A stretch of DNA of 64,000 bases. Source: Natrinema sp. CBA1119. GTDB taxonomy: Archaea; Halobacteriota; Halobacteria; Halobacteriales; Natrialbaceae. The position numbers and the translations under genes are program-made. The notes under the pieces are model-generated. The model searched no databases. It was not told where the DNA came from and saw only the letters and a program-made list of their open reading frames with translations. Within the stretch, counting starts at the first letter, position 1; the number at the start of each line of letters is the position of its first letter. Of this stretch, positions 1 through 64,000 are shown piece after piece. The DNA is taken from NCBI RefSeq assembly GCF_002572525.1, contig NZ_PDBS01000001.1:3348001-3412000 (forward strand), read 5' to 3'.

Positions 1-63
1 GTCCCAGTCGTTGCCACCGTCGAAACCCCCTTCCCGGGGGCTTTCGTAGCGGTGGATACCATC

Positions 64-1050
64 ATGGCGACCGCGACCGTCAGCGCGGGTGCGCGACTCC
101 ACGTCGGCTTTCAGAACCTCTCGCTCGCTCGCGAGCGGCTCTACGGCGGTATCGGCGTCGGGCTCGCGGAGCCCCGGGTGACCGTTACCGCCGAGCCGGC
201 CCCGACCGTCCGGGCCGACGACTCGCTCGTTCGGACGTACGCGAGCCGCGCCGTCGACGTCCTCGACGTCCCCGGCGTCGCGATCGACGCCGAGGAGTCC
301 CTGCCACGCCACGTCGGCCTCGGCAGCGGGACGCAGCTCGCACTGGCCGTGCTCGCGGCGACCGCGCGGGCCCACGGCCTCGAGCCTCGAGTTCGGACCC
401 ACGCGCCGGCGATGGGCCGGGGCGGCCGCAGCGGGGTCGGCGTCGCAACCTTCGAGCGCGGCGGGTTCGCCGTCGACGCCGGCCATCCGACGAACCGCTT
501 TACGACCGAGCCGCCGGCGGAGGGCGACTGGACGGTGCCGCCGGTCGTCGCCCGCCACGACCTGCCCGCAGACTGGCGGTTTCTCGTCGTCGTTCCCGAC
601 GCGGATCCCGGCCGCAGCGGCGACGACGAGGACGCGAGCATGCGCGCGGTCGTCGAGCGAGCCGATCCCGCTATCGCCGACGAGATCGCCGGCGTCGTCA
701 CCCGGAAACTACTGCCGGCCGCGGCCGCGGGTCGACTCGAGCCGTTCGGCGAGGCCGTCGCCGAAATCGGCCGGAAAAACGGTGCCTGGTACGCCGACGC
801 GCAAGGCGGCGTCTTCCGGCCGCCCGCGGGCGAACTCGTCGAAGCGCTCGAGGAGTGTCAGGTCCTTTCCGGCGTCGGCCAGTCGTCGTGGGGACCGGTC
901 GTCTACGGCGTGACCGATACCGGACACGCCGACGAGGCCGAAGCCGCGGCCGAGGACGCGCTCGCCGATCGCGGGCTCGAGGGCCGGATCATTCTCGCGG
1001 AGCCGGCGGAGGCCGGGGCTCGAGTTCGAGCGGACGGCGACGACCGGTAG
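64..1050 (+). CDS. Beta-ribofuranosylaminobenzene 5'-phosphate synthase-like GHMP-family protein
   Basis: The protein of about 328 residues resembles beta-RFAP synthase, which in methanogens makes the first dedicated intermediate of methanopterin from p-aminobenzoate and phosphoribosyl pyrophosphate. The N terminus reads ARLHVGFQNL, close to the ARLHFG start of that family. A GHMP-type glycine-rich loop (GLGSGTQLA) lies near residues 80-90. The start at 64 is ATG; an in-frame GTG at 52 would add four residues. The gene is followed 46 bp later by the RAD55-like gene on the same strand. Haloarchaea are not methanogens, so the substrate is open; a pterin or folate-like role is an inference from the family. 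Confidence 0.75.
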   Translation: MATATVSAGARLHVGFQNLSLARERLYGGIGVGLAEPRVTVTAEPAPTVRADDSLVRTYASRAVDVLDVPGVAIDAEESLPRHVGLGSGTQLALAVLAATARAHGLEPRVRTHAPAMGRGGRSGVGVATFERGGFAVDAGHPTNRFTTEPPAEGDWTVPPVVARHDLPADWRFLVVVPDADPGRSGDDEDASMRAVVERADPAIADEIAGVVTRKLLPAAAAGRLEPFGEAVAEIGRKNGAWYADAQGGVFRPPAGELVEALEECQVLSGVGQSSWGPVVYGVTDTGHADEAEAAAEDALADRGLEGRIILAEPAEAGARVRADGDDR

Positions 1051-1096
1051 CAGGATGGCCCACAATACGTAAGCCCCTCGGTCAGAACGGACAGGT

Positions 1097-1933
1097 ATGG
1101 AGCGGATGCCGCTCGGAATCTCACGGCTCGACCGAACGATCGGCGGCGGTGCACCGACCGGGAGCGTCGTCCTCCTGGCCGGCGAATCCGGTGCCGGGGC
1201 GCGGGAGTTCTGTTACACGAGCGCCGCGATGAACGGGCTTATCGACGCCGATCCCGAACTGTTCGACCTCTACTACGGCGACCTCGAGCCGGGGACGACG
1301 GTCCCCGAGGCCGTCCACTACGTCTCGTTTACGGACGAACGAAGCGCCATCGTCAGCGAAATGGAGTTCGTCATGGACGAGGAACTCGTCCGGGCGGGGA
1401 CGGACGACGTCTCGTTCGTCGAACTCGCCGAGGAGTACTTCCAGCTGACGCCGGTTCCGACCGCCTGGTACGCCGAGGGGATGGCCGACATCACCGAACT
1501 CGGCTCGCACAACGAGCGCACCGACGTCCTCGAGGCGCTGGGCGAGTACCTGACCGAGCACGCGACGGGGAACCTCGTCGTGATCGACTCGCTGACCGAC
1601 CTCGTCGCGGTGGCCGACGACCGGCTCGGGCTGTCGGACCTGACCGTCCTGCTGAAAGGGCTCAAACGGGCGTCACACCGCTGGGGCGGCGTGATCCTGT
1701 TGCTCATCAACTCGGACCTCCTCGAGCCCACGGAGCTCGGCCGGATCAAGGAGGCAACCGACGGTACGCTACTGTTCGAGTGGGAGAGCGGCGGCTCGGA
1801 GCGAGCGCGCACGCTCGTCGTCGAGCAGTTTCGCGGCGTGCTCTCCCGGCTCGAGGACGAGGATATCGTCAGGTTCGAGACCGAGATCCACGACGGCGGG
1901 TTCGATATCAGCAACGTCAGGAAGATTCGGTAG
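1097..1933 (+). CDS. RAD55/KaiC-like ATPase homologue (HTR-like) with degenerate Walker A
   Basis: This 278-residue protein has the RecA/KaiC/GvpD layout: an N-terminal GISRLDRTIGGG segment, then a P-loop position, then a hydrophobic Walker-B-like strand ending in VVIDSLTDLV. The P-loop reads GESGAGAR, so the lysine and Ser/Thr that bind ATP phosphates in GxxxxGK[ST] are absent. It is therefore probably a non-hydrolysing relative, perhaps a regulatory or scaffold protein. A second in-frame ATG at 1106 is possible. It sits between the GHMP-family gene and a coiled-coil Zn-finger gene on the same strand, without clear operon overlap. Confidence 0.75.
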   Translation: MERMPLGISRLDRTIGGGAPTGSVVLLAGESGAGAREFCYTSAAMNGLIDADPELFDLYYGDLEPGTTVPEAVHYVSFTDERSAIVSEMEFVMDEELVRAGTDDVSFVELAEEYFQLTPVPTAWYAEGMADITELGSHNERTDVLEALGEYLTEHATGNLVVIDSLTDLVAVADDRLGLSDLTVLLKGLKRASHRWGGVILLLINSDLLEPTELGRIKEATDGTLLFEWESGGSERARTLVVEQFRGVLSRLEDEDIVRFETEIHDGGFDISNVRKIR

Positions 1934-2000
1934 CGGTCGATCGGCTCAGCGACTGAGTTCGAACCAACGCTTATCCGACTGATGACCCTATTAGGAGCAG

Positions 2001-2876
2001 ATGTCGAGCCAGGACCACGACGAGGGCGATTTCTCGTTTCCGCTGCCCGCCGACGTCGACGACTGGCTGACTACTGAGGCGGCTCGACGCGACGAGAGCC
2101 GAGACGAAGTCTGTCGCCGGCTGCTGACCGCAGCGCACACCGCCGCGACGGACGACGACCTGGCGGTTGCTGACCCAGACGAGCTGTCGGCCGTCCGGCG
2201 CCGGCTCGAGAGCCAGCGCGAGGAGTTCACGGACCTCCTCGAGGACGTCCGCTCCCGCGTGATTCAGGTCAAACGCGAGACCGACGGGAAGGCGCCGATC
2301 GATCACGACCACCCCACCGCCGCGACCGCTGACGATCTCGCGGCGGTTCGCGACGATCTCGCCGCGCTCGAGGAAACCGTCGATCGCGGGTTCGATAACT
2401 ACGAGGCGATTCTCGAGGGGCTCCTCGAAGACGCCGACGAACTCGAGGACAGATCGACGCTGCTCGCGCGGGCGGTGATCGAACTCCGGGAGGAGCGGGA
2501 TGCGATCGCGGACGAACGGCGGCGGCGAGCGGCGACCGAGCGACTCCAGCGCGCGGCGAACCAGCTGGGGATTCGAACGGCGACCTGCGCCGACTGTGGC
2601 TCGAGTGTCGATCTCGCGCTGTTGACCGCCCCCGCGTGTCCGCACTGCGAAAGCCGGATTTCGGACGTCGCGAAACGCTCGTCGATCTTCGGCTCCCACC
2701 GGCTCGAGACCGATGAGCCGCCGGCGCTCGAAGGCCACGTCGAGAGCCCGGCAGGCTCGACGACCGACGCGGTTTTCGAGGCGATCGAGTCGGAGGCGGA
2801 ATCCGAAATGAGGAACAGTAACGACGGAGACGGGACCGATATGACCGAGACCGACACCGGAGCGCCCGATCGATGA
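2001..2876 (+). CDS. Coiled-coil protein with RHH-like N terminus and zinc finger
   Basis: Unrecognised 291-residue acidic protein. The N terminus (about residues 10-45) looks like a short ribbon-helix-helix or CopG-like segment. The middle (about 60-180) is Glu/Arg/Leu-rich and likely coiled coil. A two-knuckle zinc finger follows at about 193-217 (CADCG ... CPHCE), and the tail is acidic and disordered. Its stop overlaps the start of the next gene by four bases (ATGA), so the two are probably co-translated. A DNA-binding or architectural role is suggested by RHH plus zinc finger but is inference. Confidence 0.7.
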   Translation: MSSQDHDEGDFSFPLPADVDDWLTTEAARRDESRDEVCRRLLTAAHTAATDDDLAVADPDELSAVRRRLESQREEFTDLLEDVRSRVIQVKRETDGKAPIDHDHPTAATADDLAAVRDDLAALEETVDRGFDNYEAILEGLLEDADELEDRSTLLARAVIELREERDAIADERRRRAATERLQRAANQLGIRTATCADCGSSVDLALLTAPACPHCESRISDVAKRSSIFGSHRLETDEPPALEGHVESPAGSTTDAVFEAIESEAESEMRNSNDGDGTDMTETDTGAPDR

Positions 2877-3580
2877 CCGACGACGCGAGCCGTGACGAGG
2901 GAGACGGCGACGATGCGAACGGAACGGAATTTACCCACGACGAGAACCGGGATCCGACGCGTAAGGCCGATGATAACGGGTCACGAACGGTCGACGCCGA
3001 CGATGAGGTGGACCGGCCAGAGGACGAGGTGGACCGGCCGGACGACGACGGCGACGACGTGAACGGCCGATCGGATCCGCTCGAGGATCTCGCCGCGACG
3101 GTCTCCGACGACGGTCGCGAGCGCTCGAGTCCGCCCGATTTCGACGACCTGTTCGATCGACACGACGCCGCCGATATCGACGGCGACCGGCTCTGGGAGC
3201 GACTCGAGGCCGATCGTATGGAGGAGTCAAGCGGTGCGGGCGAATCGGCTGCTGGAGACGGATCGAGCGGGAAAGACGGGTCGGTCGGGGAAGACGGGTC
3301 GAGCGGGACAAATGACACGACCGAGACAGCCGACTCGAGCGGGACGGGCGAGTCGTCCGACTCGGCCGAGCCGGGTGGTGCGCTCCGGCTGGCTGAGCGG
3401 GAAATACGGGAGGTCGAGAAGCGCTCGTACTGCCAGGGCTGCGAGCACTTCACCGAGCCACCCGATGTCGACTGTACTCGCGACGGAACCGATATCCTCG
3501 CCGTCACGACGATGCAGACGTTCCGGGTTGCGGACTGTCCGTTCGTCCTCGAGGACGAAGCGCTCGAAAACCGGCACTGA
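2873..3580 (+). CDS. Highly acidic disordered protein with C-terminal Cys cluster
   Basis: Unrecognised 235-residue protein starting within the stop codon of the preceding zinc-finger gene. Most of it is Asp/Glu/Gly/Ser-rich, with small internal repeats (DEVDRPEDEVDRPDD; GKDG/GEDG units around residues 125-150). The last 60 residues are different: they contain YCQGCEHF, a further Cys in DVDCTRD and a final Cys in VADCPF. This looks like a small metal-binding domain. Because it is translationally coupled to the upstream gene, the two probably work together. The repeats are coding, not a separate repeat element. Confidence 0.65.
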   Translation: MTDDASRDEGDGDDANGTEFTHDENRDPTRKADDNGSRTVDADDEVDRPEDEVDRPDDDGDDVNGRSDPLEDLAATVSDDGRERSSPPDFDDLFDRHDAADIDGDRLWERLEADRMEESSGAGESAAGDGSSGKDGSVGEDGSSGTNDTTETADSSGTGESSDSAEPGGALRLAEREIREVEKRSYCQGCEHFTEPPDVDCTRDGTDILAVTTMQTFRVADCPFVLEDEALENRH

Positions 3581-3637
3581 CGACGCGGCTCGAGTGAAGT
3601 GGTGTCTTTTTGCGTGCCCAGTTCGTAGCCATCCATC

Positions 3638-3967
3638 ATGCAGTTTTGCGACGACTGCGGTTCGATGATGAAAGCCCGCGGCGACCGCATGGTCTGTACG
3701 AACGACGACTGCGGAGCCTCGAGCGAACGTGACCGCGAGCAGGAAGACGCGTTTGTCACGACGGAGTCACAGACCGACGGCGAGGTGATCGAATCCAGCG
3801 AGGAGGCCAACTTCGAGGGAAAACCGAAGGCGACGGACATCATCTGCGACGAGTGCGGTGCCGAGGAGGCGTGGTACACGCTCAAGCAGACCGCCTCGGC
3901 CGATGAGCCGCCGACGCGCTTTTTCAAGTGTACCGAGTGTGGATACCGCTGGCGGGAGTACAACTGA
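3638..3967 (+). CDS. tfs: Transcription factor S (TFIIS/RPA12-like)
   Basis: A 109-residue protein with an N-terminal zinc ribbon (CDDCG ... CTNDDCG) and a C-terminal zinc ribbon (CDECG ... CTECGYRWREYN). The loop of the second ribbon carries the Asp-Glu pair (SADEPP) that TFIIS-type factors insert into the RNA polymerase active site to stimulate transcript cleavage. Length and architecture match archaeal TFS, which rescues backtracked RNA polymerase. It is preceded by a short intergenic stretch and appears to be transcribed alone. Confidence 0.95.
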   Translation: MQFCDDCGSMMKARGDRMVCTNDDCGASSERDREQEDAFVTTESQTDGEVIESSEEANFEGKPKATDIICDECGAEEAWYTLKQTASADEPPTRFFKCTECGYRWREYN

Positions 3968-4100
3968 TTCCGTGACTCGAGCACTAATTCCGTGATTCGA
4001 GTCGAGACGCGTGCGTATACTGCTTGTTTCGACTTCGAGACGGTCTCTCGAGTATTCGAGACTCTGGAAACGATACCGTACAGATCCAAGTAACAATTCA

Positions 4101-4108
4101 TTTATAAG
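4101..4108 (+). promoter_or_regulatory. Probable TATA box of the cupredoxin gene
   Basis: TTTATAAG lies in an AT-rich stretch of the 192-bp gap after tfs. Transcription would begin about 25 bp downstream, near 4130, leaving about a 30-base leader before the ATG at 4160. The rest of the gap (3968-4100) holds no gene; a GACTCGAG-type direct repeat is visible at about 3973-4000. Confidence 0.5.
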
Positions 4109-4159
4109 AACGGATTAGCCGTCCAATGTCCCTTCATAACTAATTCGGGGTCGAGACAG

Positions 4160-4897
4160 ATGGCGGGCATGGACCGACGACAGGTTCTGAAAGCGGCCGG
4201 TGTAACGTCGACGATTCCGTTCGCGTCCGGACTCGGCGCAGCGAGCGGGGGCGACAACCGAGGCGGTGGTCGGGAACAGCGAGCGTGTCCGCAGTCGAAC
4301 TGCATCCATCCGGTGCTCGGCTATTCGGGCCTCGAGGGCGACGGGCAACTGCCAGAATCGCTGCAGCCCGACCACGAAGTTGATCTGGTAACGTGCCCGC
4401 AGGAGGGGCGACCGGTGCCGGAGTTCTACTTCGAGCCGACGGGACGCTTCGTCGAGACCGGAGACGTCGTGCGATTCAATCTCGTGACGCCGGATCACAC
4501 CGTCACCGCGTACCATCCACGGCTCGGTCGCCAGCGTCGCGTTCCGGAGGGCATCCCGCCGTTTTCCTCACCGGTACTGGGAACGGACGCGTTCTGGCTG
4601 TACCGCTTCGACGAACCGGGCGTCTACGACGTGCTCTGTGCGCCCCACGAGATCTTCGGCATGGTGATGCGGATCGTCGTCGGGGAACCGACCGCGGAGT
4701 TCGGCCCGGAGGGGACCGTCGAGACCGAAGGCGGTGAGATAGAGCTTCGCCCCCCGGCGCTTACCGCAGCACTGGTATACGACGATCCGATGCTGAAGCC
4801 CGCGACGATCGCGGAGCAGGGATCCATCAGCTGGGACGATCTCATGCCCGAGAGCAAACGGCTCCTGGTGGAGTTCCCCGAACCGCCGGCGGAATAG
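4160..4897 (+). CDS. Tat-exported cupredoxin (plastocyanin/azurin-like blue copper protein)
   Basis: A 245-residue protein with a Tat-type signal (MDRRQVLKAAG, hydrophobic stretch, AAS-like end at about residue 30). The cupredoxin core lies at about 85-175. Type-1 copper ligands are visible: His in HTVTAYH, then Cys and His in LCAPHEIFGM, with Met at the end of that motif. It probably carries electrons outside the membrane as haloarchaeal halocyanin-type proteins do, although its partner is not in this window. The ATG at 4169 (MDRRQ) gives a more compact Tat signal and may be the real start. Confidence 0.85.
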   Translation: MAGMDRRQVLKAAGVTSTIPFASGLGAASGGDNRGGGREQRACPQSNCIHPVLGYSGLEGDGQLPESLQPDHEVDLVTCPQEGRPVPEFYFEPTGRFVETGDVVRFNLVTPDHTVTAYHPRLGRQRRVPEGIPPFSSPVLGTDAFWLYRFDEPGVYDVLCAPHEIFGMVMRIVVGEPTAEFGPEGTVETEGGEIELRPPALTAALVYDDPMLKPATIAEQGSISWDDLMPESKRLLVEFPEPPAE

Positions 4898-5026
4898 TCG
4901 GTCGAGACGCGGTTTTGCGGCTGGATCGTCGGTGGTTCGTACCGAGGCCAACTGTGACCGGCCCGATTTGAATGTGATGAGTTGCCAATGAACAAGGAAT
5001 AAGCGAGAGTGGCCCGTACTGTTCGT

Positions 5027-5758
5027 ATGGACGCGAGAGAACAGCCGGCGTTCGCCTCCGATGCCAGCAGGCGCATTTACGAGTACGTCGAGCGGCACGG
5101 GACCGCCGAACGACGCAAATTACCGGACATCGTCTCCCTCCCGTCCGAAGAGTTTCGAACGTGTCTCGAGCAACTGAAATCGGACGGCTACCTCGAAGAG
5201 GAGAACGGAACGCTCCGGATCGCACTCGAGTTCGGTGCCATCGAAAAGCACGAATTGGACGAGTTTACCGTCACCGTTCGCCCCGGTCGTCAGCGGGACT
5301 TCGACGGCCTCATCGAGACGATCCGAGACGTTACGGCCGAAGAGACCTACGTCGTCGCCGAGACGATCGCCGAGCAACTCCTGTACGAAACCGCCGTCAC
5401 CAGACACAACGCGGTGCAGTCCCGGCGGTTCTTCGTCGCGACTGTCGACGGGGATGTCATCGGGTGGACCCACCTCGATCTTCAGCAGGTTGACTCGGTT
5501 CGTGAAGTCGCCCGACAGACAGTTGGCGTTCGCGACACCTATCGTGGGCACGGGATCGGCAGCACGCTCCTCCAGCGAGGGGTCGAGTGGGCCGAAGCGA
5601 ACGGGTATCGGAAACTCTACAACAGCATCCCCGTCATCAACGAGACCGCACTCGAGTTCCTCACGGCTCACGGCTGGAATACGGAAGCGATCCGGAAGGA
5701 CCACTACACGATCGACGGCGAGTACGTCGACGAAGTGATGATGGCCTACGAACTGTAA
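5027..5758 (+). CDS. GNAT N-acetyltransferase with N-terminal winged-helix-like domain
   Basis: A protein of 243 residues from the ATG at 5027; an in-frame GTG at 5009 is less likely. Residues 1-75 look like a winged-helix segment (RRIYEYVERHGTAERRKL ... YLEEENGTLR). Residues 85-240 form a GNAT fold with the acetyl-CoA signature RGHGIGS and a following ALEFLTAHGW motif typical of the family. The substrate cannot be deduced. The fusion of a DNA-binding-like domain to a GNAT enzyme could mean self-regulation or targeting to a nucleoprotein, but this is speculative. The gene is monocistronic. Confidence 0.8.
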   Translation: MDAREQPAFASDASRRIYEYVERHGTAERRKLPDIVSLPSEEFRTCLEQLKSDGYLEEENGTLRIALEFGAIEKHELDEFTVTVRPGRQRDFDGLIETIRDVTAEETYVVAETIAEQLLYETAVTRHNAVQSRRFFVATVDGDVIGWTHLDLQQVDSVREVARQTVGVRDTYRGHGIGSTLLQRGVEWAEANGYRKLYNSIPVINETALEFLTAHGWNTEAIRKDHYTIDGEYVDEVMMAYEL

Positions 5759-5850
5759 CGTTGCTACCGTGACCGAGCACGGCCTGTCCCTCGGCCCTCG
5801 AATCGGGGCGCAACGTTCACATCGGTCCGGACGAATCCACCGGTAGACGA

Positions 5851-7140
5851 ATGTCTGATGGGCCGCGGCTCCCGGGCGTCGACGGCGAGGACGACGAGGA
5901 TCGTATCGTCTGCCACGTCGACGCCGACTGCTTCTACGCCTCCTGCGAGCGACTGCGCGAGCCCGACCTCCGTGGCGAACCCCTCGTCGTCGGGATGGGC
6001 TACGAGGAAGGAGACACCATCGGTGCGGTCGCCACCGCAAGCTACGAGGCCCGCGAGTTCGGCGTCGAGAGCGCCCAGGCCATCTCGACAGCTCTCGAGC
6101 GCCTCCCCAGACGCGCGGCCTACGAGGCCGGCGAAACGGACGACGACGTCGAGCGCGAGGAGACCGGCTACTACCGGTCCGTCGACATGGATTACTACGA
6201 GTCGGTCGCAAGCGAGGTCCGGGAGATCCTCCACGAGTGCGCCGACACGGTCCGCGAGGTGAGTATCGACGAGGCCTATCTCAACGTGACCGAACGCACC
6301 GCCTGGGAGGTCGCGGACGGCTTCGCCCGCCACGTCAGGGACCGCATCCGTCGGGAGGTCGGCGTCACCGTCAGCGTCGGCGTCGCACCGACGATGAGCA
6401 CAGCCAAGATCGCTAGCGATTTCGACAAGCCGGACGGGCTCACAGTTGTCGAACCTGGCGAGATCCGGGAGTTCCTCGCGCCGCTCGAGGTCGACCTGCT
6501 CCACGGCGTCGGTCCCGTGACCGCCCGCGAGCTTCGGGAAATGGGCCTCGAGACGGCGGGCGATGTCGCCGCGACCGATCCGGAGCCGCTGGTCGACCGA
6601 TTCGGCGAGCGCGGCCGGGAACTGTACGATCGCGCCCGCGGGGAGGACGATCGCCGGGTCGAGCCGAAGGGCGACCCCAAGAGCTTCTCTCGGGAATCCG
6701 CGTTCGCCGAGCCCGTCGACGCGCCCGCTCCGAAGTACGAACTGATCGACACCCTCGCGGCCGCCGTCGCGGACCGCGCGCAACGGGAAGGGGCGCTGTA
6801 CCGGACCATCGGCGTCAAAGCCGTTACGCCGCCATATGACGTCAACACGCGCGAACGATCCCTCTCCGGGCCGGTCGACGACCCGGAACTCGTCGACCGC
6901 ATCGCTCGAGACCTGTTCACCGAGTTCGAGTCCGATCCCGTGCGCAAACTCGGCGTCCGGGTGGCCAACCTCGAGTTCGTCGCCGCCGATCAGGCCAGCC
7001 TCGAGAGCTGGGAGCGGAGCGGGGACGGGTTCGAGACCGACGCGGGCGACGGGTTATCCGATGGGGAACCGGAATCGGACCCGGAACCAGCCGGCGACGA
7101 CCCGTCAGCCGGGCAGTCGTCGCTCGCGGATTTCTCGTAA
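5851..7140 (+). CDS. dinB: DNA polymerase IV (Y-family translesion polymerase)
   Basis: A 429-residue Y-family polymerase. The first metal-binding motif is VDADCFYASCE near residue 26, and the SIDEAYLNVT motif with the catalytic Asp-Glu pair follows near residue 140. The helix-hairpin-helix thumb reads LLHGVGPVTARELREMG, followed by the little-finger domain and a disordered acidic tail. The last eight residues (QSSLADFS) resemble a PCNA-interacting peptide. A loop at about 90-110 is longer and more acidic than in bacterial DinB, as in other halophile proteins. It copies across damaged bases and is error-prone. Confidence 0.93.
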   Translation: MSDGPRLPGVDGEDDEDRIVCHVDADCFYASCERLREPDLRGEPLVVGMGYEEGDTIGAVATASYEAREFGVESAQAISTALERLPRRAAYEAGETDDDVEREETGYYRSVDMDYYESVASEVREILHECADTVREVSIDEAYLNVTERTAWEVADGFARHVRDRIRREVGVTVSVGVAPTMSTAKIASDFDKPDGLTVVEPGEIREFLAPLEVDLLHGVGPVTARELREMGLETAGDVAATDPEPLVDRFGERGRELYDRARGEDDRRVEPKGDPKSFSRESAFAEPVDAPAPKYELIDTLAAAVADRAQREGALYRTIGVKAVTPPYDVNTRERSLSGPVDDPELVDRIARDLFTEFESDPVRKLGVRVANLEFVAADQASLESWERSGDGFETDAGDGLSDGEPESDPEPAGDDPSAGQSSLADFS

Positions 7141-7276
7141 GCCGGCGCTCGTGGCAACGGCCGAAATACCCACGGTACTCGAGTGAGGACGATCCGGACG
7201 GAAACCGGAAAGAACACTGAAATTATAACCCCTCCCCCACAATCCCACTCACAGACGATACCATCTCCACGCTCAC

Positions 7277-8605
7277 ATGACAGATGATTTTTACGACCTT
7301 CTCGAGATCTCTCCCGACGCCTCCCAGGACGAGATCAAGGACGCGTACCGCGAACAGGTCCGGGTCTATCACCCCGACCTGAACGACGACGACCGCGCGC
7401 AGGCCCAGTTCACCGCGGTCAAGACGGCCTACGATATTCTCGGCGATCCGGTCGAGCGCCAGGCCTACGATCGGCTCGGTCACAGGGACTACGTCGCGAA
7501 ACGGACCAGCGGCCTCCCCTCGCCCGACGTCTGGCAGAGCGATGAGGACGAGGAGGCGGCAGACGGAACGGAGCTGAGCTACTCGGAATCGGAGACGGAA
7601 TCCGCCTCCGCGTCGACCGCGTCGTCGGCGACGGCCAGCTCCGAGACGGCCGGGTCGAGCGGGACGAGCTCGAGTCGGTCGTCGGCAACGGCGGGTGCGA
7701 CCGGGGCGACATCGGCGGCCGGCGCGGCCTCGGCCGGGACCGCCGGAAGCACCTCGAGTGCGACCGGGGCCAGCAATGCGACGGGAACCGCCACCGGGGC
7801 CGGAACGGGGACGGGGGCTCCCGGTGGGAGCGCCTCGGGGCCGACGAGCCAGGCCGGTGGAACGGCTCACGGAACCGGTCAGTCGAGCGGAACCGGAACT
7901 GCGTCCGGCTCTCGATCGGAACCGACGACTCCCAATCCGCTCGTTCGCTGGTGGCGGCGACAGAACTTCTCGCTGCCGTTGATCTGGTTGTCCGTGATCG
8001 TCTACACCGTCGGTCTCGGACACTTCGCGCTCGAGAACGGCGAGTCACTCGAATCGCTCTGGGCCGACGTCCGCGCGACGGGCGCGGATCCGTCTGGGAT
8101 CCTGTCACTGCTTTCGGAGAGCCGTCACGGAATCGAGACGATGACGACGTTCGTCGGGGGCGTCGAGTTCGTGACGCCGCCGCTCGAGCCGACACTGTGG
8201 TACGCTGCGCTGGCGGGCGTCGTCGCGCTCGCACTGAGCGCCCTGCTCGTAACTCGCGCCGTCAGCCGGGAGGAGACGTGGGGGGCAGTGACGATCAACG
8301 AGACGATCGTCGTCGCCCTCGCGGTGGCCGCCGCGACGACGCTGATCGGCGGTCCCCTGCTCGCGGGGACGGTGCTCATGCCGCTCCTGTTCGCCGTGAT
8401 CATCCGCAACACGAAGCGCTTGCCCGGCTGGGCGCCGTCGTATCTGTACGTGGTTCCCGTGCTCGCGCCGGCCGCCGGCTTCGGCGCTGCGGCGGCCGGT
8501 GTCGCCACGCTTCCCGTCGATCTCGCCGCGTTCGTGATCCTGCCGCTGCTCGGCGGACTGGCGCTGCCCCTGCGGACGACCGTCAGGAAACACTTCGGCC
8601 GTTGA
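7277..8605 (+). CDS. DnaJ-domain membrane protein with Ser/Gly/Thr-rich linker
   Basis: A 442-residue protein. The N-terminal J domain (about 1-72) contains the HPD tripeptide (YHPDLNDDD) needed to stimulate Hsp70 ATPase. A low-complexity linker of Ala, Ser, Gly and Thr spans about 90-215. The C-terminal half (about 225-435) has five or six hydrophobic segments. It lacks the zinc-finger domain of true DnaJ, so it is a specialised J protein that would recruit DnaK to the membrane. The low-complexity DNA at 7580-7920 is coding for the linker rather than an independent repeat. Confidence 0.82.
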   Translation: MTDDFYDLLEISPDASQDEIKDAYREQVRVYHPDLNDDDRAQAQFTAVKTAYDILGDPVERQAYDRLGHRDYVAKRTSGLPSPDVWQSDEDEEAADGTELSYSESETESASASTASSATASSETAGSSGTSSSRSSATAGATGATSAAGAASAGTAGSTSSATGASNATGTATGAGTGTGAPGGSASGPTSQAGGTAHGTGQSSGTGTASGSRSEPTTPNPLVRWWRRQNFSLPLIWLSVIVYTVGLGHFALENGESLESLWADVRATGADPSGILSLLSESRHGIETMTTFVGGVEFVTPPLEPTLWYAALAGVVALALSALLVTRAVSREETWGAVTINETIVVALAVAAATTLIGGPLLAGTVLMPLLFAVIIRNTKRLPGWAPSYLYVVPVLAPAAGFGAAAAGVATLPVDLAAFVILPLLGGLALPLRTTVRKHFGR

Positions 8606-8723
8606 GTTCCGGTCCAAAACGAATTCCTTCGAACAAATCCCCTCGAGTGACTGCTATCGAGCCGGTACCCTCTGTCATCCCCCGTACCGAACGGTTAAAA
8701 TGCGCCAGTAGCCAATGTGTCGC

Positions 8724-9266
8724 ATGGCCAAATATTCGACCGGTTCGTCCGGCGGCGGTGGCGGGACGAACTGCGAACTCTGCGGTGCCGAGAGCAACTC
8801 GCTCAGGCTCGCAACGGTCGCCGGAGCCGAACTCGAGGTCTGTCCGGACTGCGCGCCACACGATGATTCGCAGGCCCACGGCCGGGATCGGAACCGGAGC
8901 GGCGGCAACTCGAGCGGGAGCGGCTCGAGCGGCGGGAGCTCGAGCGACGGGCCCAGCCGCACGCAGAAGGCGGCCCAGAACGTCGCGAAGGCGAACCCGG
9001 TCTGGGACGGCGACTCCGAACACTGGGAGAACGAGGGAACCAACTACGACGACGATCAGTTGCCGTATCTCGTTTCGGACTACGGCGAGACGCTCGTCGA
9101 GGCCAGACGGGACGCCGGTCTCCAGCGCGAGGAACTCGCCGACGAGCTCGGCGCACCGGAGAAAGACCTCCTCGCCGTCGAACAGGGACGCGCGACGCAG
9201 GCCGGCGTCGGCGGCGGCCTGATCGAGGCCCTCGAGGAGCGACTGGACGTGACGCTCGCCGAGTAA
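8724..9266 (+). CDS. MBF1-like HTH transcriptional factor
   Basis: A protein of 180 residues from the ATG at 8724; an ATG at 8715 adds three. An N-terminal zinc-ribbon-like segment (CELCG ... CPDCA) is followed by a Ser/Gly-rich linker and then a Cro/C1-type helix-turn-helix (LVEARRDAGLQREELADELG), ending in a conserved LDVTL-type tail. This order matches archaeal multiprotein bridging factor 1, which binds TBP and transcription complexes. The gene stands alone between the DnaJ protein and AlaX. Confidence 0.85.
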   Translation: MAKYSTGSSGGGGGTNCELCGAESNSLRLATVAGAELEVCPDCAPHDDSQAHGRDRNRSGGNSSGSGSSGGSSSDGPSRTQKAAQNVAKANPVWDGDSEHWENEGTNYDDDQLPYLVSDYGETLVEARRDAGLQREELADELGAPEKDLLAVEQGRATQAGVGGGLIEALEERLDVTLAE

Positions 9267-9337
9267 TCGATCGCGCTTCGAATTCGCTGACGCGCTCGGC
9301 GAGCAGACTTTTAGTGGCGGACGACAGACTCCAACCG

Positions 9338-10207
9338 ATGACCGGGCAACGGGCGGCGGCGGAGCCGTACGCCACGCGGTTCGAGACCGAAGTGACGTCG
9401 ATCGACGGGCGGCGGGTCTGGCTCGAGCGGAGTCACTTCTACGGGGCGAGCGGCGGCCAGCCGGCCGATCGCGGGACGATCGGCGATATTGCCGTGACCG
9501 ACGTCGAACTGGTCGACGGCGAGCAAGTTCACGTGCTGGCCGAGGAGCCGTCGTTTCGGCCGGGCCACCGCGTGCTGTGTTCGGTCGACTGGTCGTTCCG
9601 AATGTACTGCATGCGAGCCCACACTGCCAGTCACATCCTCGCGGGGGCCGCGCGGCGGCTGCTCGAGGACGGCTCGTACGCCGGCCTGGATATCGGCCCG
9701 GAGACGGTCCGGGTCGACCTCGAGACGGCGGCGACCGTCGACGACGAGACGCTGATCGAACTGGACGAAACGGTCAACCGCGTCATCTGGGAGTCGCGGC
9801 CGGTGTCGTGGGACGACGTCCCGATCTCGGAGGCGCGCGAGCGCGATGCGCTCGCGTTCGACGCCGAGGCCGACGCGGATGCCGTCGAGAAGGGCCGGGT
9901 TCGAGTGGTCACGATCGAAGACGAAACCGACAACCGAAGCGGGAATCGGCTCTCCGGGATGACCGGTCCGACGGATCCGTGGGACGCGACGGCCTGTGGC
10001 GGGACCCACGTCCGGAACACCCGCGAGGTCGGCCCCGTCACCGTGTTGGGCCGCTCGAGTCCGTCGGCGGGCGTCTGCCGGATCGAGTTCGCCGTCGGTC
10101 CGCAGGCGATCGATCGCCGAACGGCCGAGAAGCGGGCCGCCTTCGCCGCGACGTCGGCGTTAGACGTCGACCTCGAGGACGTGAGCGACGAACTCGAGCG
10201 CGCGTGA
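9338..10207 (+). CDS. alaX: AlaX-type alanyl-tRNA editing hydrolase
   Basis: A protein of about 289 residues from the ATG at 9338; a GTG at 9314 is also in frame. It contains the editing-domain zinc motifs HTASHILAGAA (HxxxH) and TACGGTHVRNT (CxxxH), as in the C-terminal editing domain of alanyl-tRNA synthetase. The aminoacylation domain is absent. Free-standing AlaX enzymes hydrolyse Ser- or Gly-tRNA(Ala) made by mistake. A long N-terminal part resembling the AlaRS editing subdomain (FYGASGGQPADRG) is present, so this is the longer AlaX class. Confidence 0.9.
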   Translation: MTGQRAAAEPYATRFETEVTSIDGRRVWLERSHFYGASGGQPADRGTIGDIAVTDVELVDGEQVHVLAEEPSFRPGHRVLCSVDWSFRMYCMRAHTASHILAGAARRLLEDGSYAGLDIGPETVRVDLETAATVDDETLIELDETVNRVIWESRPVSWDDVPISEARERDALAFDAEADADAVEKGRVRVVTIEDETDNRSGNRLSGMTGPTDPWDATACGGTHVRNTREVGPVTVLGRSSPSAGVCRIEFAVGPQAIDRRTAEKRAAFAATSALDVDLEDVSDELERA

Positions 10208-10363
10208 AGTGACGACGGTCGGCGATTCCCGCTCGAGCGGACGAGGGTGCCGTTCGCAAGCGGTGGGTTCATTTCCGTCGATACCCAATCACCGACCACG
10301 CGTCCCGGACCTTGCTCACGGAAGGTAGAAACTATTACTACTGTAGGTGTGAAAATCTGTCTT

Positions 10364-11602
10364 ATGGGAGTCGATTACTCACAGCTGCACGATCCGAACG
10401 CCGAGTATACGATGCGTGACCTCTCGAGCGAGACGATGGGAGTCACCCGTGAACGCGGCGGCGGCCGGGACGTCGAGATCACCGACGTCCAGACGACGAT
10501 GGTGGACGGGAATTTCCCGTGGACCCTCGTCCGGATCTACACGGATGCGGGAATCGTCGGCACCGGTGAAGCCTACTGGGGGGCCGGCGCGCCGGAACTG
10601 ATCGAGCGGATGGCGCCCTTCCTGCAGGGTGAGAACCCGCTGGACATCGATCGGTTGACCGAGCACCTCGTCCAGAAGATGTCCGGCGAGGGCTCGATCG
10701 GCGGCGTCACGGTCACCGCGATCTCGGGGATCGAGGTCGCGTTGCACGACCTCGCCGGAAAGATCCTCGACGTCCCGGCCTATCAGCTGCTTGGCGGCAA
10801 GTACCGCGACGAGGTCCGCGTCTACTGCGACTGTCACACCGAGGAGGAAGCCGATCCGATCGCCTGCGCCGATGAGGCCGAGCGCGTCGTCGAGGAACTG
10901 GGGTACGACGCCCTGAAGTTCGACCTCGACGTGCCCAGCGGTCACGAGAAGGACCGCGCGAACCGTCACCTCCGCGGCCCCGAGATCGAGCACAAGGCCT
11001 CGATCGTGGAAGCGATCACCGAGCGCGTCGGCTCCCGGGCCGACGTCGCCTTCGACTGCCACTGGAGTTTCTCGGGCGGCAGTGCGAAACGACTCACGAA
11101 GCGCCTCGAGGAGTACGATATCTGGTGGCTCGAGGACCCCGTCCCGCCGGAGAACCACGACGTCCAGCGGGAGGTCACCCAGTCGACGACGACGCCGATC
11201 ACGGTCGGGGAGAACGTCTACCGGAAACACGGCCAGCGCCGACTGCTCGAGGAGCAGGCCGTCGACATCATCGCGCCGGACATGCCCAAAGTCGGCGGGA
11301 TGCGCGAGACGCGGAAGATCGCCGATCTCGCGGACATGTACTACGTGCCGGTCGCGATGCACAACGTCGCCTCGCCGGTCGCGACCGTCGCCAGTGCCCA
11401 CGTCGGCGCAGCCATCCCGAACTCGCTCGCAGTGGAGTACCACTCCTACGAACTCGGGTGGTGGTCGGACCTCGTCGAGGAGGACGTTATCGAGGACGGC
11501 TATATCGAGATTCCGGAAGAGCCCGGTCTGGGCGTCACGCTCGACATGGACGCCGTCGAGGCGCACATGGTTGAGGGCGAGGAGTTGTTTGACGAAGCGT
11601 GA
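10364..11602 (+). CDS. Mandelate racemase/enolase-family sugar-acid dehydratase (probable gluconate dehydratase)
   Basis: A 412-residue enolase-superfamily protein from the ATG at 10364; an upstream in-frame start at 10247 would add 39 unlike residues. Acid/base and metal-ligand positions are recognisable: KFD, AFDCHW, WLEDP, VGEN and AMHN. It lies 352 bp upstream of a KDPG aldolase, so a sensible role is dehydration of gluconate to 2-keto-3-deoxygluconate in the semi-phosphorylative Entner-Doudoroff pathway. Xylonate dehydratase is the main alternative because the families are close. The stop region is followed by partial repeats of its own 3' end. Confidence 0.8.
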   Translation: MGVDYSQLHDPNAEYTMRDLSSETMGVTRERGGGRDVEITDVQTTMVDGNFPWTLVRIYTDAGIVGTGEAYWGAGAPELIERMAPFLQGENPLDIDRLTEHLVQKMSGEGSIGGVTVTAISGIEVALHDLAGKILDVPAYQLLGGKYRDEVRVYCDCHTEEEADPIACADEAERVVEELGYDALKFDLDVPSGHEKDRANRHLRGPEIEHKASIVEAITERVGSRADVAFDCHWSFSGGSAKRLTKRLEEYDIWWLEDPVPPENHDVQREVTQSTTTPITVGENVYRKHGQRRLLEEQAVDIIAPDMPKVGGMRETRKIADLADMYYVPVAMHNVASPVATVASAHVGAAIPNSLAVEYHSYELGWWSDLVEEDVIEDGYIEIPEEPGLGVTLDMDAVEAHMVEGEELFDEA

Positions 11603-11690
11603 GCGAAGTCAAACTCACGGAGCCTCGCTCCGGGTTGTTCGACGAAGCGTGAGCTTCGTCGGGCTCGCTGAGCGCTGCTCAGCGGTGTTC
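11585..11690 (+). repeat. Degenerate tandem repeats of the dehydratase 3' end
   Basis: A 20-base segment spanning the last codons and stop (TTGTTTGACGAAGCGTGAGC, 11585-11604) recurs with one change at 11635-11654. A shorter trace, GTGTTCGACG, follows at 11685-11694. The spacing is about 50 bp. Between copies are short palindromic GAGC/GCTC-rich blocks. Confidence 0.75.
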
Positions 11691-11698
11691 GACGCGGT

Positions 11699-11816
11699 GT
11701 AGATCGACGAGGTAGTATTCAAGCGTGTCCGACAGCAAACACGATCGGCGACACCGGCGCGTTCCTCGAGGACGACGGGGCGGAGTCCGTCACGATTCGC
11801 CCGCTCGCGGAGTGAG
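11699..11816 (+). pseudogene. Possible 3' remnant of a lost gene
   Basis: A reading frame without a start codon runs from about 11699 to a TGA at 11814-11816. It ends in a protein-like acidic sequence (GAFLEDDGAESVTIRPLAE). The composition looks like real haloarchaeal coding sequence rather than spacer, so it may be the tail of a deleted gene. No family can be assigned. The remaining stretch up to 11954 contains no convincing gene; it is the upstream region of the aldolase and is slightly AT-richer at 11820-11870. Confidence 0.35.
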
Positions 11817-11954
11817 CGATGTCGCGATTCAGATTGTTTCGACTATGAGTGAATTTATGTTGTCGAGGGGCGAACGCTCGTCTATGATGGATCGTCTCAG
11901 CAGCGGCGGAGTCGCAACAAGGGATCGAACGATGGCTGCGGGAGGATTGCAGGG

Positions 11955-12608
11955 ATGACCGAGAAACGGGTCGTCAGGGAACGGATCGTCGACAGTGGTG
12001 TCATCGCGGTCCTCCGCGGTATCGATGAGAACCAAATCGTCCCGGTCGCTCGCGCGATTCATGACGCCGGGGTCGACGCGCTCGAGATCACGGCCGACGG
12101 GACGCGCGCGGCCGAGCAGATCGCGGCCGTCGACCGGGAGCTCGCGGCCACCGACGCGGTCGTCGGCGCGGGGACCGTTCTCGACGCGCCAACCGCACAG
12201 TCGATGATCGACGCGGGTGCGTCGTTCGTCGTCTCGCCCCACACCGACGCGGACGTGGTCCGAACCTGCAACCGACACGGCGCCCTCGTCGCCCCGGGAG
12301 TGATGACGCCGACCGAGGCCGTGACGGCGATGGAAGCCGGCGCGGATCTCCTCAAAATGTTCCCCGCGTCGACGGTCGGGCCGGGCCACATCGGCGCGCT
12401 CGCGGGGCCGCTCGGCGACGTCGACATCGTTCCGACGGGCGGCGTCTCGCGCGACAACGTCGCCGACTTCTTCGACGCCGGCGCCGTGGCCGTCGGAGCC
12501 GGCGGCGCGATCGTGGACGACGCGGCCATTGCCGACGGAGACATGGATCAGGTTCGAGCGACGGCGGCGTCGTTCGTCGACGCGGTCGAGGCGGCGCGCG
12601 ACGAGTAG
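11955..12608 (+). CDS. eda: 2-dehydro-3-deoxyphosphogluconate (KDPG) aldolase, bacterial Eda type
   Basis: A 217-residue TIM-barrel aldolase. The Schiff-base lysine sits in LKMFPAS near residue 135, matching LKLFPA of bacterial Eda. The catalytic Glu is in ALEIT near residue 43, and a phosphate-binding PTGGVS loop is near 160. It splits KDPG into pyruvate and glyceraldehyde 3-phosphate. The usual arginine after the Glu motif is replaced (ITADGT), so substrate preference may differ (for example the unphosphorylated or galacto form). The enolase-family dehydratase upstream supports an Entner-Doudoroff role. Confidence 0.85.
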   Translation: MTEKRVVRERIVDSGVIAVLRGIDENQIVPVARAIHDAGVDALEITADGTRAAEQIAAVDRELAATDAVVGAGTVLDAPTAQSMIDAGASFVVSPHTDADVVRTCNRHGALVAPGVMTPTEAVTAMEAGADLLKMFPASTVGPGHIGALAGPLGDVDIVPTGGVSRDNVADFFDAGAVAVGAGGAIVDDAAIADGDMDQVRATAASFVDAVEAARDE

Positions 12609-12629
12609 TCGACGCGGTCGAGGCGGCGC
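12576..12629 (+). repeat. 22-bp direct repeat across the eda stop codon
   Basis: The 22-base block beginning GTCGACGCGGTCGAGG occurs at 12576-12597 inside the last codons and again, identical, at 12608-12629 just after the stop. The spacer is 10 bases. This is another 3'-end duplication of the kind seen after the dehydratase and spt5 genes. Confidence 0.8.
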
Positions 12630-12694
12630 TCTCAGCGGTCCTTCTCCCGCGGGCGGCCACAGCGCGACCGTCTGAGTGTGCTGGTTACCGTTTT

Positions 12695-13849
12695 ATGTCA
12701 CTCGTCGGGGTCGCTACGGGCGTGACTCCAGATCAGCGCACGCGCAGACGAGTGCTCCGAACGGTCGGGGCCACTGTAGCGATCGGCAGCCTCGGGGTCG
12801 GCTCGAGTGCTGCGCAGAACGGACAGGAAGGGGAGGACGGGCAGGAGGGGCAGAACGGGGACGGTGTCGACAGTCCGTATACGGCGACGTATCGCGACAC
12901 TATCGGGTCCGTCGTGCTGGTCACCGTCTCCGGCCCTCGCGGCCGCGGCGGACTGGGATCGGGGTTCGTCATCGACGATCAGCACGTCGTAACCAACAAC
13001 CACGTCGTCCAGAGCGCGGCTGAGGGCGGCGTCGAACTACAGTTCAGCAACGAGGAGTGGCGGACCGCGTCGATCGTCGGTACCGACCCCTACAGCGATC
13101 TCGCCGTCCTTCGCGTCGAGGAGATGCCGGACGTTGCGTCCGGGCTGTCGATCGTCGATCGAGAGCCCGCCATCGGCCGGGAGGTACTCGTTCTCGGCAA
13201 TCCGCTCGGGCTCGACGCCTCGGTCTCTCAGGGGATCGTCAGCGGCGTCGATCGAGTGCTGCCTAGCCCGGCGGGCTCCTCGATTCCGGCCGCGATCCAG
13301 ACCGACGCGTCGGTCAACCCCGGCAACAGCGGCGGCCCGCTAGTGAGTCTCGAGGGCAACGTGCTCGGGATCGTCTTCGCCGGTGCCGATCAGACGATCG
13401 GGTTCGCGATCTCCTCGCGCCTCGCGAATCGGGTCATCCCCGCGCTCATCGAGGACGGCGCGTACGAACACCCGTTCATGGGTGTCGCCGTTCAGCCCGT
13501 GGGACCGGACATCGCCGAGGCGATTGGGCTCGAGGAGGCCACCGGCGTTCTCGTCACGGAAGTCGTCCCGAACGCGCCCGCCGACGGCGTTCTCCAGCCG
13601 GCGGTTCCCACTCAGCCGGGTAGCGGCGACGTGATCGTCGCCATCGACGGCGAGGAAATCCAGAATCAGGCACAGCTGCTCTCGTATCTCGCGCTCGAGT
13701 CGTCGCCCGGTGACACGGTCGAACTCACAGTCATCCGGGACGGCGAACGGGGGTCAGTCGAAGTGACGCTCGAGACGCGACCGGAACCCCGGCTACCACG
13801 GACACCGATTCCGGGGACACCGGGCGAACAACCGCCGACAGGCCCATGA
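12695..13849 (+). CDS. Tat-exported HtrA/DegP-like serine protease with PDZ domain
   Basis: A 384-residue protein. A twin-arginine signal (TRRRVLRTVGAT then a hydrophobic run) occupies residues 14-45, followed by a Gly/Gln/Glu-rich linker. The trypsin-like domain has His in NNHVV (about 102), Asp in SDLAVLR (about 135) and Ser in GNSGGPL (about 211). A PDZ domain covers about 270-365 and the tail is Pro-rich. It probably degrades or refolds damaged proteins outside the membrane. An in-frame GTG at 12722 gives a shorter signal and may be the true start. Confidence 0.9.
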   Translation: MSLVGVATGVTPDQRTRRRVLRTVGATVAIGSLGVGSSAAQNGQEGEDGQEGQNGDGVDSPYTATYRDTIGSVVLVTVSGPRGRGGLGSGFVIDDQHVVTNNHVVQSAAEGGVELQFSNEEWRTASIVGTDPYSDLAVLRVEEMPDVASGLSIVDREPAIGREVLVLGNPLGLDASVSQGIVSGVDRVLPSPAGSSIPAAIQTDASVNPGNSGGPLVSLEGNVLGIVFAGADQTIGFAISSRLANRVIPALIEDGAYEHPFMGVAVQPVGPDIAEAIGLEEATGVLVTEVVPNAPADGVLQPAVPTQPGSGDVIVAIDGEEIQNQAQLLSYLALESSPGDTVELTVIRDGERGSVEVTLETRPEPRLPRTPIPGTPGEQPPTGP

Positions 13850-14107
13850 CAGATACCGGGTGCAGACGGTTGGTTTCAGGACGGTTCGGTCGGCTCCGTC
13901 GAATATGCGGAAACCCAGTTCACTCGCCGTTCTGACGGCCGCTGCCGTTAGCGTTCGTCGGTCGCTTCTGCTTGCCCCTCGAGCTCCTCGAGATCGTCTC
14001 CTCCTCGCGGGGCGCGTTCTGGGTCCCGAGGTCGGTCGCTGTTGACTCCGATCGAGCGTCATTTTGAGCCCGAGATTGCCGCGATTCGTCTGCGGACACG
14101 AAAGACA

Positions 14108-14116
14108 GATAAAAGA
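14108..14116 (+). promoter_or_regulatory. Probable TATA box of secE-spt5
   Basis: GATAAAAGA lies about 30 bp before the secE ATG at 14140, which predicts a leaderless or nearly leaderless transcript, as is common in haloarchaea. The 290-bp gap between the protease and secE otherwise holds no supported gene. Confidence 0.55.
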
Positions 14117-14139
14117 CCCCGCGCTGTGAACAGACATAC

Positions 14140-14319
14140 ATGGACGTTCCGTACGACCTCACCTCGTACGTTCGGGTGTTGAAAATGGCGACGACACCCA
14201 CTACTGAGGAGTTCCTCCAGGTGTCGAAAATCGCCGGTGCAGGAGTCTTGCTGATCGGTCTCGTTGGATTCCTCATCGGTACGATCATGGTATTCCTGAC
14301 CAGCGGTGGTGGCCTCTAA
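14140..14319 (+). CDS. secE: Preprotein translocase subunit SecE (Sec61 gamma)
   Basis: A 59-residue protein. It has a short amphipathic N-terminal helix ([20 protein letters not shown]) and one transmembrane segment (about residues 33-53, [12 protein letters not shown]), the standard Sec61-gamma layout. It clamps the SecY channel in the cytoplasmic membrane. Its stop codon TAA overlaps the ATG of spt5 by one base (TAATG), and secE-spt5 linkage is widely conserved in archaea, which strongly supports the call despite the short length. Confidence 0.93.
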
Positions 14320-14756
14320 TGGGCATCTTCGCTGTCAAAACGACGGCGAGCCAGGAGCGAACCGTCGCGGATATGATTATCAACCGCGAGGAGCCGGATA
14401 TTCACGCCGCGCTCGCCCCTGACTCGCTGACCTCCTACGTGATGGTCGAGGCCGAAGGCGACGCCGTCCTCAACCGGGTCCTCGAGGACATTCCGCACGC
14501 ACGGAGCATCGTTCCTGGCGAGTCAGACATCTCTGAGGTCGAACACTTCCTCTCGCCGAAGCCGGACGTCGAAGGGATCGCCGAGGGCGACATCGTCGAA
14601 CTCATCGCCGGTCCGTTCAAGGGCGAGAAGGCCCAGGTCCAGCGCATCGACGAGGGGAAGGATCAGGTGACGGTCGAACTCTACGAGGCGACGGTTCCGA
14701 TTCCGGTGACAGTGCGTGGCGACCAGATTCGCGTGCTGGACAGTGACGAGCGCTAA
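14319..14756 (+). CDS. spt5: Transcription elongation factor Spt5 (NusG family)
   Basis: A 145-residue protein with an N-terminal NGN domain ([17 protein letters not shown] near the start) and a C-terminal KOW domain ([19 protein letters not shown], about 85-140). It binds the RNA polymerase clamp with Spt4 and increases processivity. It is translationally coupled to secE. The final 75 bases, including the stop codon, are duplicated 287 bp downstream. Confidence 0.95.
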
Positions 14757-15049
14757 CGCGCTCGTCAAGCAGTCAGCGCGGCTCCGCCGCGCTGAATATA
14801 GCGACGAGCGGTAGCGAGTCGGTTCGCTCGGCGCGAGCGCTGCGAGGGCCTCGGAAAGCGAACGGGGAGGAACGACCCGTGAGCAGTGAGCGCCGAGGAA
14901 GTTTTATACTAAATTTTGCGAGGAGTGGGAGCCGATGCGAAGCGAGGCTACCCGACGATGTAAAATTTAGGAGCGCGACGGTTCCGATTCCGGTGACAGT
15001 GCGTGGCGATCAGATTCGCGTGCTGGACAGTGACGAGCGCTAACGCGCT
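14688..15049 (+). repeat. 75-bp direct repeat of the spt5 3' end flanking a 212-bp segment
   Basis: Bases 14688-14762 (end of spt5 plus six bases) recur at 14975-15049 with one mismatch (C to T at a wobble position). The segment between the copies, 14763-14974, contains GAGC-rich palindromic blocks and the hairpin repeat at 14909-14970. The downstream copy is non-functional because only 22 codons are present. From 15050 to 15316 I see no gene or clear signal. Confidence 0.9.
14909..14970. repeat. Hairpin repeat, family 1 copy A
   Basis: Inverted arms CTAAATTTT (14909-14917) and AAAATTTAG (14962-14970) enclose a 44-base GC-rich centre. The arrangement ACCCGT ... TTTTA then arms is shared with the copy at 18478-18531, so the two are members of one small repeat family. 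Confidence 0.7.
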
Positions 15050-15316
15050 TCTCAGCTACTGCTACTATCACCTACTCGCGTACGGACCGTATCGCGCGGC
15101 TCGAGACGGTCCGGTCGACCGTGGCTGGTGATTCTCCGGGCGTATCACGCCGGCCAGCGATGGATATCTCGACGTAATCTCTCACTGTTGATCGCTATCG
15201 CCATGAGAAGAGTACTGTTGGTTCGACGCTGAGAACGGGGTTCGATGCTGGTCGGCATCGATACTCGCTGATGCCGACATCACTACTGAGGGAGCAGAGG
15301 ATACTGTCGCCGTTCG

Positions 15317-15604
15317 TTACCGTTTCAGTTCCGTGGCGATCGTTTGCATGTCCGCGACGGACTCGATCTCCTCGAGCAACTCCTCGCGCTCGCGAACTGC
15401 TTCGGAACTGGCACCGTAGGCGCGGACGTATTCGGCCCGGCTGTGTTCGGTGAAGGCGTGACGAATTGCGAGATAACCGTCCGGAATGATGGTTCCACAG
15501 ACTTTGCACTCGCGGCGCTGGTGATCCGTCGCCTGATGGACGACGGCAGACTCGACGTCTTCGAACACCGACCCGCAGCCGTCGATCCCACATTTCCAGG
15601 CCAT
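15317..15604 (-). CDS. Small C2H2-type zinc-finger protein (haloarchaeal)
   Basis: A 95-residue protein with two Cys/His clusters: C-x4-C followed by HQATDHQ, and CKVCG followed by HAFTEH. The C terminus is a Glu-rich helix (EAVREREELLEEIES). Compact two-finger proteins of this type are common in haloarchaea and probably bind nucleic acid or a protein partner. It is transcribed divergently from the next gene (15715) with a 110-bp shared upstream region. Confidence 0.75.
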   Translation of the reverse strand: MAWKCGIDGCGSVFEDVESAVVHQATDHQRRECKVCGTIIPDGYLAIRHAFTEHSRAEYVRAYGASSEAVREREELLEEIESVADMQTIATELKR

Positions 15605-15714
15605 TCGATACGATCACTCGGACGGCCGCCCTAATCATCCTTTCGCAGCGAATGTCACCGGCCAGAAACATGTGCCCGACAGACCTTCGGCCGTCGAGTT
15701 CCTCCGCTCGAGGT

Positions 15715-16143
15715 ATGCCGGCGACTAACAGGTCGGAACTGGCGGCGTTCGATGCCGATCGCGTCCGTCAGGTCGTTCATGAAACGGTCTCCGGGCCGTT
15801 GTACGCGTTCTGTGAGTACGATACGGAGTCGTTTCGGCCGCTCTACCTCAGCGACGAGACCGTCTCGATGTACGAGAGCCGAGACGCGATGCTCGAGCAC
15901 TTCGAGACGATCCACACGAACGTTCACATGGACTTCATGCAGAGCAAGCTCTTCCGAAACACGTTGTTTCCGGACGCCGAGCGCGTGGAGTACATCACGA
16001 CGTCGATGGACTTCCTGAAGATCCTCCGCGTCTACGTCGGCGACGACGGTCTCTTCATCTCCGTCGATCCGGCGGAACCGGTCGTCCCGATCGTCGACGC
16101 GATCAAGGACACCGTCGAGTGGCCGGAAAATCAGAATTCATAA
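15715..16143 (+). CDS. Conserved haloarchaeal protein of unknown function (heme-NO/roadblock-like size class)
   Basis: A 142-residue protein from the ATG at 15715, which opens MPATNRSEL; an in-frame start at 15652 adds 21 unlikely residues. No catalytic motif is recognisable. The sequence is mixed alpha/beta with conserved-looking YVGDDGLFISVDP near the C terminus. It is 36 bp upstream of the PHP-type phosphoesterase gene, so the two may be an operon. I do not recognise the family. Confidence 0.6.
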   Translation: MPATNRSELAAFDADRVRQVVHETVSGPLYAFCEYDTESFRPLYLSDETVSMYESRDAMLEHFETIHTNVHMDFMQSKLFRNTLFPDAERVEYITTSMDFLKILRVYVGDDGLFISVDPAEPVVPIVDAIKDTVEWPENQNS

Positions 16144-16179
16144 CTCGGCGCTGACGAAAGTGAGCGACGTGACCGACGG

Positions 16180-16932
16180 ATGACGTTCCGAGTCGACTGC
16201 CACGTGAAGGTGCTCAACGACCGCGTGGTCGAGCGGGCGAAGCGAGCCGGCCTCGACGCGATCGTCTACGCACCTCACTTCACCCGCCTCCCGGAGATCC
16301 GCGAGCGCGCGGCGAACTACGCCGACGACGAGCTACTGGTGATCCCCGCCCGCGAGGTGTTCACCGGGTCGTGGCGACAGCGCAGACACGTCCTCGCCAT
16401 CGGTCTCGAGGATCCCGTTCCGGATTATATCCCGCTCGAGACGGCGATGGCCGAGTTCGATCGACAGGGCGCGGCGGTGCTCGTCCCGCATCCGACCTTC
16501 GCGAACGTGAGCTTCGAGGAAGCCGATCTGAAGGCGCACGCGGAGACGATCGACGCGATCGAGATATTCAACCCGAAACACTTCCGATTGCACAATCGCC
16601 GCGCACGCACCCTCGCCGAGTCGCTCTCGCTCCCGCCGTTTACCTCCTCGTACGCCCATCTCCCGCGAACGGTCGGCGTCGGCCACACCGCCTTCGAGGC
16701 GGCCATCGAACGCGAGGAGGAACTCGTGACCGCGCTCAGGGACGGGATCGCACGCCGGGTCGTCTACGACAACGGCCTCGATCGGTTGACGACGACGGTG
16801 TCGGAACTCGCCCACCTCGTCTACGAGAACACCTGGAAGAAGGTCGATCGACTCTTCCTGTCGGGAACCGAGCCGACCCATCCCACCCACATCGCGTACG
16901 ACGGTCGATTCGACGACGTGTCCGTCTATTAG
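16180..16932 (+). CDS. PHP-type metal-dependent phosphoesterase
   Basis: A 250-residue protein that begins with the PHP signature (DCHVKVLND), followed by APHFTRLPEIRER, VIPAREVFTG, VPHPTFANVSF and GVGHTAFEAA. These match the metal-binding His/Asp/Glu positions of the PHP family. The enzyme is likely a phosphoesterase on a small nucleotide or phosphosugar, but substrate is unknown. It follows a small uncharacterised gene by 36 bp and is probably co-transcribed with it. Confidence 0.8.
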   Translation: MTFRVDCHVKVLNDRVVERAKRAGLDAIVYAPHFTRLPEIRERAANYADDELLVIPAREVFTGSWRQRRHVLAIGLEDPVPDYIPLETAMAEFDRQGAAVLVPHPTFANVSFEEADLKAHAETIDAIEIFNPKHFRLHNRRARTLAESLSLPPFTSSYAHLPRTVGVGHTAFEAAIEREEELVTALRDGIARRVVYDNGLDRLTTTVSELAHLVYENTWKKVDRLFLSGTEPTHPTHIAYDGRFDDVSVY

Positions 16933-17081
16933 GGACGCTCCGGCTGCGTGCTATCCCACCTACCGAGCGATAGCTACACGTGCCAACGCGTACCACTACG
17001 AGTACCGATGCGCTCGAACCGTCCGTCCCCGAACCCGTTCGATCGAAGAGTAGCCGCCGCCGTCTCCGGAGTTGATCGTCG

Positions 17082-18305
17082 ATGAAGGACTTTTCGAACC
17101 ACGCGTCCGATCGACCCGCGGGACACGACGTCGAAATCACCGGGATCGAAGCGGCGGTCGTCGAGGGGAACTTCGAGTGGAACCTCGTGACGGTCCACAC
17201 GGATGCGGGCGTGACGGGAATCGGGGAAGCCTACCGTGGCGGCGGCGTTCCCGAACTGGTCGAGTACGCGAATCGATTTCTCGTCGGCGAGAATCCGCTC
17301 GATGTCGAGCGGCTGTTCCGGCGCCTCGTTCAGGAGATGTCGGGCCACGGCGGCACGACGGGGAAGGTCGTCACCGCCGCTTCCGGGATCGAAATCGCGC
17401 TGTGGGACGCCGCCGGCAAAATTCTGGATCTGCCGGTCTACCAACTGCTCGGATCGCGCTACCGCGACCGGGTCCGGATCTATTGTGACTGTCACGCCGG
17501 CGAGGCGTACGCAGTCGACGACGGCGGAGCCACGGAGTACGCCGACGCGGACGCGTATACGCCCGAGGCCTACGCCGCCGAGGCTGAGCGCGTCGTCGAC
17601 ATGGGATTTGACGCGATCAAGTTCGACCTCGACACGCCGCGGGATACCGATCCGGATCCGTACAACGGTCGCCTGACCAACGCCGCCGTGAACCACAAGG
17701 TCGCGGTCGTCGACGCCGTCCGGGATGCCGTCGGCGACGAGATCGATCTCGCCTTCGACTGCCACTGGGACTACACGGTCGAGAGCGCAAGCCGCCTGGC
17801 GCGCAAACTCGAGCCGTACGATCTGATGTGGCTCGAGGACGTCGTCCCGCCGGAGGAGACGGACGCGCAGCGCGAGGTCGCCCGGCGGACGGCGACGCCG
17901 CTCGCGACCGGCGAGAATCGGTTCCGAATTCACGAACTGAGCGACCTGATCGACGACTACGCGGTCGACGTGATAACGCCCGATCCGACGACCTGCGGTG
18001 GGCTCGCCGAGTCCAAGCGGATCGCCGAACGCGCCGAGGAACGCTATATTCCGTTCTCACCGCACAACGTTTGTAGCCCCGTTGGCACGATGGCCTGCGT
18101 CCATCTCTGTGCGGCCGTCCCCAACGCCGATGTGCTCGAGTACCACGCGCTCGCGGTCGACTGGTGGGACGACCTGCTCGTGCGCGACGAGCCGCTCATC
18201 GCGGACGGTTTCATCGACGTGCCGACCGAGCCGGGCCTGGGCATCGAACTGGACGAAGCGGTCGTCGAGGAACACGTACTGCCCGGGACCGACGGTTTCG
18301 ACTGA
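17082..18305 (+). CDS. Second mandelate racemase/enolase-family sugar-acid dehydratase
   Basis: A 407-residue paralogue of the enzyme at 10364-11602. The shared motifs are VDGNF/VEGNF, GENPLD, KFDLDTP, AFDCHWD, WLEDVVPP, TGEN and SPHN. It has an extra insertion of about 20 acidic residues near residue 145 (AYAVDDGGATEYADADAY). It probably dehydrates an aldonic acid such as xylonate or gluconate to a 2-keto-3-deoxy acid. It is transcribed alone, after a 149-bp gap. Having two related dehydratases suggests different sugar substrates. Confidence 0.8.
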   Translation: MKDFSNHASDRPAGHDVEITGIEAAVVEGNFEWNLVTVHTDAGVTGIGEAYRGGGVPELVEYANRFLVGENPLDVERLFRRLVQEMSGHGGTTGKVVTAASGIEIALWDAAGKILDLPVYQLLGSRYRDRVRIYCDCHAGEAYAVDDGGATEYADADAYTPEAYAAEAERVVDMGFDAIKFDLDTPRDTDPDPYNGRLTNAAVNHKVAVVDAVRDAVGDEIDLAFDCHWDYTVESASRLARKLEPYDLMWLEDVVPPEETDAQREVARRTATPLATGENRFRIHELSDLIDDYAVDVITPDPTTCGGLAESKRIAERAEERYIPFSPHNVCSPVGTMACVHLCAAVPNADVLEYHALAVDWWDDLLVRDEPLIADGFIDVPTEPGLGIELDEAVVEEHVLPGTDGFD

Positions 18306-18389
18306 GACACACGCAGCCTCGGCTTCTGTCAGTAGTTGGTGATACGATTTCTTCGTTCGAAGTGTGGTGTGAAACCTGTGTTCAGTACA

Positions 18390-18541
18390 AACGGAGAAGT
18401 GTGCACTCACCGCGAGCGAACGGAGTGAGCGAGCGGGCCGACGACCGACCCGTAGGGAAGGGAGGAGTGCTTTTAATCAACATTTTGCCGAGCGACCGAG
18501 CGCAAGCGAGGGAGCGCAGAGCAAAATGTTGGCCCGCGTAG
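18390..18541. repeat. Hairpin repeat, family 1 copy B, with GAGC-rich left flank
   Basis: Perfect 11-base inverted arms CAACATTTTGC (18478-18488) and GCAAAATGTTG (18521-18531) enclose a GAGCG/CGAGG-rich centre. The preceding ACCCGT (about 18450) and TTTTA (18471) parallel copy A in the spt5 region. This is the main content of the 287-bp gap before the Mut7-C gene. Confidence 0.72.
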
Positions 18542-18592
18542 TTACCGAACTGCTCCACTCAGTTTCGACCCGTGCCGAGTACAGAACGCGTA

Positions 18593-19057
18593 CTACGCTT
18601 TTTCGGCTAATTCGTGGACTCGAGACAGGGTCTCTGCGACCCGGTCCCAGTGACTCCCGCGCCAGAAGTGCTGACCGCAATCCCGACAGATCCACACCTT
18701 GCAGTCGGCCGGATCGGGCGCGTACTCTGGCGTCAACGCCGTCGAATCGACGGGCTCGAGCGGGCCGTTACACCGCCCGCAGAACCGGGGCTCGTCCGCG
18801 AGCGTCAGGTCGATCCCGGCCGCCTCGAGTTCGGCGAGCTGGGCCTCGACATCGCGGGACTCGAGGAGGATCGACTCGTCGGCTCGCCCCGCAAGTTCGA
18901 CGTCTCGAGTGACGACCGTCCGACCTTCGTCCCGAGCGACGGCGAGGAGGGCGTCGTCGGCCTCGAGCCCCCGGTCGCCAGCGTAGGCGGTGTCGTGATT
19001 GCACATTCGCAGATAGGAGACGATTCCGCCACACATGACGTCGACGAGCAAGCGCAT
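18593..19057 (-). CDS. Mut7-C RNase domain protein
   Basis: A protein of 154 residues from MRLLVDVMCGG; the upstream ATG at 19078 adds seven. The PIN-like N-terminal part (DVMCGGIVSYLRM ... VTRDVEL) is followed by a zinc ribbon (CGRCN ... CRDCG, about 105-135). This matches the Mut7-C/DUF82 family, a predicted RNA nuclease. It ends the same-strand series with polX and the DUF5788-like gene; 24 bp separates it from polX. Confidence 0.85.
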   Translation of the reverse strand: MRLLVDVMCGGIVSYLRMCNHDTAYAGDRGLEADDALLAVARDEGRTVVTRDVELAGRADESILLESRDVEAQLAELEAAGIDLTLADEPRFCGRCNGPLEPVDSTALTPEYAPDPADCKVWICRDCGQHFWRGSHWDRVAETLSRVHELAEKA

Positions 19058-19081
19058 GGGAGAGGAAACCGGTGGCATTCG

Positions 19082-20833
19082 TCAGTGGAGAAACTCGCGG
19101 AGAGCCGCACGCTCCCACGTATTGATCACGTCGGCCGGTTCAGCCCAGCCGCGGCGCGCGGTGTGGACTCCCCAGCGCATGTACTCGAGCGTCGACGGTC
19201 GATGGGAGTCCGTGTTGATCGCGATTGGTGCGCCCTCCTCGAGAGCGGCCTGGACGGCACTGCCCCAGAGATCCAGCCGGCGGGGATTGCTGTTGACCTC
19301 GAGGGCGGTATCGTGTTCGGCAGCGGCCCGCCCGAGCGCGGTCGCGTCGAACTCGAGGCCGGAGCGCTCGTTGAGCAGTCGACCGCTGGGGTGGCCGAGC
19401 ACGTCGATCGCCGGATTCTCGAGGGCGCGAACGAGCCGGTCCGTGGCGGTTTCAGCGTCCTGCCCGAGTGCGCTGTGCGTCGAGGCGACGATCACGTCCA
19501 AGGCCTTGACCACCGCCTCGGAGAGGTCGATTTCGCCGTGGGCGTCGACGTTCGCCTCGATTCCCGCGAAGACCTCGATATCGGCCTCGTCGCCGACCGC
19601 GCGGATCTCCTCGACCTGCTCGAGGATCTCGGTATCGGAGAGTCCCATGCCGCCGACGATTCCGGGACCCTCTGCGTGGTCAGCGATTCCGAAGTAGTCG
19701 TACCCTCGCTCGGCGGCGGCCTCGACCATCGCTGAGATGGGCGTGGCACCGTCGGACCACTCGGTGTGGGTGTGCAGGTCGCCGCGGATGTCCTCGCGTG
19801 TGATGAGGTCCGGCAACTCCCCGTTTTCCGCGGCGGCGATCTCGCCCCGGTCCGTCCTGAGTTCCGGCGGAATCCACGGCAGCCCGAGCGCTTCGTACAT
19901 CCCCGCTTCGGTTTCGCCGGCGACGCGGTCGCCGACTCGCTGTCCGCCTTCCGCGTCCGGGACCTCGCTCACGTCGAAGGCACCGTACTCGTTTAACTTC
20001 ATCTCGCGGTCGATCGCGTAGTTTCGGAGGCTGACGTTGTGGTCCTTGCTCCCGGTGAAGTACTGGAGCGCGGAGCCGAACTCCTCGGGGACGACCACGC
20101 GCAAATCGACGCGGATCTCGCCGACCCGGACGCTCGCCTTCTCCGGACCGGATTCGATCTCGTCGTCGGCCGACTCCCACTCGACGAAGCGCTCGATCAC
20201 GGCCTCGTTCGCTTCGGTCGCCGCGAGGACGTCCACGTCGCCGATCGTCTCGCGCCACCGGCGGATCGAGCCCGCCACTTCGCAGCGCTCGACCGCGTCG
20301 ATCGACTCGAGGAAGGCGAGCACGTCGTCGGCGAGCGGTCGCGCCTCGCCCAGCAACTGGCGCTGGCCGACAGTACGGGCGAACTCGATGTTCTCGAGGA
20401 TGTTTTGCTCCGTTTTCGGCCCGAACCCTTTGACCGACTGTACCTCGCCGGCCTCGGCTGCAGCCTCGAGATCGTCTAACGTCTGCACGTCGAGTTCGCG
20501 ATAGAGCGTCCCTGCGGTTTTGGGGCCGACCCCTTCGATGCGGGTGATATCGGCGATGTCGATCGGCAGCTCCTCCCGGAGCGCTTCGAGTTCGTCGATC
20601 TCGCCGGTCTCGACGTACTCGATGATCTTCGAGGAGATGGCGTCGCCGACGCCCTCGATGTTCTCGACGACCTCGTGGTCGCCGGACTCGACTCGATCGG
20701 CGATCGGCGACGGATGGGCGCGAATGTTCTCGGCCGCTCGGCGGTAGGCGCGGGGTTTGTACTCGACGTCGTCGGCCTCGAGCAGGTCCGCGAACTCCTC
20801 GAAGCGGGCGGCGAGTTCGGCGTTGGTCGTCAT
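19082..20833 (-). CDS. polX: Family X DNA polymerase with PHP domain
   Basis: A 583-residue protein. The N-terminal third has helix-hairpin-helix repeats (IEGVGDAIS, IEGVGPKTAG, VKGFGPKTEQ). The polymerase domain has GSIRRWRETIGDVDVL with two catalytic Asp residues and RVDLRVV with a third. The PHP domain (about 340-575) has GDLHTHTEWSDG, GIADHAEG, STHSAL, LGHPSGR and NTDSHRP, the usual metal ligands. PolX fills short gaps in base-excision repair and the PHP part is a 3'-5' nuclease. Its start overlaps the upstream gene by four bases. Confidence 0.95.
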   Translation of the reverse strand: MTTNAELAARFEEFADLLEADDVEYKPRAYRRAAENIRAHPSPIADRVESGDHEVVENIEGVGDAISSKIIEYVETGEIDELEALREELPIDIADITRIEGVGPKTAGTLYRELDVQTLDDLEAAAEAGEVQSVKGFGPKTEQNILENIEFARTVGQRQLLGEARPLADDVLAFLESIDAVERCEVAGSIRRWRETIGDVDVLAATEANEAVIERFVEWESADDEIESGPEKASVRVGEIRVDLRVVVPEEFGSALQYFTGSKDHNVSLRNYAIDREMKLNEYGAFDVSEVPDAEGGQRVGDRVAGETEAGMYEALGLPWIPPELRTDRGEIAAAENGELPDLITREDIRGDLHTHTEWSDGATPISAMVEAAAERGYDYFGIADHAEGPGIVGGMGLSDTEILEQVEEIRAVGDEADIEVFAGIEANVDAHGEIDLSEAVVKALDVIVASTHSALGQDAETATDRLVRALENPAIDVLGHPSGRLLNERSGLEFDATALGRAAAEHDTALEVNSNPRRLDLWGSAVQAALEEGAPIAINTDSHRPSTLEYMRWGVHTARRGWAEPADVINTWERAALREFLH

Positions 20834-21270
20834 CGTCCCCTCCGCGCGCTGGCGTCGTCATCCTGCCCCAGCGCCTTCTTCAGGAACGACATCCAGCGTT
20901 TGCGGTCTTGGGCTTGCTGGACCTGCTGTTCGCGCTCGAGGTCCGTCGGCCCCAGGCTCTCGAGGGCGTTCAGCGCCCGATCGATGCCGATGATGCTGCC
21001 GGCGAGTTCCTCGCCTTCGTCCCAGGCGATGTCGCCCTCCTCGATCCGCTCGAGTCGCTCGAGCCGCTCGCGTCGCAGGTTCTTCTTGGCCTGCTCGACG
21101 CGGTCGCGTTCGCCGGACGGGACCGTCTCGCGGCGCTTGATCTCGAAGACGAACGTCCGGAGGTCGATTGCCTCCCCCTGAATCTCGATCGTCTCCGGAA
21201 TGTCCGCGCCGACGGTCGCGCCCTCGCGCTCGACGCGCTCGAGCAGTTGCTTGCGCTCGTACTCTTGCAC
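20830..21270 (-). CDS. Conserved haloarchaeal protein, DUF5788-like
   Basis: A 146-residue basic/acidic helical protein with many charged residues (YERKQLLERVEREG, RRERLERLERIEEG). The last 20 residues are basic. Its stop and polX's start share an ATGA overlap, so it is co-translated with polX and may act in the same repair step. No catalytic motif is visible. The 263-bp upstream gap (21271-21533) separates it from the divergent rhomboid gene. Confidence 0.7.
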   Translation of the reverse strand: MQEYERKQLLERVEREGATVGADIPETIEIQGEAIDLRTFVFEIKRRETVPSGERDRVEQAKKNLRRERLERLERIEEGDIAWDEGEELAGSIIGIDRALNALESLGPTDLEREQQVQQAQDRKRWMSFLKKALGQDDDASARRGR

Positions 21271-21533
21271 AGTCGGATATGGGGGCGGGGAGCCAAAAAT
21301 GTACAGTCCACGCTGGTCAGTGCGGAACCGGACCGTTCCGTCGCTTCGATTCGATCGAGCGGACGGAATTCCCCACAGCGATACCCCGTAAACTCCGCTG
21401 TTTCGTGCTTCCAGCCGGTCGGTAGCGAGAGCGAAACGAACCGTACACCGTGCCTACTGATCGGGTCGGCCGCGCCGAAATAATCCGTCGAAAACCCCAA
21501 ATCCCTTAGCGACTCCGAACATACCCCCGGTCA

Positions 21534-22478
21534 ATGGCCAAGTGCGACGTGTGTGGGAAGGACGAAAACATGCCGTACAACTGTCGGCACTGCGGTGGCA
21601 CGTACTGTGGCGACCATCGGCTCCCCGAGAACCACAACTGCACGGGACTCGAGAACTGGAACGACCCGAAGGGCGTCTTCGACAGCGGCTTCGACGACAA
21701 CGTCAATTCGGGCGGGAGCTCATCCCGTGCCTCGAGTCTCACGGACAAGATTCCGATTAATACGGGCACTGGTGGGCCGTTGGCATACTTCCGCGGGAAC
21801 GCGACCTACACGTTCCTCGCGCTGATGTGGATCACGTTCCTCGCACAACTGGTTGTTGGATCGTTCGGCGGCCCAGTTCTCTACGAGTCACTCTTCATGC
21901 TGACGTCGTGGAACGTCGAGTACGTCTGGACGTGGTTCACGTCGATTTTCGCTCACAGTACGGGCAACTTCATGCACATCGTCGGGAACAGCATCGTGAT
22001 TTTCTTCTTCGGGCCCCTCGTCGAGCGATACGTCGGCTCGAGGAAGTTCGCGATACTGTTCCTCGTCAGCGGCGCGCTCGCCGGACTCGGACAGGTCGCA
22101 ATTTCGATCGTGCAGGGTGCCCCAACTGCCGTCCTCGGAGCTAGCGGGGCTGCACTCGCCATCATGGGCGTCCTGACGGTTCTGAACCCGGGTCTCAAGG
22201 TGTACCTCTACTTCATCCTCCCCGTTCCGATCTGGCTGCTCACCGCCGGCTACGCGTTCATCAGTGTCTTCTTCCTCGCCGGTGCCGGCGGCGGACTCGG
22301 GGGCGGCATCGCCCACATGGCCCACCTCGTCGGCCTCGTGATCGGCCTCGCCTACGGCCAGTATCTCAAGCAAAACGGGAACGTGAGCGCGCCGAACCGC
22401 CTCGAGTTCGGCGGTGGCGGCCCCGGTGGACCAGGCGGCCCGGGCGGTCCCGGCGGCCCCGGCCGCGGCCGGTTCTGA
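21534..22478 (+). CDS. Rhomboid intramembrane protease fused to AN1-type zinc finger
   Basis: A 314-residue protein. The N-terminal AN1-like zinc finger (CDVCG ... CRHCGGTYCGDH ... HNC) covers about 1-38. The rhomboid core has six hydrophobic segments, the catalytic Ser in GASGA (about 204) and the catalytic His in IAHMAHL (about 259). The tail is a Gly/Pro repeat (GGPGGPGG, coding for the repetitive DNA at 22411-22470). It cuts membrane proteins inside the bilayer; the zinc finger may bring substrates or a ubiquitin-like signal. Confidence 0.92.
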   Translation: MAKCDVCGKDENMPYNCRHCGGTYCGDHRLPENHNCTGLENWNDPKGVFDSGFDDNVNSGGSSSRASSLTDKIPINTGTGGPLAYFRGNATYTFLALMWITFLAQLVVGSFGGPVLYESLFMLTSWNVEYVWTWFTSIFAHSTGNFMHIVGNSIVIFFFGPLVERYVGSRKFAILFLVSGALAGLGQVAISIVQGAPTAVLGASGAALAIMGVLTVLNPGLKVYLYFILPVPIWLLTAGYAFISVFFLAGAGGGLGGGIAHMAHLVGLVIGLAYGQYLKQNGNVSAPNRLEFGGGGPGGPGGPGGPGGPGRGRF

Positions 22479-22547
22479 TCGCATCGCTGACGGGCTTTCC
22501 CAAACCCCGTAACTGATTTTTGCCCGCCGTCTATCACTGCGACACCG

Positions 22548-23339
22548 ATGAGCAATCCCCGCCCCGATCTCGCACCCGGTTCCGGTCTCTCACGCGAGGA
22601 GATGGAGGACCTCCAGAGCGAAATCGCATCCGTCGCCGTCTTCGACGACGAGTTCGCGTTCGATCCCGACGCGCTCTCGAACGCGCTCGCGACGACCGCG
22701 AGCGCCGGCGAGCCGCCGGTCGTCGTCGGCGTTGATCAGTCCTTTCTCACGAATGAGGACGGCGACCAAGATCGCGCCCTGAGCGCCGTGGTCGCGATGT
22801 GCGGCGGCGAGGTCGTCGAACGCGTCCACGCGGTGACGCCCCTCGAGATCCCCTACATCCCCGGCCTCCTCTCCTTTCGCGAGGGCGGGCCGATCCTGGC
22901 GGCGCTCGAGGAGCTGTCGGTCGATCCCGACCTCCTCCTCTTCGACGGCAGCGGTCGGATCCACTTCCGACAGGCCGGAATCGCGACGCACATGGGCGTG
23001 GTCCGGGACGTGCCGAGCATCGGCGTCGCGAAGAGCCTGCTCTGTGGCACGCCGCGGGAGGACACCGACGACCTTCCCGAGGGGTCGACGGTCGCCATCG
23101 AATCGAACTCGAGAGTCGACGCACTTGACGGCACCCTGATCGGCTACGCCGTCCAGACCCGCCAGTACGACTCGCCGAACCAGTACATCAATCCGCTGTA
23201 CGTCAGCTCCGGCCACCGCGTCGGGCCCGAGACGGCGGCCGAAATCGTCCTCGAGCTCGCCTCGTCGTACAAACTCCCGGAGCCGGTCCGACTGGCGGAC
23301 AAGTACGCGGACGAAGCGAAGAAATCGATCCTCGAATAG
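22548..23339 (+). CDS. nfi: Endonuclease V
   Basis: A 263-residue protein with the family motifs GVDQSF (first catalytic Asp), YIPGLLSFREG (Glu) and LLFDGSGRIHFRQAGIATHMG (second Asp; only part quoted here as individual segments). It cuts DNA (and perhaps RNA) one base past inosine or deaminated bases. The gene is 69 bp after the rhomboid gene and is probably transcribed separately. It is about normal length with a haloarchaeal N-terminal extension of about 45 residues. Confidence 0.93.
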   Translation: MSNPRPDLAPGSGLSREEMEDLQSEIASVAVFDDEFAFDPDALSNALATTASAGEPPVVVGVDQSFLTNEDGDQDRALSAVVAMCGGEVVERVHAVTPLEIPYIPGLLSFREGGPILAALEELSVDPDLLLFDGSGRIHFRQAGIATHMGVVRDVPSIGVAKSLLCGTPREDTDDLPEGSTVAIESNSRVDALDGTLIGYAVQTRQYDSPNQYINPLYVSSGHRVGPETAAEIVLELASSYKLPEPVRLADKYADEAKKSILE

Positions 23340-23351
23340 ACCCCGTCGTTG

Positions 23352-23470
23352 TCCACCGGCTACAGCCGGCCGTTCAACCGCCAGCGGCGGGTGGGACTGA
23401 AAGGGGCCGGACGGCTCGAGGAACCCGGACGAAGCAAGCACTGCACTGAACGGAGTGAGGGAAGCGCGCA
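23352..23470 (+). repeat. Structured non-coding segment with two GC-rich hairpins
   Basis: Two adjacent hairpins are visible: CCGGCT/AGCCGG with a 2-base loop near 23355-23368, and CCGCC/GGCGG near 23379-23391. They are followed by GTGGGACTGAAAGGGG and then GAGTGAGGGAAGCGCGCAG. The layout resembles the segment at 27753-27800. No transposase or TnpB gene is nearby. This fills most of the 285-bp gap before the SDR gene. Confidence 0.5.
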
Positions 23471-23624
23471 GCGAGTCCCGGGACTCGAGCAGTCCGGGGG
23501 CTTTCGGGCTGTCTGCTGTCTTGGAACGATCGGTCGAATCAGTCAGATATCACCCGCACCTGAAAATTACGATGAGCGCGACAAACCGTCGATACTTAGG
23601 TATCGTCTCTCGAACCGGTCACGT

Positions 23625-24563
23625 ATGGCTACCGCTGAGGACGTCGACGGGACAGACGACGACGGGCCGGACGGAACCGTCGTCGAGGACGACCGGGGTC
23701 GCGAGACCGCGACGACCGACGAGGACCGCTATACGCGCAAGAGATCGGTCCTCATCACCGGCTGCTCCTCGGGTATCGGTCGGGCGACCGCTCGAGCCTT
23801 TCTCGCCGAGGACTGGCAGGTCTTCGCGACGGCGCGGAACGTCGACGACATCGACGACCTCGAGGAGGCGGGCTGTGAGACCCTCGCACTCGATGTCACC
23901 GATCCGGAGCAGGTCGCGTCCGTCGTCGAGGAAACCGTCGATATCGCGGGCTCGATCGACTGCGTCGTCAACAACGCCGGCTACGCCCAGATGGGCCCCC
24001 TCGAGGACGTCGCCACGGTCGACCTCCACCGGCAGTTCGACGTTAACGTCTACGGCCCCCACCGGCTCACTCGCGCCGCTTTACCGCATATGCGCGCTCA
24101 GGGGGAGGGGTGTATCGTCAACGTCTCGAGCGTCATCGGCCGGATCTCGATGCCCGGCGCGGGTGCCTACGCCGGCTCGAAACACGCTCTCGAGGCGATG
24201 AGCGACGCCCTGCGCGGGGAAGTCGACGAGTTCGGGATCGATGTCGTCGTGATCGAACCCGGGCCGGTCGAGACGAACTTCTCCGATCGGGTCGACGACG
24301 AACTCCCGGAAGACGAGCGAACGCCGGCCTACGAGTCGCTGTACGAACTGTACGACGATGCGCAGCTGGTCGGCGGCGGGAGCGGCGGCCCCTTTGCCTC
24401 CGATCCCGAGGACATCGCCGAAGCGATCCTCGAGTCGGCGACCAGCCCCGATCCACCGGCGCGGTATCCGGTCGGGCCGCTGGCGCAGTACGGCCTCTAC
24501 GCTCGCTATCTGCCCGACCGGCTTCGTGACGCCGTGTACGGCATTCTCCGAAAACTGGCCTGA
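23625..24563 (+). CDS. Short-chain dehydrogenase/reductase (SDR)
   Basis: A 312-residue protein from the ATG at 23625 with an acidic N-terminal extension of about 40 residues. The Rossmann motif is TGCSSGIGRAT and the catalytic Tyr-Lys pair is in YAGSKHALEA, with NNAGYA between. The preceding Ser is in NVSSVIG. This is a classical SDR of unknown substrate; a nicotinamide cofactor is expected. The gene is not in an obvious operon. Confidence 0.88.
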   Translation: MATAEDVDGTDDDGPDGTVVEDDRGRETATTDEDRYTRKRSVLITGCSSGIGRATARAFLAEDWQVFATARNVDDIDDLEEAGCETLALDVTDPEQVASVVEETVDIAGSIDCVVNNAGYAQMGPLEDVATVDLHRQFDVNVYGPHRLTRAALPHMRAQGEGCIVNVSSVIGRISMPGAGAYAGSKHALEAMSDALRGEVDEFGIDVVVIEPGPVETNFSDRVDDELPEDERTPAYESLYELYDDAQLVGGGSGGPFASDPEDIAEAILESATSPDPPARYPVGPLAQYGLYARYLPDRLRDAVYGILRKLA

Positions 24564-24588
24564 GTTCCGTTCCGGCACGCCGCGAACG

Positions 24589-25116
24589 TCATTGCTCGTC
24601 GTCGTAGCGCTCCGCCGCCGACTCGAACCCCAGTTCCGACTGCTCGCGACTCCGGCGTTCCTCGAGCGCCGCGATCGCCGCCGGATCGAGCCCGGCGTCG
24701 TCCGTGATCCGCGCCCACGAGTTGTGGACCTTGGCGTGACACCACCGACAGAGGTAGATCGTGATCTCGTGGGAGAGGGTCTCGCCGTCGCGAGCGTAGG
24801 AGAGGTGGTGTTCCTCGAGCAGCGGCCGCTCGTCGTCGTGTGCGAGTCGCTTTTCCTCGAGGCCGCAGCGAACGCACTCGCGGTCGCGGTTACGCGAGCG
24901 AAAGTGCGGGCAGTCGGCCCACGACCAGTCCGATTCGGGGTCGACGACGGGACACTCGTACTCCTCGTCCGCGCGCTCGCGAGCGAACTCGGGGTCGTGC
25001 TCGTAGTGGTCGAAGGCGTACCGGCATTTTCCCTCGCCGGTGAGATGGTCGCAGACGCCCGCGAACTCGTAGGGGTCGTCGACGCCGACCGAGGTTCCCT
25101 GCGGGGTTTTCTCCAT
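24589..25116 (-). CDS. HNH-like zinc-binding protein (haloarchaeal)
   Basis: A 175-residue protein from the ATG at 25114-25116 (MEKTPQG). It has a Cys/His-rich N-terminal region (CDHLTGEGKC ... CPHF ... CVRCGLEEK) and an HNH-type core with EEHHLSYARD followed by CRWCHAKVHN. This places it among HNH-endonuclease-fold proteins, though whether it cuts DNA is not known. It is divergent from the DUF192 gene across a 142-bp region. Confidence 0.72.
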   Translation of the reverse strand: MEKTPQGTSVGVDDPYEFAGVCDHLTGEGKCRYAFDHYEHDPEFARERADEEYECPVVDPESDWSWADCPHFRSRNRDRECVRCGLEEKRLAHDDERPLLEEHHLSYARDGETLSHEITIYLCRWCHAKVHNSWARITDDAGLDPAAIAALEERRSREQSELGFESAAERYDDEQ

Positions 25117-25258
25117 GTGCGCGTACAGGCGGGTTACGCGCGAGCCGATGTGAATGCTCTGGCGCGCGTGCTCGAGACGACGGACCGACCGGGCGGTATC
25201 GACTCGACGATGAGCCGCGGCGAGAACACTTTTTGTGTGGGGCTTCGCACTCGAGGGC

Positions 25259-25633
25259 GTGCGACTCGTCCACGATCCGGCTGCCGATAGTCCGTCCGGC
25301 GACGGGACCAACCGCGAGACCCTGGCGACGACGGTCGATCTCGCGGATTCGATCGTCAGCCAGACGCGCGGACTCATGTTTCGCCGATCGATCCCGGACG
25401 ACTACGCGCTGGCCTTTCAGTTCGGTTCGACCAAAACCCGTGACCTCCACATGCTGTTCGTCTTCTTCCCGATCGATGCCGCTTGGATCGTCGACGGCGT
25501 CGTCCGGCGCGTCGAGACCCTGCGGCCATGGCGGGGATTCGCTCGCGAAGAAGCAAATCTGATCGTCGAACTCCCAGCCGGCACTGCAACCGATGTCGAA
25601 CCCGGCGATCGGCTGGTTCTCGAGGCCGAGTAG
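25259..25633 (+). CDS. DUF192 family protein
   Basis: A protein of about 124 residues if translation starts at GTG 25259 (MRLVHDP); a GTG at 25235 adds eight residues. The DUF192 signature is present: TRGLMFRRSIPDDYAL, LHMLFVFFPIDAAWI and RPWRGFAREEANLIVELPAGT. Members are small secreted or periplasmic beta proteins of uncertain role. It precedes the LeuA/CimA gene by about 117 bp. Confidence 0.82.
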   Translation: MRLVHDPAADSPSGDGTNRETLATTVDLADSIVSQTRGLMFRRSIPDDYALAFQFGSTKTRDLHMLFVFFPIDAAWIVDGVVRRVETLRPWRGFAREEANLIVELPAGTATDVEPGDRLVLEAE

Positions 25634-25688
25634 AACCGATGGCGACCGATCGAGAACGACCGAGACCGATCGAGCCGCGACCGGCGGA

Positions 25689-25694
25689 TTTAAG
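25689..25694 (+). promoter_or_regulatory. Probable TATA box of the leuA/cimA gene
   Basis: TTTAAG lies about 34 bp before an ATG at 25723, which opens a 29-codon reading frame ending at 25812. That small frame overlaps the start of the synthase in another frame, so it may be a leader peptide or a sign that the annotated start is off. Confidence 0.45.
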
Positions 25695-25750
25695 TCAGCA
25701 TGATACGTTAGCCCACAGTACAATGGCACGAGATTCCGTCTCAACGCCGC

Positions 25751-27370
25751 ATGCCGAGGATAGAGGAAGTCGGGGCGACCCGGCTGGATGCGAAATTCTC
25801 CGACGAACGTAACCGCAGTACTCGAAACTCACCACTCTTGCCCGTACCTCACTCCCCCGAACAGACGATAGAATCGGACCGTACAGTGCGCCTTCTCGAC
25901 ACGACGCTTCGCGACGGCGAGCAAGCCCCGGGCGTCTCGCTTTCCCCCGACGAGAAAGTCGAGATCGCTCGCTCCCTCGAGCGCGCCGGCGTCTCCGTCA
26001 TCGAAGCCGGCAGCGCCTGTACCGGTGCGGGTGAGCGACAGGCCATCTCGCGGGTGACCGACCTCGATCTGGACGCCCGCGTCACCAGCTTCTGTCGCGG
26101 AATTACGAACGACATCGACCTCGCGCTCGAGTGCGGCGTCGACGGCGTCCACATCGTCGTCCCCGCGAGCGACCGCCACGTCGAGGGCAAGGTCGGTACT
26201 TCTCGCGCGGACAATCTCGAGAAGACCGCCGAACTCGTCGCCTACGCGAAAGACCACGGCCTCTGGGTCGAGGTCATCGGCGAGGACGGCTCCCGGGCCG
26301 ACCTCGACTACCTCGAGGAACTGGCGGAGGCATCCCTCGAGGCGGGCGCGGATCGCTTCTGCTTCGCGGATACCGTCGGCCACACCGGGCCGGAACATAC
26401 CCACGAGGCCGTCTCTCGGCTCGCCGAACTCGGGCCCGTCAGCGCGCACACGCACGACGACCTCGGCCTGGGGGTGACCAACGCGCTCGCGGCCGTTTCG
26501 GCCGGTGCCGACCTCGTTCACTGCACCGTCAACGGACTGGGCGAGCGCGCCGGCAACGTCGCCCTCGAGGAGGTCGCGATCGCGCTCTCACACGTGTACG
26601 ACCTCGAAACGCTCGAACTCGAGGGGCTGTACGACCTCGCACAGATCGTCTCGCGGGCGACGGGCGTTCAGCTCCCGCCGAACAAGGCCGTCATCGGCGA
26701 GAACGCCTTCACCCACGAGAGCGGCATCCACACCGACGGCACGCTCAAGGACGACAAGATGTACGAGCCCTACGCGCCCGAGACCGTCGGCCGGGAGCGC
26801 CGACTCGCACTCGGTAAGCATACCGGTCGCGCAGGTGTCGCGGCGACGCTCGAGGAACACGGCGTCGATGCCGACGACGACGAGGTCGCCGAAATCGCGA
26901 CCCGCGTGACGGAACTCGGCGATCGCGGCCGCAGAGTCACGGACGCCGATCTGTTGGCCATCGCCGAGGACGTCACCGGCGAGGACCGCGAGCGCGTCGT
27001 CGACCTGCTCGATCTCACCGCCACCAGCGGCGGCGCGGTCCCGACCGCCAGTATCCGACTCGACGTCGACGGCGAGGAGCGCGTCGCCAGCGGTACCGGC
27101 TCCGGGCCCGTCGACGCCGCCGTCTCCGCCGTCCGCGAGGCGCTGGGCTCGATGGCCGACGCCGAACTCGAGTCCTATCACGTCGACGCGGTCACGGGCG
27201 GCACCGATGCCGTCGTTACCGTCGAGGTGACGATGGCGCGCAATGATCGTTCGGTGACGGTCGCTCGAAGCGAAGCCGACATCACCCGTGCGAGCGTGAA
27301 AGCGATGGTCGATGCGCTGGATCGACTGCTTGCGGCCGACCAGCAGCCGCTCGTACCGGCCGACGACTGA
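25751..27370 (+). CDS. 2-isopropylmalate synthase / (R)-citramalate synthase family protein
   Basis: A 539-residue enzyme from the ATG at 25751; the first 45 residues are poorly conserved in character, so the true start may be internal. The HMGL-like TIM barrel starts at LLDTTLRDGEQAPG. SAHTHDDLGLG provides the metal His pair and GLGERAGN is the usual loop. GKHTGRAG and the C-terminal LeuA-dimer regulatory domain (about 425-535) follow. It condenses acetyl-CoA with a 2-oxo acid for leucine or isoleucine synthesis; the sequence does not separate LeuA from CimA. No leucine operon is adjacent. Confidence 0.9.
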   Translation: MPRIEEVGATRLDAKFSDERNRSTRNSPLLPVPHSPEQTIESDRTVRLLDTTLRDGEQAPGVSLSPDEKVEIARSLERAGVSVIEAGSACTGAGERQAISRVTDLDLDARVTSFCRGITNDIDLALECGVDGVHIVVPASDRHVEGKVGTSRADNLEKTAELVAYAKDHGLWVEVIGEDGSRADLDYLEELAEASLEAGADRFCFADTVGHTGPEHTHEAVSRLAELGPVSAHTHDDLGLGVTNALAAVSAGADLVHCTVNGLGERAGNVALEEVAIALSHVYDLETLELEGLYDLAQIVSRATGVQLPPNKAVIGENAFTHESGIHTDGTLKDDKMYEPYAPETVGRERRLALGKHTGRAGVAATLEEHGVDADDDEVAEIATRVTELGDRGRRVTDADLLAIAEDVTGEDRERVVDLLDLTATSGGAVPTASIRLDVDGEERVASGTGSGPVDAAVSAVREALGSMADAELESYHVDAVTGGTDAVVTVEVTMARNDRSVTVARSEADITRASVKAMVDALDRLLAADQQPLVPADD

Positions 27371-27701
27371 CCGGGAGCGAGTCGGCTGGCGATTGAGCAA
27401 CTCGTTTTTCACGATTCGGACGAGCAATTGGAGCGGCGCCGCCTGGCCGATCGCGGTCAGCCTGCCGAAAGGGATCGCTGACGACGTTCCACGAATCGAA
27501 CAGGGAGACGCCCGCGAGAAACAGGGCAAGGGCGACGACGAATAGGTGAGCGACTTCGGTCGCTGAGGACGGCACACCGAGATTGAACGTCGTCGCCAGT
27601 ACGGCCGCGGCCCCGATCCAGAGTCGTCCGACGATCAGTCGCTTTCGACGGTCCCTGATCGATAATTCGGCTTGCATCGCCCAAAATATATTTAATTCCA
27701 T
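27282..27701 (-). CDS. Small membrane protein, two predicted helices
   Basis: Unrecognised 139-residue reading frame starting MELNIFWAMQ. Two hydrophobic segments are visible (WIGAAAVLATTFNLGV and VAHLFVVALALFLAGVSLF, residues 28-65). The C-terminal 60 residues are basic and low in hydrophobics, and about 90 bp overlap the 3' end of the LeuA/CimA gene on the other strand. I therefore trust the N-terminal half more than the end, which may be out of frame. A second in-frame ATG is at 27677. The AT-rich region 27680-27716 is probably its promoter. Confidence 0.45.
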   Translation of the reverse strand: MELNIFWAMQAELSIRDRRKRLIVGRLWIGAAAVLATTFNLGVPSSATEVAHLFVVALALFLAGVSLFDSWNVVSDPFRQADRDRPGGAAPIARPNREKRVAQSPADSLPVSRRPVRAAAGRPQAVDPAHRPSLSRSHG

Positions 27702-27716
27702 ATATTTCTATTTGGG
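27680..27716. promoter_or_regulatory. AT-rich island with inverted repeat
   Basis: CCCAAA at 27680 is mirrored by TTTGGG ending at 27716, and AAATATA / TATATTT arms lie inside. This short stretch is the most AT-rich in the neighbourhood and lies at the start of the minus-strand membrane-protein gene. It could be a promoter or an operator. Confidence 0.45.
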
Positions 27717-27763
27717 AATGTACTCCGTACGCTCGGACTGTCCAAATCGTGACTGGCTATAGC

Positions 27764-27786
27764 CGTCGGTTTCTCACCGACGGCGA
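27764..27786 (+). other. Perfect 9-bp stem hairpin
   Basis: GCCGTCGGT, a five-base loop TTCTC, and ACCGACGGC form a stable RNA hairpin. The preceding GGCTATAGCC is also a small palindrome. It lies in the 5' leader of the beta-helix gene, about 140 bp before its ATG. Confidence 0.6.
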
Positions 27787-27925
27787 TGGGGTGGGTGACT
27801 TTTCAGATGGGACTACCTACCGACTGCCTCGGCGACCGTTGCAGGGAGGAAACGGACCGACCGATGTTCGCTGGCGTACAAGTGTCAGTAGAATAGTCAT
27901 AACAAATCCGGGAATTCGTGACGGT

Positions 27926-29596
27926 ATGCTCGTGATGGAGGAAGACAATCAAGAAGATCGATCGGGAAGCGCTATCGGTGAGACATCGCGTCGTTCGTAC
28001 GTACGAATGCTCGGTGCCCTGGGTCTCGGTGGCGCTCTCAGCGGTGTCGCCGCGACGAATTCACGGAACACCGGTATCGCCGCGGCCCAGAGTCAGGAGG
28101 CCGCGACCATAGCCGTGAGCGACTCGGGAACGACGGTCGACGACGACGTGTCGCACCTCGATTTCGGAGCGTCGATTTCGGTGACCGGCACCGATACGGA
28201 CACCGTCACCGTTCGCGGCGAGACAAACCCGAACGTCGTCGACGTCCGCGACGATCTCGGCGTCGAACCCGAGGCGGACGACCTGTGGGGCGCGATCGAA
28301 GATCACTACTACTCGTTCGAGCCAACGGAACGAAACCACTGTTACAAGATTCCCGCGGGAACGTGGTACGTCGACACCGACAACGTCCACTTCGACGCCC
28401 ACGAATTTCTGGGAATCGTCGGCGAACCGTTCGCCGTCCTCGAAGTGACCGATCAGGACGTCGACCGTCTGATGACCGTTGGAACCATTGACACGTCGCT
28501 TCCGAACGCCCAGCGAACGATCCTTCGGAACGTTCAGGTCGACATCCGCGGCGAGTACGACGCCGGCATCTGTCGCTGGTTCACCTACAGGTACGGCCTC
28601 ATCGAGAACGTCTCCATGCGCGGGCAGCGCAACAAGCGGGAACCGACCTACGGTGGTGACCTCCACACGATCATGGTCGACGGGAGGTTACCGACCACGA
28701 CGAACGTCATCAGAAACTGTCACCTCGTCAACGGTGATACGTACTACGATCGGGACTCCCACTTCGGGTTCGCGATCCCCTTCGCCTCGGAGATTTACAA
28801 CAGGGGGACGAACCACTGGGAGAGTTGCAAGGCGGCGGGGTACATCTCTCACGGGTTCTACCTCTCGCACGATTCCGGTCGAAACGTTCTCTCCGACTGC
28901 CACACGCACAACTGTGCCGCCGCGCACATCCGGCTCGGAACGAACGATTCGGCACGGAACTGCCGGATCTCGATGACCGAACACCCCGGGATTCCGTGGA
29001 CTGGCCTCTGGCTCGATGACGGCGGGAACCAACGGATCGACGGACTGAACGTGACGAACGAGGTCAGGAAGGATACCGAATTGGTTCGGTTGACGCAGGA
29101 CGGTCCAGCCCGCTTGACGAACGTGTCCCTCACCGACGAGGGAACCGACGGCCGTGCCATTCGTATCGACGACAGCGGCGATGCACAGGCGGTTTTCGAT
29201 TGTTGTTCGCTGACGGATCGGACGAGCCCGTCGGTTTCCGATTACGCGGTCTCCGTCCGATCGTCGCGGGTGACGTTCACCGACTGCGAGTTCGACGTTT
29301 CGTCGCAGTCGTCAACCGATCGCCACGGACTCTTCGTCACCGACGGTGACGGCAGCATCAACCGGATCAGGATCGACGGCTGTTCGATCGATTCCGACGA
29401 CGCGAGCCTCCGGTTCGCCGAGAGCGGGGCCGATCACTCGGTCGAGAGCTCGTTCTTCGACGGGCTCGTCATGAGCGATCCCGATACGGAACTCTCGAAC
29501 GTGCTGTGGACGGGGAACCGCCACTACGGCGAAACCGATTTCCGCGGTCAACAGGTGCAGTGGCAGGGCGACTTCAATTTCGGGTACGAGCTCTAG
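27926..29596 (+). CDS. Tat-exported right-handed beta-helix protein
   Basis: A 556-residue protein from the ATG at 27926; other in-frame starts exist upstream and at 27935. A twin-arginine signal (SRRSYVRMLGALGLGG) lies near residue 20-45. The mature part is repetitive beta-helix-like: short strands with Asn, Cys and Asp turns (NCHLVNGDTYYDRD, CKAAGYISHGFYLSHD, NCRISMTEHPG). This resembles parallel beta-helix (pectate-lyase-like) surface proteins, so a polysaccharide-binding or degrading role is plausible. Catalytic residues were not identified. A diverged copy of its last 75 residues lies at 31642-31869. Confidence 0.75.
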   Translation: MLVMEEDNQEDRSGSAIGETSRRSYVRMLGALGLGGALSGVAATNSRNTGIAAAQSQEAATIAVSDSGTTVDDDVSHLDFGASISVTGTDTDTVTVRGETNPNVVDVRDDLGVEPEADDLWGAIEDHYYSFEPTERNHCYKIPAGTWYVDTDNVHFDAHEFLGIVGEPFAVLEVTDQDVDRLMTVGTIDTSLPNAQRTILRNVQVDIRGEYDAGICRWFTYRYGLIENVSMRGQRNKREPTYGGDLHTIMVDGRLPTTTNVIRNCHLVNGDTYYDRDSHFGFAIPFASEIYNRGTNHWESCKAAGYISHGFYLSHDSGRNVLSDCHTHNCAAAHIRLGTNDSARNCRISMTEHPGIPWTGLWLDDGGNQRIDGLNVTNEVRKDTELVRLTQDGPARLTNVSLTDEGTDGRAIRIDDSGDAQAVFDCCSLTDRTSPSVSDYAVSVRSSRVTFTDCEFDVSSQSSTDRHGLFVTDGDGSINRIRIDGCSIDSDDASLRFAESGADHSVESSFFDGLVMSDPDTELSNVLWTGNRHYGETDFRGQQVQWQGDFNFGYEL

Positions 29597-29809
29597 TCCC
29601 GCGCTCGCCGACCGTCGGGCATCGCCGCCGACGCGCCGCCCGCGTCCGCTCGGACCCGTCGATCGGTAATCGGGAGGGCACTGCGAGGGAGTCGACCCGC
29701 TATTGCGACGCCCCGTCGCACCGACCAGTACGGTCGAATCACCGTGAGAGATCCGCTCGACGGATTTAACTGGAGGATAATAATCCCCCTCGAGTGGCAC
29801 CACTCCGGT

Positions 29810-31615
29810 ATGCCTGGAATTACGGTTCTCGGAGAGCCGACTGCCAACGATGTCGTCGACGACGTTCTCGATTCCGTTCGGTTTACCGACGCCTATCAGC
29901 GCCACGATGTCCGGACCGATGACTCCGTCGTCGCGTACACGAAGTACGATGAGTATCCGGTATCCGTGTTCGAAACGGAGTCGTCGACGGTCGTGCTGGA
30001 AGGGTATCTCTACGGTACTGCAGACGTCGACGCGGCGGTCTCGGAAGCCGCGACGCTGGTACGGGAAGGCGACACCGAGGCGCTCTCGGAGTGGGTGGCC
30101 GCCAGAGACGGCGACTTCCTGCTCCTCGTTATCGACGACGCGGACGGAACGATGTGGGCCGTAAACGACGCGTTCGGACGACTGCCGACCTATCGCGCGA
30201 CGATCGACGGGACGACGGTCGTCACGCGCGAGCTCAAGGCCGTTCGGGAATTGGGGCGGGCACTCGGCGACGAACTCGAGCCCGACCCGATCGCTCTCGG
30301 GCAGTTGCTGCTCCTCGGCTACCCGCTCGGGACGCGAACGCTGTACGCGGGCGTCGAACGGCTTCCGCCGGGATCGTTGTTCGAGGTCGGCGCGGAGTCG
30401 GTGACGTCGACACACGAGTTCGAGTTCGACGTCCACGCGAACGGGAATCGAAGCGTCAAGGCGAACGCCCGGCGGCTCCGGGACCAATTCGTCGAAGCGT
30501 GCGAAAACCGCGCCAGCGTCTCCGAGGAAACGCTTATCTCCCTCAGCGGTGGCCTCGACTCGCGGGCGGCGATCGCCGGGTACACTCGCGTCGATGGGAC
30601 ACTGACGGCCGCGACATCGATGCGAGCCGACGGCGCGAACACTGCCGAAGTCAACGTTGCACGACAGGTAGCGAACGCGCTCGACGTTCCCTGGGAGTCG
30701 TACGTCGTCGACAGGACCGATCACCACCGCGAAGCGCTGCTCGACATGACGCAGGGAATGAACAACTTGAGCATGTCCCTGGGTCTCAACTTCGCCGAAC
30801 AGGTGTCGGTGGACCATCCCCGCGCCACGTTCATCACTGGTGACGGCGGCGACAAGGCATTTCCCGACCTGACACCGTCGAAAGACGTCGATTCGATCGA
30901 CGAACTCGTGGACGCGGTTCTCGACTATCAGCAGGTGTACTCGCTCGAGGACGTGGCTTCCCTCATCGACGCCGATCCGGATACGCTCCGCGCGTCGATC
31001 CGGGACAGACTCGTCTCGTATCCCGAATCCGACCACGACGGGAAGTTCGTTCACTTCCTCGTTCGCGAGCGCGGGTTCAACTACCTCAACACCGGCGAAG
31101 ACCGGACGCGATACTACATGTGGTCGACGACGCCGTTTTACTCCCTCCCGTTTTTCACCGAGGCGATGGCGTGTCCGCCCGAACAGAAGCGGCGGACGAA
31201 CCTCTACCGGGAGTTCCTCGCCGCGCTCGATCGGAACACCCTCGACGTCGAGTACGTCGATTACGGCGCGCCAATCAATTCCCTCGAGTACCGCGTCAAA
31301 CACGCCGGCTACGAGTGGCTGTCCGAGCACCCCGAACTCAAGAAACGGGTCTTCCAGATGCTGGGGCGAGGCGGCGGCTCGTCCGGACAACCACCGACTG
31401 CCCTCGTCGACGCGACGAGCAAACCCGACGAGTTGGCCAGCCCGTTCTCGAGCGAGGCGGTCCGGCGAATCACCTGGTCGCAGGGCGGCTACAACACCCA
31501 CCAGCAGTACCTCCTGCTGACGCTCGTCGCGGCCCTCTCTCAGGACGCTGCCGAGCCCGAGTCAGCAGTCGCCGATCGCGAGTGGTCCAGTCCCGCGACG
31601 ATCAACCAGTCGTAA
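29810..31615 (+). CDS. Asparagine-synthetase-like enzyme without glutaminase cysteine
   Basis: A 601-residue protein from the ATG at 29810. The N-terminal half looks like the class II glutamine amidotransferase fold (LEGYLYGTADVD, DGDFLLLVIDD, VNDAFGRLPTYRAT), but the start is MPGIT, so the Cys2 nucleophile of AsnB is replaced by Pro. The synthetase half has the ATP-pyrophosphatase motif SLSGGLDSRAA near residue 245 and GDGGDKAFPDL. It probably uses free ammonia or another nucleophile, like beta-lactam synthetases or lasso-peptide cyclases. The substrate is unknown; it sits 214 bp after the beta-helix gene. Confidence 0.82.
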   Translation: MPGITVLGEPTANDVVDDVLDSVRFTDAYQRHDVRTDDSVVAYTKYDEYPVSVFETESSTVVLEGYLYGTADVDAAVSEAATLVREGDTEALSEWVAARDGDFLLLVIDDADGTMWAVNDAFGRLPTYRATIDGTTVVTRELKAVRELGRALGDELEPDPIALGQLLLLGYPLGTRTLYAGVERLPPGSLFEVGAESVTSTHEFEFDVHANGNRSVKANARRLRDQFVEACENRASVSEETLISLSGGLDSRAAIAGYTRVDGTLTAATSMRADGANTAEVNVARQVANALDVPWESYVVDRTDHHREALLDMTQGMNNLSMSLGLNFAEQVSVDHPRATFITGDGGDKAFPDLTPSKDVDSIDELVDAVLDYQQVYSLEDVASLIDADPDTLRASIRDRLVSYPESDHDGKFVHFLVRERGFNYLNTGEDRTRYYMWSTTPFYSLPFFTEAMACPPEQKRRTNLYREFLAALDRNTLDVEYVDYGAPINSLEYRVKHAGYEWLSEHPELKKRVFQMLGRGGGSSGQPPTALVDATSKPDELASPFSSEAVRRITWSQGGYNTHQQYLLLTLVAALSQDAAEPESAVADREWSSPATINQS

Positions 31616-31641
31616 CGCCACCTGCCACCCGTCTGCCGGCG

Positions 31642-31869
31642 AGGCTCGATAGCTATACGATCGACGCCGACGGCGCGAGCCTCCGGTTCGCCGAGAGCGG
31701 TGCGGATCGCTCCGTCGAAAGCTCGTTCTTCGGGGGAGTCGTGATGAGCGGCCTCGAGACGACGCTCTCGTCGGTGCTGTGGGTTGGCAATCGGCATTAC
31801 GGTGAAACCGACTTCGGCGGCCGGCGGGAGGGATGGCAAGGCGACTTCAACGTCGGCTTTGACGTGTGA
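31642..31869 (+). pseudogene. Remnant of the beta-helix protein C terminus
   Basis: After the AsnB-like stop, a frame without a start codon reads 75 residues that align end to end with the last 75 of the beta-helix protein at 27926-29596 (shared SLRFAESGAD, VESSFF, GNRHYGETDF, WQGDFN). By eye about two thirds of residues are identical. It ends at a stop in the same relative position as the intact gene, so it is a 3' fragment. The reading frame is still open, suggesting fairly recent loss of the 5' part. Confidence 0.85.
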
Positions 31870-31936
31870 ACAACTCGTTCGACTCGCTTCCGGTACGCGT
31901 CGTTCGCTCCGTGAGGATGGGGGCCTGCCCACGGCG

Positions 31937-33598
31937 TTAGTGTGACGAATTCGACTCTTCACCCACGCCCAAGTCCACGTCTCGGTCGACGATGCTGACG
32001 GTTTCGTCGTCGAGGGCCTTCTGTCGCACGTTGAGCATGTCGACTTCCTCGTAGGACGTCGGCCCGGGAACCTGATGGGCGTTCGGTCCGGGCTGTTTTC
32101 CGAGGTAGGTGACGTTCGGATTCGTCCCGATGTCCGCGAGGAGTTCGAACTCCTCCTCGGGGGCGTCGATGTAGTCCTCGAACCGTTCCTGCGCGACGTC
32201 CTCATTGGTGGAGACCTCGACGTCTTCGGACGGCCCCTCGAACTGATCGACCGTGAGATCGAGTCTGCGAAGGGTCTCCTCGCTGGTGAGGTCGAGCCCG
32301 TGGTCCTGAAGGGCCGCCACGACATCGAGGATCGTTTGCTCTTGCTCCGGGAGGGTATCGCCCGGCGGTGCCTCCTCCTCGTACTCCACGTTCGTAAGCT
32401 GGACCGCGACTGCGAGGGCGATCGATTCCTCGGTGAGGCCGTCGACGGCCTCGGTGACCGCGTCCAGGTTCGAGTCCACTCCCTCGAGCATCCCCGGGAG
32501 TTCGTCGGGCGACGGAAGCCCCGTACTTACCCGGATTAGCGTTCGCGCTCTGGCGGGATTGTCCTGGTAGCGCTCCGGATCGCTATTCGGATTGTTCTTG
32601 TCGCCAAATTGGATGACGCTCGGCGGACAGGCCGACTCGCATGCGGTCGTCCCGACCAGTTCCTCGCCGAAGTTACCGTCTTGACGGGGCGGATCGAAGA
32701 CGCACTTCGACATGACGCCGCGGGGCGCACGGCTGCTGACCGGCCGGTCGCGGTAGTCGTAGACTGCTTCCGAATCGATCTCTTCCCGATCCACGTTGGG
32801 TTCGTCCCACTGGAAGTAGTTAACGCCGTACGGACAGGCGACCTGACAGTACCGACAACCGATGCAGACCTCGTAGTCGGTCAGTACCAGCCCGCCCCTA
32901 TCGCGGGTGTGGCGGGCTGTCGTCGGACACACCTTCTCGCAGGGCGCATCCGTACAGTGCTGGCACGGCCGGACGAGGAAGTTGAAGTCGTGAACGCTGT
33001 CGTAGTTGTCGGGTTCGGGCGACTCGACATTGCCGTCCTCGAAGGCGAGGACGTACATCCAATTGGCCCCCTGATCCCAGTTGTGCTCCGCGTTGCAGGC
33101 CGTCACACAGGAGAGACAGCCGTCGCAGTGCTCGAGGTCGATCGTCATCCCCCACTGCGTCGCGTCCTCGTCGGGTTCCACTTCCCCCGGATCTTCGACG
33201 GCCGGCTCCTCCGGTTCCTGCTGGTCGACCGCACCCCACCCGAGAGCGGCGAACCCTGCACCGGCGGCCCCCTTCTTGAGCACCTCGCGACGGGACTCGT
33301 CGCCGGTAACCGACGAGAGCAGCGATCCCGACTCCTCGTCGACGTCGTCCGGGCTGGCGATCGGTCGCCCGTCCTCGCCGAACTCCTCCATTACCTCCTC
33401 GTGATAGCGCTCGTGGAACTCCTCCTCCGAGAGGTCACCTTTCGTGACCCGCATCGCGTCTCGCCCCATCTCCATCCCGAGTTCCGTGTCGTACTCGGTG
33501 TCGTCGAGCACGTCCTCGAGGTCGTCCTGCCACGCCTCGCCGAGCGGATGAAACGTCTCGTCGTCGTCCGAAGCGTCGTCGAAACTCATCGTCCCCAC
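31937..33598 (-). CDS. Orphan 4Fe-4S ferredoxin-type electron-transfer subunit (DmsB/HybA-like)
   Basis: A 553-residue protein with four Cys clusters typical of the iron-sulfur subunit of molybdopterin oxidoreductases (CDGCLSCVTAC, CQHCTDAPCEKVCP, CIGCRYCQVACPYG, and a later pair CVFDPPR / CESACPP). A Tat-like SRREVLKKGAAGAGFAALG lies at about residue 103 after a long acidic N-terminal extension. The C-terminal 200 residues are acidic and contain no known motif. No catalytic or NrfD-type membrane subunit is next to it, so its partner must be elsewhere or it acts alone. An ATG at 33589 is an alternative start. Confidence 0.85.
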   Translation of the reverse strand: MGTMSFDDASDDDETFHPLGEAWQDDLEDVLDDTEYDTELGMEMGRDAMRVTKGDLSEEEFHERYHEEVMEEFGEDGRPIASPDDVDEESGSLLSSVTGDESRREVLKKGAAGAGFAALGWGAVDQQEPEEPAVEDPGEVEPDEDATQWGMTIDLEHCDGCLSCVTACNAEHNWDQGANWMYVLAFEDGNVESPEPDNYDSVHDFNFLVRPCQHCTDAPCEKVCPTTARHTRDRGGLVLTDYEVCIGCRYCQVACPYGVNYFQWDEPNVDREEIDSEAVYDYRDRPVSSRAPRGVMSKCVFDPPRQDGNFGEELVGTTACESACPPSVIQFGDKNNPNSDPERYQDNPARARTLIRVSTGLPSPDELPGMLEGVDSNLDAVTEAVDGLTEESIALAVAVQLTNVEYEEEAPPGDTLPEQEQTILDVVAALQDHGLDLTSEETLRRLDLTVDQFEGPSEDVEVSTNEDVAQERFEDYIDAPEEEFELLADIGTNPNVTYLGKQPGPNAHQVPGPTSYEEVDMLNVRQKALDDETVSIVDRDVDLGVGEESNSSH

Positions 33599-34130
33599 TG
33601 CGTCGGAACTGTTGTCTCTCGAGTAGCGATCATTGTGGCTGCGTCACTGGACATATCACAACTCTTTGCATAGTGACCATGCCTGCGAATGACGGGGGTA
33701 TCCGTCCGTTTCGCGGAGCGGCTCCTGCCGCGAACCGCCTTCAGATCAGTTGATTTGAGAATCGCCAATTCTCGAACGACAACGAGCAAAGCGAGTGAGT
33801 AGCGCGGTAGGAAGACGATGAGACGGTGTTCACTAACCATTAAATAATATCAGGTCACTATTGAGAATAGTGTCGGGCGACGACTACCACCGCCGAACCG
33901 CCATCACACGGCTAGTCGTCTCACCTACCGCCGAGCCACTCCTCCGAGAGACCATGTTTCAGGTGCACGGACGAGTCGCTCCGCTCACCGTCTAACGTCG
34001 CGGAAAAGCGCCGAGAGGGAGATTCGAACCACGGTCGTTCCGCGTTGCTTCACTCCCTGATTCAAATCTCCGTGTGGGTTTCACGACGACGGACGGTTCG
34101 CTCCGCTCACCGTCATTGTCGTCGTGAAAA
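33599..34130. other. 532-bp intergenic region with hairpin and tRNA-like duplication
   Basis: No convincing gene. It contains a perfect 7-bp hairpin, CACTATT/AATAGTG with loop GAG, at 33856-33872. It also contains a copy of the tRNA-Ser 3' end at 34009-34029 with its trailer sequence (CTCCGCTCACCGTC at 33979-33992), repeated at about 34101-34115. An in-frame stretch on the minus strand at 33586-33840 lacks protein-like features and was not annotated. Confidence 0.6.
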
Positions 34131-34151
34131 CGCCGAGAGGGAGATTCGAAC
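34009..34151 (-). repeat. Direct repeat of the tRNA-Ser 3' end and its flank
   Basis: CGCCGAGAGGGAGATTCGAAC occurs at 34009-34029 and at 34131-34151, where it is the tRNA 3' part. The flanking TCGCTCCGCTCACCGTC also recurs upstream of both copies. The spacing is 122 bp. Such a duplicated tRNA 3' end is what attachment sites look like after integration and loss, but no integrase is nearby. Confidence 0.75.
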
Positions 34152-34215
34152 TCCCGTGTCCGTGAGGACAGTAGATTTCGAATCTACCGCCTTGGCCGGG
34201 CTAGGCTATCTCGGC
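34131..34215 (-). tRNA. tRNA-Ser (CGA anticodon)
   Basis: Read on the minus strand, an 85-base cloverleaf begins with acceptor GCCGAGA and ends with TCTCGGC plus discriminator G. The anticodon arm is GTAGA TTCGAAA TCTAC, giving anticodon CGA for codon UCG. The long variable arm (about CTGTCCTCACGGACAC) is typical of serine tRNAs, and the T arm has GTTCGAATC. No intron is seen. A duplicate of its 3' 21 bases and downstream flank lies 122 bp further on (34009-34029 on the plus strand). Confidence 0.93.
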
Positions 34216-34371
34216 TCACTTTTCTCTACTCGAGAGACGTTTTTACCCGTTTCGATCCGTGGCGCTCCCTGTGATCGGTTCACGTCCGAGACAAGCGACG
34301 GAATCAGTCGACTCGAGTGGCCGAACACGGACCGGTACCCGCTGGCGTAACGCTCGATCGCTCCGTCTCGA

Positions 34372-37062
34372 TCAGCCAGTGTTCTTCATTCCGGCCGCGA
34401 TCCCCTTGACCGTCAGCCGCAGCGTCCGTTCCTCGATGTCCGTTCGATGGGTCCGGTCGAGCAAGTAGACCTGCAACATGTTCAGCGGATCGACGTAGGG
34501 GTTCCGGCGCTCGAGGTTCTCCCCGAGCCAGTCGCGGGTGTGGAGCTGATCGCGCCGCCCGATTTCCGTGATGCAGTCGGCGGCCCGCTCGTACTCGTCG
34601 GTCACGCGGGGGAAGAACCGATCGCGAAGCGTCGGTTCGGCCAACTCGGCGTAGCGCTCGGCGATCTCGAGTTCGGTTCGGGACAGCGAGAGCGCCGCGT
34701 TGTCGAGCGTCGTTCGGAAGAACGGCCACTCCTCGTACATCGTTTGCAGCGTTTCCATCGAGCCGCCGTCCTCGAGATAGGCCTCGACGCCGCTCGCGAT
34801 CGCGTACCAGCCGGGCAGGATACACCGCGACTGGGTCCAGGAGAACACCCACGGGATCGCGCGCAGGTCCTCGACGGTGCGCTCGCCCGATCGGGAGGCC
34901 GGACGAGAGCCCAGATCGAGGTCTTCGATGACCGTGATCGGCGTCGCCTGTTCGAAGTACCGGACAAAGCCCTCGCTCTCGAGGAGGTCGCGGTACTCCC
35001 GTCGCGCGGCGTCGGCCATGGTCTCCATCGCGTCGACCCACTCGTCGCGGACTTCCTCTTCCGGTTGATCCAACGCCCCCTTGCGCGCCCGGAGCTGGGC
35101 ATTGAGCATCTGTTCGATGTTGCGCTCGGCGATTCGGGGATTGGCGTACTTCTCGGCGATGGCCTCGCCCTGTTCGGTAAACTTGACCTGGCCCGTCACG
35201 GTCGAGTTCGGCAGCGCGAGCAGCGCCTCGTTCATCGGGCCGCCGCCCCGGGAAATCGAGCCGCCGCGGCCGTGGAACAGCCGCATCGTCACGTCGTGGT
35301 CATCACAGATTTCGCCGAGGCGGCGCTGGTTCTTGTACAGCGACCAGTTCGCCGCCAGAAAGCCGTTCTCCTTGTTCGAGTCCGAGTAGCCGAGCATGAT
35401 CTCCTGCGTGTGACCCCGCGCCTCGAGGACCTGCGAGTACGCGTCGTTCTCGAACAGCGATCCCATGATCCGCCGGGCACCCGAGAGGGCGTACTCGGTC
35501 TCGAGTAACGGCACGATGTCGATCCCGGCGTGTTCGGGTAGGGCGATGACGTCGGCCTGATCGGCCAGGAAGAGCACCTCGAGGACGTGGCTGGGTTCCT
35601 CGGTCATCGAGATGGCGTAGGTGTCGATGGCGTGGCTGCCGTACTCGGTCTGCCAGTCGGCGAGGCTGTCGAACAGCTCGAGGACGCGCGCCGAGTCGTC
35701 CGAGAGTTCCGCGGTGTCGCCGAGGTCGATCACCGACTCGTCCTGCAAGACGGCGTCGGTCAGGAACTTGACGCGGTCGGCTTCCGAGAGCTCGTGGTAG
35801 TCGATTCCCTCGGCCTCGAGCGCCTCGGCGATGGCGTCGGTGTGTTTCTGCTGGTGTTCCCTGAGGTCGAGACTCGCGAGCGAGAAGCCGAAGGTGGCGA
35901 CCTGCCGGCGGATCGGGTCGACGTGGGCGTCGACGACGCTCTCGGCACCGTTGTTGCGCAGGCTCTTCGAGATGACCTCGAGGTCCGCGAGGAGGTCGTC
36001 GACCTCGTCGTAGCCCCCCGGCCGAACGTCGCCGACGCGGCGGAGTCGCTCGCGCATGAGCTTGAGCTTCTGGCGGTAGGGTTCGCCGGGGTAGCGCTCC
36101 TCGGCCGTGCGGGCGCTGCCGGGGAGGCGCTCGCGATCGCGCTCGAGGGTGGCCTGAAACTCCGAGCCGGCGTCGATCCGGCTGCCGTCCTGACTCAGGA
36201 CGCCCGAGAGCCGTTTGAGCTGCTCCCGGTACTGCTCGAGAACGACCGAGCGCTGGCGCTCTAAGGTGTTCGCGGTCACCTCTGGAGTCACGTACGGGTT
36301 GCCGTCGCGGTCGCTGCCCGCCCACGAGCGGAACTCGAAGAGCTTCGGGATCTCGAGGTTCCCGGGGATCTCCTCGTCGATCGCGTCGTCGAGTTCGTCG
36401 TACACCTCGCCGACCACGTCGAACAGCGTGTTCTCGAGATACCACTGGACGTTGCGCGCCTCGTCCTCGGGTTCGGGCTGGCGATTGCGCACCTGCGGGG
36501 TCTGCCAGAGGCTCGTCACCTCGGCGTCGATATCCCGCCAGAGCTGTCCCGTTTCCTTGTCGGTCAACAGTCGTTCGTCCAGCGTCTCGAGGGACGTTGA
36601 GATCTCTCGCAGTTTGGACTTGACGGTCTTGCGCCGGGCTTCGGTCGGATGAGCGGTGAACGTCGGCTCGATCAACACGTCGTCCAAAACCTGTTTGACG
36701 GTCTCGACGTCCGCCTCGCCGAGTTCTTCGGCCGCGGTCTCGAGGCTGTCGTCGAGGGTTCCCTCTTGAGAGGCCGTGCGGATCGTTCGGACCCGCTCGC
36801 GCTCCTCGGCGAGGTTGATCAACTCGAAGTAGGTCGTGAACGCGCGGGCGACGATCCGTTGCTGGTGTGGCGACAAGTTCTCGAGTTCCGTCACGAGCGG
36901 CTCGCGGGACTCGAGCTCTCCCGCCCGGTAATCGATAGCCGCCCGCCGACACGACTCGACCGTTTCGAACGACCTGCGAGACGTCTGGTCCTCGAGGACG
37001 TCTCCGAGTAGCGCGCCGAGTTCGCGGACGTCTTGTCTGACGTCCCTGTTGTGAAGTCGCAT
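34372..37062 (-). CDS. ppc: Phosphoenolpyruvate carboxylase
   Basis: An 896-residue enzyme of bacterial type. Landmark motifs are FTAHPTEARRKTVKSKL near residue 135, GYSDSNKENGFLAANW and LFHGRGGSISRGGGP near 600, and SRTELEIA near the C terminus. It makes oxaloacetate from phosphoenolpyruvate and bicarbonate to refill the TCA cycle. Length is normal for the family. The start at 37062 (MRLHNRDVRQ) fits the known N-terminal DVREL-type start. It is monocistronic, with a 155-bp gap to the tRNA downstream. Confidence 0.96.
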   Translation of the reverse strand: MRLHNRDVRQDVRELGALLGDVLEDQTSRRSFETVESCRRAAIDYRAGELESREPLVTELENLSPHQQRIVARAFTTYFELINLAEERERVRTIRTASQEGTLDDSLETAAEELGEADVETVKQVLDDVLIEPTFTAHPTEARRKTVKSKLREISTSLETLDERLLTDKETGQLWRDIDAEVTSLWQTPQVRNRQPEPEDEARNVQWYLENTLFDVVGEVYDELDDAIDEEIPGNLEIPKLFEFRSWAGSDRDGNPYVTPEVTANTLERQRSVVLEQYREQLKRLSGVLSQDGSRIDAGSEFQATLERDRERLPGSARTAEERYPGEPYRQKLKLMRERLRRVGDVRPGGYDEVDDLLADLEVISKSLRNNGAESVVDAHVDPIRRQVATFGFSLASLDLREHQQKHTDAIAEALEAEGIDYHELSEADRVKFLTDAVLQDESVIDLGDTAELSDDSARVLELFDSLADWQTEYGSHAIDTYAISMTEEPSHVLEVLFLADQADVIALPEHAGIDIVPLLETEYALSGARRIMGSLFENDAYSQVLEARGHTQEIMLGYSDSNKENGFLAANWSLYKNQRRLGEICDDHDVTMRLFHGRGGSISRGGGPMNEALLALPNSTVTGQVKFTEQGEAIAEKYANPRIAERNIEQMLNAQLRARKGALDQPEEEVRDEWVDAMETMADAARREYRDLLESEGFVRYFEQATPITVIEDLDLGSRPASRSGERTVEDLRAIPWVFSWTQSRCILPGWYAIASGVEAYLEDGGSMETLQTMYEEWPFFRTTLDNAALSLSRTELEIAERYAELAEPTLRDRFFPRVTDEYERAADCITEIGRRDQLHTRDWLGENLERRNPYVDPLNMLQVYLLDRTHRTDIEERTLRLTVKGIAAGMKNTG

Positions 37063-37415
37063 ATCGTGTGGATGTGCGTGCCGTGGTAAAAACCCCTCGC
37101 AGGTACGCTGGTCCGCTCATACATCGTTTTCCGTGATAGTTACTGGGGCCGGTATTCGACCGTTGGATACCTGCTGTCGATCTGTCCGCCCAGCGGTCTG
37201 TTGGCTAACAGTATCGCCACCACTGGGATAAAATTCACTACAGTTGTAAACAATCCTCGTCACAGCCGGACTGCGGAGAGGATATACCCACGGGAGTGGC
37301 ATTCAATTTCGAACGCAGTCGAGTTGCGAATGGCGATTATTTCAATGGTGATACGATCGCACGGAGGTTGGTGGTATCCGATGATTTCGAGATCAGTCCG
37401 ATCCGAGCTCGAACG

Positions 37416-37499
37416 ATAGTAGCCACTGAAACGATTCACACACTGATCGGACAGCTGTCGGTCGAGCAGGCGTGCAATGACTTGCAGTGGCTACTATAG
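37416..37499. repeat. MITE-like hairpin repeat, family 2 copy A
   Basis: An 84-base element with terminal inverted arms ATAGTAGCCACTG (left) and CAGTGGCTACTAT (right). Its inner sequence (CACACTGATCGGACAGC ... GTGCAATGACTTG) parallels the element at 61005-61096. The rest of the 569-bp gap between ppc and the epimerase (37063-37631) holds no gene that I can support. Confidence 0.75.
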
Positions 37500-37631
37500 C
37501 GCAATCAGCCCGGCTATCGTCTGTTCGCGTAGTAACAGTACATCTACGGCGCTTCTCACCCCTTCGTTCCTCGGACTCCGATTCGAAAAACCGACAGTAC
37601 TCCGATCCGTGAGAGCCGACGCAGAATCGCG

Positions 37632-38561
37632 CTACTGGTCCGTGTATTGTGCACAGACGCGCCGAATACCTTCCTCGAAGTCGATCTGTGGTTCCCAGCC
37701 GGTCTCCGCTCGGATCTTCGACGAATCGGCGCAGGTGTCGTGGACGTAGACCGAATCTGGAATCGGGTTCTCGACGTACTCCGCTTCCACATCGGTCCCG
37801 AGTTCGTCGTTGATCATCTCGACGACGGTCTCGAAATCGTACGCCTCTCCGGTCCCCAGATTGTAGATTCCGTCGAGTTCGTGGACTGCGGCCAGCTCGA
37901 GGCCGCGAACGATATCGGAGACGTGCGTGAAGTCCCGCGTCTGGGTACCGTCGCCGTAGAGAACGGGCGACTCGCCGTCGGCGATGTCGTCGGCGAACTG
38001 GGCGATCACGTTGGCGTACTCTCCCTTGTGTTCCTCCGCGCCGCCGTAGCCCTGATACACCGAGAAAAAGCGCATGCCGGCCGCGGACATATCGTAGTGA
38101 TTCGAGAAGTATTCGCCGTAGCGTTCCCGCGCAAGCTTCGAGGCCTCGTAGCCGGTGTTGACGCTCACTGGCATGTCCTCGGGCGACGGCTCCGTCCGAC
38201 TGCCGTAGATCGACGACGTCGAGGCGTAGACCACCGTCTCGCAGCCGTCCTGCCTGGCCTGTTCGACCACGTTGACGAAGCCTTCGACGTTGACTCTGGC
38301 ACCCGTCGTGGGGTCCTCTTCGTGCATCGCGTACGACGATAGCGCCGCGAGGTGGAACACGATGTCGACGTTCGTCGGTAGATCGTCATCGAGGACACTC
38401 GCGTCGACGAATTCGACGGCATCGGACAGGTTTTCTGGCGTTCCCAGATAACAGTCGTCGACGACGGTCACGTCGTTCGACTCGGCGAGGTGGTTGGCCA
38501 GGTTCGATCCGATAAATCCCGCACCGCCGGTGACGAGGACGGTTTGCTCCTCGAGGTTCAT
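37632..38561 (-). CDS. NAD-dependent sugar nucleotide epimerase/dehydratase (GalE-like)
   Basis: A 309-residue protein from the ATG at 38559-38561; an upstream ATG at 38588 adds nine. Rossmann motif TGGAGFIGSN begins near residue 11. The catalytic Tyr-Lys pair is in TGYEASKLARE, with the preceding Ser in YASTSSIYG. This is an extended SDR acting on a UDP- or dTDP-sugar, most likely a 4-epimerase for surface-glycan precursors. The substrate is not shown by sequence. It is divergent from the MFS gene across 139 bp. Confidence 0.88.
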   Translation of the reverse strand: MNLEEQTVLVTGGAGFIGSNLANHLAESNDVTVVDDCYLGTPENLSDAVEFVDASVLDDDLPTNVDIVFHLAALSSYAMHEEDPTTGARVNVEGFVNVVEQARQDGCETVVYASTSSIYGSRTEPSPEDMPVSVNTGYEASKLARERYGEYFSNHYDMSAAGMRFFSVYQGYGGAEEHKGEYANVIAQFADDIADGESPVLYGDGTQTRDFTHVSDIVRGLELAAVHELDGIYNLGTGEAYDFETVVEMINDELGTDVEAEYVENPIPDSVYVHDTCADSSKIRAETGWEPQIDFEEGIRRVCAQYTDQ

Positions 38562-38700
38562 ACCGAAACAGCCCATTCGGTGACGCAAAGGTGTTTGGAA
38601 GTTTCCGTCCCCATGGTGGCGGGTATTCTCGGCGTCACTTCCGTCCTCGGCGGAGTCCCCCGCCGGTGGCTTAATGTGACCACATCACAAACTCAAGCTG

Positions 38701-40023
38701 GTGAAACCGCTCTCGAATCCGTACCACCGCCGATGGCTCGGCTGGTGCGTGCTCGTCTCGGGGTTCTTTCTCGTCAGCCTCCACCGATCGTCGACCGCGG
38801 TCCTTTCGGAACAGCTGATGCGCTCGTTCGAGACGACGGGGACGAGTCTCGGCTTGCTCCACTCGTCGTTTTTCTACCTCTACGCGGCGTTTCAGATCCC
38901 GGCCGGCCTGCTGACGGACCGGTACGGCGTGCGCGCGATCGCCACGGCGGGAACCGCAGCGATGAGCCTCGGGGCGCTCGCGTTCGGACTCGCGCCGACG
39001 TATGCGCTGGCGTTCCTCGGCCGGCTGCTGGTCGGGCTCGGGGCGAGCGTCCTGTTCGTCGCGGCGTTGCGGTTCTGTGCGAACTGGTTCCGCCCCGACG
39101 AGTTCGGGACGATGACGGGCGTGACCTTCAGCGTCGGCATTCTCGGCGGGCTGGCGGCGACGACGCCGCTGGCAATCGCCGCCTCGAGCGTCGGATGGCG
39201 CGGCTCAATGCTCGGACTGGGGGCGTTCGGAATCGCGGTCGCAGTCGGGATCGGCCTCTTTTCGCACGACTCGCCGTCCGACGCCGGTCTCCCGCCGATC
39301 GACGACGTTCCCGACAGACCGGACGTGACCTCGGCCGCGGCGCTGAAGCGATACGTCTCCGACGCGATCCGAGAGCCCGAGACCTGGCTGTTGGGCGTCA
39401 TGCTCTTTTTCATGACCGGCATCGGGATCACTATTTTCGGTCTGTGGGGGATTCCCTATCTCGTCCAGACCCACGACATTTCCGTGACGGAGGCGTCGGT
39501 CTACCTCCTTGTCGGAAACATCGGGGGGATGATCGGCCCGACGCTGTTCGGCTGGCTCTCGGACCGGTCGGGGAACCGGACCGGGCTCATCGTCCTCTCG
39601 ACCGTCGTTTTCGGGCTGACTTGGGGCGTCTTCGCCGCCTTCGGTACCATTCCGCTGTTGCTCGTCGGCGCGATCTTCCTCTTCTCCCGAATCCTGCGTG
39701 GCGGGATTCCGCTCGCGTTTACCGTCATCAAGGAACGCCACCCCGAGGAGGCAAGCGGGACCGTGATCGGCCTGATCAACACGATGGGATGGATCGGGGC
39801 GGCCGTCTTCCCGGTCGTCCTTGGTGCCGCACTCGACGCGTACTGGACCGGCGAGACCGTCAACGGCGCTCGCGTCTACACGGAATCCGGCTATCGCGTG
39901 GCGTTCGCCATCGCCGCGGCCGCCGGCCTGCTCTCCGCGGCCTGTGCCGTCGTGCTATCCCTCCGGACGCGAGACGAGCGCTCCCTCGAGTCAGACGCTG
40001 ACGTAGAACGCTCGACGGGGTAA
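38701..40023 (+). CDS. Major facilitator superfamily transporter
   Basis: A 440-residue membrane protein with twelve hydrophobic segments and the MFS loop motif (LLTDRYGVRAIATAG, variant of G-x-L-x-D-R-x-G-R). A matching loop in the second half reads FGWLSDRSGNRTGL. The start is GTG at 38701. It probably exports or imports a small organic molecule by proton or sodium coupling; substrate unknown. The gene is divergent from the epimerase and separate from the MaoC gene. Confidence 0.9.
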   Translation: MKPLSNPYHRRWLGWCVLVSGFFLVSLHRSSTAVLSEQLMRSFETTGTSLGLLHSSFFYLYAAFQIPAGLLTDRYGVRAIATAGTAAMSLGALAFGLAPTYALAFLGRLLVGLGASVLFVAALRFCANWFRPDEFGTMTGVTFSVGILGGLAATTPLAIAASSVGWRGSMLGLGAFGIAVAVGIGLFSHDSPSDAGLPPIDDVPDRPDVTSAAALKRYVSDAIREPETWLLGVMLFFMTGIGITIFGLWGIPYLVQTHDISVTEASVYLLVGNIGGMIGPTLFGWLSDRSGNRTGLIVLSTVVFGLTWGVFAAFGTIPLLLVGAIFLFSRILRGGIPLAFTVIKERHPEEASGTVIGLINTMGWIGAAVFPVVLGAALDAYWTGETVNGARVYTESGYRVAFAIAAAAGLLSAACAVVLSLRTRDERSLESDADVERSTG

Positions 40024-40145
40024 GCCGTTACAAGCATGGGGAACAACCGTTCGAGTTCGGCCTCACACGTTCGATCGATCCCTGTTCGCCGTCCACACTG
40101 CCTCGTCCCACAGGTTCTTGCCGATACGTAGCACACAACAGGGCA

Positions 40146-40598
40146 ATGCGTTACTACGAGGACATCGAGATCGGCGACACCGAGGAGTTCGGCGAGTATC
40201 ACGTCACGAAAGACGAGATCCTCGAGTTCGCCGAGCGGTACGACCCCCAGCCGTTCCACACCGACGAGGACGCCGCGGAGGAGTCGGCCTTCGGCGAACT
40301 GGTCGCCTCCGGATGGCACACCGCGGCGATCTGTATGCGAATGCTCGTCGACGGTCCGATACAGGATCGCGCCAGTATGGGCGCTCGCGGGGTGGACGAA
40401 CTCCGGTGGAAACAGCCCGTCAGGCCCGGCGACACGCTCTCGATCCGGACCGAAATCGTGGACAAGCGCGTCTCGGAGAGCGCTCCCGAACGGGGCTACG
40501 TCGACAGCCTCCTCGAGGGAGTCAATCAGGATGGCGATGTCGTCATCTCCTGGATCGGACTCGGCATGATCGCGCGTCGGAATCCGGGGAACGACTGA
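40146..40598 (+). CDS. MaoC-like hotdog-fold dehydratase
   Basis: A 150-residue protein with the hotdog-fold MaoC signature: FAERYDPQPFHTDEDAA (the catalytic Asp and His) and FGELVASGWHTAAICMRM. It likely hydrates a short-chain enoyl-CoA. It is six bases from the next gene (carboxymuconolactone-decarboxylase-like) and the two are probably an operon. Confidence 0.88.
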   Translation: MRYYEDIEIGDTEEFGEYHVTKDEILEFAERYDPQPFHTDEDAAEESAFGELVASGWHTAAICMRMLVDGPIQDRASMGARGVDELRWKQPVRPGDTLSIRTEIVDKRVSESAPERGYVDSLLEGVNQDGDVVISWIGLGMIARRNPGND

Positions 40599-40604
40599 GT
40601 CGCC

Positions 40605-41129
40605 ATGGCTCGCGTCCCGCTCCTCGAGGCCGCGGACCTGCCCGAGGAGTACCGGTACCTGTTCACAGAGAACGACGTGGGCGACGCCCACATCTTTCGG
40701 GCGATGGCGAACGCGCCCGAACTCATGCGGTGGTATATGCGCTACTCGACGCGCCTCTGGGACGTGCTTCCCGAGCGGGAGCGAGAGATCGTCATCCTCG
40801 CGACGGCTCGCGCCCTCGAGCACCCCTACGAGTGGCACCAGCACGTTCGACTCGGCCGCGAGGCGGGCGTCACCGATGCGGAGATCACCGCCATTACCGA
40901 CGGCGATCTCGCGGCCCTCGACGACCGGGATGGCGCACTCGTCGCCTACGCCCGCGGCGTCGCACTGGGTGATCCCCGCGATGCGGACCACGACCGGCTT
41001 CGGGCGCACTACGACGTCGGGACCGTCGTCGGCATCGCCATGCTCGTCAGCCACTACGTCGCGACGGGGCGAACGCTGGACGCCGTCGACGTCGAGCCCG
41101 AGACGGCGTTCGTCGGCTGGACGCCGTAG
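40605..41129 (+). CDS. Carboxymuconolactone decarboxylase family protein (AhpD-like)
   Basis: A 174-residue all-helical protein of the CMD/AhpD family: LPEEYRYLFTENDVGDAHIF, then EREIVILATARALEHPYEWHQHV with the conserved Glu/His region, and the YARGVALGDP segment. The redox Cys pair of AhpD is absent, so this is a CMD-type member of unknown reaction. It follows the MaoC gene by six bases and may act in the same acyl-CoA route. Confidence 0.85.
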   Translation: MARVPLLEAADLPEEYRYLFTENDVGDAHIFRAMANAPELMRWYMRYSTRLWDVLPEREREIVILATARALEHPYEWHQHVRLGREAGVTDAEITAITDGDLAALDDRDGALVAYARGVALGDPRDADHDRLRAHYDVGTVVGIAMLVSHYVATGRTLDAVDVEPETAFVGWTP

Positions 41130-41282
41130 CCCGCGTTCACCGCACAACTCGAGGTGGCCAGAATATCGTCGGTCATCGGCTCGAGGTCGGCGAAGCCGAA
41201 CCACCCCGCTTCGTTCGCGTCGGGGAGCGACGGTGGACGAACCACAAAGCGTATTTCACTGCTCCCGAACCTCCGAGCAACG

Positions 41283-41639
41283 GTGACTCGAACGGAACTC
41301 GGTTCCGACGAATCGGACCGCAACGTCGCTGAATCCGGCCGGGACGATCGGCCGCTCCTCGAGTCACGACGCCGCCGATTGATCGCCTACTGCCGGCACA
41401 ACGGGGAACGAATCTGTCGCGATACGGCTGTACTCGTCGCCTGGGCGCTGGTGATGACGATCTGGATACAGGGGTTCGGCCTGCCGCGCTGGCTGTGTTA
41501 CGTCGTTACCTTCGTGGGTGTCGTCGGCTACACGCAGGCGACGACCTCGTGGACGCGTCCGTACGTGAGCCCCGACGATTTCGGGGGGCGATCCGCGGAC
41601 GGGCGACCGTTACAGAAACCGGAGCAACGGCACGAGTAG
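41283..41639 (+). CDS. Small haloarchaeal membrane protein
   Basis: Unrecognised protein of 118 residues from GTG 41283 (MTRTELG). A hydrophobic segment (LVAWALVMTIWIQGFGL, followed by WLCYVVTFVGVVGY) suggests two membrane helices around residues 50-85. It overlaps the end of the opposite-strand gene by 30 bp, so the two are convergent. Longer in-frame starts exist from 41154, but those residues are not protein-like. Confidence 0.6.
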   Translation: MTRTELGSDESDRNVAESGRDDRPLLESRRRRLIAYCRHNGERICRDTAVLVAWALVMTIWIQGFGLPRWLCYVVTFVGVVGYTQATTSWTRPYVSPDDFGGRSADGRPLQKPEQRHE

Positions 41640-42842
41640 CGTGACGCCCCAGAGGAGCGCCCCCATTCGCACGAAGCCGTGATCCTCTGGATCGATTCGT
41701 TCCGCGTGCGACGCGCCGACGGCGATGAAGCCAAGCGCGATCGCCGTCGAGAACCGGTGGACGAAGACGGTAACCGGTAATCGAGTCACGCCCAAGGCGG
41801 TGTAATCGAGCAGGATCGCCGTCGCGAAGCCGACCGATCCGGCCGCGAAGGCCGTCGGCCGATCGAGCGGGCGGGCGAAGTAGTACGTACAGACCGGTAA
41901 TCCGACGACGAGCAGCGGGTAGAACGCGCCCGCGACGAATCGCGGATCGAGATCGCCGAGCCGAGCCTCGACGGCGATCGCGCCGAACCGGACGAAGAGG
42001 TAGAGCCCGATCAGCGCACCGGCCAGCACGAACGCGTGTCGAACGCGCGGGGAAACCAGCGCTCGAGGTTCGGTCCGCGATGTTACGTGGCCAATGAGCA
42101 TCGCGCCGGGAAGGAGCCCGAGCATCGCGAGGTGAACCGGCGGGCCACCTTCGTCGCTGTCATCGCCGGCGTCGCCGTTCAGATCGATGATCGTTATCCA
42201 GCCGTCGGAATCGAAGCCGCGGTCGTTTCCCAGATGGTCGCGCGAGACGCTCGAGACGTATCGGCGATCCATGAACTCGCGTTCGACGTATCGCTGGGAG
42301 TCCTCGGCGCTGGTGACCGTGTGGCTGAGCCGAAACCAGTCCCAGTGTTCCCGGTGGGCTTGCATCGCCGTCCACTGGTCGTCGCTGTCAGGGGACGCGT
42401 AGGCACGAATGTGGTGACGCGAGCCGAGGTACTCGCCGTCGTGTACCTGGTAGCTCTCGTCGAGCCACGTCCCGCCGGTCGGATCGTCGCCCGTGGCGAC
42501 GTAAGCGTACCGAGTCGAGCCGTCAGCGCTCCCCCAGGCCGTTTCCGTCCCGACGACGTCCTCGGCCGCCGTCGCGCTGACGTCTTCCTGTTCGGGTGCG
42601 GTTTCGTTCCAGCCGCCGCGGCTTCGCTCCTCGAGATGGCGACGCGTCTCCGCCGGATCGCCAGCGACCACCACGTTGATCGCGAGCGTCCGCTCCTCGA
42701 ACGTCGTCGCACTGCTCGTGTACGGCCACAGCGACGAATCCTCGTCCACCGTCACCAACTGCTCCTGTCGATCGACCGCGGTGTCGCTCGAGGACGATGT
42801 CGCGGTCGATCCGAGGACAAGCACGACGAGTACGAGGGCCAA
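41610..42842 (-). CDS. Haloarchaeal membrane protein with large exported domain
   Basis: A 410-residue protein. The only reasonable start is TTG at 42840-42842, because the frame above is closed by TGA after 13 further codons. A leading hydrophobic segment (LVLVVLVLGS) is followed by about 210 exported residues with HREHWDWFRLSHTVTSA and similar aromatic motifs. The C-terminal half has six hydrophobic segments. Function is not recognisable. It converges with the gene at 41283-41639 and overlaps it by 30 bp. Confidence 0.65.
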   Translation of the reverse strand: MALVLVVLVLGSTATSSSSDTAVDRQEQLVTVDEDSSLWPYTSSATTFEERTLAINVVVAGDPAETRRHLEERSRGGWNETAPEQEDVSATAAEDVVGTETAWGSADGSTRYAYVATGDDPTGGTWLDESYQVHDGEYLGSRHHIRAYASPDSDDQWTAMQAHREHWDWFRLSHTVTSAEDSQRYVEREFMDRRYVSSVSRDHLGNDRGFDSDGWITIIDLNGDAGDDSDEGGPPVHLAMLGLLPGAMLIGHVTSRTEPRALVSPRVRHAFVLAGALIGLYLFVRFGAIAVEARLGDLDPRFVAGAFYPLLVVGLPVCTYYFARPLDRPTAFAAGSVGFATAILLDYTALGVTRLPVTVFVHRFSTAIALGFIAVGASHAERIDPEDHGFVRMGALLWGVTLLVPLLRFL

Positions 42843-43084
42843 CGCCCCCAGCGCGATCAGCGTCCGTCGATCGATGGTCGGTCACCTCCGTCGGTACGTG
42901 TTCGAGTTGACATCGTAGCGAGCGACGGGTCCGGTCCCGTCCGTTGCGTTACGTGCCACCCTGTCCGTTTCGCATATAGGTCTTCTCGTCCCTTCCGTCA
43001 GTGCTCCTATCGGTGAAATTCACGGTTTCCGATCGATCGGAAGAACCGAACGAACTGGCTGAAACTGAACTAGAACCGACCGCG

Positions 43085-44182
43085 TCAGCTCCGGTCTTCC
43101 TCGGAGAACCGCCACGGACTCTCGACGTCCGTCGCGGCCTCGTCCTTCGAGAGCGGGACGTTGTGGTAGAGCTGCTCGAGGTGATCCATCGTGTACTCGA
43201 CCGCGTAGCGTTCGACGCCCGCTCTGGTCTCGCGATCGGTCGCCAGACAGGTCTCGATGGCGTCGACCATCGACTCGAGATCGCCGTATTCGAACCGTTC
43301 GCCGTTATCGGCCCCGATCGTGTGATCGAACGGCGGAACGTCGGCGGCGGCGACGGGCGTGCCACAGGCGTTGGCTTCGAGCGTCGAGAGGCCGAGCGTG
43401 TCCGCAGTTGACGCGGTCACGAAGGTATCGATCGAGGAGTAGAAGGCAGGCAACTCCTCCCGGGGGAGGAACGATCGGATCTCGATGTTCTCCGGCGCGT
43501 CTCGCTCGAGACAGTCGCGGTAGGGACCCTCACCGACGATGACGAAGTCGTACTCCGGTAGTTCCTCGGCGGCACGCAGGATCTCGCTGACGTTTTTCTC
43601 CATGCTGAGCCGACCGCTGTAGCCGATCACCGTTCGGTCGGAGTACCACTCTCCTGCGGTCGGCTGGAAGAAGTCCATATCGATCCCCACGGGGAGCTGG
43701 ACGTGTTCGACGTTTCGATCGATCCGTTCGGTCGAAGCGGTCACCACGTCGAAGCTCTCGAGGAACGCGTTCTCGACGGGAACGTACAGTTTCGAGAGCA
43801 ATCCCGCGACCGACTCGAGTTTGACGTTCTGGTGGAAGTACTCCTCGAGCGGTGTGTGGTGCGTATAGATCGTCGGGAGGTCGTGTTTCCAGGCGTAGTA
43901 CCGTCCGAGGACGCCGATCGGTGCGGGGCCGTGGCAGTGAACGACATCGAGTTCGGGAAGCGTCGACGGCCGTCGGGTGAGGGGGATCCGATAGCCGGCG
44001 TAAAACGGGTTCGGCAGTGATTTGACCGGGACCTCGCGATCGCCGGGCTCGTAGTCGCCGTCGGGGTAGACGACGTACACCTCGTGGCCCTTTCGTTCTA
44101 ACTCCTCGCGCCAGAGCTTTATCGTGTACGTTACGCCATCGATCTCGGGGAAATAACTGTCCGTGAAGAATCCGATTTTCAT
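43085..44182 (-). CDS. Glycosyltransferase family 4
   Basis: A 365-residue GT4 glycosyltransferase with a GT-B fold. MKIGFFTDSYFPEIDG is the typical N terminus and VVHCHGPAPIG is the donor-site region. The C-terminal part has GYSGRLSMEKNVSE and the EX7E region around TLGLSTLEANACGTP. It likely adds a hexose to a membrane lipid or glycan. It begins directly after the stop of the next GT4 gene (TGA/ATG adjacent), so the two form one operon. Confidence 0.9.
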   Translation of the reverse strand: MKIGFFTDSYFPEIDGVTYTIKLWREELERKGHEVYVVYPDGDYEPGDREVPVKSLPNPFYAGYRIPLTRRPSTLPELDVVHCHGPAPIGVLGRYYAWKHDLPTIYTHHTPLEEYFHQNVKLESVAGLLSKLYVPVENAFLESFDVVTASTERIDRNVEHVQLPVGIDMDFFQPTAGEWYSDRTVIGYSGRLSMEKNVSEILRAAEELPEYDFVIVGEGPYRDCLERDAPENIEIRSFLPREELPAFYSSIDTFVTASTADTLGLSTLEANACGTPVAAADVPPFDHTIGADNGERFEYGDLESMVDAIETCLATDRETRAGVERYAVEYTMDHLEQLYHNVPLSKDEAATDVESPWRFSEEDRS

Positions 44183-45166
44183 TCAGGCCACCTCCTGGTA
44201 CAGCGACTGGTATTGCTTCGCGACCGTCTCGAGCGAGAATTCCTCGCTCCGTCCGGCCGCGTTCGATCCGAGCCGGTCCCGGAGTTCGGCGTCTGTGAGC
44301 CGCTCGAGGGCCGCCTCGAAGCCGTCGACGCCCGCCCCTGAGACCTTCAGACAGTCCTCGCCGTCCGCGAGCCACGAGAACGTCTCGATGTCGCGGACGA
44401 GCACCGGTTTCCCGGCGGCCATCGCCTCGAGCAACGCGATCCCCTCGTTTTCCTCGTGCGTGGGGAAACAGAAAATGTCACCCGCTGCGAACGCTCCGCG
44501 GATGTCGTCGATGTAGCCGGTGAACGTACAGTTCGCCGGGGAGTCCTCGATCAACCGCGTCGTCTCTCGCCCTTTCAAGGAGAGGTCCAGCGGGCCGAAC
44601 CACGCGAAATCCAGTTCGGGCAGCCGGCGGGCCAACTCGACGAACGTCTCGAGACCCTTGCGCTTGATGACGTGGCCGACGAGGAAGACGGTCGGCGATT
44701 CGAGGTCGTAGCGCTCGCGGTACTCGGCCTCGAGCGATTCGAACCCCGCGAGTTTCTCGCGGTCGACGCCGTTCGAGATGACCGTCGTCGGCGCGTCGGT
44801 GTACGTCTCGAGCAGCCGCCGGTTGTACTCCGATGGACAGACGAGCGCGTCGGCCAGTCCGTAGGCCCACCGGAGGTACGGTTTGAGCGGCCTGGCGAGC
44901 GCGTTCGTGAACCGAAAGCTCTCCCCGAAATCCTCGGCGGTCACGTGCGTGTGCGCGACAACTGGGATGTTTCGTCGCCGCGCTCGCCGCGCGTACCAGA
45001 CCGAGCGCGGTCCCATGAGGTTGCAGTGAAAGACGTCGGCCTCGAGCGTCGGCTCGGTCGTGTACGTGAGGTCCAGTCGGTCCAACATTTTCCGCTGGTG
45101 GACGACGGACTCGTGAATGCCGCCGGTGACGTGCGCTTCGAGTTCGAAGTAGTGGCTGATCTTCAT
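44183..45166 (-). CDS. Glycosyltransferase family 4
   Basis: A 327-residue GT4 enzyme. It starts MKISHYFELEAHVTGG. The Rossmann-like C-terminal half contains FLVGHVIKRKGLETF and the EX7E motif in EENEGIALLEAMAAGKPV. It is the first gene of a tight pair with the neighbour at 43085-44182, with no intergenic base. Two adjacent GT4 enzymes usually build a short oligosaccharide, here probably on a surface lipid. Confidence 0.9.
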   Translation of the reverse strand: MKISHYFELEAHVTGGIHESVVHQRKMLDRLDLTYTTEPTLEADVFHCNLMGPRSVWYARRARRRNIPVVAHTHVTAEDFGESFRFTNALARPLKPYLRWAYGLADALVCPSEYNRRLLETYTDAPTTVISNGVDREKLAGFESLEAEYRERYDLESPTVFLVGHVIKRKGLETFVELARRLPELDFAWFGPLDLSLKGRETTRLIEDSPANCTFTGYIDDIRGAFAAGDIFCFPTHEENEGIALLEAMAAGKPVLVRDIETFSWLADGEDCLKVSGAGVDGFEAALERLTDAELRDRLGSNAAGRSEEFSLETVAKQYQSLYQEVA

Positions 45167-45262
45167 ACCGGACTCCCCCTGATCGGTGCGGGTACAGTTA
45201 CCCCCTCGAGACCGTCGCCGCGAACCGGCGAGCGGTGTCCTCGTCGCTGTCCGAGCGCGGCG

Positions 45263-46123
45263 TTACTCGACTTCGAGCCACGGCACCTCCATGAGCGCCG
45301 GGATGTGCGTCTCGATGTGGTGTTCCCAGACACCTTCCTCGCCGAACGCCTCCCCGTGGTCCGCGGTCACGACGACGGTGCCGTCCAACTCCGAGGCCAC
45401 GTCGGCGACGGACTCGAGGGCGATCCGCAGGTTCTCCTCGTAGAGTTCCATAGCCGCCTCTCGAGTGCCGTTCTTGACGAGGTCGGCGGGGTCGAGTTCG
45501 AGCCAGAGGCCCGCCTTCTGGGCGAGTTCGCTGCCCTCGAGTGTGTTCTCCACCTTCGGGCGGATCGTATCGCCGAGCGAGGAGAGAGTCCCGCCACCGC
45601 CGTCGGTTTCCTTCTCGGCTTCTTCCTGTTTCCGGATCCCCTTCTGGATCTGTTTGAGCTTCTGGCCCTTGCCGCGGGAGAGGTAGGGCGCGTGTGGCTG
45701 CATGTAGTGGAGTACCGTCCGATCCGCCGTCTCGACCGCGTCCTGATTGTCGTGGTACGCCTCCGCCAGACTGTCCGGGGGGACCGTCCCGAGGTCGTCG
45801 TCCCAGCCGGACTTCCACACGTCGAAGACGTCGCTGATGTGCTCCGAGGCGGTCCACTCGTAGTCGCAGCTGGCCCCCCACTTCAGTTCGTTCAGCGGAA
45901 TCCCCAGGTCGTTAATAAATGGATTCCCCGAGAAGTACGCGATATCGTGTTCGTCGGTAAATGTCCGATAGGCCCACTCCGGAGTCGACGAACCGGTGCT
46001 CCAGCGCTTTTCTAACGTCCCGTCGAGGTACTCGTCATATACGTCGCTGAATACGTCGTACCGGCACGCATCCAGCACCAGACAGTAATCCCAGTCCGAC
46101 TCGAGGAAGTGCTGGTCCTGCAT
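45263..46123 (-). CDS. Alkaline-phosphatase-fold enzyme, phosphatase/sulfatase-like
   Basis: A 286-residue protein. Metal-site segments of the alkaline phosphatase superfamily are visible: YCLVLDACRYDVFS near the N terminus and VVVTADHGEAFGEEG near residue 255. The substrate-transfer nucleophile is likely a Thr or Ser in TGSSTPEW rather than the Cys of FGly sulfatases. No signal peptide is clear, so it could act inside or be secreted by other means. It lies 96 bp upstream of the GT4 pair on the same strand. Confidence 0.8.
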   Translation of the reverse strand: MQDQHFLESDWDYCLVLDACRYDVFSDVYDEYLDGTLEKRWSTGSSTPEWAYRTFTDEHDIAYFSGNPFINDLGIPLNELKWGASCDYEWTASEHISDVFDVWKSGWDDDLGTVPPDSLAEAYHDNQDAVETADRTVLHYMQPHAPYLSRGKGQKLKQIQKGIRKQEEAEKETDGGGGTLSSLGDTIRPKVENTLEGSELAQKAGLWLELDPADLVKNGTREAAMELYEENLRIALESVADVASELDGTVVVTADHGEAFGEEGVWEHHIETHIPALMEVPWLEVE

Positions 46124-46341
46124 TAGTTGCCGCTACCTTTCGAGTCGACCTACGTATTCTTATTGGTTCCCGGAAAGTCACCAAAACCGGCCCTATTCCC
46201 CGGTACATCTCCGATATCGTCCTGCCGTGTCAGTCCGCTCGCTCGTCGAGCCGACATCTCATACGGTCTGCTGTAAGTAATTTCCGGCACAACCGCGATT
46301 CGGCCTCCGGCCGCGCCGGTAAATCGTTACAGCAAACCGTC

Positions 46342-47919
46342 TCACTCGAGATAGCCCAGCTCCCGCAGCCGATCGCGGGTCTCCTCGTCGGCCTCGTCGA
46401 GCGCGTCGGCCGCGTCGTCGGTCTCCGTCGGGTCGTCCCACGCGCCGCCGACCCCTTCCTCGAAGCGAGCCAGCGCCCGTTCGGTCGCAGCGACGATATC
46501 GTCGTCGGCCGGATCGACCGATGTTCGCTCCACGGGGTCCTCGTCGAGCCGGTACCCCTCGTCGGGGATGCGGTCCGCGCGGACGTACTTCGCGTCCGTG
46601 CTCCGGGCGGCGCGCAGCCGCGAGTAGGCGCGGTGATCGTCCGGGAGATCGATGCCGGCCTCGCTCGCTTTCTCCTCTAAGTGATGCAGTTCGATGACCG
46701 GCTGGGCGTACTCGACGAACGCGTAGTTCCCCTCACCCTCGAGGACGGCGCGCTGGCCGGCGTCGGGATCGACAGCCCCTTCGAACGCGCGATACTCGCT
46801 CGAGAGCAACGAGCGCGTCGCGTCGCGGGCGACGACGCGGTCGGAATGTCCGTCGACATCCGTCCGGCCGACTGCATCGGGATTGACATCCAGCACGTCG
46901 AGCACCGTGTGATAGCAATCGAGCAACTCGACGAGGTCGTCGCGCCGGTCTGCCTCGAGGTCGGGATGTTTGACCAGCAGCGGGACGTTGATGAGCTGAT
47001 CGTAGAGGGCGAACTCGTGGCCGTAGAGGTCGTGTTCGCCGTGGAGTTCGCCGTGGTCGGCCGCGACGACGACTGTCGTCTCCTCCCACTGGTCGGTCTC
47101 GCGGAGCCAGTCGAACAGGCGGCCGAGTTCGGCGTCCATGTGGGCGATTTCGGCGTCGTAGAGGCCGCGAATGTCTTCCCACTCGTCGTCGTCGATATCG
47201 CGGGCACCCGAATTGAACTCCTTGGAGTTCTGGCAGACGTCGTCGGGATCGACGCCGGGGGCGAACTCCTCGCGGTACTCCTCGGGCGGGTAGTACGGCA
47301 GGTGGGCGTCCATCAGATTGACGAAGGCGAACCAGCCGTCGTCGCTCTCGCTGTCGTCGATGAAGGACTTGGTTCGATCGATTACCGACGGCGTCTTCGA
47401 GTCTGCCCCCTCGCCGCTGGCGAGTTTGGAGTGGGCCATCGCGCCGAGGTGGACGAGCTTCGACGCCAGATCGCGGAGGTAGTCGTTGTCGTTGACGGTC
47501 TGCCACGCGCTGGCCAGCGGCCCCGAGAGCACGTCGCCGGGGAGAACCTCGAAGAACGAGTCCTGGTGGCCGAACCCGTCGGTGAGGCCGGTGTAGGGTG
47601 TTATCCAGGCGTTAGAAGAGTAACAGGCCGTGTCGTAGCCGGCCGCCGACAGGGTCGACGCGAGGGTCGTCTCGTCGTCGAGATACGGACTCCCCTGATC
47701 GGCTCCGTGCTGGCTCGGATACCGGCCGGTAAACAGCGAGGCGTGAACCGGAAGCGTCCATGGCGCGGGCGCGACCGCCGATTCGAAGACGGTCGCCGCC
47801 TCGGCGAACCGCGACAGCTCGGGCGTCGTCTCCCGCTCGTACCCGTAGGGCTCGAGCCGATCCTTTCGGACCGTATCCAGAACGACGAAGAGGACGTTCG
47901 ATTGCGGTGTCCTGTCCAT
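46342..47919 (-). CDS. Sulfatase-superfamily enzyme lacking the FGly cysteine
   Basis: A 525-residue protein from the ATG at 47917-47919 (MDRTPQSNVL). The N-terminal metal site is LFVVLDTVRKDRLEPYGYE. The sulfatase core motif reads PWTLPVHASLFTGRYPS, so the Cys (or Ser) that becomes formylglycine is replaced by Thr in WTLP. TVVVAADHGELHGEHDLYGHE is the second metal site. It is therefore more likely a phosphodiesterase or phosphotransferase (for example adding a phospho-group to a glycan) than a sulfatase. The C terminus is acidic. It is divergent from the flippase-like gene across 124 bp. Confidence 0.85.
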   Translation of the reverse strand: MDRTPQSNVLFVVLDTVRKDRLEPYGYERETTPELSRFAEAATVFESAVAPAPWTLPVHASLFTGRYPSQHGADQGSPYLDDETTLASTLSAAGYDTACYSSNAWITPYTGLTDGFGHQDSFFEVLPGDVLSGPLASAWQTVNDNDYLRDLASKLVHLGAMAHSKLASGEGADSKTPSVIDRTKSFIDDSESDDGWFAFVNLMDAHLPYYPPEEYREEFAPGVDPDDVCQNSKEFNSGARDIDDDEWEDIRGLYDAEIAHMDAELGRLFDWLRETDQWEETTVVVAADHGELHGEHDLYGHEFALYDQLINVPLLVKHPDLEADRRDDLVELLDCYHTVLDVLDVNPDAVGRTDVDGHSDRVVARDATRSLLSSEYRAFEGAVDPDAGQRAVLEGEGNYAFVEYAQPVIELHHLEEKASEAGIDLPDDHRAYSRLRAARSTDAKYVRADRIPDEGYRLDEDPVERTSVDPADDDIVAATERALARFEEGVGGAWDDPTETDDAADALDEADEETRDRLRELGYLE

Positions 47920-48043
47920 TACTGGCCTCACTTTTCTCCACGCCAATAAATCGATTGAAGGGGAGGGCAGCCACCCGTCACGGCCGCGCTCTCCGCTCGG
48001 CGATGATCAGATGTTTCAAGGTAACTGACGATTCATACCAGCC

Positions 48044-49063
48044 ATGGACGAGCGAAATCGTCGGGCGTTCATCATCGGGGCCATCGGGACGATCGCAGTC
48101 TTTTCCGTCCTCTTTTTCGTCGTCGGCGCGCGCGACATTCTCGATTCGTTACTGTCGGCGGAGCCGTCGCTGGTCGCCGCGACGTTCGCGCTCGCGCTCT
48201 GCTGGCTGGCCGCCTGGAGCCTGATGCTCCGGACCGTCCTCGCCGCGCTCGGCATCGGCATCCCGGTCGGGAAGTCGTTTTTCATCTACGCCGGTGCCGT
48301 CTTCGCGAACAACGTCACCCCGTTCGGGCAAGCCGGCGGCGAACCGGTCGCAGCGCTGCTCATCTCGAAGACCTCCGATGCCCGCTACGAGACCAGCCTC
48401 GTCGGCATCGCGAGCGTCGACGTCCTCAACGTCGTTCCCTCGATCTCGCTCATCCTCGTCGGCGTCGGCTACTACGCGACCACCGCCGCGCTCGGCGACC
48501 ACCTCGTGACGGCGGTCGGTTCGGCGGTCGTGCTGATCGCGGGAATCGTCATCGCCATGGGGCTCGTCTGGCGGTACCACCAGGCGATCGTCGACCGGCT
48601 CCCCGGAATCGTCGCCCCCCGACTCGGTCGGCTCGGGCTCGAGCGCTTCGAGTCCGAGACGCTCGAGGAGGACATCGCCGACCGACTGGGACGATTCTTC
48701 GAGAACATCGAACGCGTGGCGACGGACCGGTGGCGGCTGTCCGCCGTCGTCGGGCTGTCACTGTGTGGCTGGCTCTTTCAGGTCGCCGCGCTCATGGCGG
48801 CGTTCGCCGCGCTGGGCTACGGCGTCCCGCCGTACGTCCTGCTATTCGTGATCCCGCTGGCAAACCTGGCCGGCGCTGCGCCCCTTCCGGGGGGACTCGG
48901 CGGGATCGAGGCCGCGTTCGTCACGCTGCTCGTTCCCACCACCGGTATTCAGGCGTCGGTCATCACCGCGGCCGTCCTCATCTTCCGCGGTGCGATCTAC
49001 TGGATGCCGATCCTGATCGGCGGCCTGGCCGTGTCGGCGTTCGGTGTCCGGGCGGTGCGGTGA
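48044..49063 (+). CDS. Flippase-like LPG-synthase transmembrane-domain protein
   Basis: A 339-residue membrane protein with about eight hydrophobic helices, of the lysylphosphatidylglycerol-synthase TM superfamily (UPF0104, YbhN/AglD-like). Conserved stretches are NNVTPFGQAGGEPVAALLIS and PLPGGLGGIEAAF. Such proteins are thought to flip or move lipid-linked sugars across the membrane. Next to GT4 and AP-fold genes, it could be the flippase of the pathway. Confidence 0.88.
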   Translation: MDERNRRAFIIGAIGTIAVFSVLFFVVGARDILDSLLSAEPSLVAATFALALCWLAAWSLMLRTVLAALGIGIPVGKSFFIYAGAVFANNVTPFGQAGGEPVAALLISKTSDARYETSLVGIASVDVLNVVPSISLILVGVGYYATTAALGDHLVTAVGSAVVLIAGIVIAMGLVWRYHQAIVDRLPGIVAPRLGRLGLERFESETLEEDIADRLGRFFENIERVATDRWRLSAVVGLSLCGWLFQVAALMAAFAALGYGVPPYVLLFVIPLANLAGAAPLPGGLGGIEAAFVTLLVPTTGIQASVITAAVLIFRGAIYWMPILIGGLAVSAFGVRAVR

Positions 49064-49156
49064 CGCCGATCGGCGGACGACGGAGTGACTACCCGCCTGC
49101 GGGGCGACCGAGCGGTTAATCCCCGTCCGGCTCCGATGAACGGTCGATCGATCGGT

Positions 49157-49654
49157 ATGTACCGAGACGGACACGCCGGATTCAACGCCCTGCTGTACGC
49201 GCCGTTTCTGCCCCTGGTTGGCCGCGTCTGGTCGCTCGAGCTGGCGCTGATCGGGGCGCTCGTGGCCGTCGCCGTGGCCAACCTCCCGGATATCGACGAG
49301 CCGCTGCCGCGGCTCCGACACCGCGGGCCAACGCACACCGTCTGGTTCGCCGTCCTCGTCGGGCTGGTCGCCGGCGTCGGGACCGCCCTCGCCGTCCCCT
49401 CGACGCCGGATGCATTTGCGTTCGGGTTCGCCGTCGGTACCGGCGGGTTCCTCGCCCACCTCGCGGGTGATATCGTCACGCCGATGGGAATCAGCCCGTT
49501 CGCCCCCGTCTGGCGGGCCCACGTCACGCTCGGCTGGTTCAAATCCAAGAACGGCCGGATCAATCGCGCGTTTCTGCTCGCCGGTTCGGCCGCTCTGTTC
49601 GCGTCACTGCTTCTAACGTTGTTATTGCCGGTAGCAACCGTTCCGACGGGGTGA
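49157..49654 (+). CDS. YdjM/DUF457-type membrane metal-dependent hydrolase
   Basis: A protein of 165 residues from the ATG at 49157 (MYRDGHAGF); an ATG at 49136 adds seven. Conserved polar motifs are NLPDIDEPL, HRGPTHTVW and LAHLAGDIVTPMG, in a chain with four or five hydrophobic segments. These belong to the LexA-regulated YdjM-like family. It is convergent with a paralogue at 49713. Confidence 0.85.
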   Translation: MYRDGHAGFNALLYAPFLPLVGRVWSLELALIGALVAVAVANLPDIDEPLPRLRHRGPTHTVWFAVLVGLVAGVGTALAVPSTPDAFAFGFAVGTGGFLAHLAGDIVTPMGISPFAPVWRAHVTLGWFKSKNGRINRAFLLAGSAALFASLLLTLLLPVATVPTG

Positions 49655-49712
49655 CCGACCGCACGGTTACTGCGGTCACGGCTGCCGTGCGCCGCGTCTC
49701 CAACTCGAGACC

Positions 49713-50189
49713 TCAGCGAATCGACGGGAGTTCGTCCGCGCCCCACGCGAGGATGCCGATCGATGCGGCCCAGAGCACTACTGTCGCGGCCGGACTGTGA
49801 ACCGCCAGCCCGGGACTCCAGCTCGTCCGGAGGGGGAACAGCCAGTCGATCCCCTTCGGCGAGAGCGAGTCGATCGCAAGATGCGAGCCGATCGCGAGCC
49901 CGACGGCGACTGCGACACCCCGGCCACGCCAGTCCTCTCGATTCAGCCGTCGGCCGACCGCGTAGCCGCCGATGACGATCGCGAGGGCGAACAGGGGCGT
50001 GTGGGTTATGCCGCGGTGAACGAACGGCCATTCCAATCCCGCGGGAAAGAGGAAGTCCGCGTCAGGGAGGAGGCCGAAGACGAGCCCGATCCGCGGGTCT
50101 TCGTCGGTGAGTCCGCGGACGAGGGCGTAGCCGACGAACGCGTGGGTCGCGAACGCGCCCGCGAGGAACAATCCGCGTTCGAGTTCCAT
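49713..50189 (-). CDS. YdjM/DUF457-type membrane metal-dependent hydrolase (paralogue)
   Basis: A 158-residue protein with the same motifs as its convergent neighbour: GLLPDADFLF, HRGITHTPLF and GSHLAIDSLSPKG. Four hydrophobic segments are visible. Two related genes face each other across 58 bp. The reaction is unknown in this family. Start at 50187-50189 (MELERGL). Confidence 0.85.
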   Translation of the reverse strand: MELERGLFLAGAFATHAFVGYALVRGLTDEDPRIGLVFGLLPDADFLFPAGLEWPFVHRGITHTPLFALAIVIGGYAVGRRLNREDWRGRGVAVAVGLAIGSHLAIDSLSPKGIDWLFPLRTSWSPGLAVHSPAATVVLWAASIGILAWGADELPSIR

Positions 50190-50318
50190 CGCGTACTGGT
50201 TCGATCGATCCCATTACGTAACTTATGATTCTCGGACGCCGGATCGACGCGTACGAACGCGGTCGACGCTGCCGTCGAACCAACAGTGCTTACATTCGGG
50301 ACCGACTACGAACCGGGC

Positions 50319-50840
50319 ATGGATCCGTTGCAAACCGAGGGGCTACCGGCCTGGCTCGAGTCGATGTTCACGTCGGAACTCGCGTTAGCGGTGTTCTTCG
50401 GTATCTGCGTTCTCGAGGGGGCGATGCTCCTGCGGTTCATGCCGAGCGAACTCGTCGTTCCGGCGGCGTTGGCACTGATCGGCTCGTCGATCCCAGAAGT
50501 GATCGCGATCGTCGCCATCGCGGTCGTCGGAACGACGGTCGGCCAGTTCTGTCTCTTCTGTCTCGTCCGTCGCGCCGGCCGAGAGTACGTCCTGCAAAAG
50601 CGCTGGTTTCCCATCACCGAGTCGCGACTCGAGCGATTCGACGGCTGGTTCGATCGCTGGGGCGGTCTGGCCGTCCCCGTGAGCAATACGATGCTGTTCG
50701 TTCGCGGGCTGCTGACCGTCCCCGCCGGGCTCTCGGAAATGGACGGCCGCTCGTTCGTCGCGCTGTCGGCGATTGGCTCGCTGTCCTTCCAGACGATCCT
50801 CGCGACTCTCTACCTCGCCGGCGGCCATCTGTTGGCGTGA
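50319..50840 (+). CDS. DedA-family membrane protein
   Basis: A protein of 173 residues from the ATG at 50319 (MDPLQTEG); an upstream start at 50286 adds eleven. Conserved DedA features are EGAMLLRFMPSELVVPAALAL, VVGTTVGQ, and FDRWGGLAVPVSNTMLFVRGLLTVPAGLSEM (quoted in parts). Family members move or flip phospholipids such as polyprenyl phosphate. Its position in the glycan region fits recycling of a lipid carrier. Confidence 0.85.
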   Translation: MDPLQTEGLPAWLESMFTSELALAVFFGICVLEGAMLLRFMPSELVVPAALALIGSSIPEVIAIVAIAVVGTTVGQFCLFCLVRRAGREYVLQKRWFPITESRLERFDGWFDRWGGLAVPVSNTMLFVRGLLTVPAGLSEMDGRSFVALSAIGSLSFQTILATLYLAGGHLLA

Positions 50841-50939
50841 CCGAGCGGCGGATTCAGCCCCCGTAGACGCTGCTTCTCAGTACAGCTTCGCGTTCCTGCG
50901 TCACCGAACTGCAAAATCGAAAACTGCGATCGCTTCGTC

Positions 50940-52361
50940 TTAGCTCCCGCCCTGTCGGTAGACGGGCAGCCGGAATCGGACGCCTCTGTCGCGGAGCTGC
51001 CACCTGATCTCGGTGCCGACCCACGTCAGGCCCGTCAGGAGCGCGACGCCGATAGCGGCGAACTCCGAGGACCCCATCCAGACCGGGCTGACGAAGAGGA
51101 GGGCGTTGTAGATCCGGTGTGGAAGGAGCGACTCGATGAGATCACCGAGGAATCCGAGGGGATTAAAGCCGAAGCCGTCTCCGCCACCGCCGCCGCCGCC
51201 GCCGCCACCGCTGCTCTCGGCTTCAGTTCGGTTCTCGAGGCCGAGTGACTGGGCGCTCTGGCCGCTCTCGCTTTCGTCACCGGTCTCGAGGCGCTCGGAT
51301 TCGTAGGGGAGGCTGGAGCCGACCTCCCAGACGATCTCGCCGGACTGATTGACCTCGATGACCCGGTTGCCGTGGGTGTCGGAGATCAGCGTGTTCCCGT
51401 TCGGAAGTCGGTCTGCGTCCCGGGGCCACTGGATCTGATCGTCCTCCCAGAGCCAGGTCTGGGTCCATTCGCCGTCCTCGCGCTGGAACTCCTTGATCTG
51501 TGCGTTCTCGGAGTCGGCGACGAGGATGGCCGGGCCGCCCTGACTCTCGGGGATGAAATCAGGGTTGTGCTGTTCGTGGAGGACGTCGTGCTCGTTTTCG
51601 CTCCCGAGCGTCCAGTCCTCGAGCAGCCCCTCCTCCTGATCGAGGAAGACGACCTGGTCTTGATTGCGCAGACTGGCCATGATCCGGCCTTCCATCTGGC
51701 CCTCCTCGATGTACTCGACGTCGTTGATGTGTGCCCAGTCGCGCGGCCAGGAGTGACCGCCCTCGAGCGGGAAGTCGCTCTGGGCGTCCCAGAGCCAGTC
51801 GACGACCTCCGTCTCGGTGTTGACGATGAACACCTGGTCGGCGACCATGTCGGCGACGACGAAGTGGGTCTCGTTGATTCGATCGACGTCGTGCCATTCG
51901 CCGGCGTACTCCTTGTAGTCGTAGCGCTCGTAGATGACCTCGACCTCACCGGTCTCGAGGTCGGCCCGCTCGATGACGTTGCGGGTACACGGCGGCGCGC
52001 CGCAGTTAGCGCCTTCCGTGTGAATCGTGTCCGTCGCGGCGTACTCGACGGTCAGCGGGTCGCCCTCGACGGGGTCCGCGTCGAAGTACTTAGTCCGCGA
52101 GTTGTTGTAGTAGAGGACCTCGCCGTTGGGCTGGTAGGCCGTAATCGTCCCCGCACGGCCCGATTCGGTGACGACGGTGTGATTATCGGTCTCCGGTGCG
52201 TCCGGAACGTCTTCTTTCGACGCCGTCGAAACCCCACCGCCCGCCGCGCTGGCGACGACGGCGGCCGTAATGAGGATGAGTACCGCGAACGCGACCCGGA
52301 GCCTGTTTCTCGTAATCTCCGATCGGACGCGCTCGAGCGAGGGGAGCGTTCGTTCGGTCAC
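50940..52361 (-). CDS. Arylsulfotransferase-like beta-propeller membrane protein
   Basis: A 473-residue protein. One N-terminal helix (VAFAVLILITAAVVASAAG) is followed by a large extracytoplasmic domain with beta-propeller repeats (EWHDVDRINETHFVVADM, DWAHINDVEYIEEG, NGNTLISDTHGNRVIEVN). A Gly-rich loop (residues about 395-405) and two C-terminal hydrophobic segments follow. Homologous domains are found in aryl-sulfate sulfotransferases. It may sulfate a surface glycan or simply be a membrane-bound propeller. The His of the ASST active site was not identified with certainty. Confidence 0.8.
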   Translation of the reverse strand: MTERTLPSLERVRSEITRNRLRVAFAVLILITAAVVASAAGGGVSTASKEDVPDAPETDNHTVVTESGRAGTITAYQPNGEVLYYNNSRTKYFDADPVEGDPLTVEYAATDTIHTEGANCGAPPCTRNVIERADLETGEVEVIYERYDYKEYAGEWHDVDRINETHFVVADMVADQVFIVNTETEVVDWLWDAQSDFPLEGGHSWPRDWAHINDVEYIEEGQMEGRIMASLRNQDQVVFLDQEEGLLEDWTLGSENEHDVLHEQHNPDFIPESQGGPAILVADSENAQIKEFQREDGEWTQTWLWEDDQIQWPRDADRLPNGNTLISDTHGNRVIEVNQSGEIVWEVGSSLPYESERLETGDESESGQSAQSLGLENRTEAESSGGGGGGGGGGDGFGFNPLGFLGDLIESLLPHRIYNALLFVSPVWMGSSEFAAIGVALLTGLTWVGTEIRWQLRDRGVRFRLPVYRQGGS

Positions 52362-52562
52362 GGTTCAGTCACCATCTCGTTTCGGAGCGCCGGTTGGGGA
52401 ACCATCGTCCGTCGTTTCCGAATCGAGGTACTAGTACTTTTTCTAACCGGACCGCGACTCGAGGACCCGATCGCACGGTCGGGCTAAGCGAGGGAAACAC
52501 CGGACTGGCGAGACGGGCCGAGAGCCAGTTTGGACGAGCGATTCGGCTCACTGGTGTGTGGG

Positions 52563-53438
52563 TCACGCGTCATCGTGGGCCTGCGTGGTGAGGACGGGAA
52601 CCGGCGAGGTACGGATCACGCGCTCGGTGAAGCTCCCGAGCAGGTGCCGGTCGAGACCGGTGTGGCCGTGCGTTCCCATCACGATGAGGTCGACCCCTGC
52701 CTCGTCGCCGTAGGTCGTGACCTCCCGGGGCACCGACCCCGCGGCGATAGTGGTCGTGACGTCGTCGACGCCCGCTTGCGTGGCGGCCGACGCCGCGTCG
52801 TCCAGGACCCCCTGGACGTTGTCCTCGAGCTGCTCGGGAAGGTCTGCCGAGCCCGCGTCGATCACCTCCGGAAGTTCGTCGACGACGGACAGCAGGTGGA
52901 GCTTCGCGCCGTGTCGCTCGGCGACCGTCGACGCCAGTTCGAGCGCCGCCGTCGCGTGGTCACTCCCGTCGGTCGGAACGAGGACGTCCGTGTAGGGGAA
53001 CGTCGGCGACACCTCGTCGGCGGCGCGGACGGTCAACACCGGAACGGCGCTTCTGTTCACGACGTGATCCGTGACGCTCCCGAGGACGTACTCCCCCAGC
53101 CCGCGCCGTCCGTGGGCCCCCATCGCGACGAGATCGAACTCGTCGGCGGTGGCGTGCTGGACGATCGCTTCTCGCGGATCGCCCTGAACGACGGTTGTCA
53201 CCACGGATACGCCGCGGTCCTCGGCCATCGCCGCGGCGTCGGAAACGATGTCGTTTCCCTCTCCCTCGAGTACGTCGACGATGTCGTCGCCGAGGCGCGT
53301 GAGGCTCGGCTGGTTCGTGTCGGCAACGTTGAGCAGGTGAACGGTCGCCTCCCGATCGGCCGCGACGTCGAGTACGTGCTCGAGGGCGGCCGTCGCGGAA
53401 TCGCTCCCGTCGGTCGGGACGAGGATACGAGTGGACAT
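52563..53438 (-). CDS. Universal stress protein, tandem domains
   Basis: A protein of 291 residues from the ATG at 53436-53438 (MSTRILVPTDGSD); a longer start at 53516 adds 26. Two USP domains are in series, each with an ATP-binding pattern (MGAHGRRGLGEYVLGS and MGTHGHTGLDRHLLGS). Such proteins respond to starvation or salt and oxidative stress by binding nucleotides. It is the first gene of a same-strand stretch that continues into the regulator gene region. Confidence 0.93.
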   Translation of the reverse strand: MSTRILVPTDGSDSATAALEHVLDVAADREATVHLLNVADTNQPSLTRLGDDIVDVLEGEGNDIVSDAAAMAEDRGVSVVTTVVQGDPREAIVQHATADEFDLVAMGAHGRRGLGEYVLGSVTDHVVNRSAVPVLTVRAADEVSPTFPYTDVLVPTDGSDHATAALELASTVAERHGAKLHLLSVVDELPEVIDAGSADLPEQLEDNVQGVLDDAASAATQAGVDDVTTTIAAGSVPREVTTYGDEAGVDLIVMGTHGHTGLDRHLLGSFTERVIRTSPVPVLTTQAHDDA

Positions 53439-53640
53439 GGCGGAGCGTTCGGGATGGATCCGCTTATACTGTCGGCTCTCAGTCGCTGTCGTGGCGTTGT
53501 CGAACAGTCTCGGCACCGTTCACGTCACCACCGAGGTATCCGTGGCGAAGTCAGAGCGGCGAGCGAGGCGCTCGCATTCGGTCTCGGTCGTCGTAGAATG
53601 AACGCGGGATCACGCCGATCCCCGGCCCCAGATCGAGCGG

Positions 53641-53940
53641 CTAGCTGGAGTCGATGCGAATCTCGCCGTCACCGGTGACGGTCACCAGGCAATCGCTGTA
53701 CTCGAACGTTACCGAGCCGCCGGAACGGAGCCCGTCCGCACGGGGTTCGAACAGCCGCTCGAGCGCGTCGGCGTTGATCGAGTAATGGAGTGGTTCGAGT
53801 TCGGTCACGTCTTCATTCTTGAATGTTGCGACGGCGTCCGCGACGGCAACGCTGAGCGGTTCGTCGTCGAGTCTATCGTATTGCACGGAATAGTGATCCC
53901 CAATCGCGGTCGACGGTGATCGTGAACTCATCTCGGTCAT
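53641..53940 (-). CDS. HalOD1 output-domain protein
   Basis: A 99-residue protein whose second half matches the haloarchaeal HalOD1 domain (EPLHYSINADALERLFEP, GSVTFEYSDCLVTVTGDGEI). The N-terminal 25 residues are Ser-rich. HalOD1 is a proposed output domain in signalling. It lies just downstream of the multi-PAS regulator gene on the same strand, after a 110-bp gap, so it may belong to the same response. An ATG at 53931 is an alternative start. Confidence 0.85.
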   Translation of the reverse strand: MTEMSSRSPSTAIGDHYSVQYDRLDDEPLSVAVADAVATFKNEDVTELEPLHYSINADALERLFEPRADGLRSGGSVTFEYSDCLVTVTGDGEIRIDSS

Positions 53941-54050
53941 GGATTAGTACGTACCCCCAGTACGCAGGTGGGAAGTCGTCCCCTGATTCACGAGTCGTTG
54001 CAAAGAGCCTGATCGTTAACTGTGTAACGCCTCCGTCGATAGATGGTTAA

Positions 54051-57000
54051 TCAATTAACCTCCGAAGCGGCCGCCCCCTCGAACAGGGCCGCGAACAGCT
54101 TTCGTTCGGCGGATCGAACGTGCTTGTGAAAGGCGGGCGAGGAGATGTCCAGCGAGCCGGCGATCTCCTCACCGTTCGCACGGCGGGGCCACTCGAAGAA
54201 GCCGCCGTGATAGGCCGTCTGGACCACCTCTCGTTGGCGGTCGGTGAACGTCTCGAGAAGCGCGCTCCGCGCTGGCGCGCTGACCGTCGATCGATCGTCG
54301 GTCGCCCCCTCGCGTCGGGCCACCATCGACACCGAGGGCCCGCTTCGGCTGATACCGGACAACACGTCGCGAATTTCGACGGCGTCCGGCACGTCGACGA
54401 TCGCGCGGCCGCCCGACGCGTCGGCCACGAACTCACACAACCGTGCACCGTGGGTATCGGTGATCGAACCCAGGAAGGAATCGGTGACCCGGAGCTGGAG
54501 CAACGTCTCGTCCTCGTGGTCGGCGATCGTAGTGATCTCGCTGATCCCTTCGATAGCAGTGTATTCGGCAGCCGCGAGCGAGTCGTCAACCGGCTCCTCG
54601 ACGGCCGCGAACACGAACTGGGCGCCGTCGGCTCGCGCCGTCGCACCCTCGTACGTCACGGGTTCGCCGAGGAACTCGGCCAGCCGACACAGCGTCGCGT
54701 CCGCCGCAACCTCGAGTTCCACTTCGGTGTGACCGTCACCGAACAGCGCGTTCTTCCGTTTGACGGCGTCGATCGCGTACGCGATCGTCTCGCCGAGTTC
54801 CGCGAGCGTCGACCGCAGCGTCTCGTCGAACGCGCCCCGTTGCTCCCCGTAGATCGAGAGGACACCGTAGCAAAACCCGTCGTAGATCAGCGGGATCGCG
54901 TACGCGGACTGGAAGTTTCGCGAGAGCGCCTCACCCCGCCACTCGCCATCGTGAACCGACGCGGCGACGTTTTCGACGTGAACCGGGCTCCGCGTTCGAG
55001 CCGCCCGACCGGCCGGTTCGGCGGCCGAGTCGTCCACCGTCGTTATCGGTACCGCGTCGAGATACCCCCGTTCGAACCCAGCGTGGTATCGCGGCTCGAG
55101 GCTGTTCCCGCTCGGGTCGGGTTCGCCGAACCAGGCCAGCGAACACGACTCGAGTTCGGCCAGACACTCGGGGACCCCGCGTTCGATCTCACTCCGGGAG
55201 TCTGCCATCAAAAGGAGCTGTTCGACCTCTTGACGCACCTCGTTGGCCGCGTTGAGCCGCTCGAGGTGACGGTTCTGTTTCTTGAGTTCGCGTTCGCGTT
55301 CGCGGAGCCGGCGGCTCCGCCCGATCCGGTCGAGGGCGGCTTCCGCCGTCGTCGCGAACAGTTCGGCGAGTTCGACGGTCTCGTCAGTGTATGCGTCGGG
55401 TTCGGTCGACAGTGCGACGAGAACCCCGTGTTCGCCGAGCGGAACGGAGAGACCGCTTCGAACGTCCGGCGCCTCATCGCGGACGATCCGGGCCGCTCCG
55501 TCGTCGTGGACCGTCGGTTCGCCGGCGACGAACGCCTGCCACGGATCACCGGCGTCGGGCTGGAGCGGGTGTGGCGAACCGAACGTCGACTCGATGGCCG
55601 GCGAGTACGCCGCGGGCAGCAGTTCGTTCGTCTCCTCGTCGAAACGGTAGACGACGGTTTCGAGGTCGAGCACGTCGGTCGCGATGTCGACGATGTACTC
55701 GCACGCGTCCTCCTTCGAGTCGACCGTCAACAGGTGACTGGTCGCCTCGTGGAGCCCGTTGAGCGCCTCCTGATACTGGACCCGTTCGGTGATATCGTTA
55801 GCGACGCCGATGACGCGATCGACGGTACCGTCGTCCGCGATCGGTCGGAGGGATGTCTCGAAAATACGGTCTCCGATCCGTCTCCGCGTGTTGACTGCCA
55901 CCCCATCGAGTGCGTCCCTCACGTCGGCGCGAACCTCGGGATAGTCCTCGAGCAGGTCGAAGAACGATCGGCCGATGACCTCCTCGGATTCGAAGCCGAG
56001 GTTCGCGAGCCCCTGGCCTTCCGAGAGCGTGAAGGTCCCGTCGTCGTCGAGAACGAACAACACGACGGGAACGTTCTCGACCAGCGCCTGCAATCGCTCC
56101 GTCCGCTCGGAGAGATCCCGTTTGCGCTCGACGCGCTCGCTCACGTCCCGCCAGTAGACGGAGATTCCGGACGGGGATGGGTAAATCCGGGCCTCGATCC
56201 ACGCGTCGTAGGACCCCAGGTAGGCTTCGACCGTCCGCGACTCCTGTGTTTCCATCGCCTCGAGGGCGGCGGACTGGAACGGGGTCCCTTTCATTTTCGG
56301 GAAGACATCGAGGATACGTTGACCGACCAGATCGGATCGCTCCATCTCGAGCACCTCGAGCGCGCGATCGTTGACGTAGGTGAACCGCCAGTCCGCGTCG
56401 AGGGCGTAGAACGAGTCGGTGACGCGTTTGAACGACTCGCTCAACTCCCGTTCCATGCGGTGGAACTCCGTGATGTCACGAATCGACGCGATGATGCCGT
56501 CGACGGTGCCGTCCTCGAGTCGGTTCGTGAGAACGGCCTCGTGGACGTACCAGCGATCGTCCGCGTGTTTGCAGGTGTACTCGACGGTTCGCCTGGTCCC
56601 GAGTTCGCCCTCGCAAACCGTGTCGAACTCGTCTCGGACCCGCTGCGTATCGTCGGGGTGGGTGTAGTCGAGCATGTTCGTCCCGGACATTTCGTCCGCG
56701 GTGAACCCTCCGACGCGTTCGACCGCCGGACTCACGTCGGTGACCACTCCCTCCTCGTCGAGGACTATCAACAGATCCGACGACTGATCGAGCAACGTCC
56801 GATACAACTCTACTCGGTGGTCGGCCGATCGCTCCATCGCTGTGAACTCGACCGTCCGCCGGAGCCGATGGGTCAGCAACGGCGGTTCCTGGATGGTCGT
56901 CTTGGCGACGATTTCGGTCGCACCCTCGTCCCGGAGGCGGTCGATCGACTCGTTCGCGGCCGGATCGACCGCGTAAACGACCGGACACGAGCCGTCAACG

Positions 57001-57206
57001 GCCGCGAGGACGTCTCGGTCGTCGGTCAGGACGCAATCGACCGTCTCGAGCCGGTCGTCCGAGAGGTCGGACGCGTTCGGAACGGATTCCGCGAGTGCCA
57101 CCGCTTCGTCCGCGAGCCCCGCCGTCGCCGTCCGGATCCACTCGGACGAGCCGACGGAAAGGGCGCGGACCGGCGTCATCTCGGGCTCCTCGAGACTTCG
57201 AACCAT
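54051..57206 (-). CDS. Multi-PAS/GAF sensor with Bat-type HTH-10 domain
   Basis: A 1051-residue cytoplasmic regulator. Domains by eye: an N-terminal segment resembling a receiver without its residues (about 1-120), PAS at about 130-255, PAS at 260-375, PAS at 385-500, GAF at 510-650, GAF at 690-830, a Bat-like domain at 835-990, and a C-terminal HTH-10 (DRQREVVQTAYHGGFF ... SLDISSPAFHKHV) at 995-1045. Haloarchaeal proteins of this class control stress, light or redox genes. No transmembrane segment is visible. The ATG at 57177-57179 (MTPVRAL) is also plausible. Confidence 0.92.
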   Translation of the reverse strand: MVRSLEEPEMTPVRALSVGSSEWIRTATAGLADEAVALAESVPNASDLSDDRLETVDCVLTDDRDVLAAVDGSCPVVYAVDPAANESIDRLRDEGATEIVAKTTIQEPPLLTHRLRRTVEFTAMERSADHRVELYRTLLDQSSDLLIVLDEEGVVTDVSPAVERVGGFTADEMSGTNMLDYTHPDDTQRVRDEFDTVCEGELGTRRTVEYTCKHADDRWYVHEAVLTNRLEDGTVDGIIASIRDITEFHRMERELSESFKRVTDSFYALDADWRFTYVNDRALEVLEMERSDLVGQRILDVFPKMKGTPFQSAALEAMETQESRTVEAYLGSYDAWIEARIYPSPSGISVYWRDVSERVERKRDLSERTERLQALVENVPVVLFVLDDDGTFTLSEGQGLANLGFESEEVIGRSFFDLLEDYPEVRADVRDALDGVAVNTRRRIGDRIFETSLRPIADDGTVDRVIGVANDITERVQYQEALNGLHEATSHLLTVDSKEDACEYIVDIATDVLDLETVVYRFDEETNELLPAAYSPAIESTFGSPHPLQPDAGDPWQAFVAGEPTVHDDGAARIVRDEAPDVRSGLSVPLGEHGVLVALSTEPDAYTDETVELAELFATTAEAALDRIGRSRRLRERERELKKQNRHLERLNAANEVRQEVEQLLLMADSRSEIERGVPECLAELESCSLAWFGEPDPSGNSLEPRYHAGFERGYLDAVPITTVDDSAAEPAGRAARTRSPVHVENVAASVHDGEWRGEALSRNFQSAYAIPLIYDGFCYGVLSIYGEQRGAFDETLRSTLAELGETIAYAIDAVKRKNALFGDGHTEVELEVAADATLCRLAEFLGEPVTYEGATARADGAQFVFAAVEEPVDDSLAAAEYTAIEGISEITTIADHEDETLLQLRVTDSFLGSITDTHGARLCEFVADASGGRAIVDVPDAVEIRDVLSGISRSGPSVSMVARREGATDDRSTVSAPARSALLETFTDRQREVVQTAYHGGFFEWPRRANGEEIAGSLDISSPAFHKHVRSAERKLFAALFEGAAASEVN

Positions 57207-57266
57207 ACCCCTGCTGGGGGCGGGGAAGGGAAAAAGCTCGCGTCGGTTCAGGCGCCGAGCGGCGGC

Positions 57267-58319
57267 TCACTCGAAGACGAGCGGATCGTGCTCGACCAGG
57301 TAGCCGTCGTCGCGGTCCTCGATAGCGCGCGCCTCTCGGAGTCGAATACCCCGTTCCATATCAGTCATAACCGGCGTTTCGTAGTGGTCCGCCTCGTACT
57401 CGAACGCGTGACCGTCCTCGCGGCGACGCTCGACGAACGCCCGGTGACGCTCGAGACGCGTGCGGCCGACCGACCGCGACAGCGCCGGCACGTCGTCGAT
57501 CCGGTCGTCGAACACCTCGAGGAAAGCGTCCTCGAGTTCGAACCCGATCGAGTTTCGGCCGGCACACATCGCTGCGAGCGTGGTCGTGCCGGTGCCCCAG
57601 AAGGGGTCGAGCACGGTATCGCCGTAGGCGGAATACATACAGATCAGCCGGTAGGGAATCTCCAGCGGGTAAGCCGCCGACCGCTCTCGGAGTTCGTCGT
57701 CGGCCTCCTCGAGGGACTGCAACTCCCCCGTAACCTCGGTCCAGACGTCCGAGAACCAGCGGTTGCGCTCCTCCCAAAAGAACGCGGCCTCGTAGCGCCG
57801 GTCGGCTCCCGGCTCGAACGCGCGGCGCTGGTCTCCCTTTCGGAAAACCAGGATGTACTCGTGTTCCAGCGTCACGTAGGCGTTCGGCGGGATCATCCCG
57901 CTGCCCATGAATTTGGCCGCGCTGTTCGCCGGTTTGCGCCAGAGCACGTCCGGCAACGGATCGAATCCCCGTTTCTCGAACGCCGCGAGCACGCGAGCGT
58001 GGTTCGGATAGACCCGAAAGCTCCCGTCGACCGATCGGGTCGCATCGCCCACGTTGATGCAGGCGATCCCGCCGTCGACGAGTACCCGCTCGAGTTCGTC
58101 CCAGACGGCCTCGAGTTGGTCGTGCATCCCGTCAAAGGCGGCCTGACCGTCGCCGTCGTCCAGCGCGTCGCCAATCGCGGGATCGAGCCCGGTAAAGAGG
58201 TCGTCCCACATCTCGATCATCGGATACGGCGGCGACGTGACGACGAGTTCGACCGACTCGTCGGCCACGCGCGAGAGATCGCGAGAATCACCGGCGAAAA
58301 CGCGGTGGGTCGTCTCCAT
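57267..58319 (-). CDS. Orphan site-specific DNA methyltransferase (probable N4-cytosine, CTAG-type)
   Basis: A 350-residue protein. The catalytic motif IV is TSPPYPM (about residue 28) and motif I is DPFWGTGTTTLAA (about 245), so the order IV...I is the beta class, and SPPY favours N4-cytosine methylation. No restriction enzyme or specificity gene is adjacent. Haloarchaea commonly carry a solitary N4-cytosine CTAG methyltransferase, and CTAG is rare in this window, so this is a candidate for that enzyme. The target is an inference. Confidence 0.85.
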   Translation of the reverse strand: METTHRVFAGDSRDLSRVADESVELVVTSPPYPMIEMWDDLFTGLDPAIGDALDDGDGQAAFDGMHDQLEAVWDELERVLVDGGIACINVGDATRSVDGSFRVYPNHARVLAAFEKRGFDPLPDVLWRKPANSAAKFMGSGMIPPNAYVTLEHEYILVFRKGDQRRAFEPGADRRYEAAFFWEERNRWFSDVWTEVTGELQSLEEADDELRERSAAYPLEIPYRLICMYSAYGDTVLDPFWGTGTTTLAAMCAGRNSIGFELEDAFLEVFDDRIDDVPALSRSVGRTRLERHRAFVERRREDGHAFEYEADHYETPVMTDMERGIRLREARAIEDRDDGYLVEHDPLVFE

Positions 58320-58547
58320 TGACCGTATACTGTCTGCGTCGGTCCCTTAGCTCCTTCGTCAGGGCGACGACAGAGATTCGAAAAAATTCGTCCGAGCCAT
58401 CGGTCGGCTCGGCAGAGCACCGGCCGACTCGGAGGGACGTCGTTCGACTCGGAGAGACGCTGTTTGGATCGGAGAGGGGCGGTTCGAATCCACGAACTCG
58501 GTCGCGAATGGGGGTCGCGGCGCCTCGTTTGTTTCGCTTTCCTTGCC

Positions 58548-59081
58548 CTACTCCTCGCTTTCCTCGCCGGCCTCCTCGGCGTCGGCCTCTTCCATCTGCT
58601 CCGACTCGGTCTCCTCTTCCGCATCGCCGCTCGTCGCCGGCTCGAACTCCTCGATCGGCTCCCACTCCTCTTCTTCGCTCGAGGCGAGGCGACGACGGAG
58701 GAACGCGGCCCCGGCGAGTACGCCCACCGCGAGCAGGAGTCGCGGGAGTCGCGATGTCGAACTGGCGTCCGATTCCTCGTTCACCTCGGCCGTCGTCTCG
58801 TCGGTCGCTTCGGTCGACTCCATGACGTCCTCGATGATCTCAGGCTCCTCGAGGTCATCGATCGGTGATTCCTCGAGTTCCGGTGACTGACGACCCACGA
58901 GAAAGCCCACGGTCGCACCGAGGCCGAACAGGGCCCCCGCGAGCGGCAGCCGTCCGCCCGATCGCGATCCTTCAGACTCTTCGACAGCTTCGAGAATCGA
59001 TTCCCGCATCGGCGAGTCCATTCCTCTGTTGATTGCTTCCTTGACGATGAGCTCGGACAACGTTTTGTCTTGTTGTTCCAT
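58548..59081 (-). CDS. Acidic membrane protein, two helices
   Basis: A protein of 177 residues from the ATG at 59079-59081 (MEQQDKTL). Two hydrophobic segments are visible (LPLAGALFGLGATVGFLVG at about 47-65 and LPRLLLAVGVLAGAAFL at about 112-128). The rest is Glu-rich. Function is unknown. A perfect inverted repeat at 59150-59177 lies upstream of it. Confidence 0.75.
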   Translation of the reverse strand: MEQQDKTLSELIVKEAINRGMDSPMRESILEAVEESEGSRSGGRLPLAGALFGLGATVGFLVGRQSPELEESPIDDLEEPEIIEDVMESTEATDETTAEVNEESDASSTSRLPRLLLAVGVLAGAAFLRRRLASSEEEEWEPIEEFEPATSGDAEEETESEQMEEADAEEAGEESEE

Positions 59082-59149
59082 CTCGGGCATAATTCGCTTC
59101 GACCACACCACCGTACATAGTTCTGTTCACCGTTTCCGTCGTCGGACCC

Positions 59150-59177
59150 ACCGGTCCCGCTCGTTTCAGGGACCGGT
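59150..59177. other. Perfect 9-bp inverted repeat
   Basis: ACCGGTCCC and GGGACCGGT are separated by ten bases (GCTCGTTTCA). It lies about 70 bp upstream of the minus-strand membrane-protein ATG and 390 bp upstream of the next plus-strand gene. It could be an operator or RNA hairpin. Nothing else is seen in 59178-59478. Confidence 0.55.
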
Positions 59178-59478
59178 TTCGAAAGACAAACTGTTTAATT
59201 ACTTGTTTACCGGCGTGGCGATCGACTGCTCACCGACCATCGCGATCGGTCGCTGTCGATCCGTAATTCGCTCACGGTGGACTGAACTGGCCGGAGATCC
59301 GATATCTGCGGGATTTCGTCGGGGAAATCGGTTCCTACGTCCGCTTCCGGTTGGCCTCGAGTGCGTGTCGGTCGTGCGTACGCGGACGGCTGCCGAGTGG
59401 GCCTTCGATCGACGGGCGACGCGAGTCTCCGTCCACCAATCGGATCGCGTCGTCGAGCGATAAACTGACTGCTTCCCG

Positions 59479-59486
59479 TGCTATAA
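59479..59486 (+). promoter_or_regulatory. Possible TATA box of the membrane-protein gene
   Basis: GCTATAAG lies about 83 bp upstream of the ATG at 59569. This would give a leader of about 60 bases. Confidence 0.4.
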
Positions 59487-59568
59487 GGTACCATCGGCAC
59501 GATGAGGGCGAAGAGAGGTGTGGAACGCCTTCCATAACGAAAGGGATTCAGTCGAAACGGATCGGAGT

Positions 59569-60213
59569 ATGAGCGTTTTCCGCCAGCCCGAGGTTCTCGG
59601 TCGATCGACGCGGCGACGCGTGGTGGGCGTCACTGCGGCGCTCTCGGCCGCGGCCGTCGAAATGCTCGCGGTCGGGTGCTGGTTCGTCCTCGTCGTCGAC
59701 TCGCGAACCACGTCAACCGCACTCGCGGGGCTCGGGGTGCTCTTCTGCGGGTCGCTGCTCAGGGCGGGCGTCTTCGGCGCGACGGTCAGCGATATCGGCG
59801 ACCTCCTGCAACCGCGGCGACTCGGCGTGACGGTCCTGCTCACGACCGGGTGGCTCGTCTGGCTGCTCGTGGCCGAACTGATCGGTGCCGTCCCCGGCGT
59901 CGTCGTCGCGACCGTCATCCTCGCTGGGATCCTCACCGCGCAGTTCCTCCTCGAGCAACGCGTTTTCAGACGACACGCGTCCACGCGCGTGCCGTTCACG
60001 CCGGTGGTCCCGGGACTCCTGCTGGCCGTCGGGGCGTCGATGCTACTCGCGACCGGCTGGTTTACCGACTGGAGCCTCTCCTCGCCACCGGTTTCGCTCG
60101 GCGTCACGACGGTCGTTCTCGAGATCAAGGCGCTTCACATCGGCGTGCTCGTCTTCGGACTCTTCGCGTTTCTCGCCCACCAGTATCGATTCCAGCGGGT
60201 TCTCGACCCCTGA
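59569..60213 (+). CDS. Haloarchaeal membrane protein, about six helices
   Basis: Unrecognised protein of 214 residues from the ATG at 59569 (MSVFRQPE). About six hydrophobic helices are visible, ending with an acidic stretch-free cytoplasmic tail. No motif suggests a substrate. A longer frame starting at 59518 adds 17 unlikely residues. It stands alone, with the FMN reductase convergent to it. Confidence 0.72.
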   Translation: MSVFRQPEVLGRSTRRRVVGVTAALSAAAVEMLAVGCWFVLVVDSRTTSTALAGLGVLFCGSLLRAGVFGATVSDIGDLLQPRRLGVTVLLTTGWLVWLLVAELIGAVPGVVVATVILAGILTAQFLLEQRVFRRHASTRVPFTPVVPGLLLAVGASMLLATGWFTDWSLSSPPVSLGVTTVVLEIKALHIGVLVFGLFAFLAHQYRFQRVLDP

Positions 60214-60323
60214 GACGGTCTGTCGTGACTGTGTCCCGGCCACCGCATGGCGGGCCGCGGGTGCGCCGGAACTGACTGACGGGAGTCCGTGTGACGCGTG
60301 GGGCTCACGCGGAGACCGACCGC

Positions 60324-60917
60324 TCACTTCCCCTGTGCACCCACGTTTTGATCGCTCTCGAAGGAGTCGGGATCCGGCTCGATCGCCGCATACTGCACCG
60401 CCCGCCGACCCAGCGTCGTCACTCGCTTCTCGAGTTTCGGGTCGACGAACTCGCCGTCCTCGAGGGCGGCACTCGCGTTCGGAACCGCCGACTCGTGGGG
60501 GATCACCCACGCGTTCAGCGCCCGGCAGACCGACCGCATGTGCTCTAAGGCCGTCACGGGAAACGCGCCACCTGAGACGGCGAGGAGTCCGACGGTCTTG
60601 TCCGCGAACTCGTCGAACCCGCAGTAGTCGATCGCGGTCTTCAGCGGCGAGGCGTACGATCCGTGATACATCGGCGAGCCGAGGATAATCGTATCGGCGT
60701 CGCGAACCCGGGCCGCCAGCGCCTCGGCATCGCCTGCATCCTCGCGATCCCGGTCAGCGTCGAAGATCGGAAGGTCGTACTCCCGGAGATCGAGTAACTC
60801 GGTCGTCGCGCCGGCCCGTTCGGCGGCCGAGAGGGTGACCTCGAGTGCGGTCCGAGTGTGACTCTCCTCGCGGAGACTGCCACAGAGCGCTGCCACGTGG
60901 ATGTCGCTGTCGGTCAT
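60324..60917 (-). CDS. NAD(P)H-dependent FMN reductase (flavodoxin-like)
   Basis: A protein of 197 residues from the ATG at 60915-60917 (MTDSDIHVAALCGS). The FMN-binding CGSLREESHTR loop, ILGSPMYHGSYASPLK and VSGGAFPV match the NADPH-dependent FMN reductase family. It reduces quinones, azo compounds or FMN. An upstream start at 60974 adds 19 residues. It is convergent with the membrane-protein gene at 59569. Confidence 0.9.
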   Translation of the reverse strand: MTDSDIHVAALCGSLREESHTRTALEVTLSAAERAGATTELLDLREYDLPIFDADRDREDAGDAEALAARVRDADTIILGSPMYHGSYASPLKTAIDYCGFDEFADKTVGLLAVSGGAFPVTALEHMRSVCRALNAWVIPHESAVPNASAALEDGEFVDPKLEKRVTTLGRRAVQYAAIEPDPDSFESDQNVGAQGK

Positions 60918-61004
60918 GCCTCTCCGGACGACCGGAAGCGGGAAAAGCCGCCCGAATGTGGCTATTTCTGACACGACCCGTTCGGAATGACGCCCATCGT
61001 GTGA

Positions 61005-61096
61005 CGGCTATCGTAGCCACTGGACCGATGTATACGCTGATTGCATCGCTCTCATGCGATCAGGTGTGCAGTTCCTTTCAGTGGCCACGATAGCCG
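61005..61096. repeat. MITE-like hairpin repeat, family 2 copy B
   Basis: A 92-base element with terminal arms CGGCTATCGTAGCCACTG (left) and CAGTGGCCACGATAGCCG (right); these are perfect inverses except one base. An inner hairpin TGATTGCAT/ATGCGATCA closes the centre. Together it could fold as one long hairpin. It is related to the copy at 37416-37499. The remaining gap to 61342 has no gene that I can support. Confidence 0.8.
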
Positions 61097-61342
61097 ACGG
61101 AGAATCGGCCGTTGCAGAAATTCGGGACGGTATCGTGCAGTCGCGTCTCCTCGAGACGCTCGAGGATATCCTCCGTCGCGCTCGAGTGAACTCACCGGAG
61201 CGCTCGATACTGTGCTTTCGGTTCGATGCCGTATACTCGTACTCCATCGGGTGAAAGACAACGCCGATCCGCTCGCGGCTGGCAGCTTCGTTGTCACTCG
61301 TGCGTGGTGGAACGGACAGCCGCGAAAATGGGAACCCTCGAG

Positions 61343-61738
61343 TTAGGCGGTCGTCGCGGTCGTCTCCGATGTTTGAACGCTTCCGTACACACTAACGAGC
61401 GAGAGAATCGCGATGATCGCGCCACCGAGACTGTTGATTCCGACCACCAGTTCTCGCTCGGTTCCGAAAACGAACGGTGACGCGGCGATCCAGATTCCGA
61501 GCACCACGAGGACCGCGGCGAGGGCGATGCTCTGGGTTCGGCTTTCGCCGGTTCGGTACGCGTGTACCGAGGCGACAAGTGCGGTCAGCGCACCCACGAG
61601 GACGTTGTGGATCCCCATGTTGCCCGTGACCGTAAAGACGACCGTCGATGCCATGATGAACACACCGAGTACCGCCGTCAATCCGGCCGTTCGTTCGACC
61701 AGCACTGACGAGTCGTCCGCGGATCGCGTTTGACTCAT
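61343..61738 (-). CDS. SPW-repeat-like membrane protein
   Basis: A protein of 131 residues from the ATG at 61736-61738 (MSQTRSADD). Four hydrophobic helices are visible. WIAASPFVFGTE and the matching LLGVFIMASTVVF part resemble SPW-repeat proteins (two repeats of two helices). Function is unknown. An ATG at 61744 adds two residues. Confidence 0.75.
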   Translation of the reverse strand: MSQTRSADDSSVLVERTAGLTAVLGVFIMASTVVFTVTGNMGIHNVLVGALTALVASVHAYRTGESRTQSIALAAVLVVLGIWIAASPFVFGTERELVVGINSLGGAIIAILSLVSVYGSVQTSETTATTA

Positions 61739-61914
61739 ATACAATGCAACGTGAGCTTCGTATTTGAGAGCACCGACACTATACAGTAACTGATAAGTAA
61801 TCTAATCTGATGGGTAACGCCGTCGAACGAGCGGGGCATCGACAGTCAGTACGGATCCGGTTGGACAACAACCGTGGAATCGGTCTCTCCTCGTTCAGCT
61901 GATATTCCGTCGAC

Positions 61915-62874
61915 GTGTCGTTCCGCCGGAATCCGACGGCGATCGTCATCGGGGGCTCGCTCGCGTGGCTCGGAATCCTCGTCGTCTACGTGCTCGAGAC
62001 GCTGCTCCTGCCGTTTTCCGGGGACTACTTCGGATTGTTGCAGTGGACGCTCACGCACCCCCTCCGCGTCGCCATCGCGAGCGGGATTCCACTGCTCCCG
62101 GTCCTCTACTACTGGCCGGTCCGGGACGAAATCCGAGAGTTCCAGGCGGAACTCGGCAAAGCGGGCGCGCCGGCGTCCGAAACCCATCCCGAACTGGCGG
62201 CGGTGGCCCGTCGGCTCGCCCAGCAGGGAGACGTCCCGGAGCCGGCGGTCTACGTCGCCGATCGCCGACGGCCGGCGTCCTACGCCGTCGGCGGCCGCTC
62301 GAGCGGGACCGTCATCGTCACCACGGGGCTCGTCAATCGGCTCTCGGCGGCGGAGCGGGAAGCGGTGCTCGCACACGAGCTCAGCCACCTCGCGAACGGC
62401 GACAGTCGCATCATGAATCTCGTACTCGTTCCGATGCTGGTCGCCGAACACGTGGGGTCGGACGATCCGCCGTCTCGAAAACTACTGGTCTCCCAGCCGC
62501 TCGCCTATCTGGCCCGGCTCGTCCTGTGGGCGCTCCTGACGGTCGTCACAACGGGACAGCGACTGTGCTGTCAGTTCGGGATCGCCATCCTCTCGCGCGG
62601 TCGGGAGTTCGCGGCCGACAGGGGGGCCGCGGAACTGACGGGCGCGCTGTGCGACCTCGCCAGCGCGCTCGAGACGCTCTCGGACGACCGCTCACGACCC
62701 AGCGAGGACAAGCGCACCTGGGCGAAGTCGGCGAGCGCGCTGGATATTCTTCCGCGCGAGGGGGCGGCCGCATCGGCGGGCCCGTTTCGGACCCATCCGA
62801 GCACCGAGCAGCGGATCGAGCGCCTCGAGCAGTTGGTCGTCGAGCGGGTGAGGGGTGCCGCCAGCCGCGAGTAG
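61915..62874 (+). CDS. HtpX-like M48 family metalloprotease
   Basis: A 319-residue membrane protease with start GTG 61915. Two hydrophobic helices are at the N terminus and one or two more in the middle. The zinc motif is HELSH (HExxH) and the third ligand is in SRGREFAADRGAAELTG. It likely removes damaged membrane proteins. Length is typical for HtpX. It is not in an obvious operon. Confidence 0.9.
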   Translation: MSFRRNPTAIVIGGSLAWLGILVVYVLETLLLPFSGDYFGLLQWTLTHPLRVAIASGIPLLPVLYYWPVRDEIREFQAELGKAGAPASETHPELAAVARRLAQQGDVPEPAVYVADRRRPASYAVGGRSSGTVIVTTGLVNRLSAAEREAVLAHELSHLANGDSRIMNLVLVPMLVAEHVGSDDPPSRKLLVSQPLAYLARLVLWALLTVVTTGQRLCCQFGIAILSRGREFAADRGAAELTGALCDLASALETLSDDRSRPSEDKRTWAKSASALDILPREGAAASAGPFRTHPSTEQRIERLEQLVVERVRGAASRE

Positions 62875-62986
62875 CGGTTCCGCGTTCCCGCGGTCGGCGA
62901 CGGGCGGCTTACCCGCCGAACAAGGGATGCGGCGCTGAGGGACGCTGAAACGACTACTTGGCAGTAATAGGGCCAGAGAGTTGCAG

Positions 62987-62993
62987 TTTTATC
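62987..62993 (+). promoter_or_regulatory. Probable TATA box of the receiver gene
   Basis: TTTTATC lies 28 bases before the ATG at 63015, which predicts a leaderless transcript. Confidence 0.5.
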
Positions 62994-63014
62994 CTTGCGG
63001 TCGCATACCCATGT

Positions 63015-63482
63015 ATGGCTTCGGCAGACGAGACTAACGAAACTGATCTGGGGGAGGTGGTCGACATTTTATTGGTCGAGCCGAATCACGGCGACGTGCG
63101 GCTCTTCGAGGAGAACTTCGAGGATGGGAAAATCGCGAACGCCGTTCACACGGTCTCCGACGGCGAGGCGGCGCTCGATTTCGTTCATCAACGCGGCGAC
63201 TACGGGGACGTCCCGCAGCCGGATCTCATCCTGCTCGAGCCCCAACTCCCCGGCAAGAGCGGGATGGAGGTCCTCGCGGAACTGAAGGATGAACCGGTAC
63301 TGAACGAGATTCCCGTCGTCGTCCTCACGAGTTCGAAGATGGGCGAAGACATCGTGCGAACGCACGGCCTCGAGGCGGACGAGTACATCCGAAAACCGGT
63401 GGAAACCGACGAGTTCGTCGAGTTCGTCCAGTCAATCGAGGACTTCTGGTTCGCGATCATCAAAACCGACGGCGACGACTGA
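63015..63482 (+). CDS. Receiver-domain protein lacking the phospho-acceptor Asp
   Basis: A protein of 155 residues from the ATG at 63015 (MASADETNE); a start at 62958 adds 19. It is a stand-alone receiver domain with an acidic N-terminal tail. The acidic pocket reads LLVEPNHGD where LLVEDNPGD is usual, and the phospho-acceptor region reads LILLEPQLPGKSG where an Asp is expected, so the aspartate is Glu. The Thr/Ser (VLTSSK) and Lys (YIRKPVE) switch residues are kept. It probably signals without phosphorylation or acts as a constitutively on form. Confidence 0.88.
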   Translation: MASADETNETDLGEVVDILLVEPNHGDVRLFEENFEDGKIANAVHTVSDGEAALDFVHQRGDYGDVPQPDLILLEPQLPGKSGMEVLAELKDEPVLNEIPVVVLTSSKMGEDIVRTHGLEADEYIRKPVETDEFVEFVQSIEDFWFAIIKTDGDD

Positions 63483-63651
63483 TTCGGCGCGCTCCCTCGA
63501 AAGTCAGGCCGCAATCGCGATATCGGCCGGTTCGATTACTGCAGATAGCTGCCCCATCGATACGCCCCCGCACGCGCCGTAAGACCGATTCGAGATGTTC
63601 CGAGAACCGATATTCCGGGAACGGGACCGGACTCGGGCGGTTCGGTCGCGG

Positions 63652-64000
63652 CTATTGGCTCCAGTGAATGCTCGTTTCCGCACTCGCGTATCCGTTCGAC
63701 CACTCGCCGATCAACTCGAGATCGGCTGGGGCTATCGAACTTGGGACATCGAATCGGAGGACGCCGGCTATCGTTTCCCCTGCGCCGATGGTCCCGTACG
63801 TGCCGTACTCCCCGTCCTCTATGGGATCGACGTAGCTCGCGCTGATACCCACGTCGAGGGACGCGGTATCGTACACCGATCCGTTGGCGGAGAGATCCAG
63901 GTCCGACGACCGAGGGGCCGACAACCGGTTGCGACTGGTGTTTTGCACTTCGAATTCGAAAAACACGAACGACCCGTCCGCCTGAACGGTCTCGGTGCCG
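63652..64000 (-). CDS. Partial gene for exported beta-sandwich-type protein (DUF4352-like), truncated by window edge
   Basis: The reading frame continues beyond base 64000, so only the C-terminal part (116 residues) is seen. It reads VFFEFEVQNTSRN, then a Ser/Asp-rich stretch, then GTIGAGETIAGVLRFDVPSS. These are features of exported Ig-like or DUF4352-type proteins. No active site can be seen, and the N terminus (with a possible lipobox) is outside the window. Confidence 0.7.
   Translation of the reverse strand, partial: GTETVQADGSFVFFEFEVQNTSRNRLSAPRSSDLDLSANGSVYDTASLDVGISASYVDPIEDGEYGTYGTIGAGETIAGVLRFDVPSSIAPADLELIGEWSNGYASAETSIHWSQ

Follow-up and report, generated by a model that had tools for sequence, protein, structure and literature searches.

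The window, a 64,000-nt stretch of the genome of Natrinema sp. CBA1119, contains a gene for a right-handed beta-helix protein (BH), a gene for an AsnB-like protein (ASN) and, directly after it, a second copy of the BH 3′ end (Table 1). The 556-residue BH product matched PF13229 with 32.1 bits (gathering cut-off, 25.9). Pfam Beta_helix was matched by 22 of 22 BH members and Pect-lyase_RHGA_epim by 16. The N terminus of BH, SRRSYVRMLGALGLGGALSGVAA, combines a twin-arginine motif with a hydrophobic stretch, so that the protein is predicted to be Tat-exported, and similar Tat-like motifs were present in the other alignment rows covering the N terminus. No sequence relative of BH was found in the PDB. 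An AlphaFold model of BH made from a two-sequence alignment was too poor for an active-site test (pLDDT 42), and Foldseek searches with this low-confidence model gave weak matches, mostly to polysaccharide-acting beta-helices and none below E = 0.001, which were not counted as evidence.

The ASN product (601 residues) matched PF00733 (26.1 bits; cut-off, 21) and scored below the cut-off for GATase_7 (23.1 versus 25 bits). Because the MPG start is common to all clade-A relatives, the ATG at 29810 is most likely the start codon, rather than the GTG at 29744. Among 25 aligned family members, residue 2, the Cys nucleophile in AsnB, was Pro or Val in all 24 with a complete N terminus, and SGG(L/H)DSR and TGDGG were conserved or nearly so. 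The NCBIfam models were missed widely: ASN scored 61.2 bits against the equivalog cut-off of 267 for TIGR01536 (AsnB), 53.8 against 816.9 for its second-best match, TIGR03108 (WbpS / eps_aminotran_1), and 38.3 against 525 for NF033535 (lasso-peptide cyclase). Glutamine hydrolysis by ASN appears unlikely, because Cys2 is missing and the equivalogs are missed by such distances. The profile match of ASN to beta-lactam synthetase 1JGT was weak (E = 6e-4), and its AlphaFold model, also from a two-sequence alignment, was too poor for an active-site test (pLDDT 31). Relatives of ASN occur in 50 of 391 sampled Halobacteria genomes and form two clades within Natrialbaceae; two more distant AsnB-like proteins in the genome under study likewise lack the Cys. 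No relatives were found in viral contigs, and the sole PHROG match was to a family of unknown function.

A direct repeat of 215 nt (29369-29583 and 31642-31856; 77% nucleotide identity, E = 3e-45 in blastn) places ASN between related 3′ ends, as the initial annotation had proposed. That annotation had also described the last 75 or so residues of the beta-helix protein as recurring, with the stop, after the AsnB-like gene at about two-thirds identity; a whole-genome search confirmed that BH residues 481-555 are duplicated there with 68% protein identity (E = 1.4e-28) and yielded no third copy beyond the BH gene and this fragment. The repeated stretch corresponds to the last ~72 codons of BH. 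Homology to BH resumes 27-33 nt downstream of the ASN stop, and the fragment keeps the BH reading frame as far as a separate stop at 31869. The fragment lacks a start codon and a signal of its own, and its open reading frame opens within the ASN gene. In N. zhouii the fragment is frameshifted and in a third Natrinema species it is gone, indicating that the remnant is a non-functional gene.

Table 1. Features of the BH-ASN locus (positions within the window)
Feature	Position	Strand	Basis
LeuA-like (HMGL) synthase, left flank, native allele	25751..27370	+	Pfam HMGL-like and LeuA_dimer; neighbours BH in the majority of Natrinema that carry it, as well as in several further genera; 94.4% nt identity to G023
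Small membrane-protein ORF (cluster c8) between LeuA and BH	27282..27701	-	Same small protein beside BH in many genomes
Recently exchanged segment (BH, ASN and first part of remnant)	approx. 27900..31810	.	G000/G028 identity ~97% from ~27900, 60% or less past ~31810
BH, Tat-type signal (SRRSYVRMLGALGLGG) and right-handed beta-helix, imported allele	27926..29596	+	PF13229; separate clade in BH tree; dS 0.10-0.135 in trio, 0.69 to G023
ASN, AsnB-like ligase, PP-loop SGGLDS, without N-terminal Cys (MPG...)	29810..31615	+	PF00733; GATase_7 and TIGR01536 below cut-off; family alignment
Remnant, 3′ end of native resident BH gene	31642..31869	+	77% nt identity to BH; dS 0.265 and dN 0.10 to G023 native BH; downstream flank like G023
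4Fe-4S ferredoxin-type protein, right flank, native allele	31937..33598	-	Pfam Fer4 families; directly 3′ of BH in other Natrinema

Most other BH-bearing Natrinema have the gene order LeuA, the small membrane-protein ORF, BH, ferredoxin and PPC, with no genes in the gap between BH and ferredoxin (gene calls beyond the window were made with a simple codon-score caller). The LeuA-BH arrangement with the same neighbours is retained in several other genera of Natrialbaceae. BH together with ASN was found at the LeuA-ferredoxin locus only in the window genome (G000), N. zhouii (G028) and the third species (G017), hereafter the trio. By all flanking genes, the closest relative of the window genome is G023 (94.4 and 94.8% nucleotide identity in LeuA and PPC, respectively), which has no ASN and carries a native BH that is 76% identical to the BH of the window.

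Within the trio, BH and ASN are 95.5-97% identical, whereas the flanks are less alike (about 89-92% in LeuA and PPC, 78-88% in ferredoxin). Synonymous divergence showed the same conflict: dS was 0.07-0.12 for ASN and 0.10-0.14 for BH, 3-4 times lower than that of the flanking genes (0.34-0.46 for LeuA and PPC). Both genes are under purifying selection in the trio (w = 0.13-0.22). In contrast, dS between the BH genes of the window genome and G023 was 0.69. In the BH tree, the trio formed a separate clade on a long branch, next to nine native Natrinema sequences, and the native G023 copy paired with that of G027 with moderate support. The fragment is 88% identical in nucleotides to the native BH of G023 (dS = 0.27; dS of housekeeping genes between the two genomes, 0.20-0.22) and about 76-77% identical to the adjacent BH (dS = 0.91). 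Its dN/dS against G023, calculated from only 70 codons, was 0.38 and above that of native C-terminus comparisons (0.07-0.31); the raised ratio fits the pattern expected of a decaying remnant, although so few codons limit its weight.

These data bear on the possibility that BH was duplicated in tandem, the second copy decayed and ASN was inserted between the two, with no import. Two related 3′ ends flanking ASN would be accounted for in this way, and decayed BH copies do exist elsewhere (G022 and G002). However, a fragment that is closer to the BH of another species than to its neighbour, BH and ASN dS values below those of the flanking genes and a BH tree in conflict with vertical descent make this history very improbable, and in-place duplication was rejected on the dS values and the tree. 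The hallmarks of horizontal replacement of a resident homologue were all observed, namely the same locus, a foreign allele, dS in conflict with the flanks and a conflicting tree. Because BH and ASN have low dS relative to their flanks and the fragment tracks the G023 gene, the sequence comparisons show BH and ASN to be an imported cassette that displaced the native BH in three Natrinema species, and the fragment after ASN to be the 3′ end of the displaced gene. By the same measure of divergence, transfer of the cassette among the trio species is shown to be much younger than the split of those species. The cassette proposed in the initial annotation was thereby borne out. Its two suggested origins, exchange of a module by recombination and deletion of most of a beta-helix gene, were each correct in part, the lost gene being the original resident BH. 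Comparison of the GC content of the intervening gene with its surroundings, also suggested there, did not mark the insert: values were 0.61 for BH, 0.64 for ASN and 0.65 for the window, so close that base composition was uninformative as a sign of import. No donor carrying this BH-ASN pair could be identified.

Alignment of the window genome with N. zhouii located the ends of the exchanged segment. The junction after the ASN stop is common to both genomes, and the drop in identity at ~31810 falls inside the remnant. Downstream of the remnant stop, the window genome tracks G023 and N. zhouii has a flank of its own. The right crossover was thus probably inside the remnant, and exchange by homologous recombination would be the simplest reading; homologous replacement is common among species of haloarchaea (PMC4500145). 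The left crossover would lie immediately 5′ of BH, and the right one within the 3′ homology of BH. Given a crossover at the latter position, we propose that the remnant may act as a right homology arm, which would let the cassette enter other LeuA-BH-ferredoxin loci. Arrival of ASN as a site-specific mobile cassette, of transposon or integron type, might be suggested by the imperfect direct repeats around ASN and by an integrase near one related ASN locus (L114). The genes of the segment, however, include no transposase, integrase or other recombinase, no convincing inverted repeats lie at its ends, and the repeats are gene 3′ ends, for which a simpler explanation is available. We therefore regard arrival as a mobile element as extremely improbable.

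The pairing of ASN with beta-helix genes was then considered across Halobacteria. The 62 ASN loci fall into 27 independent contexts. A beta-helix gene directly adjoins ASN in 15 of these contexts, corresponding to 34 loci, compared with a beta-helix rate of 3% among more distant genes of the same loci. Contexts were defined via shared neighbours, and the linkage statistic assumes that they are independent. By the terms of the initial annotation, its cassette idea would fail if the two genes never co-occurred elsewhere and the fragment had an unrelated origin in related genomes; this refutation did not come about, the two genes being neighbours in these 15 contexts across the class. Of the 14 readable loci outside Natrialbaceae, 10 show the pairing. 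Outside the trio, the partners are predicted to be exported and belong to other beta-helix subfamilies, whose profiles show homology to BH, and Pfam supports the beta-helix assignment in many members, not all. At least three beta-helix subfamilies adjoin ASN, either upstream or downstream. The remaining 12 contexts have no adjacent beta-helix of these families, and some place ASN amid housekeeping genes (gyrase, cobalamin). Linkage of the exact BH subfamily with ASN was rejected as a general feature, being limited to the trio and one weakly related BH-like protein (L118). Similarly, the co-occurrence of BH and ASN in 12 of 13 genomes of the genus with intact BH was not used as evidence, because it was unmatched in other genera, where co-occurrence by genome is weak, and may reflect shared ancestry.

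BH and ASN may instead have travelled together by chance, with no joint function. In most genomes BH has no ASN beside it, as most native BH genes show, and at several ASN loci a neighbouring beta-helix is missing, as this view would predict. Against it stand two observations: beta-helix genes of at least three subfamilies recur next to ASN across 15 of the 27 contexts, and at two loci, L118 and L140, a beta-helix gene was gained beside a resident ASN and is absent from the sister loci. Chance co-transfer is therefore unlikely, while deserving some weight.

The other neighbours of ASN indicate the setting in which a joint function might operate. They include flippases, glycosyltransferases, AlkP-family, ATP-grasp and AstE/AspA-like proteins, a nucleotide-sugar dehydrogenase and polysaccharide deacetylases; at the trio locus no glycan gene directly adjoins the pair. 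Independent annotation gives the order AlkP, ATP-grasp, AstE/AspA, ASN, beta-helix, beta-helix and HTH on a plasmid of Halomontanus rarus, and ASN, beta-helix and flippase on a plasmid of Haloterrigena alkaliphila. From its family, the chemistry expected of ASN is ATP-dependent activation of a carboxylate followed by reaction with ammonia or another amine. ASN, which retains the ATP-pyrophosphatase site, would activate a carboxylate in the cytoplasm, probably that of a surface-glycan uronic acid, and join it to ammonia or another amine. Outside the cell, the Tat-exported beta-helix protein would act on the same glycan as a lyase, hydrolase, epimerase or binder. The pair would accordingly most likely serve to amidate uronate-type groups of a surface glycan, or to ligate an amine to them, with the beta-helix protein acting on that glycan. 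For the explanation as a whole, that is, replacement of the native BH by a BH-ASN cassette through homologous recombination together with a glycan-carboxylate ligase/beta-helix role, we estimate a probability of roughly two in three.

A different product, small and peptide-like, would be expected if ASN used ligase chemistry of the lasso-peptide or beta-lactam type. Glutamine-independent AsnB-like enzymes occur in such pathways. The NCBIfam macrolactam and lasso cyclase models do match ASN, weakly and all far below their cut-offs, and the inspected neighbours of ASN are glycan and surface genes, with no precursor or protease genes of lasso type among those that are named. The AsnB-like family of these pathways is discussed in PMC13060819. 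We consider a peptide-like product quite unlikely.

Extending the glycan-carboxylate reading, we tentatively suggest, at somewhat less than even odds, that an undescribed surface-glycan module exists in haloarchaea. In this module, a Cys-less AsnB-like amine ligase would cooperate with a Tat-exported beta-helix protein, or with two of them, to make and remodel an amidated or amino-acylated polysaccharide; at some loci, a sugar-transfer ATP-grasp protein and an AstE/AspA-like amidohydrolase that is exported would also take part. The pair would be exchanged between species by homologous recombination with the beta-helix 3′ end as a homology arm. An odd repeat has become an exchange event with readable breakpoints and a relative age, and it exposed a gene pair that spans the class and to which the open literature searched assigns no function. 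If the glycan reading is true, haloarchaea swap enzymes of surface-polysaccharide modification as small cassettes, with a bearing on the diversification of their surfaces and perhaps of virus receptors. The Cys-less AsnB-like family is also tractable enzymatically, and the nitrogen donor and the acceptor can be assayed directly.

The open literature searched contained nothing directly relevant on the BH/ASN pair or on uronate amidation in haloarchaea, and comparison was made with related systems. Replacing horizontal transfer in haloarchaea (PMC4500145, PMC11375855) resembles the present case in its conserved flanks and in the swap at the same locus, whereas here the swap also brought in a gene, and a recognisable piece of the displaced gene stayed behind at the junction. 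The Pfam families of BH are common to right-handed beta-helix polysaccharide lyases, hydrolases, epimerases and tailspikes, although BH has no PDB sequence relative and its model is of low confidence. ASN shares with AsnB (TIGR01536; E. coli 1CT9) the remnant of an N-terminal Ntn-like domain and a PP-loop synthase domain with SGGxDS; it differs in the absence of Cys2, in having TGDGGDK instead of the GEGxDE-type motif and in scoring far under the equivalog cut-off. Beta-lactam synthetase (1JGT), to which ASN has its weak match, and the lasso-peptide cyclases are AsnB relatives that form amides without glutamine, but no antibiotic or peptide gene cluster was seen near ASN and the lasso cyclase score was far too low. 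The AsnB-like enzymes WbpS and WbqG make uronamides in bacterial O-antigen or linking-sugar loci (PMC7468200). These uronate amidotransferases (TIGR03108; O-antigen, linking-sugar and XrtA/EPS loci) share with ASN both the AsnB-like family and a setting of flippase and sugar-activation genes. ASN differs from them in its score (54 versus 817 bits), in the missing AsnB N-terminal Cys and in its pairing with an exported beta-helix protein; although it falls below the TIGR03108 cut-off, WbpS/WbqG are its closest functional precedent.

The AstE/AspA-like gene (PF24827), which encodes a putative amide hydrolase, occurs next to either partner, the AsnB-like ligase (ASN) in some loci and the beta-helix protein (BH) in another (Table). 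Several clade-A ASN loci (L120-L124) also contain a bacterio-opsin-activator-like HTH_10 regulator (c23), which forms one operon-like array with an AlkP-family protein (c13) and ASN. Because the array includes these two genes, the ASN module in loci of this type may be separately regulated.

Two Natrinema genomes, G022 and G002, retained BH only as decayed fragments, which lie at one locus common to both, with the same neighbors but different from the usual location. In N. zhouii, another short BH C-terminal fragment was found at a distance of roughly 20 kb from the cassette. It lies close to glycosyltransferase genes that match those at 43085-47946 of the window. A block located 6-16 kb to the right of the BH-ASN cassette combines sulfatase-like genes with an epimerase and two glycosyltransferases of the GT4 type, and it may serve the same glycan as the cassette. 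The window also carries two galactonate-dehydratase-like paralogues less than 7 kb apart.

Table. Locations of the features described in the text
Feature	Location	Context
AstE/AspA-like gene	L119:9630-10946	adjoins ASN
AstE/AspA-like gene	L152:7496-8767	adjoins ASN
AstE/AspA-like gene	L113:6843-7523	immediate neighbor of native BH, another genus
Decayed BH fragments	L108:8411-8815, L109:8366-8647	G022 and G002
Short BH C-terminal fragment	L041 (G028:C1:384327-384479)	N. zhouii
Block to the right of the BH-ASN cassette	window:37632-48000	
Galactonate-dehydratase-like gene	window:10247-11602	enolase superfamily
Galactonate-dehydratase-like gene	window:17082-18305	enolase superfamily
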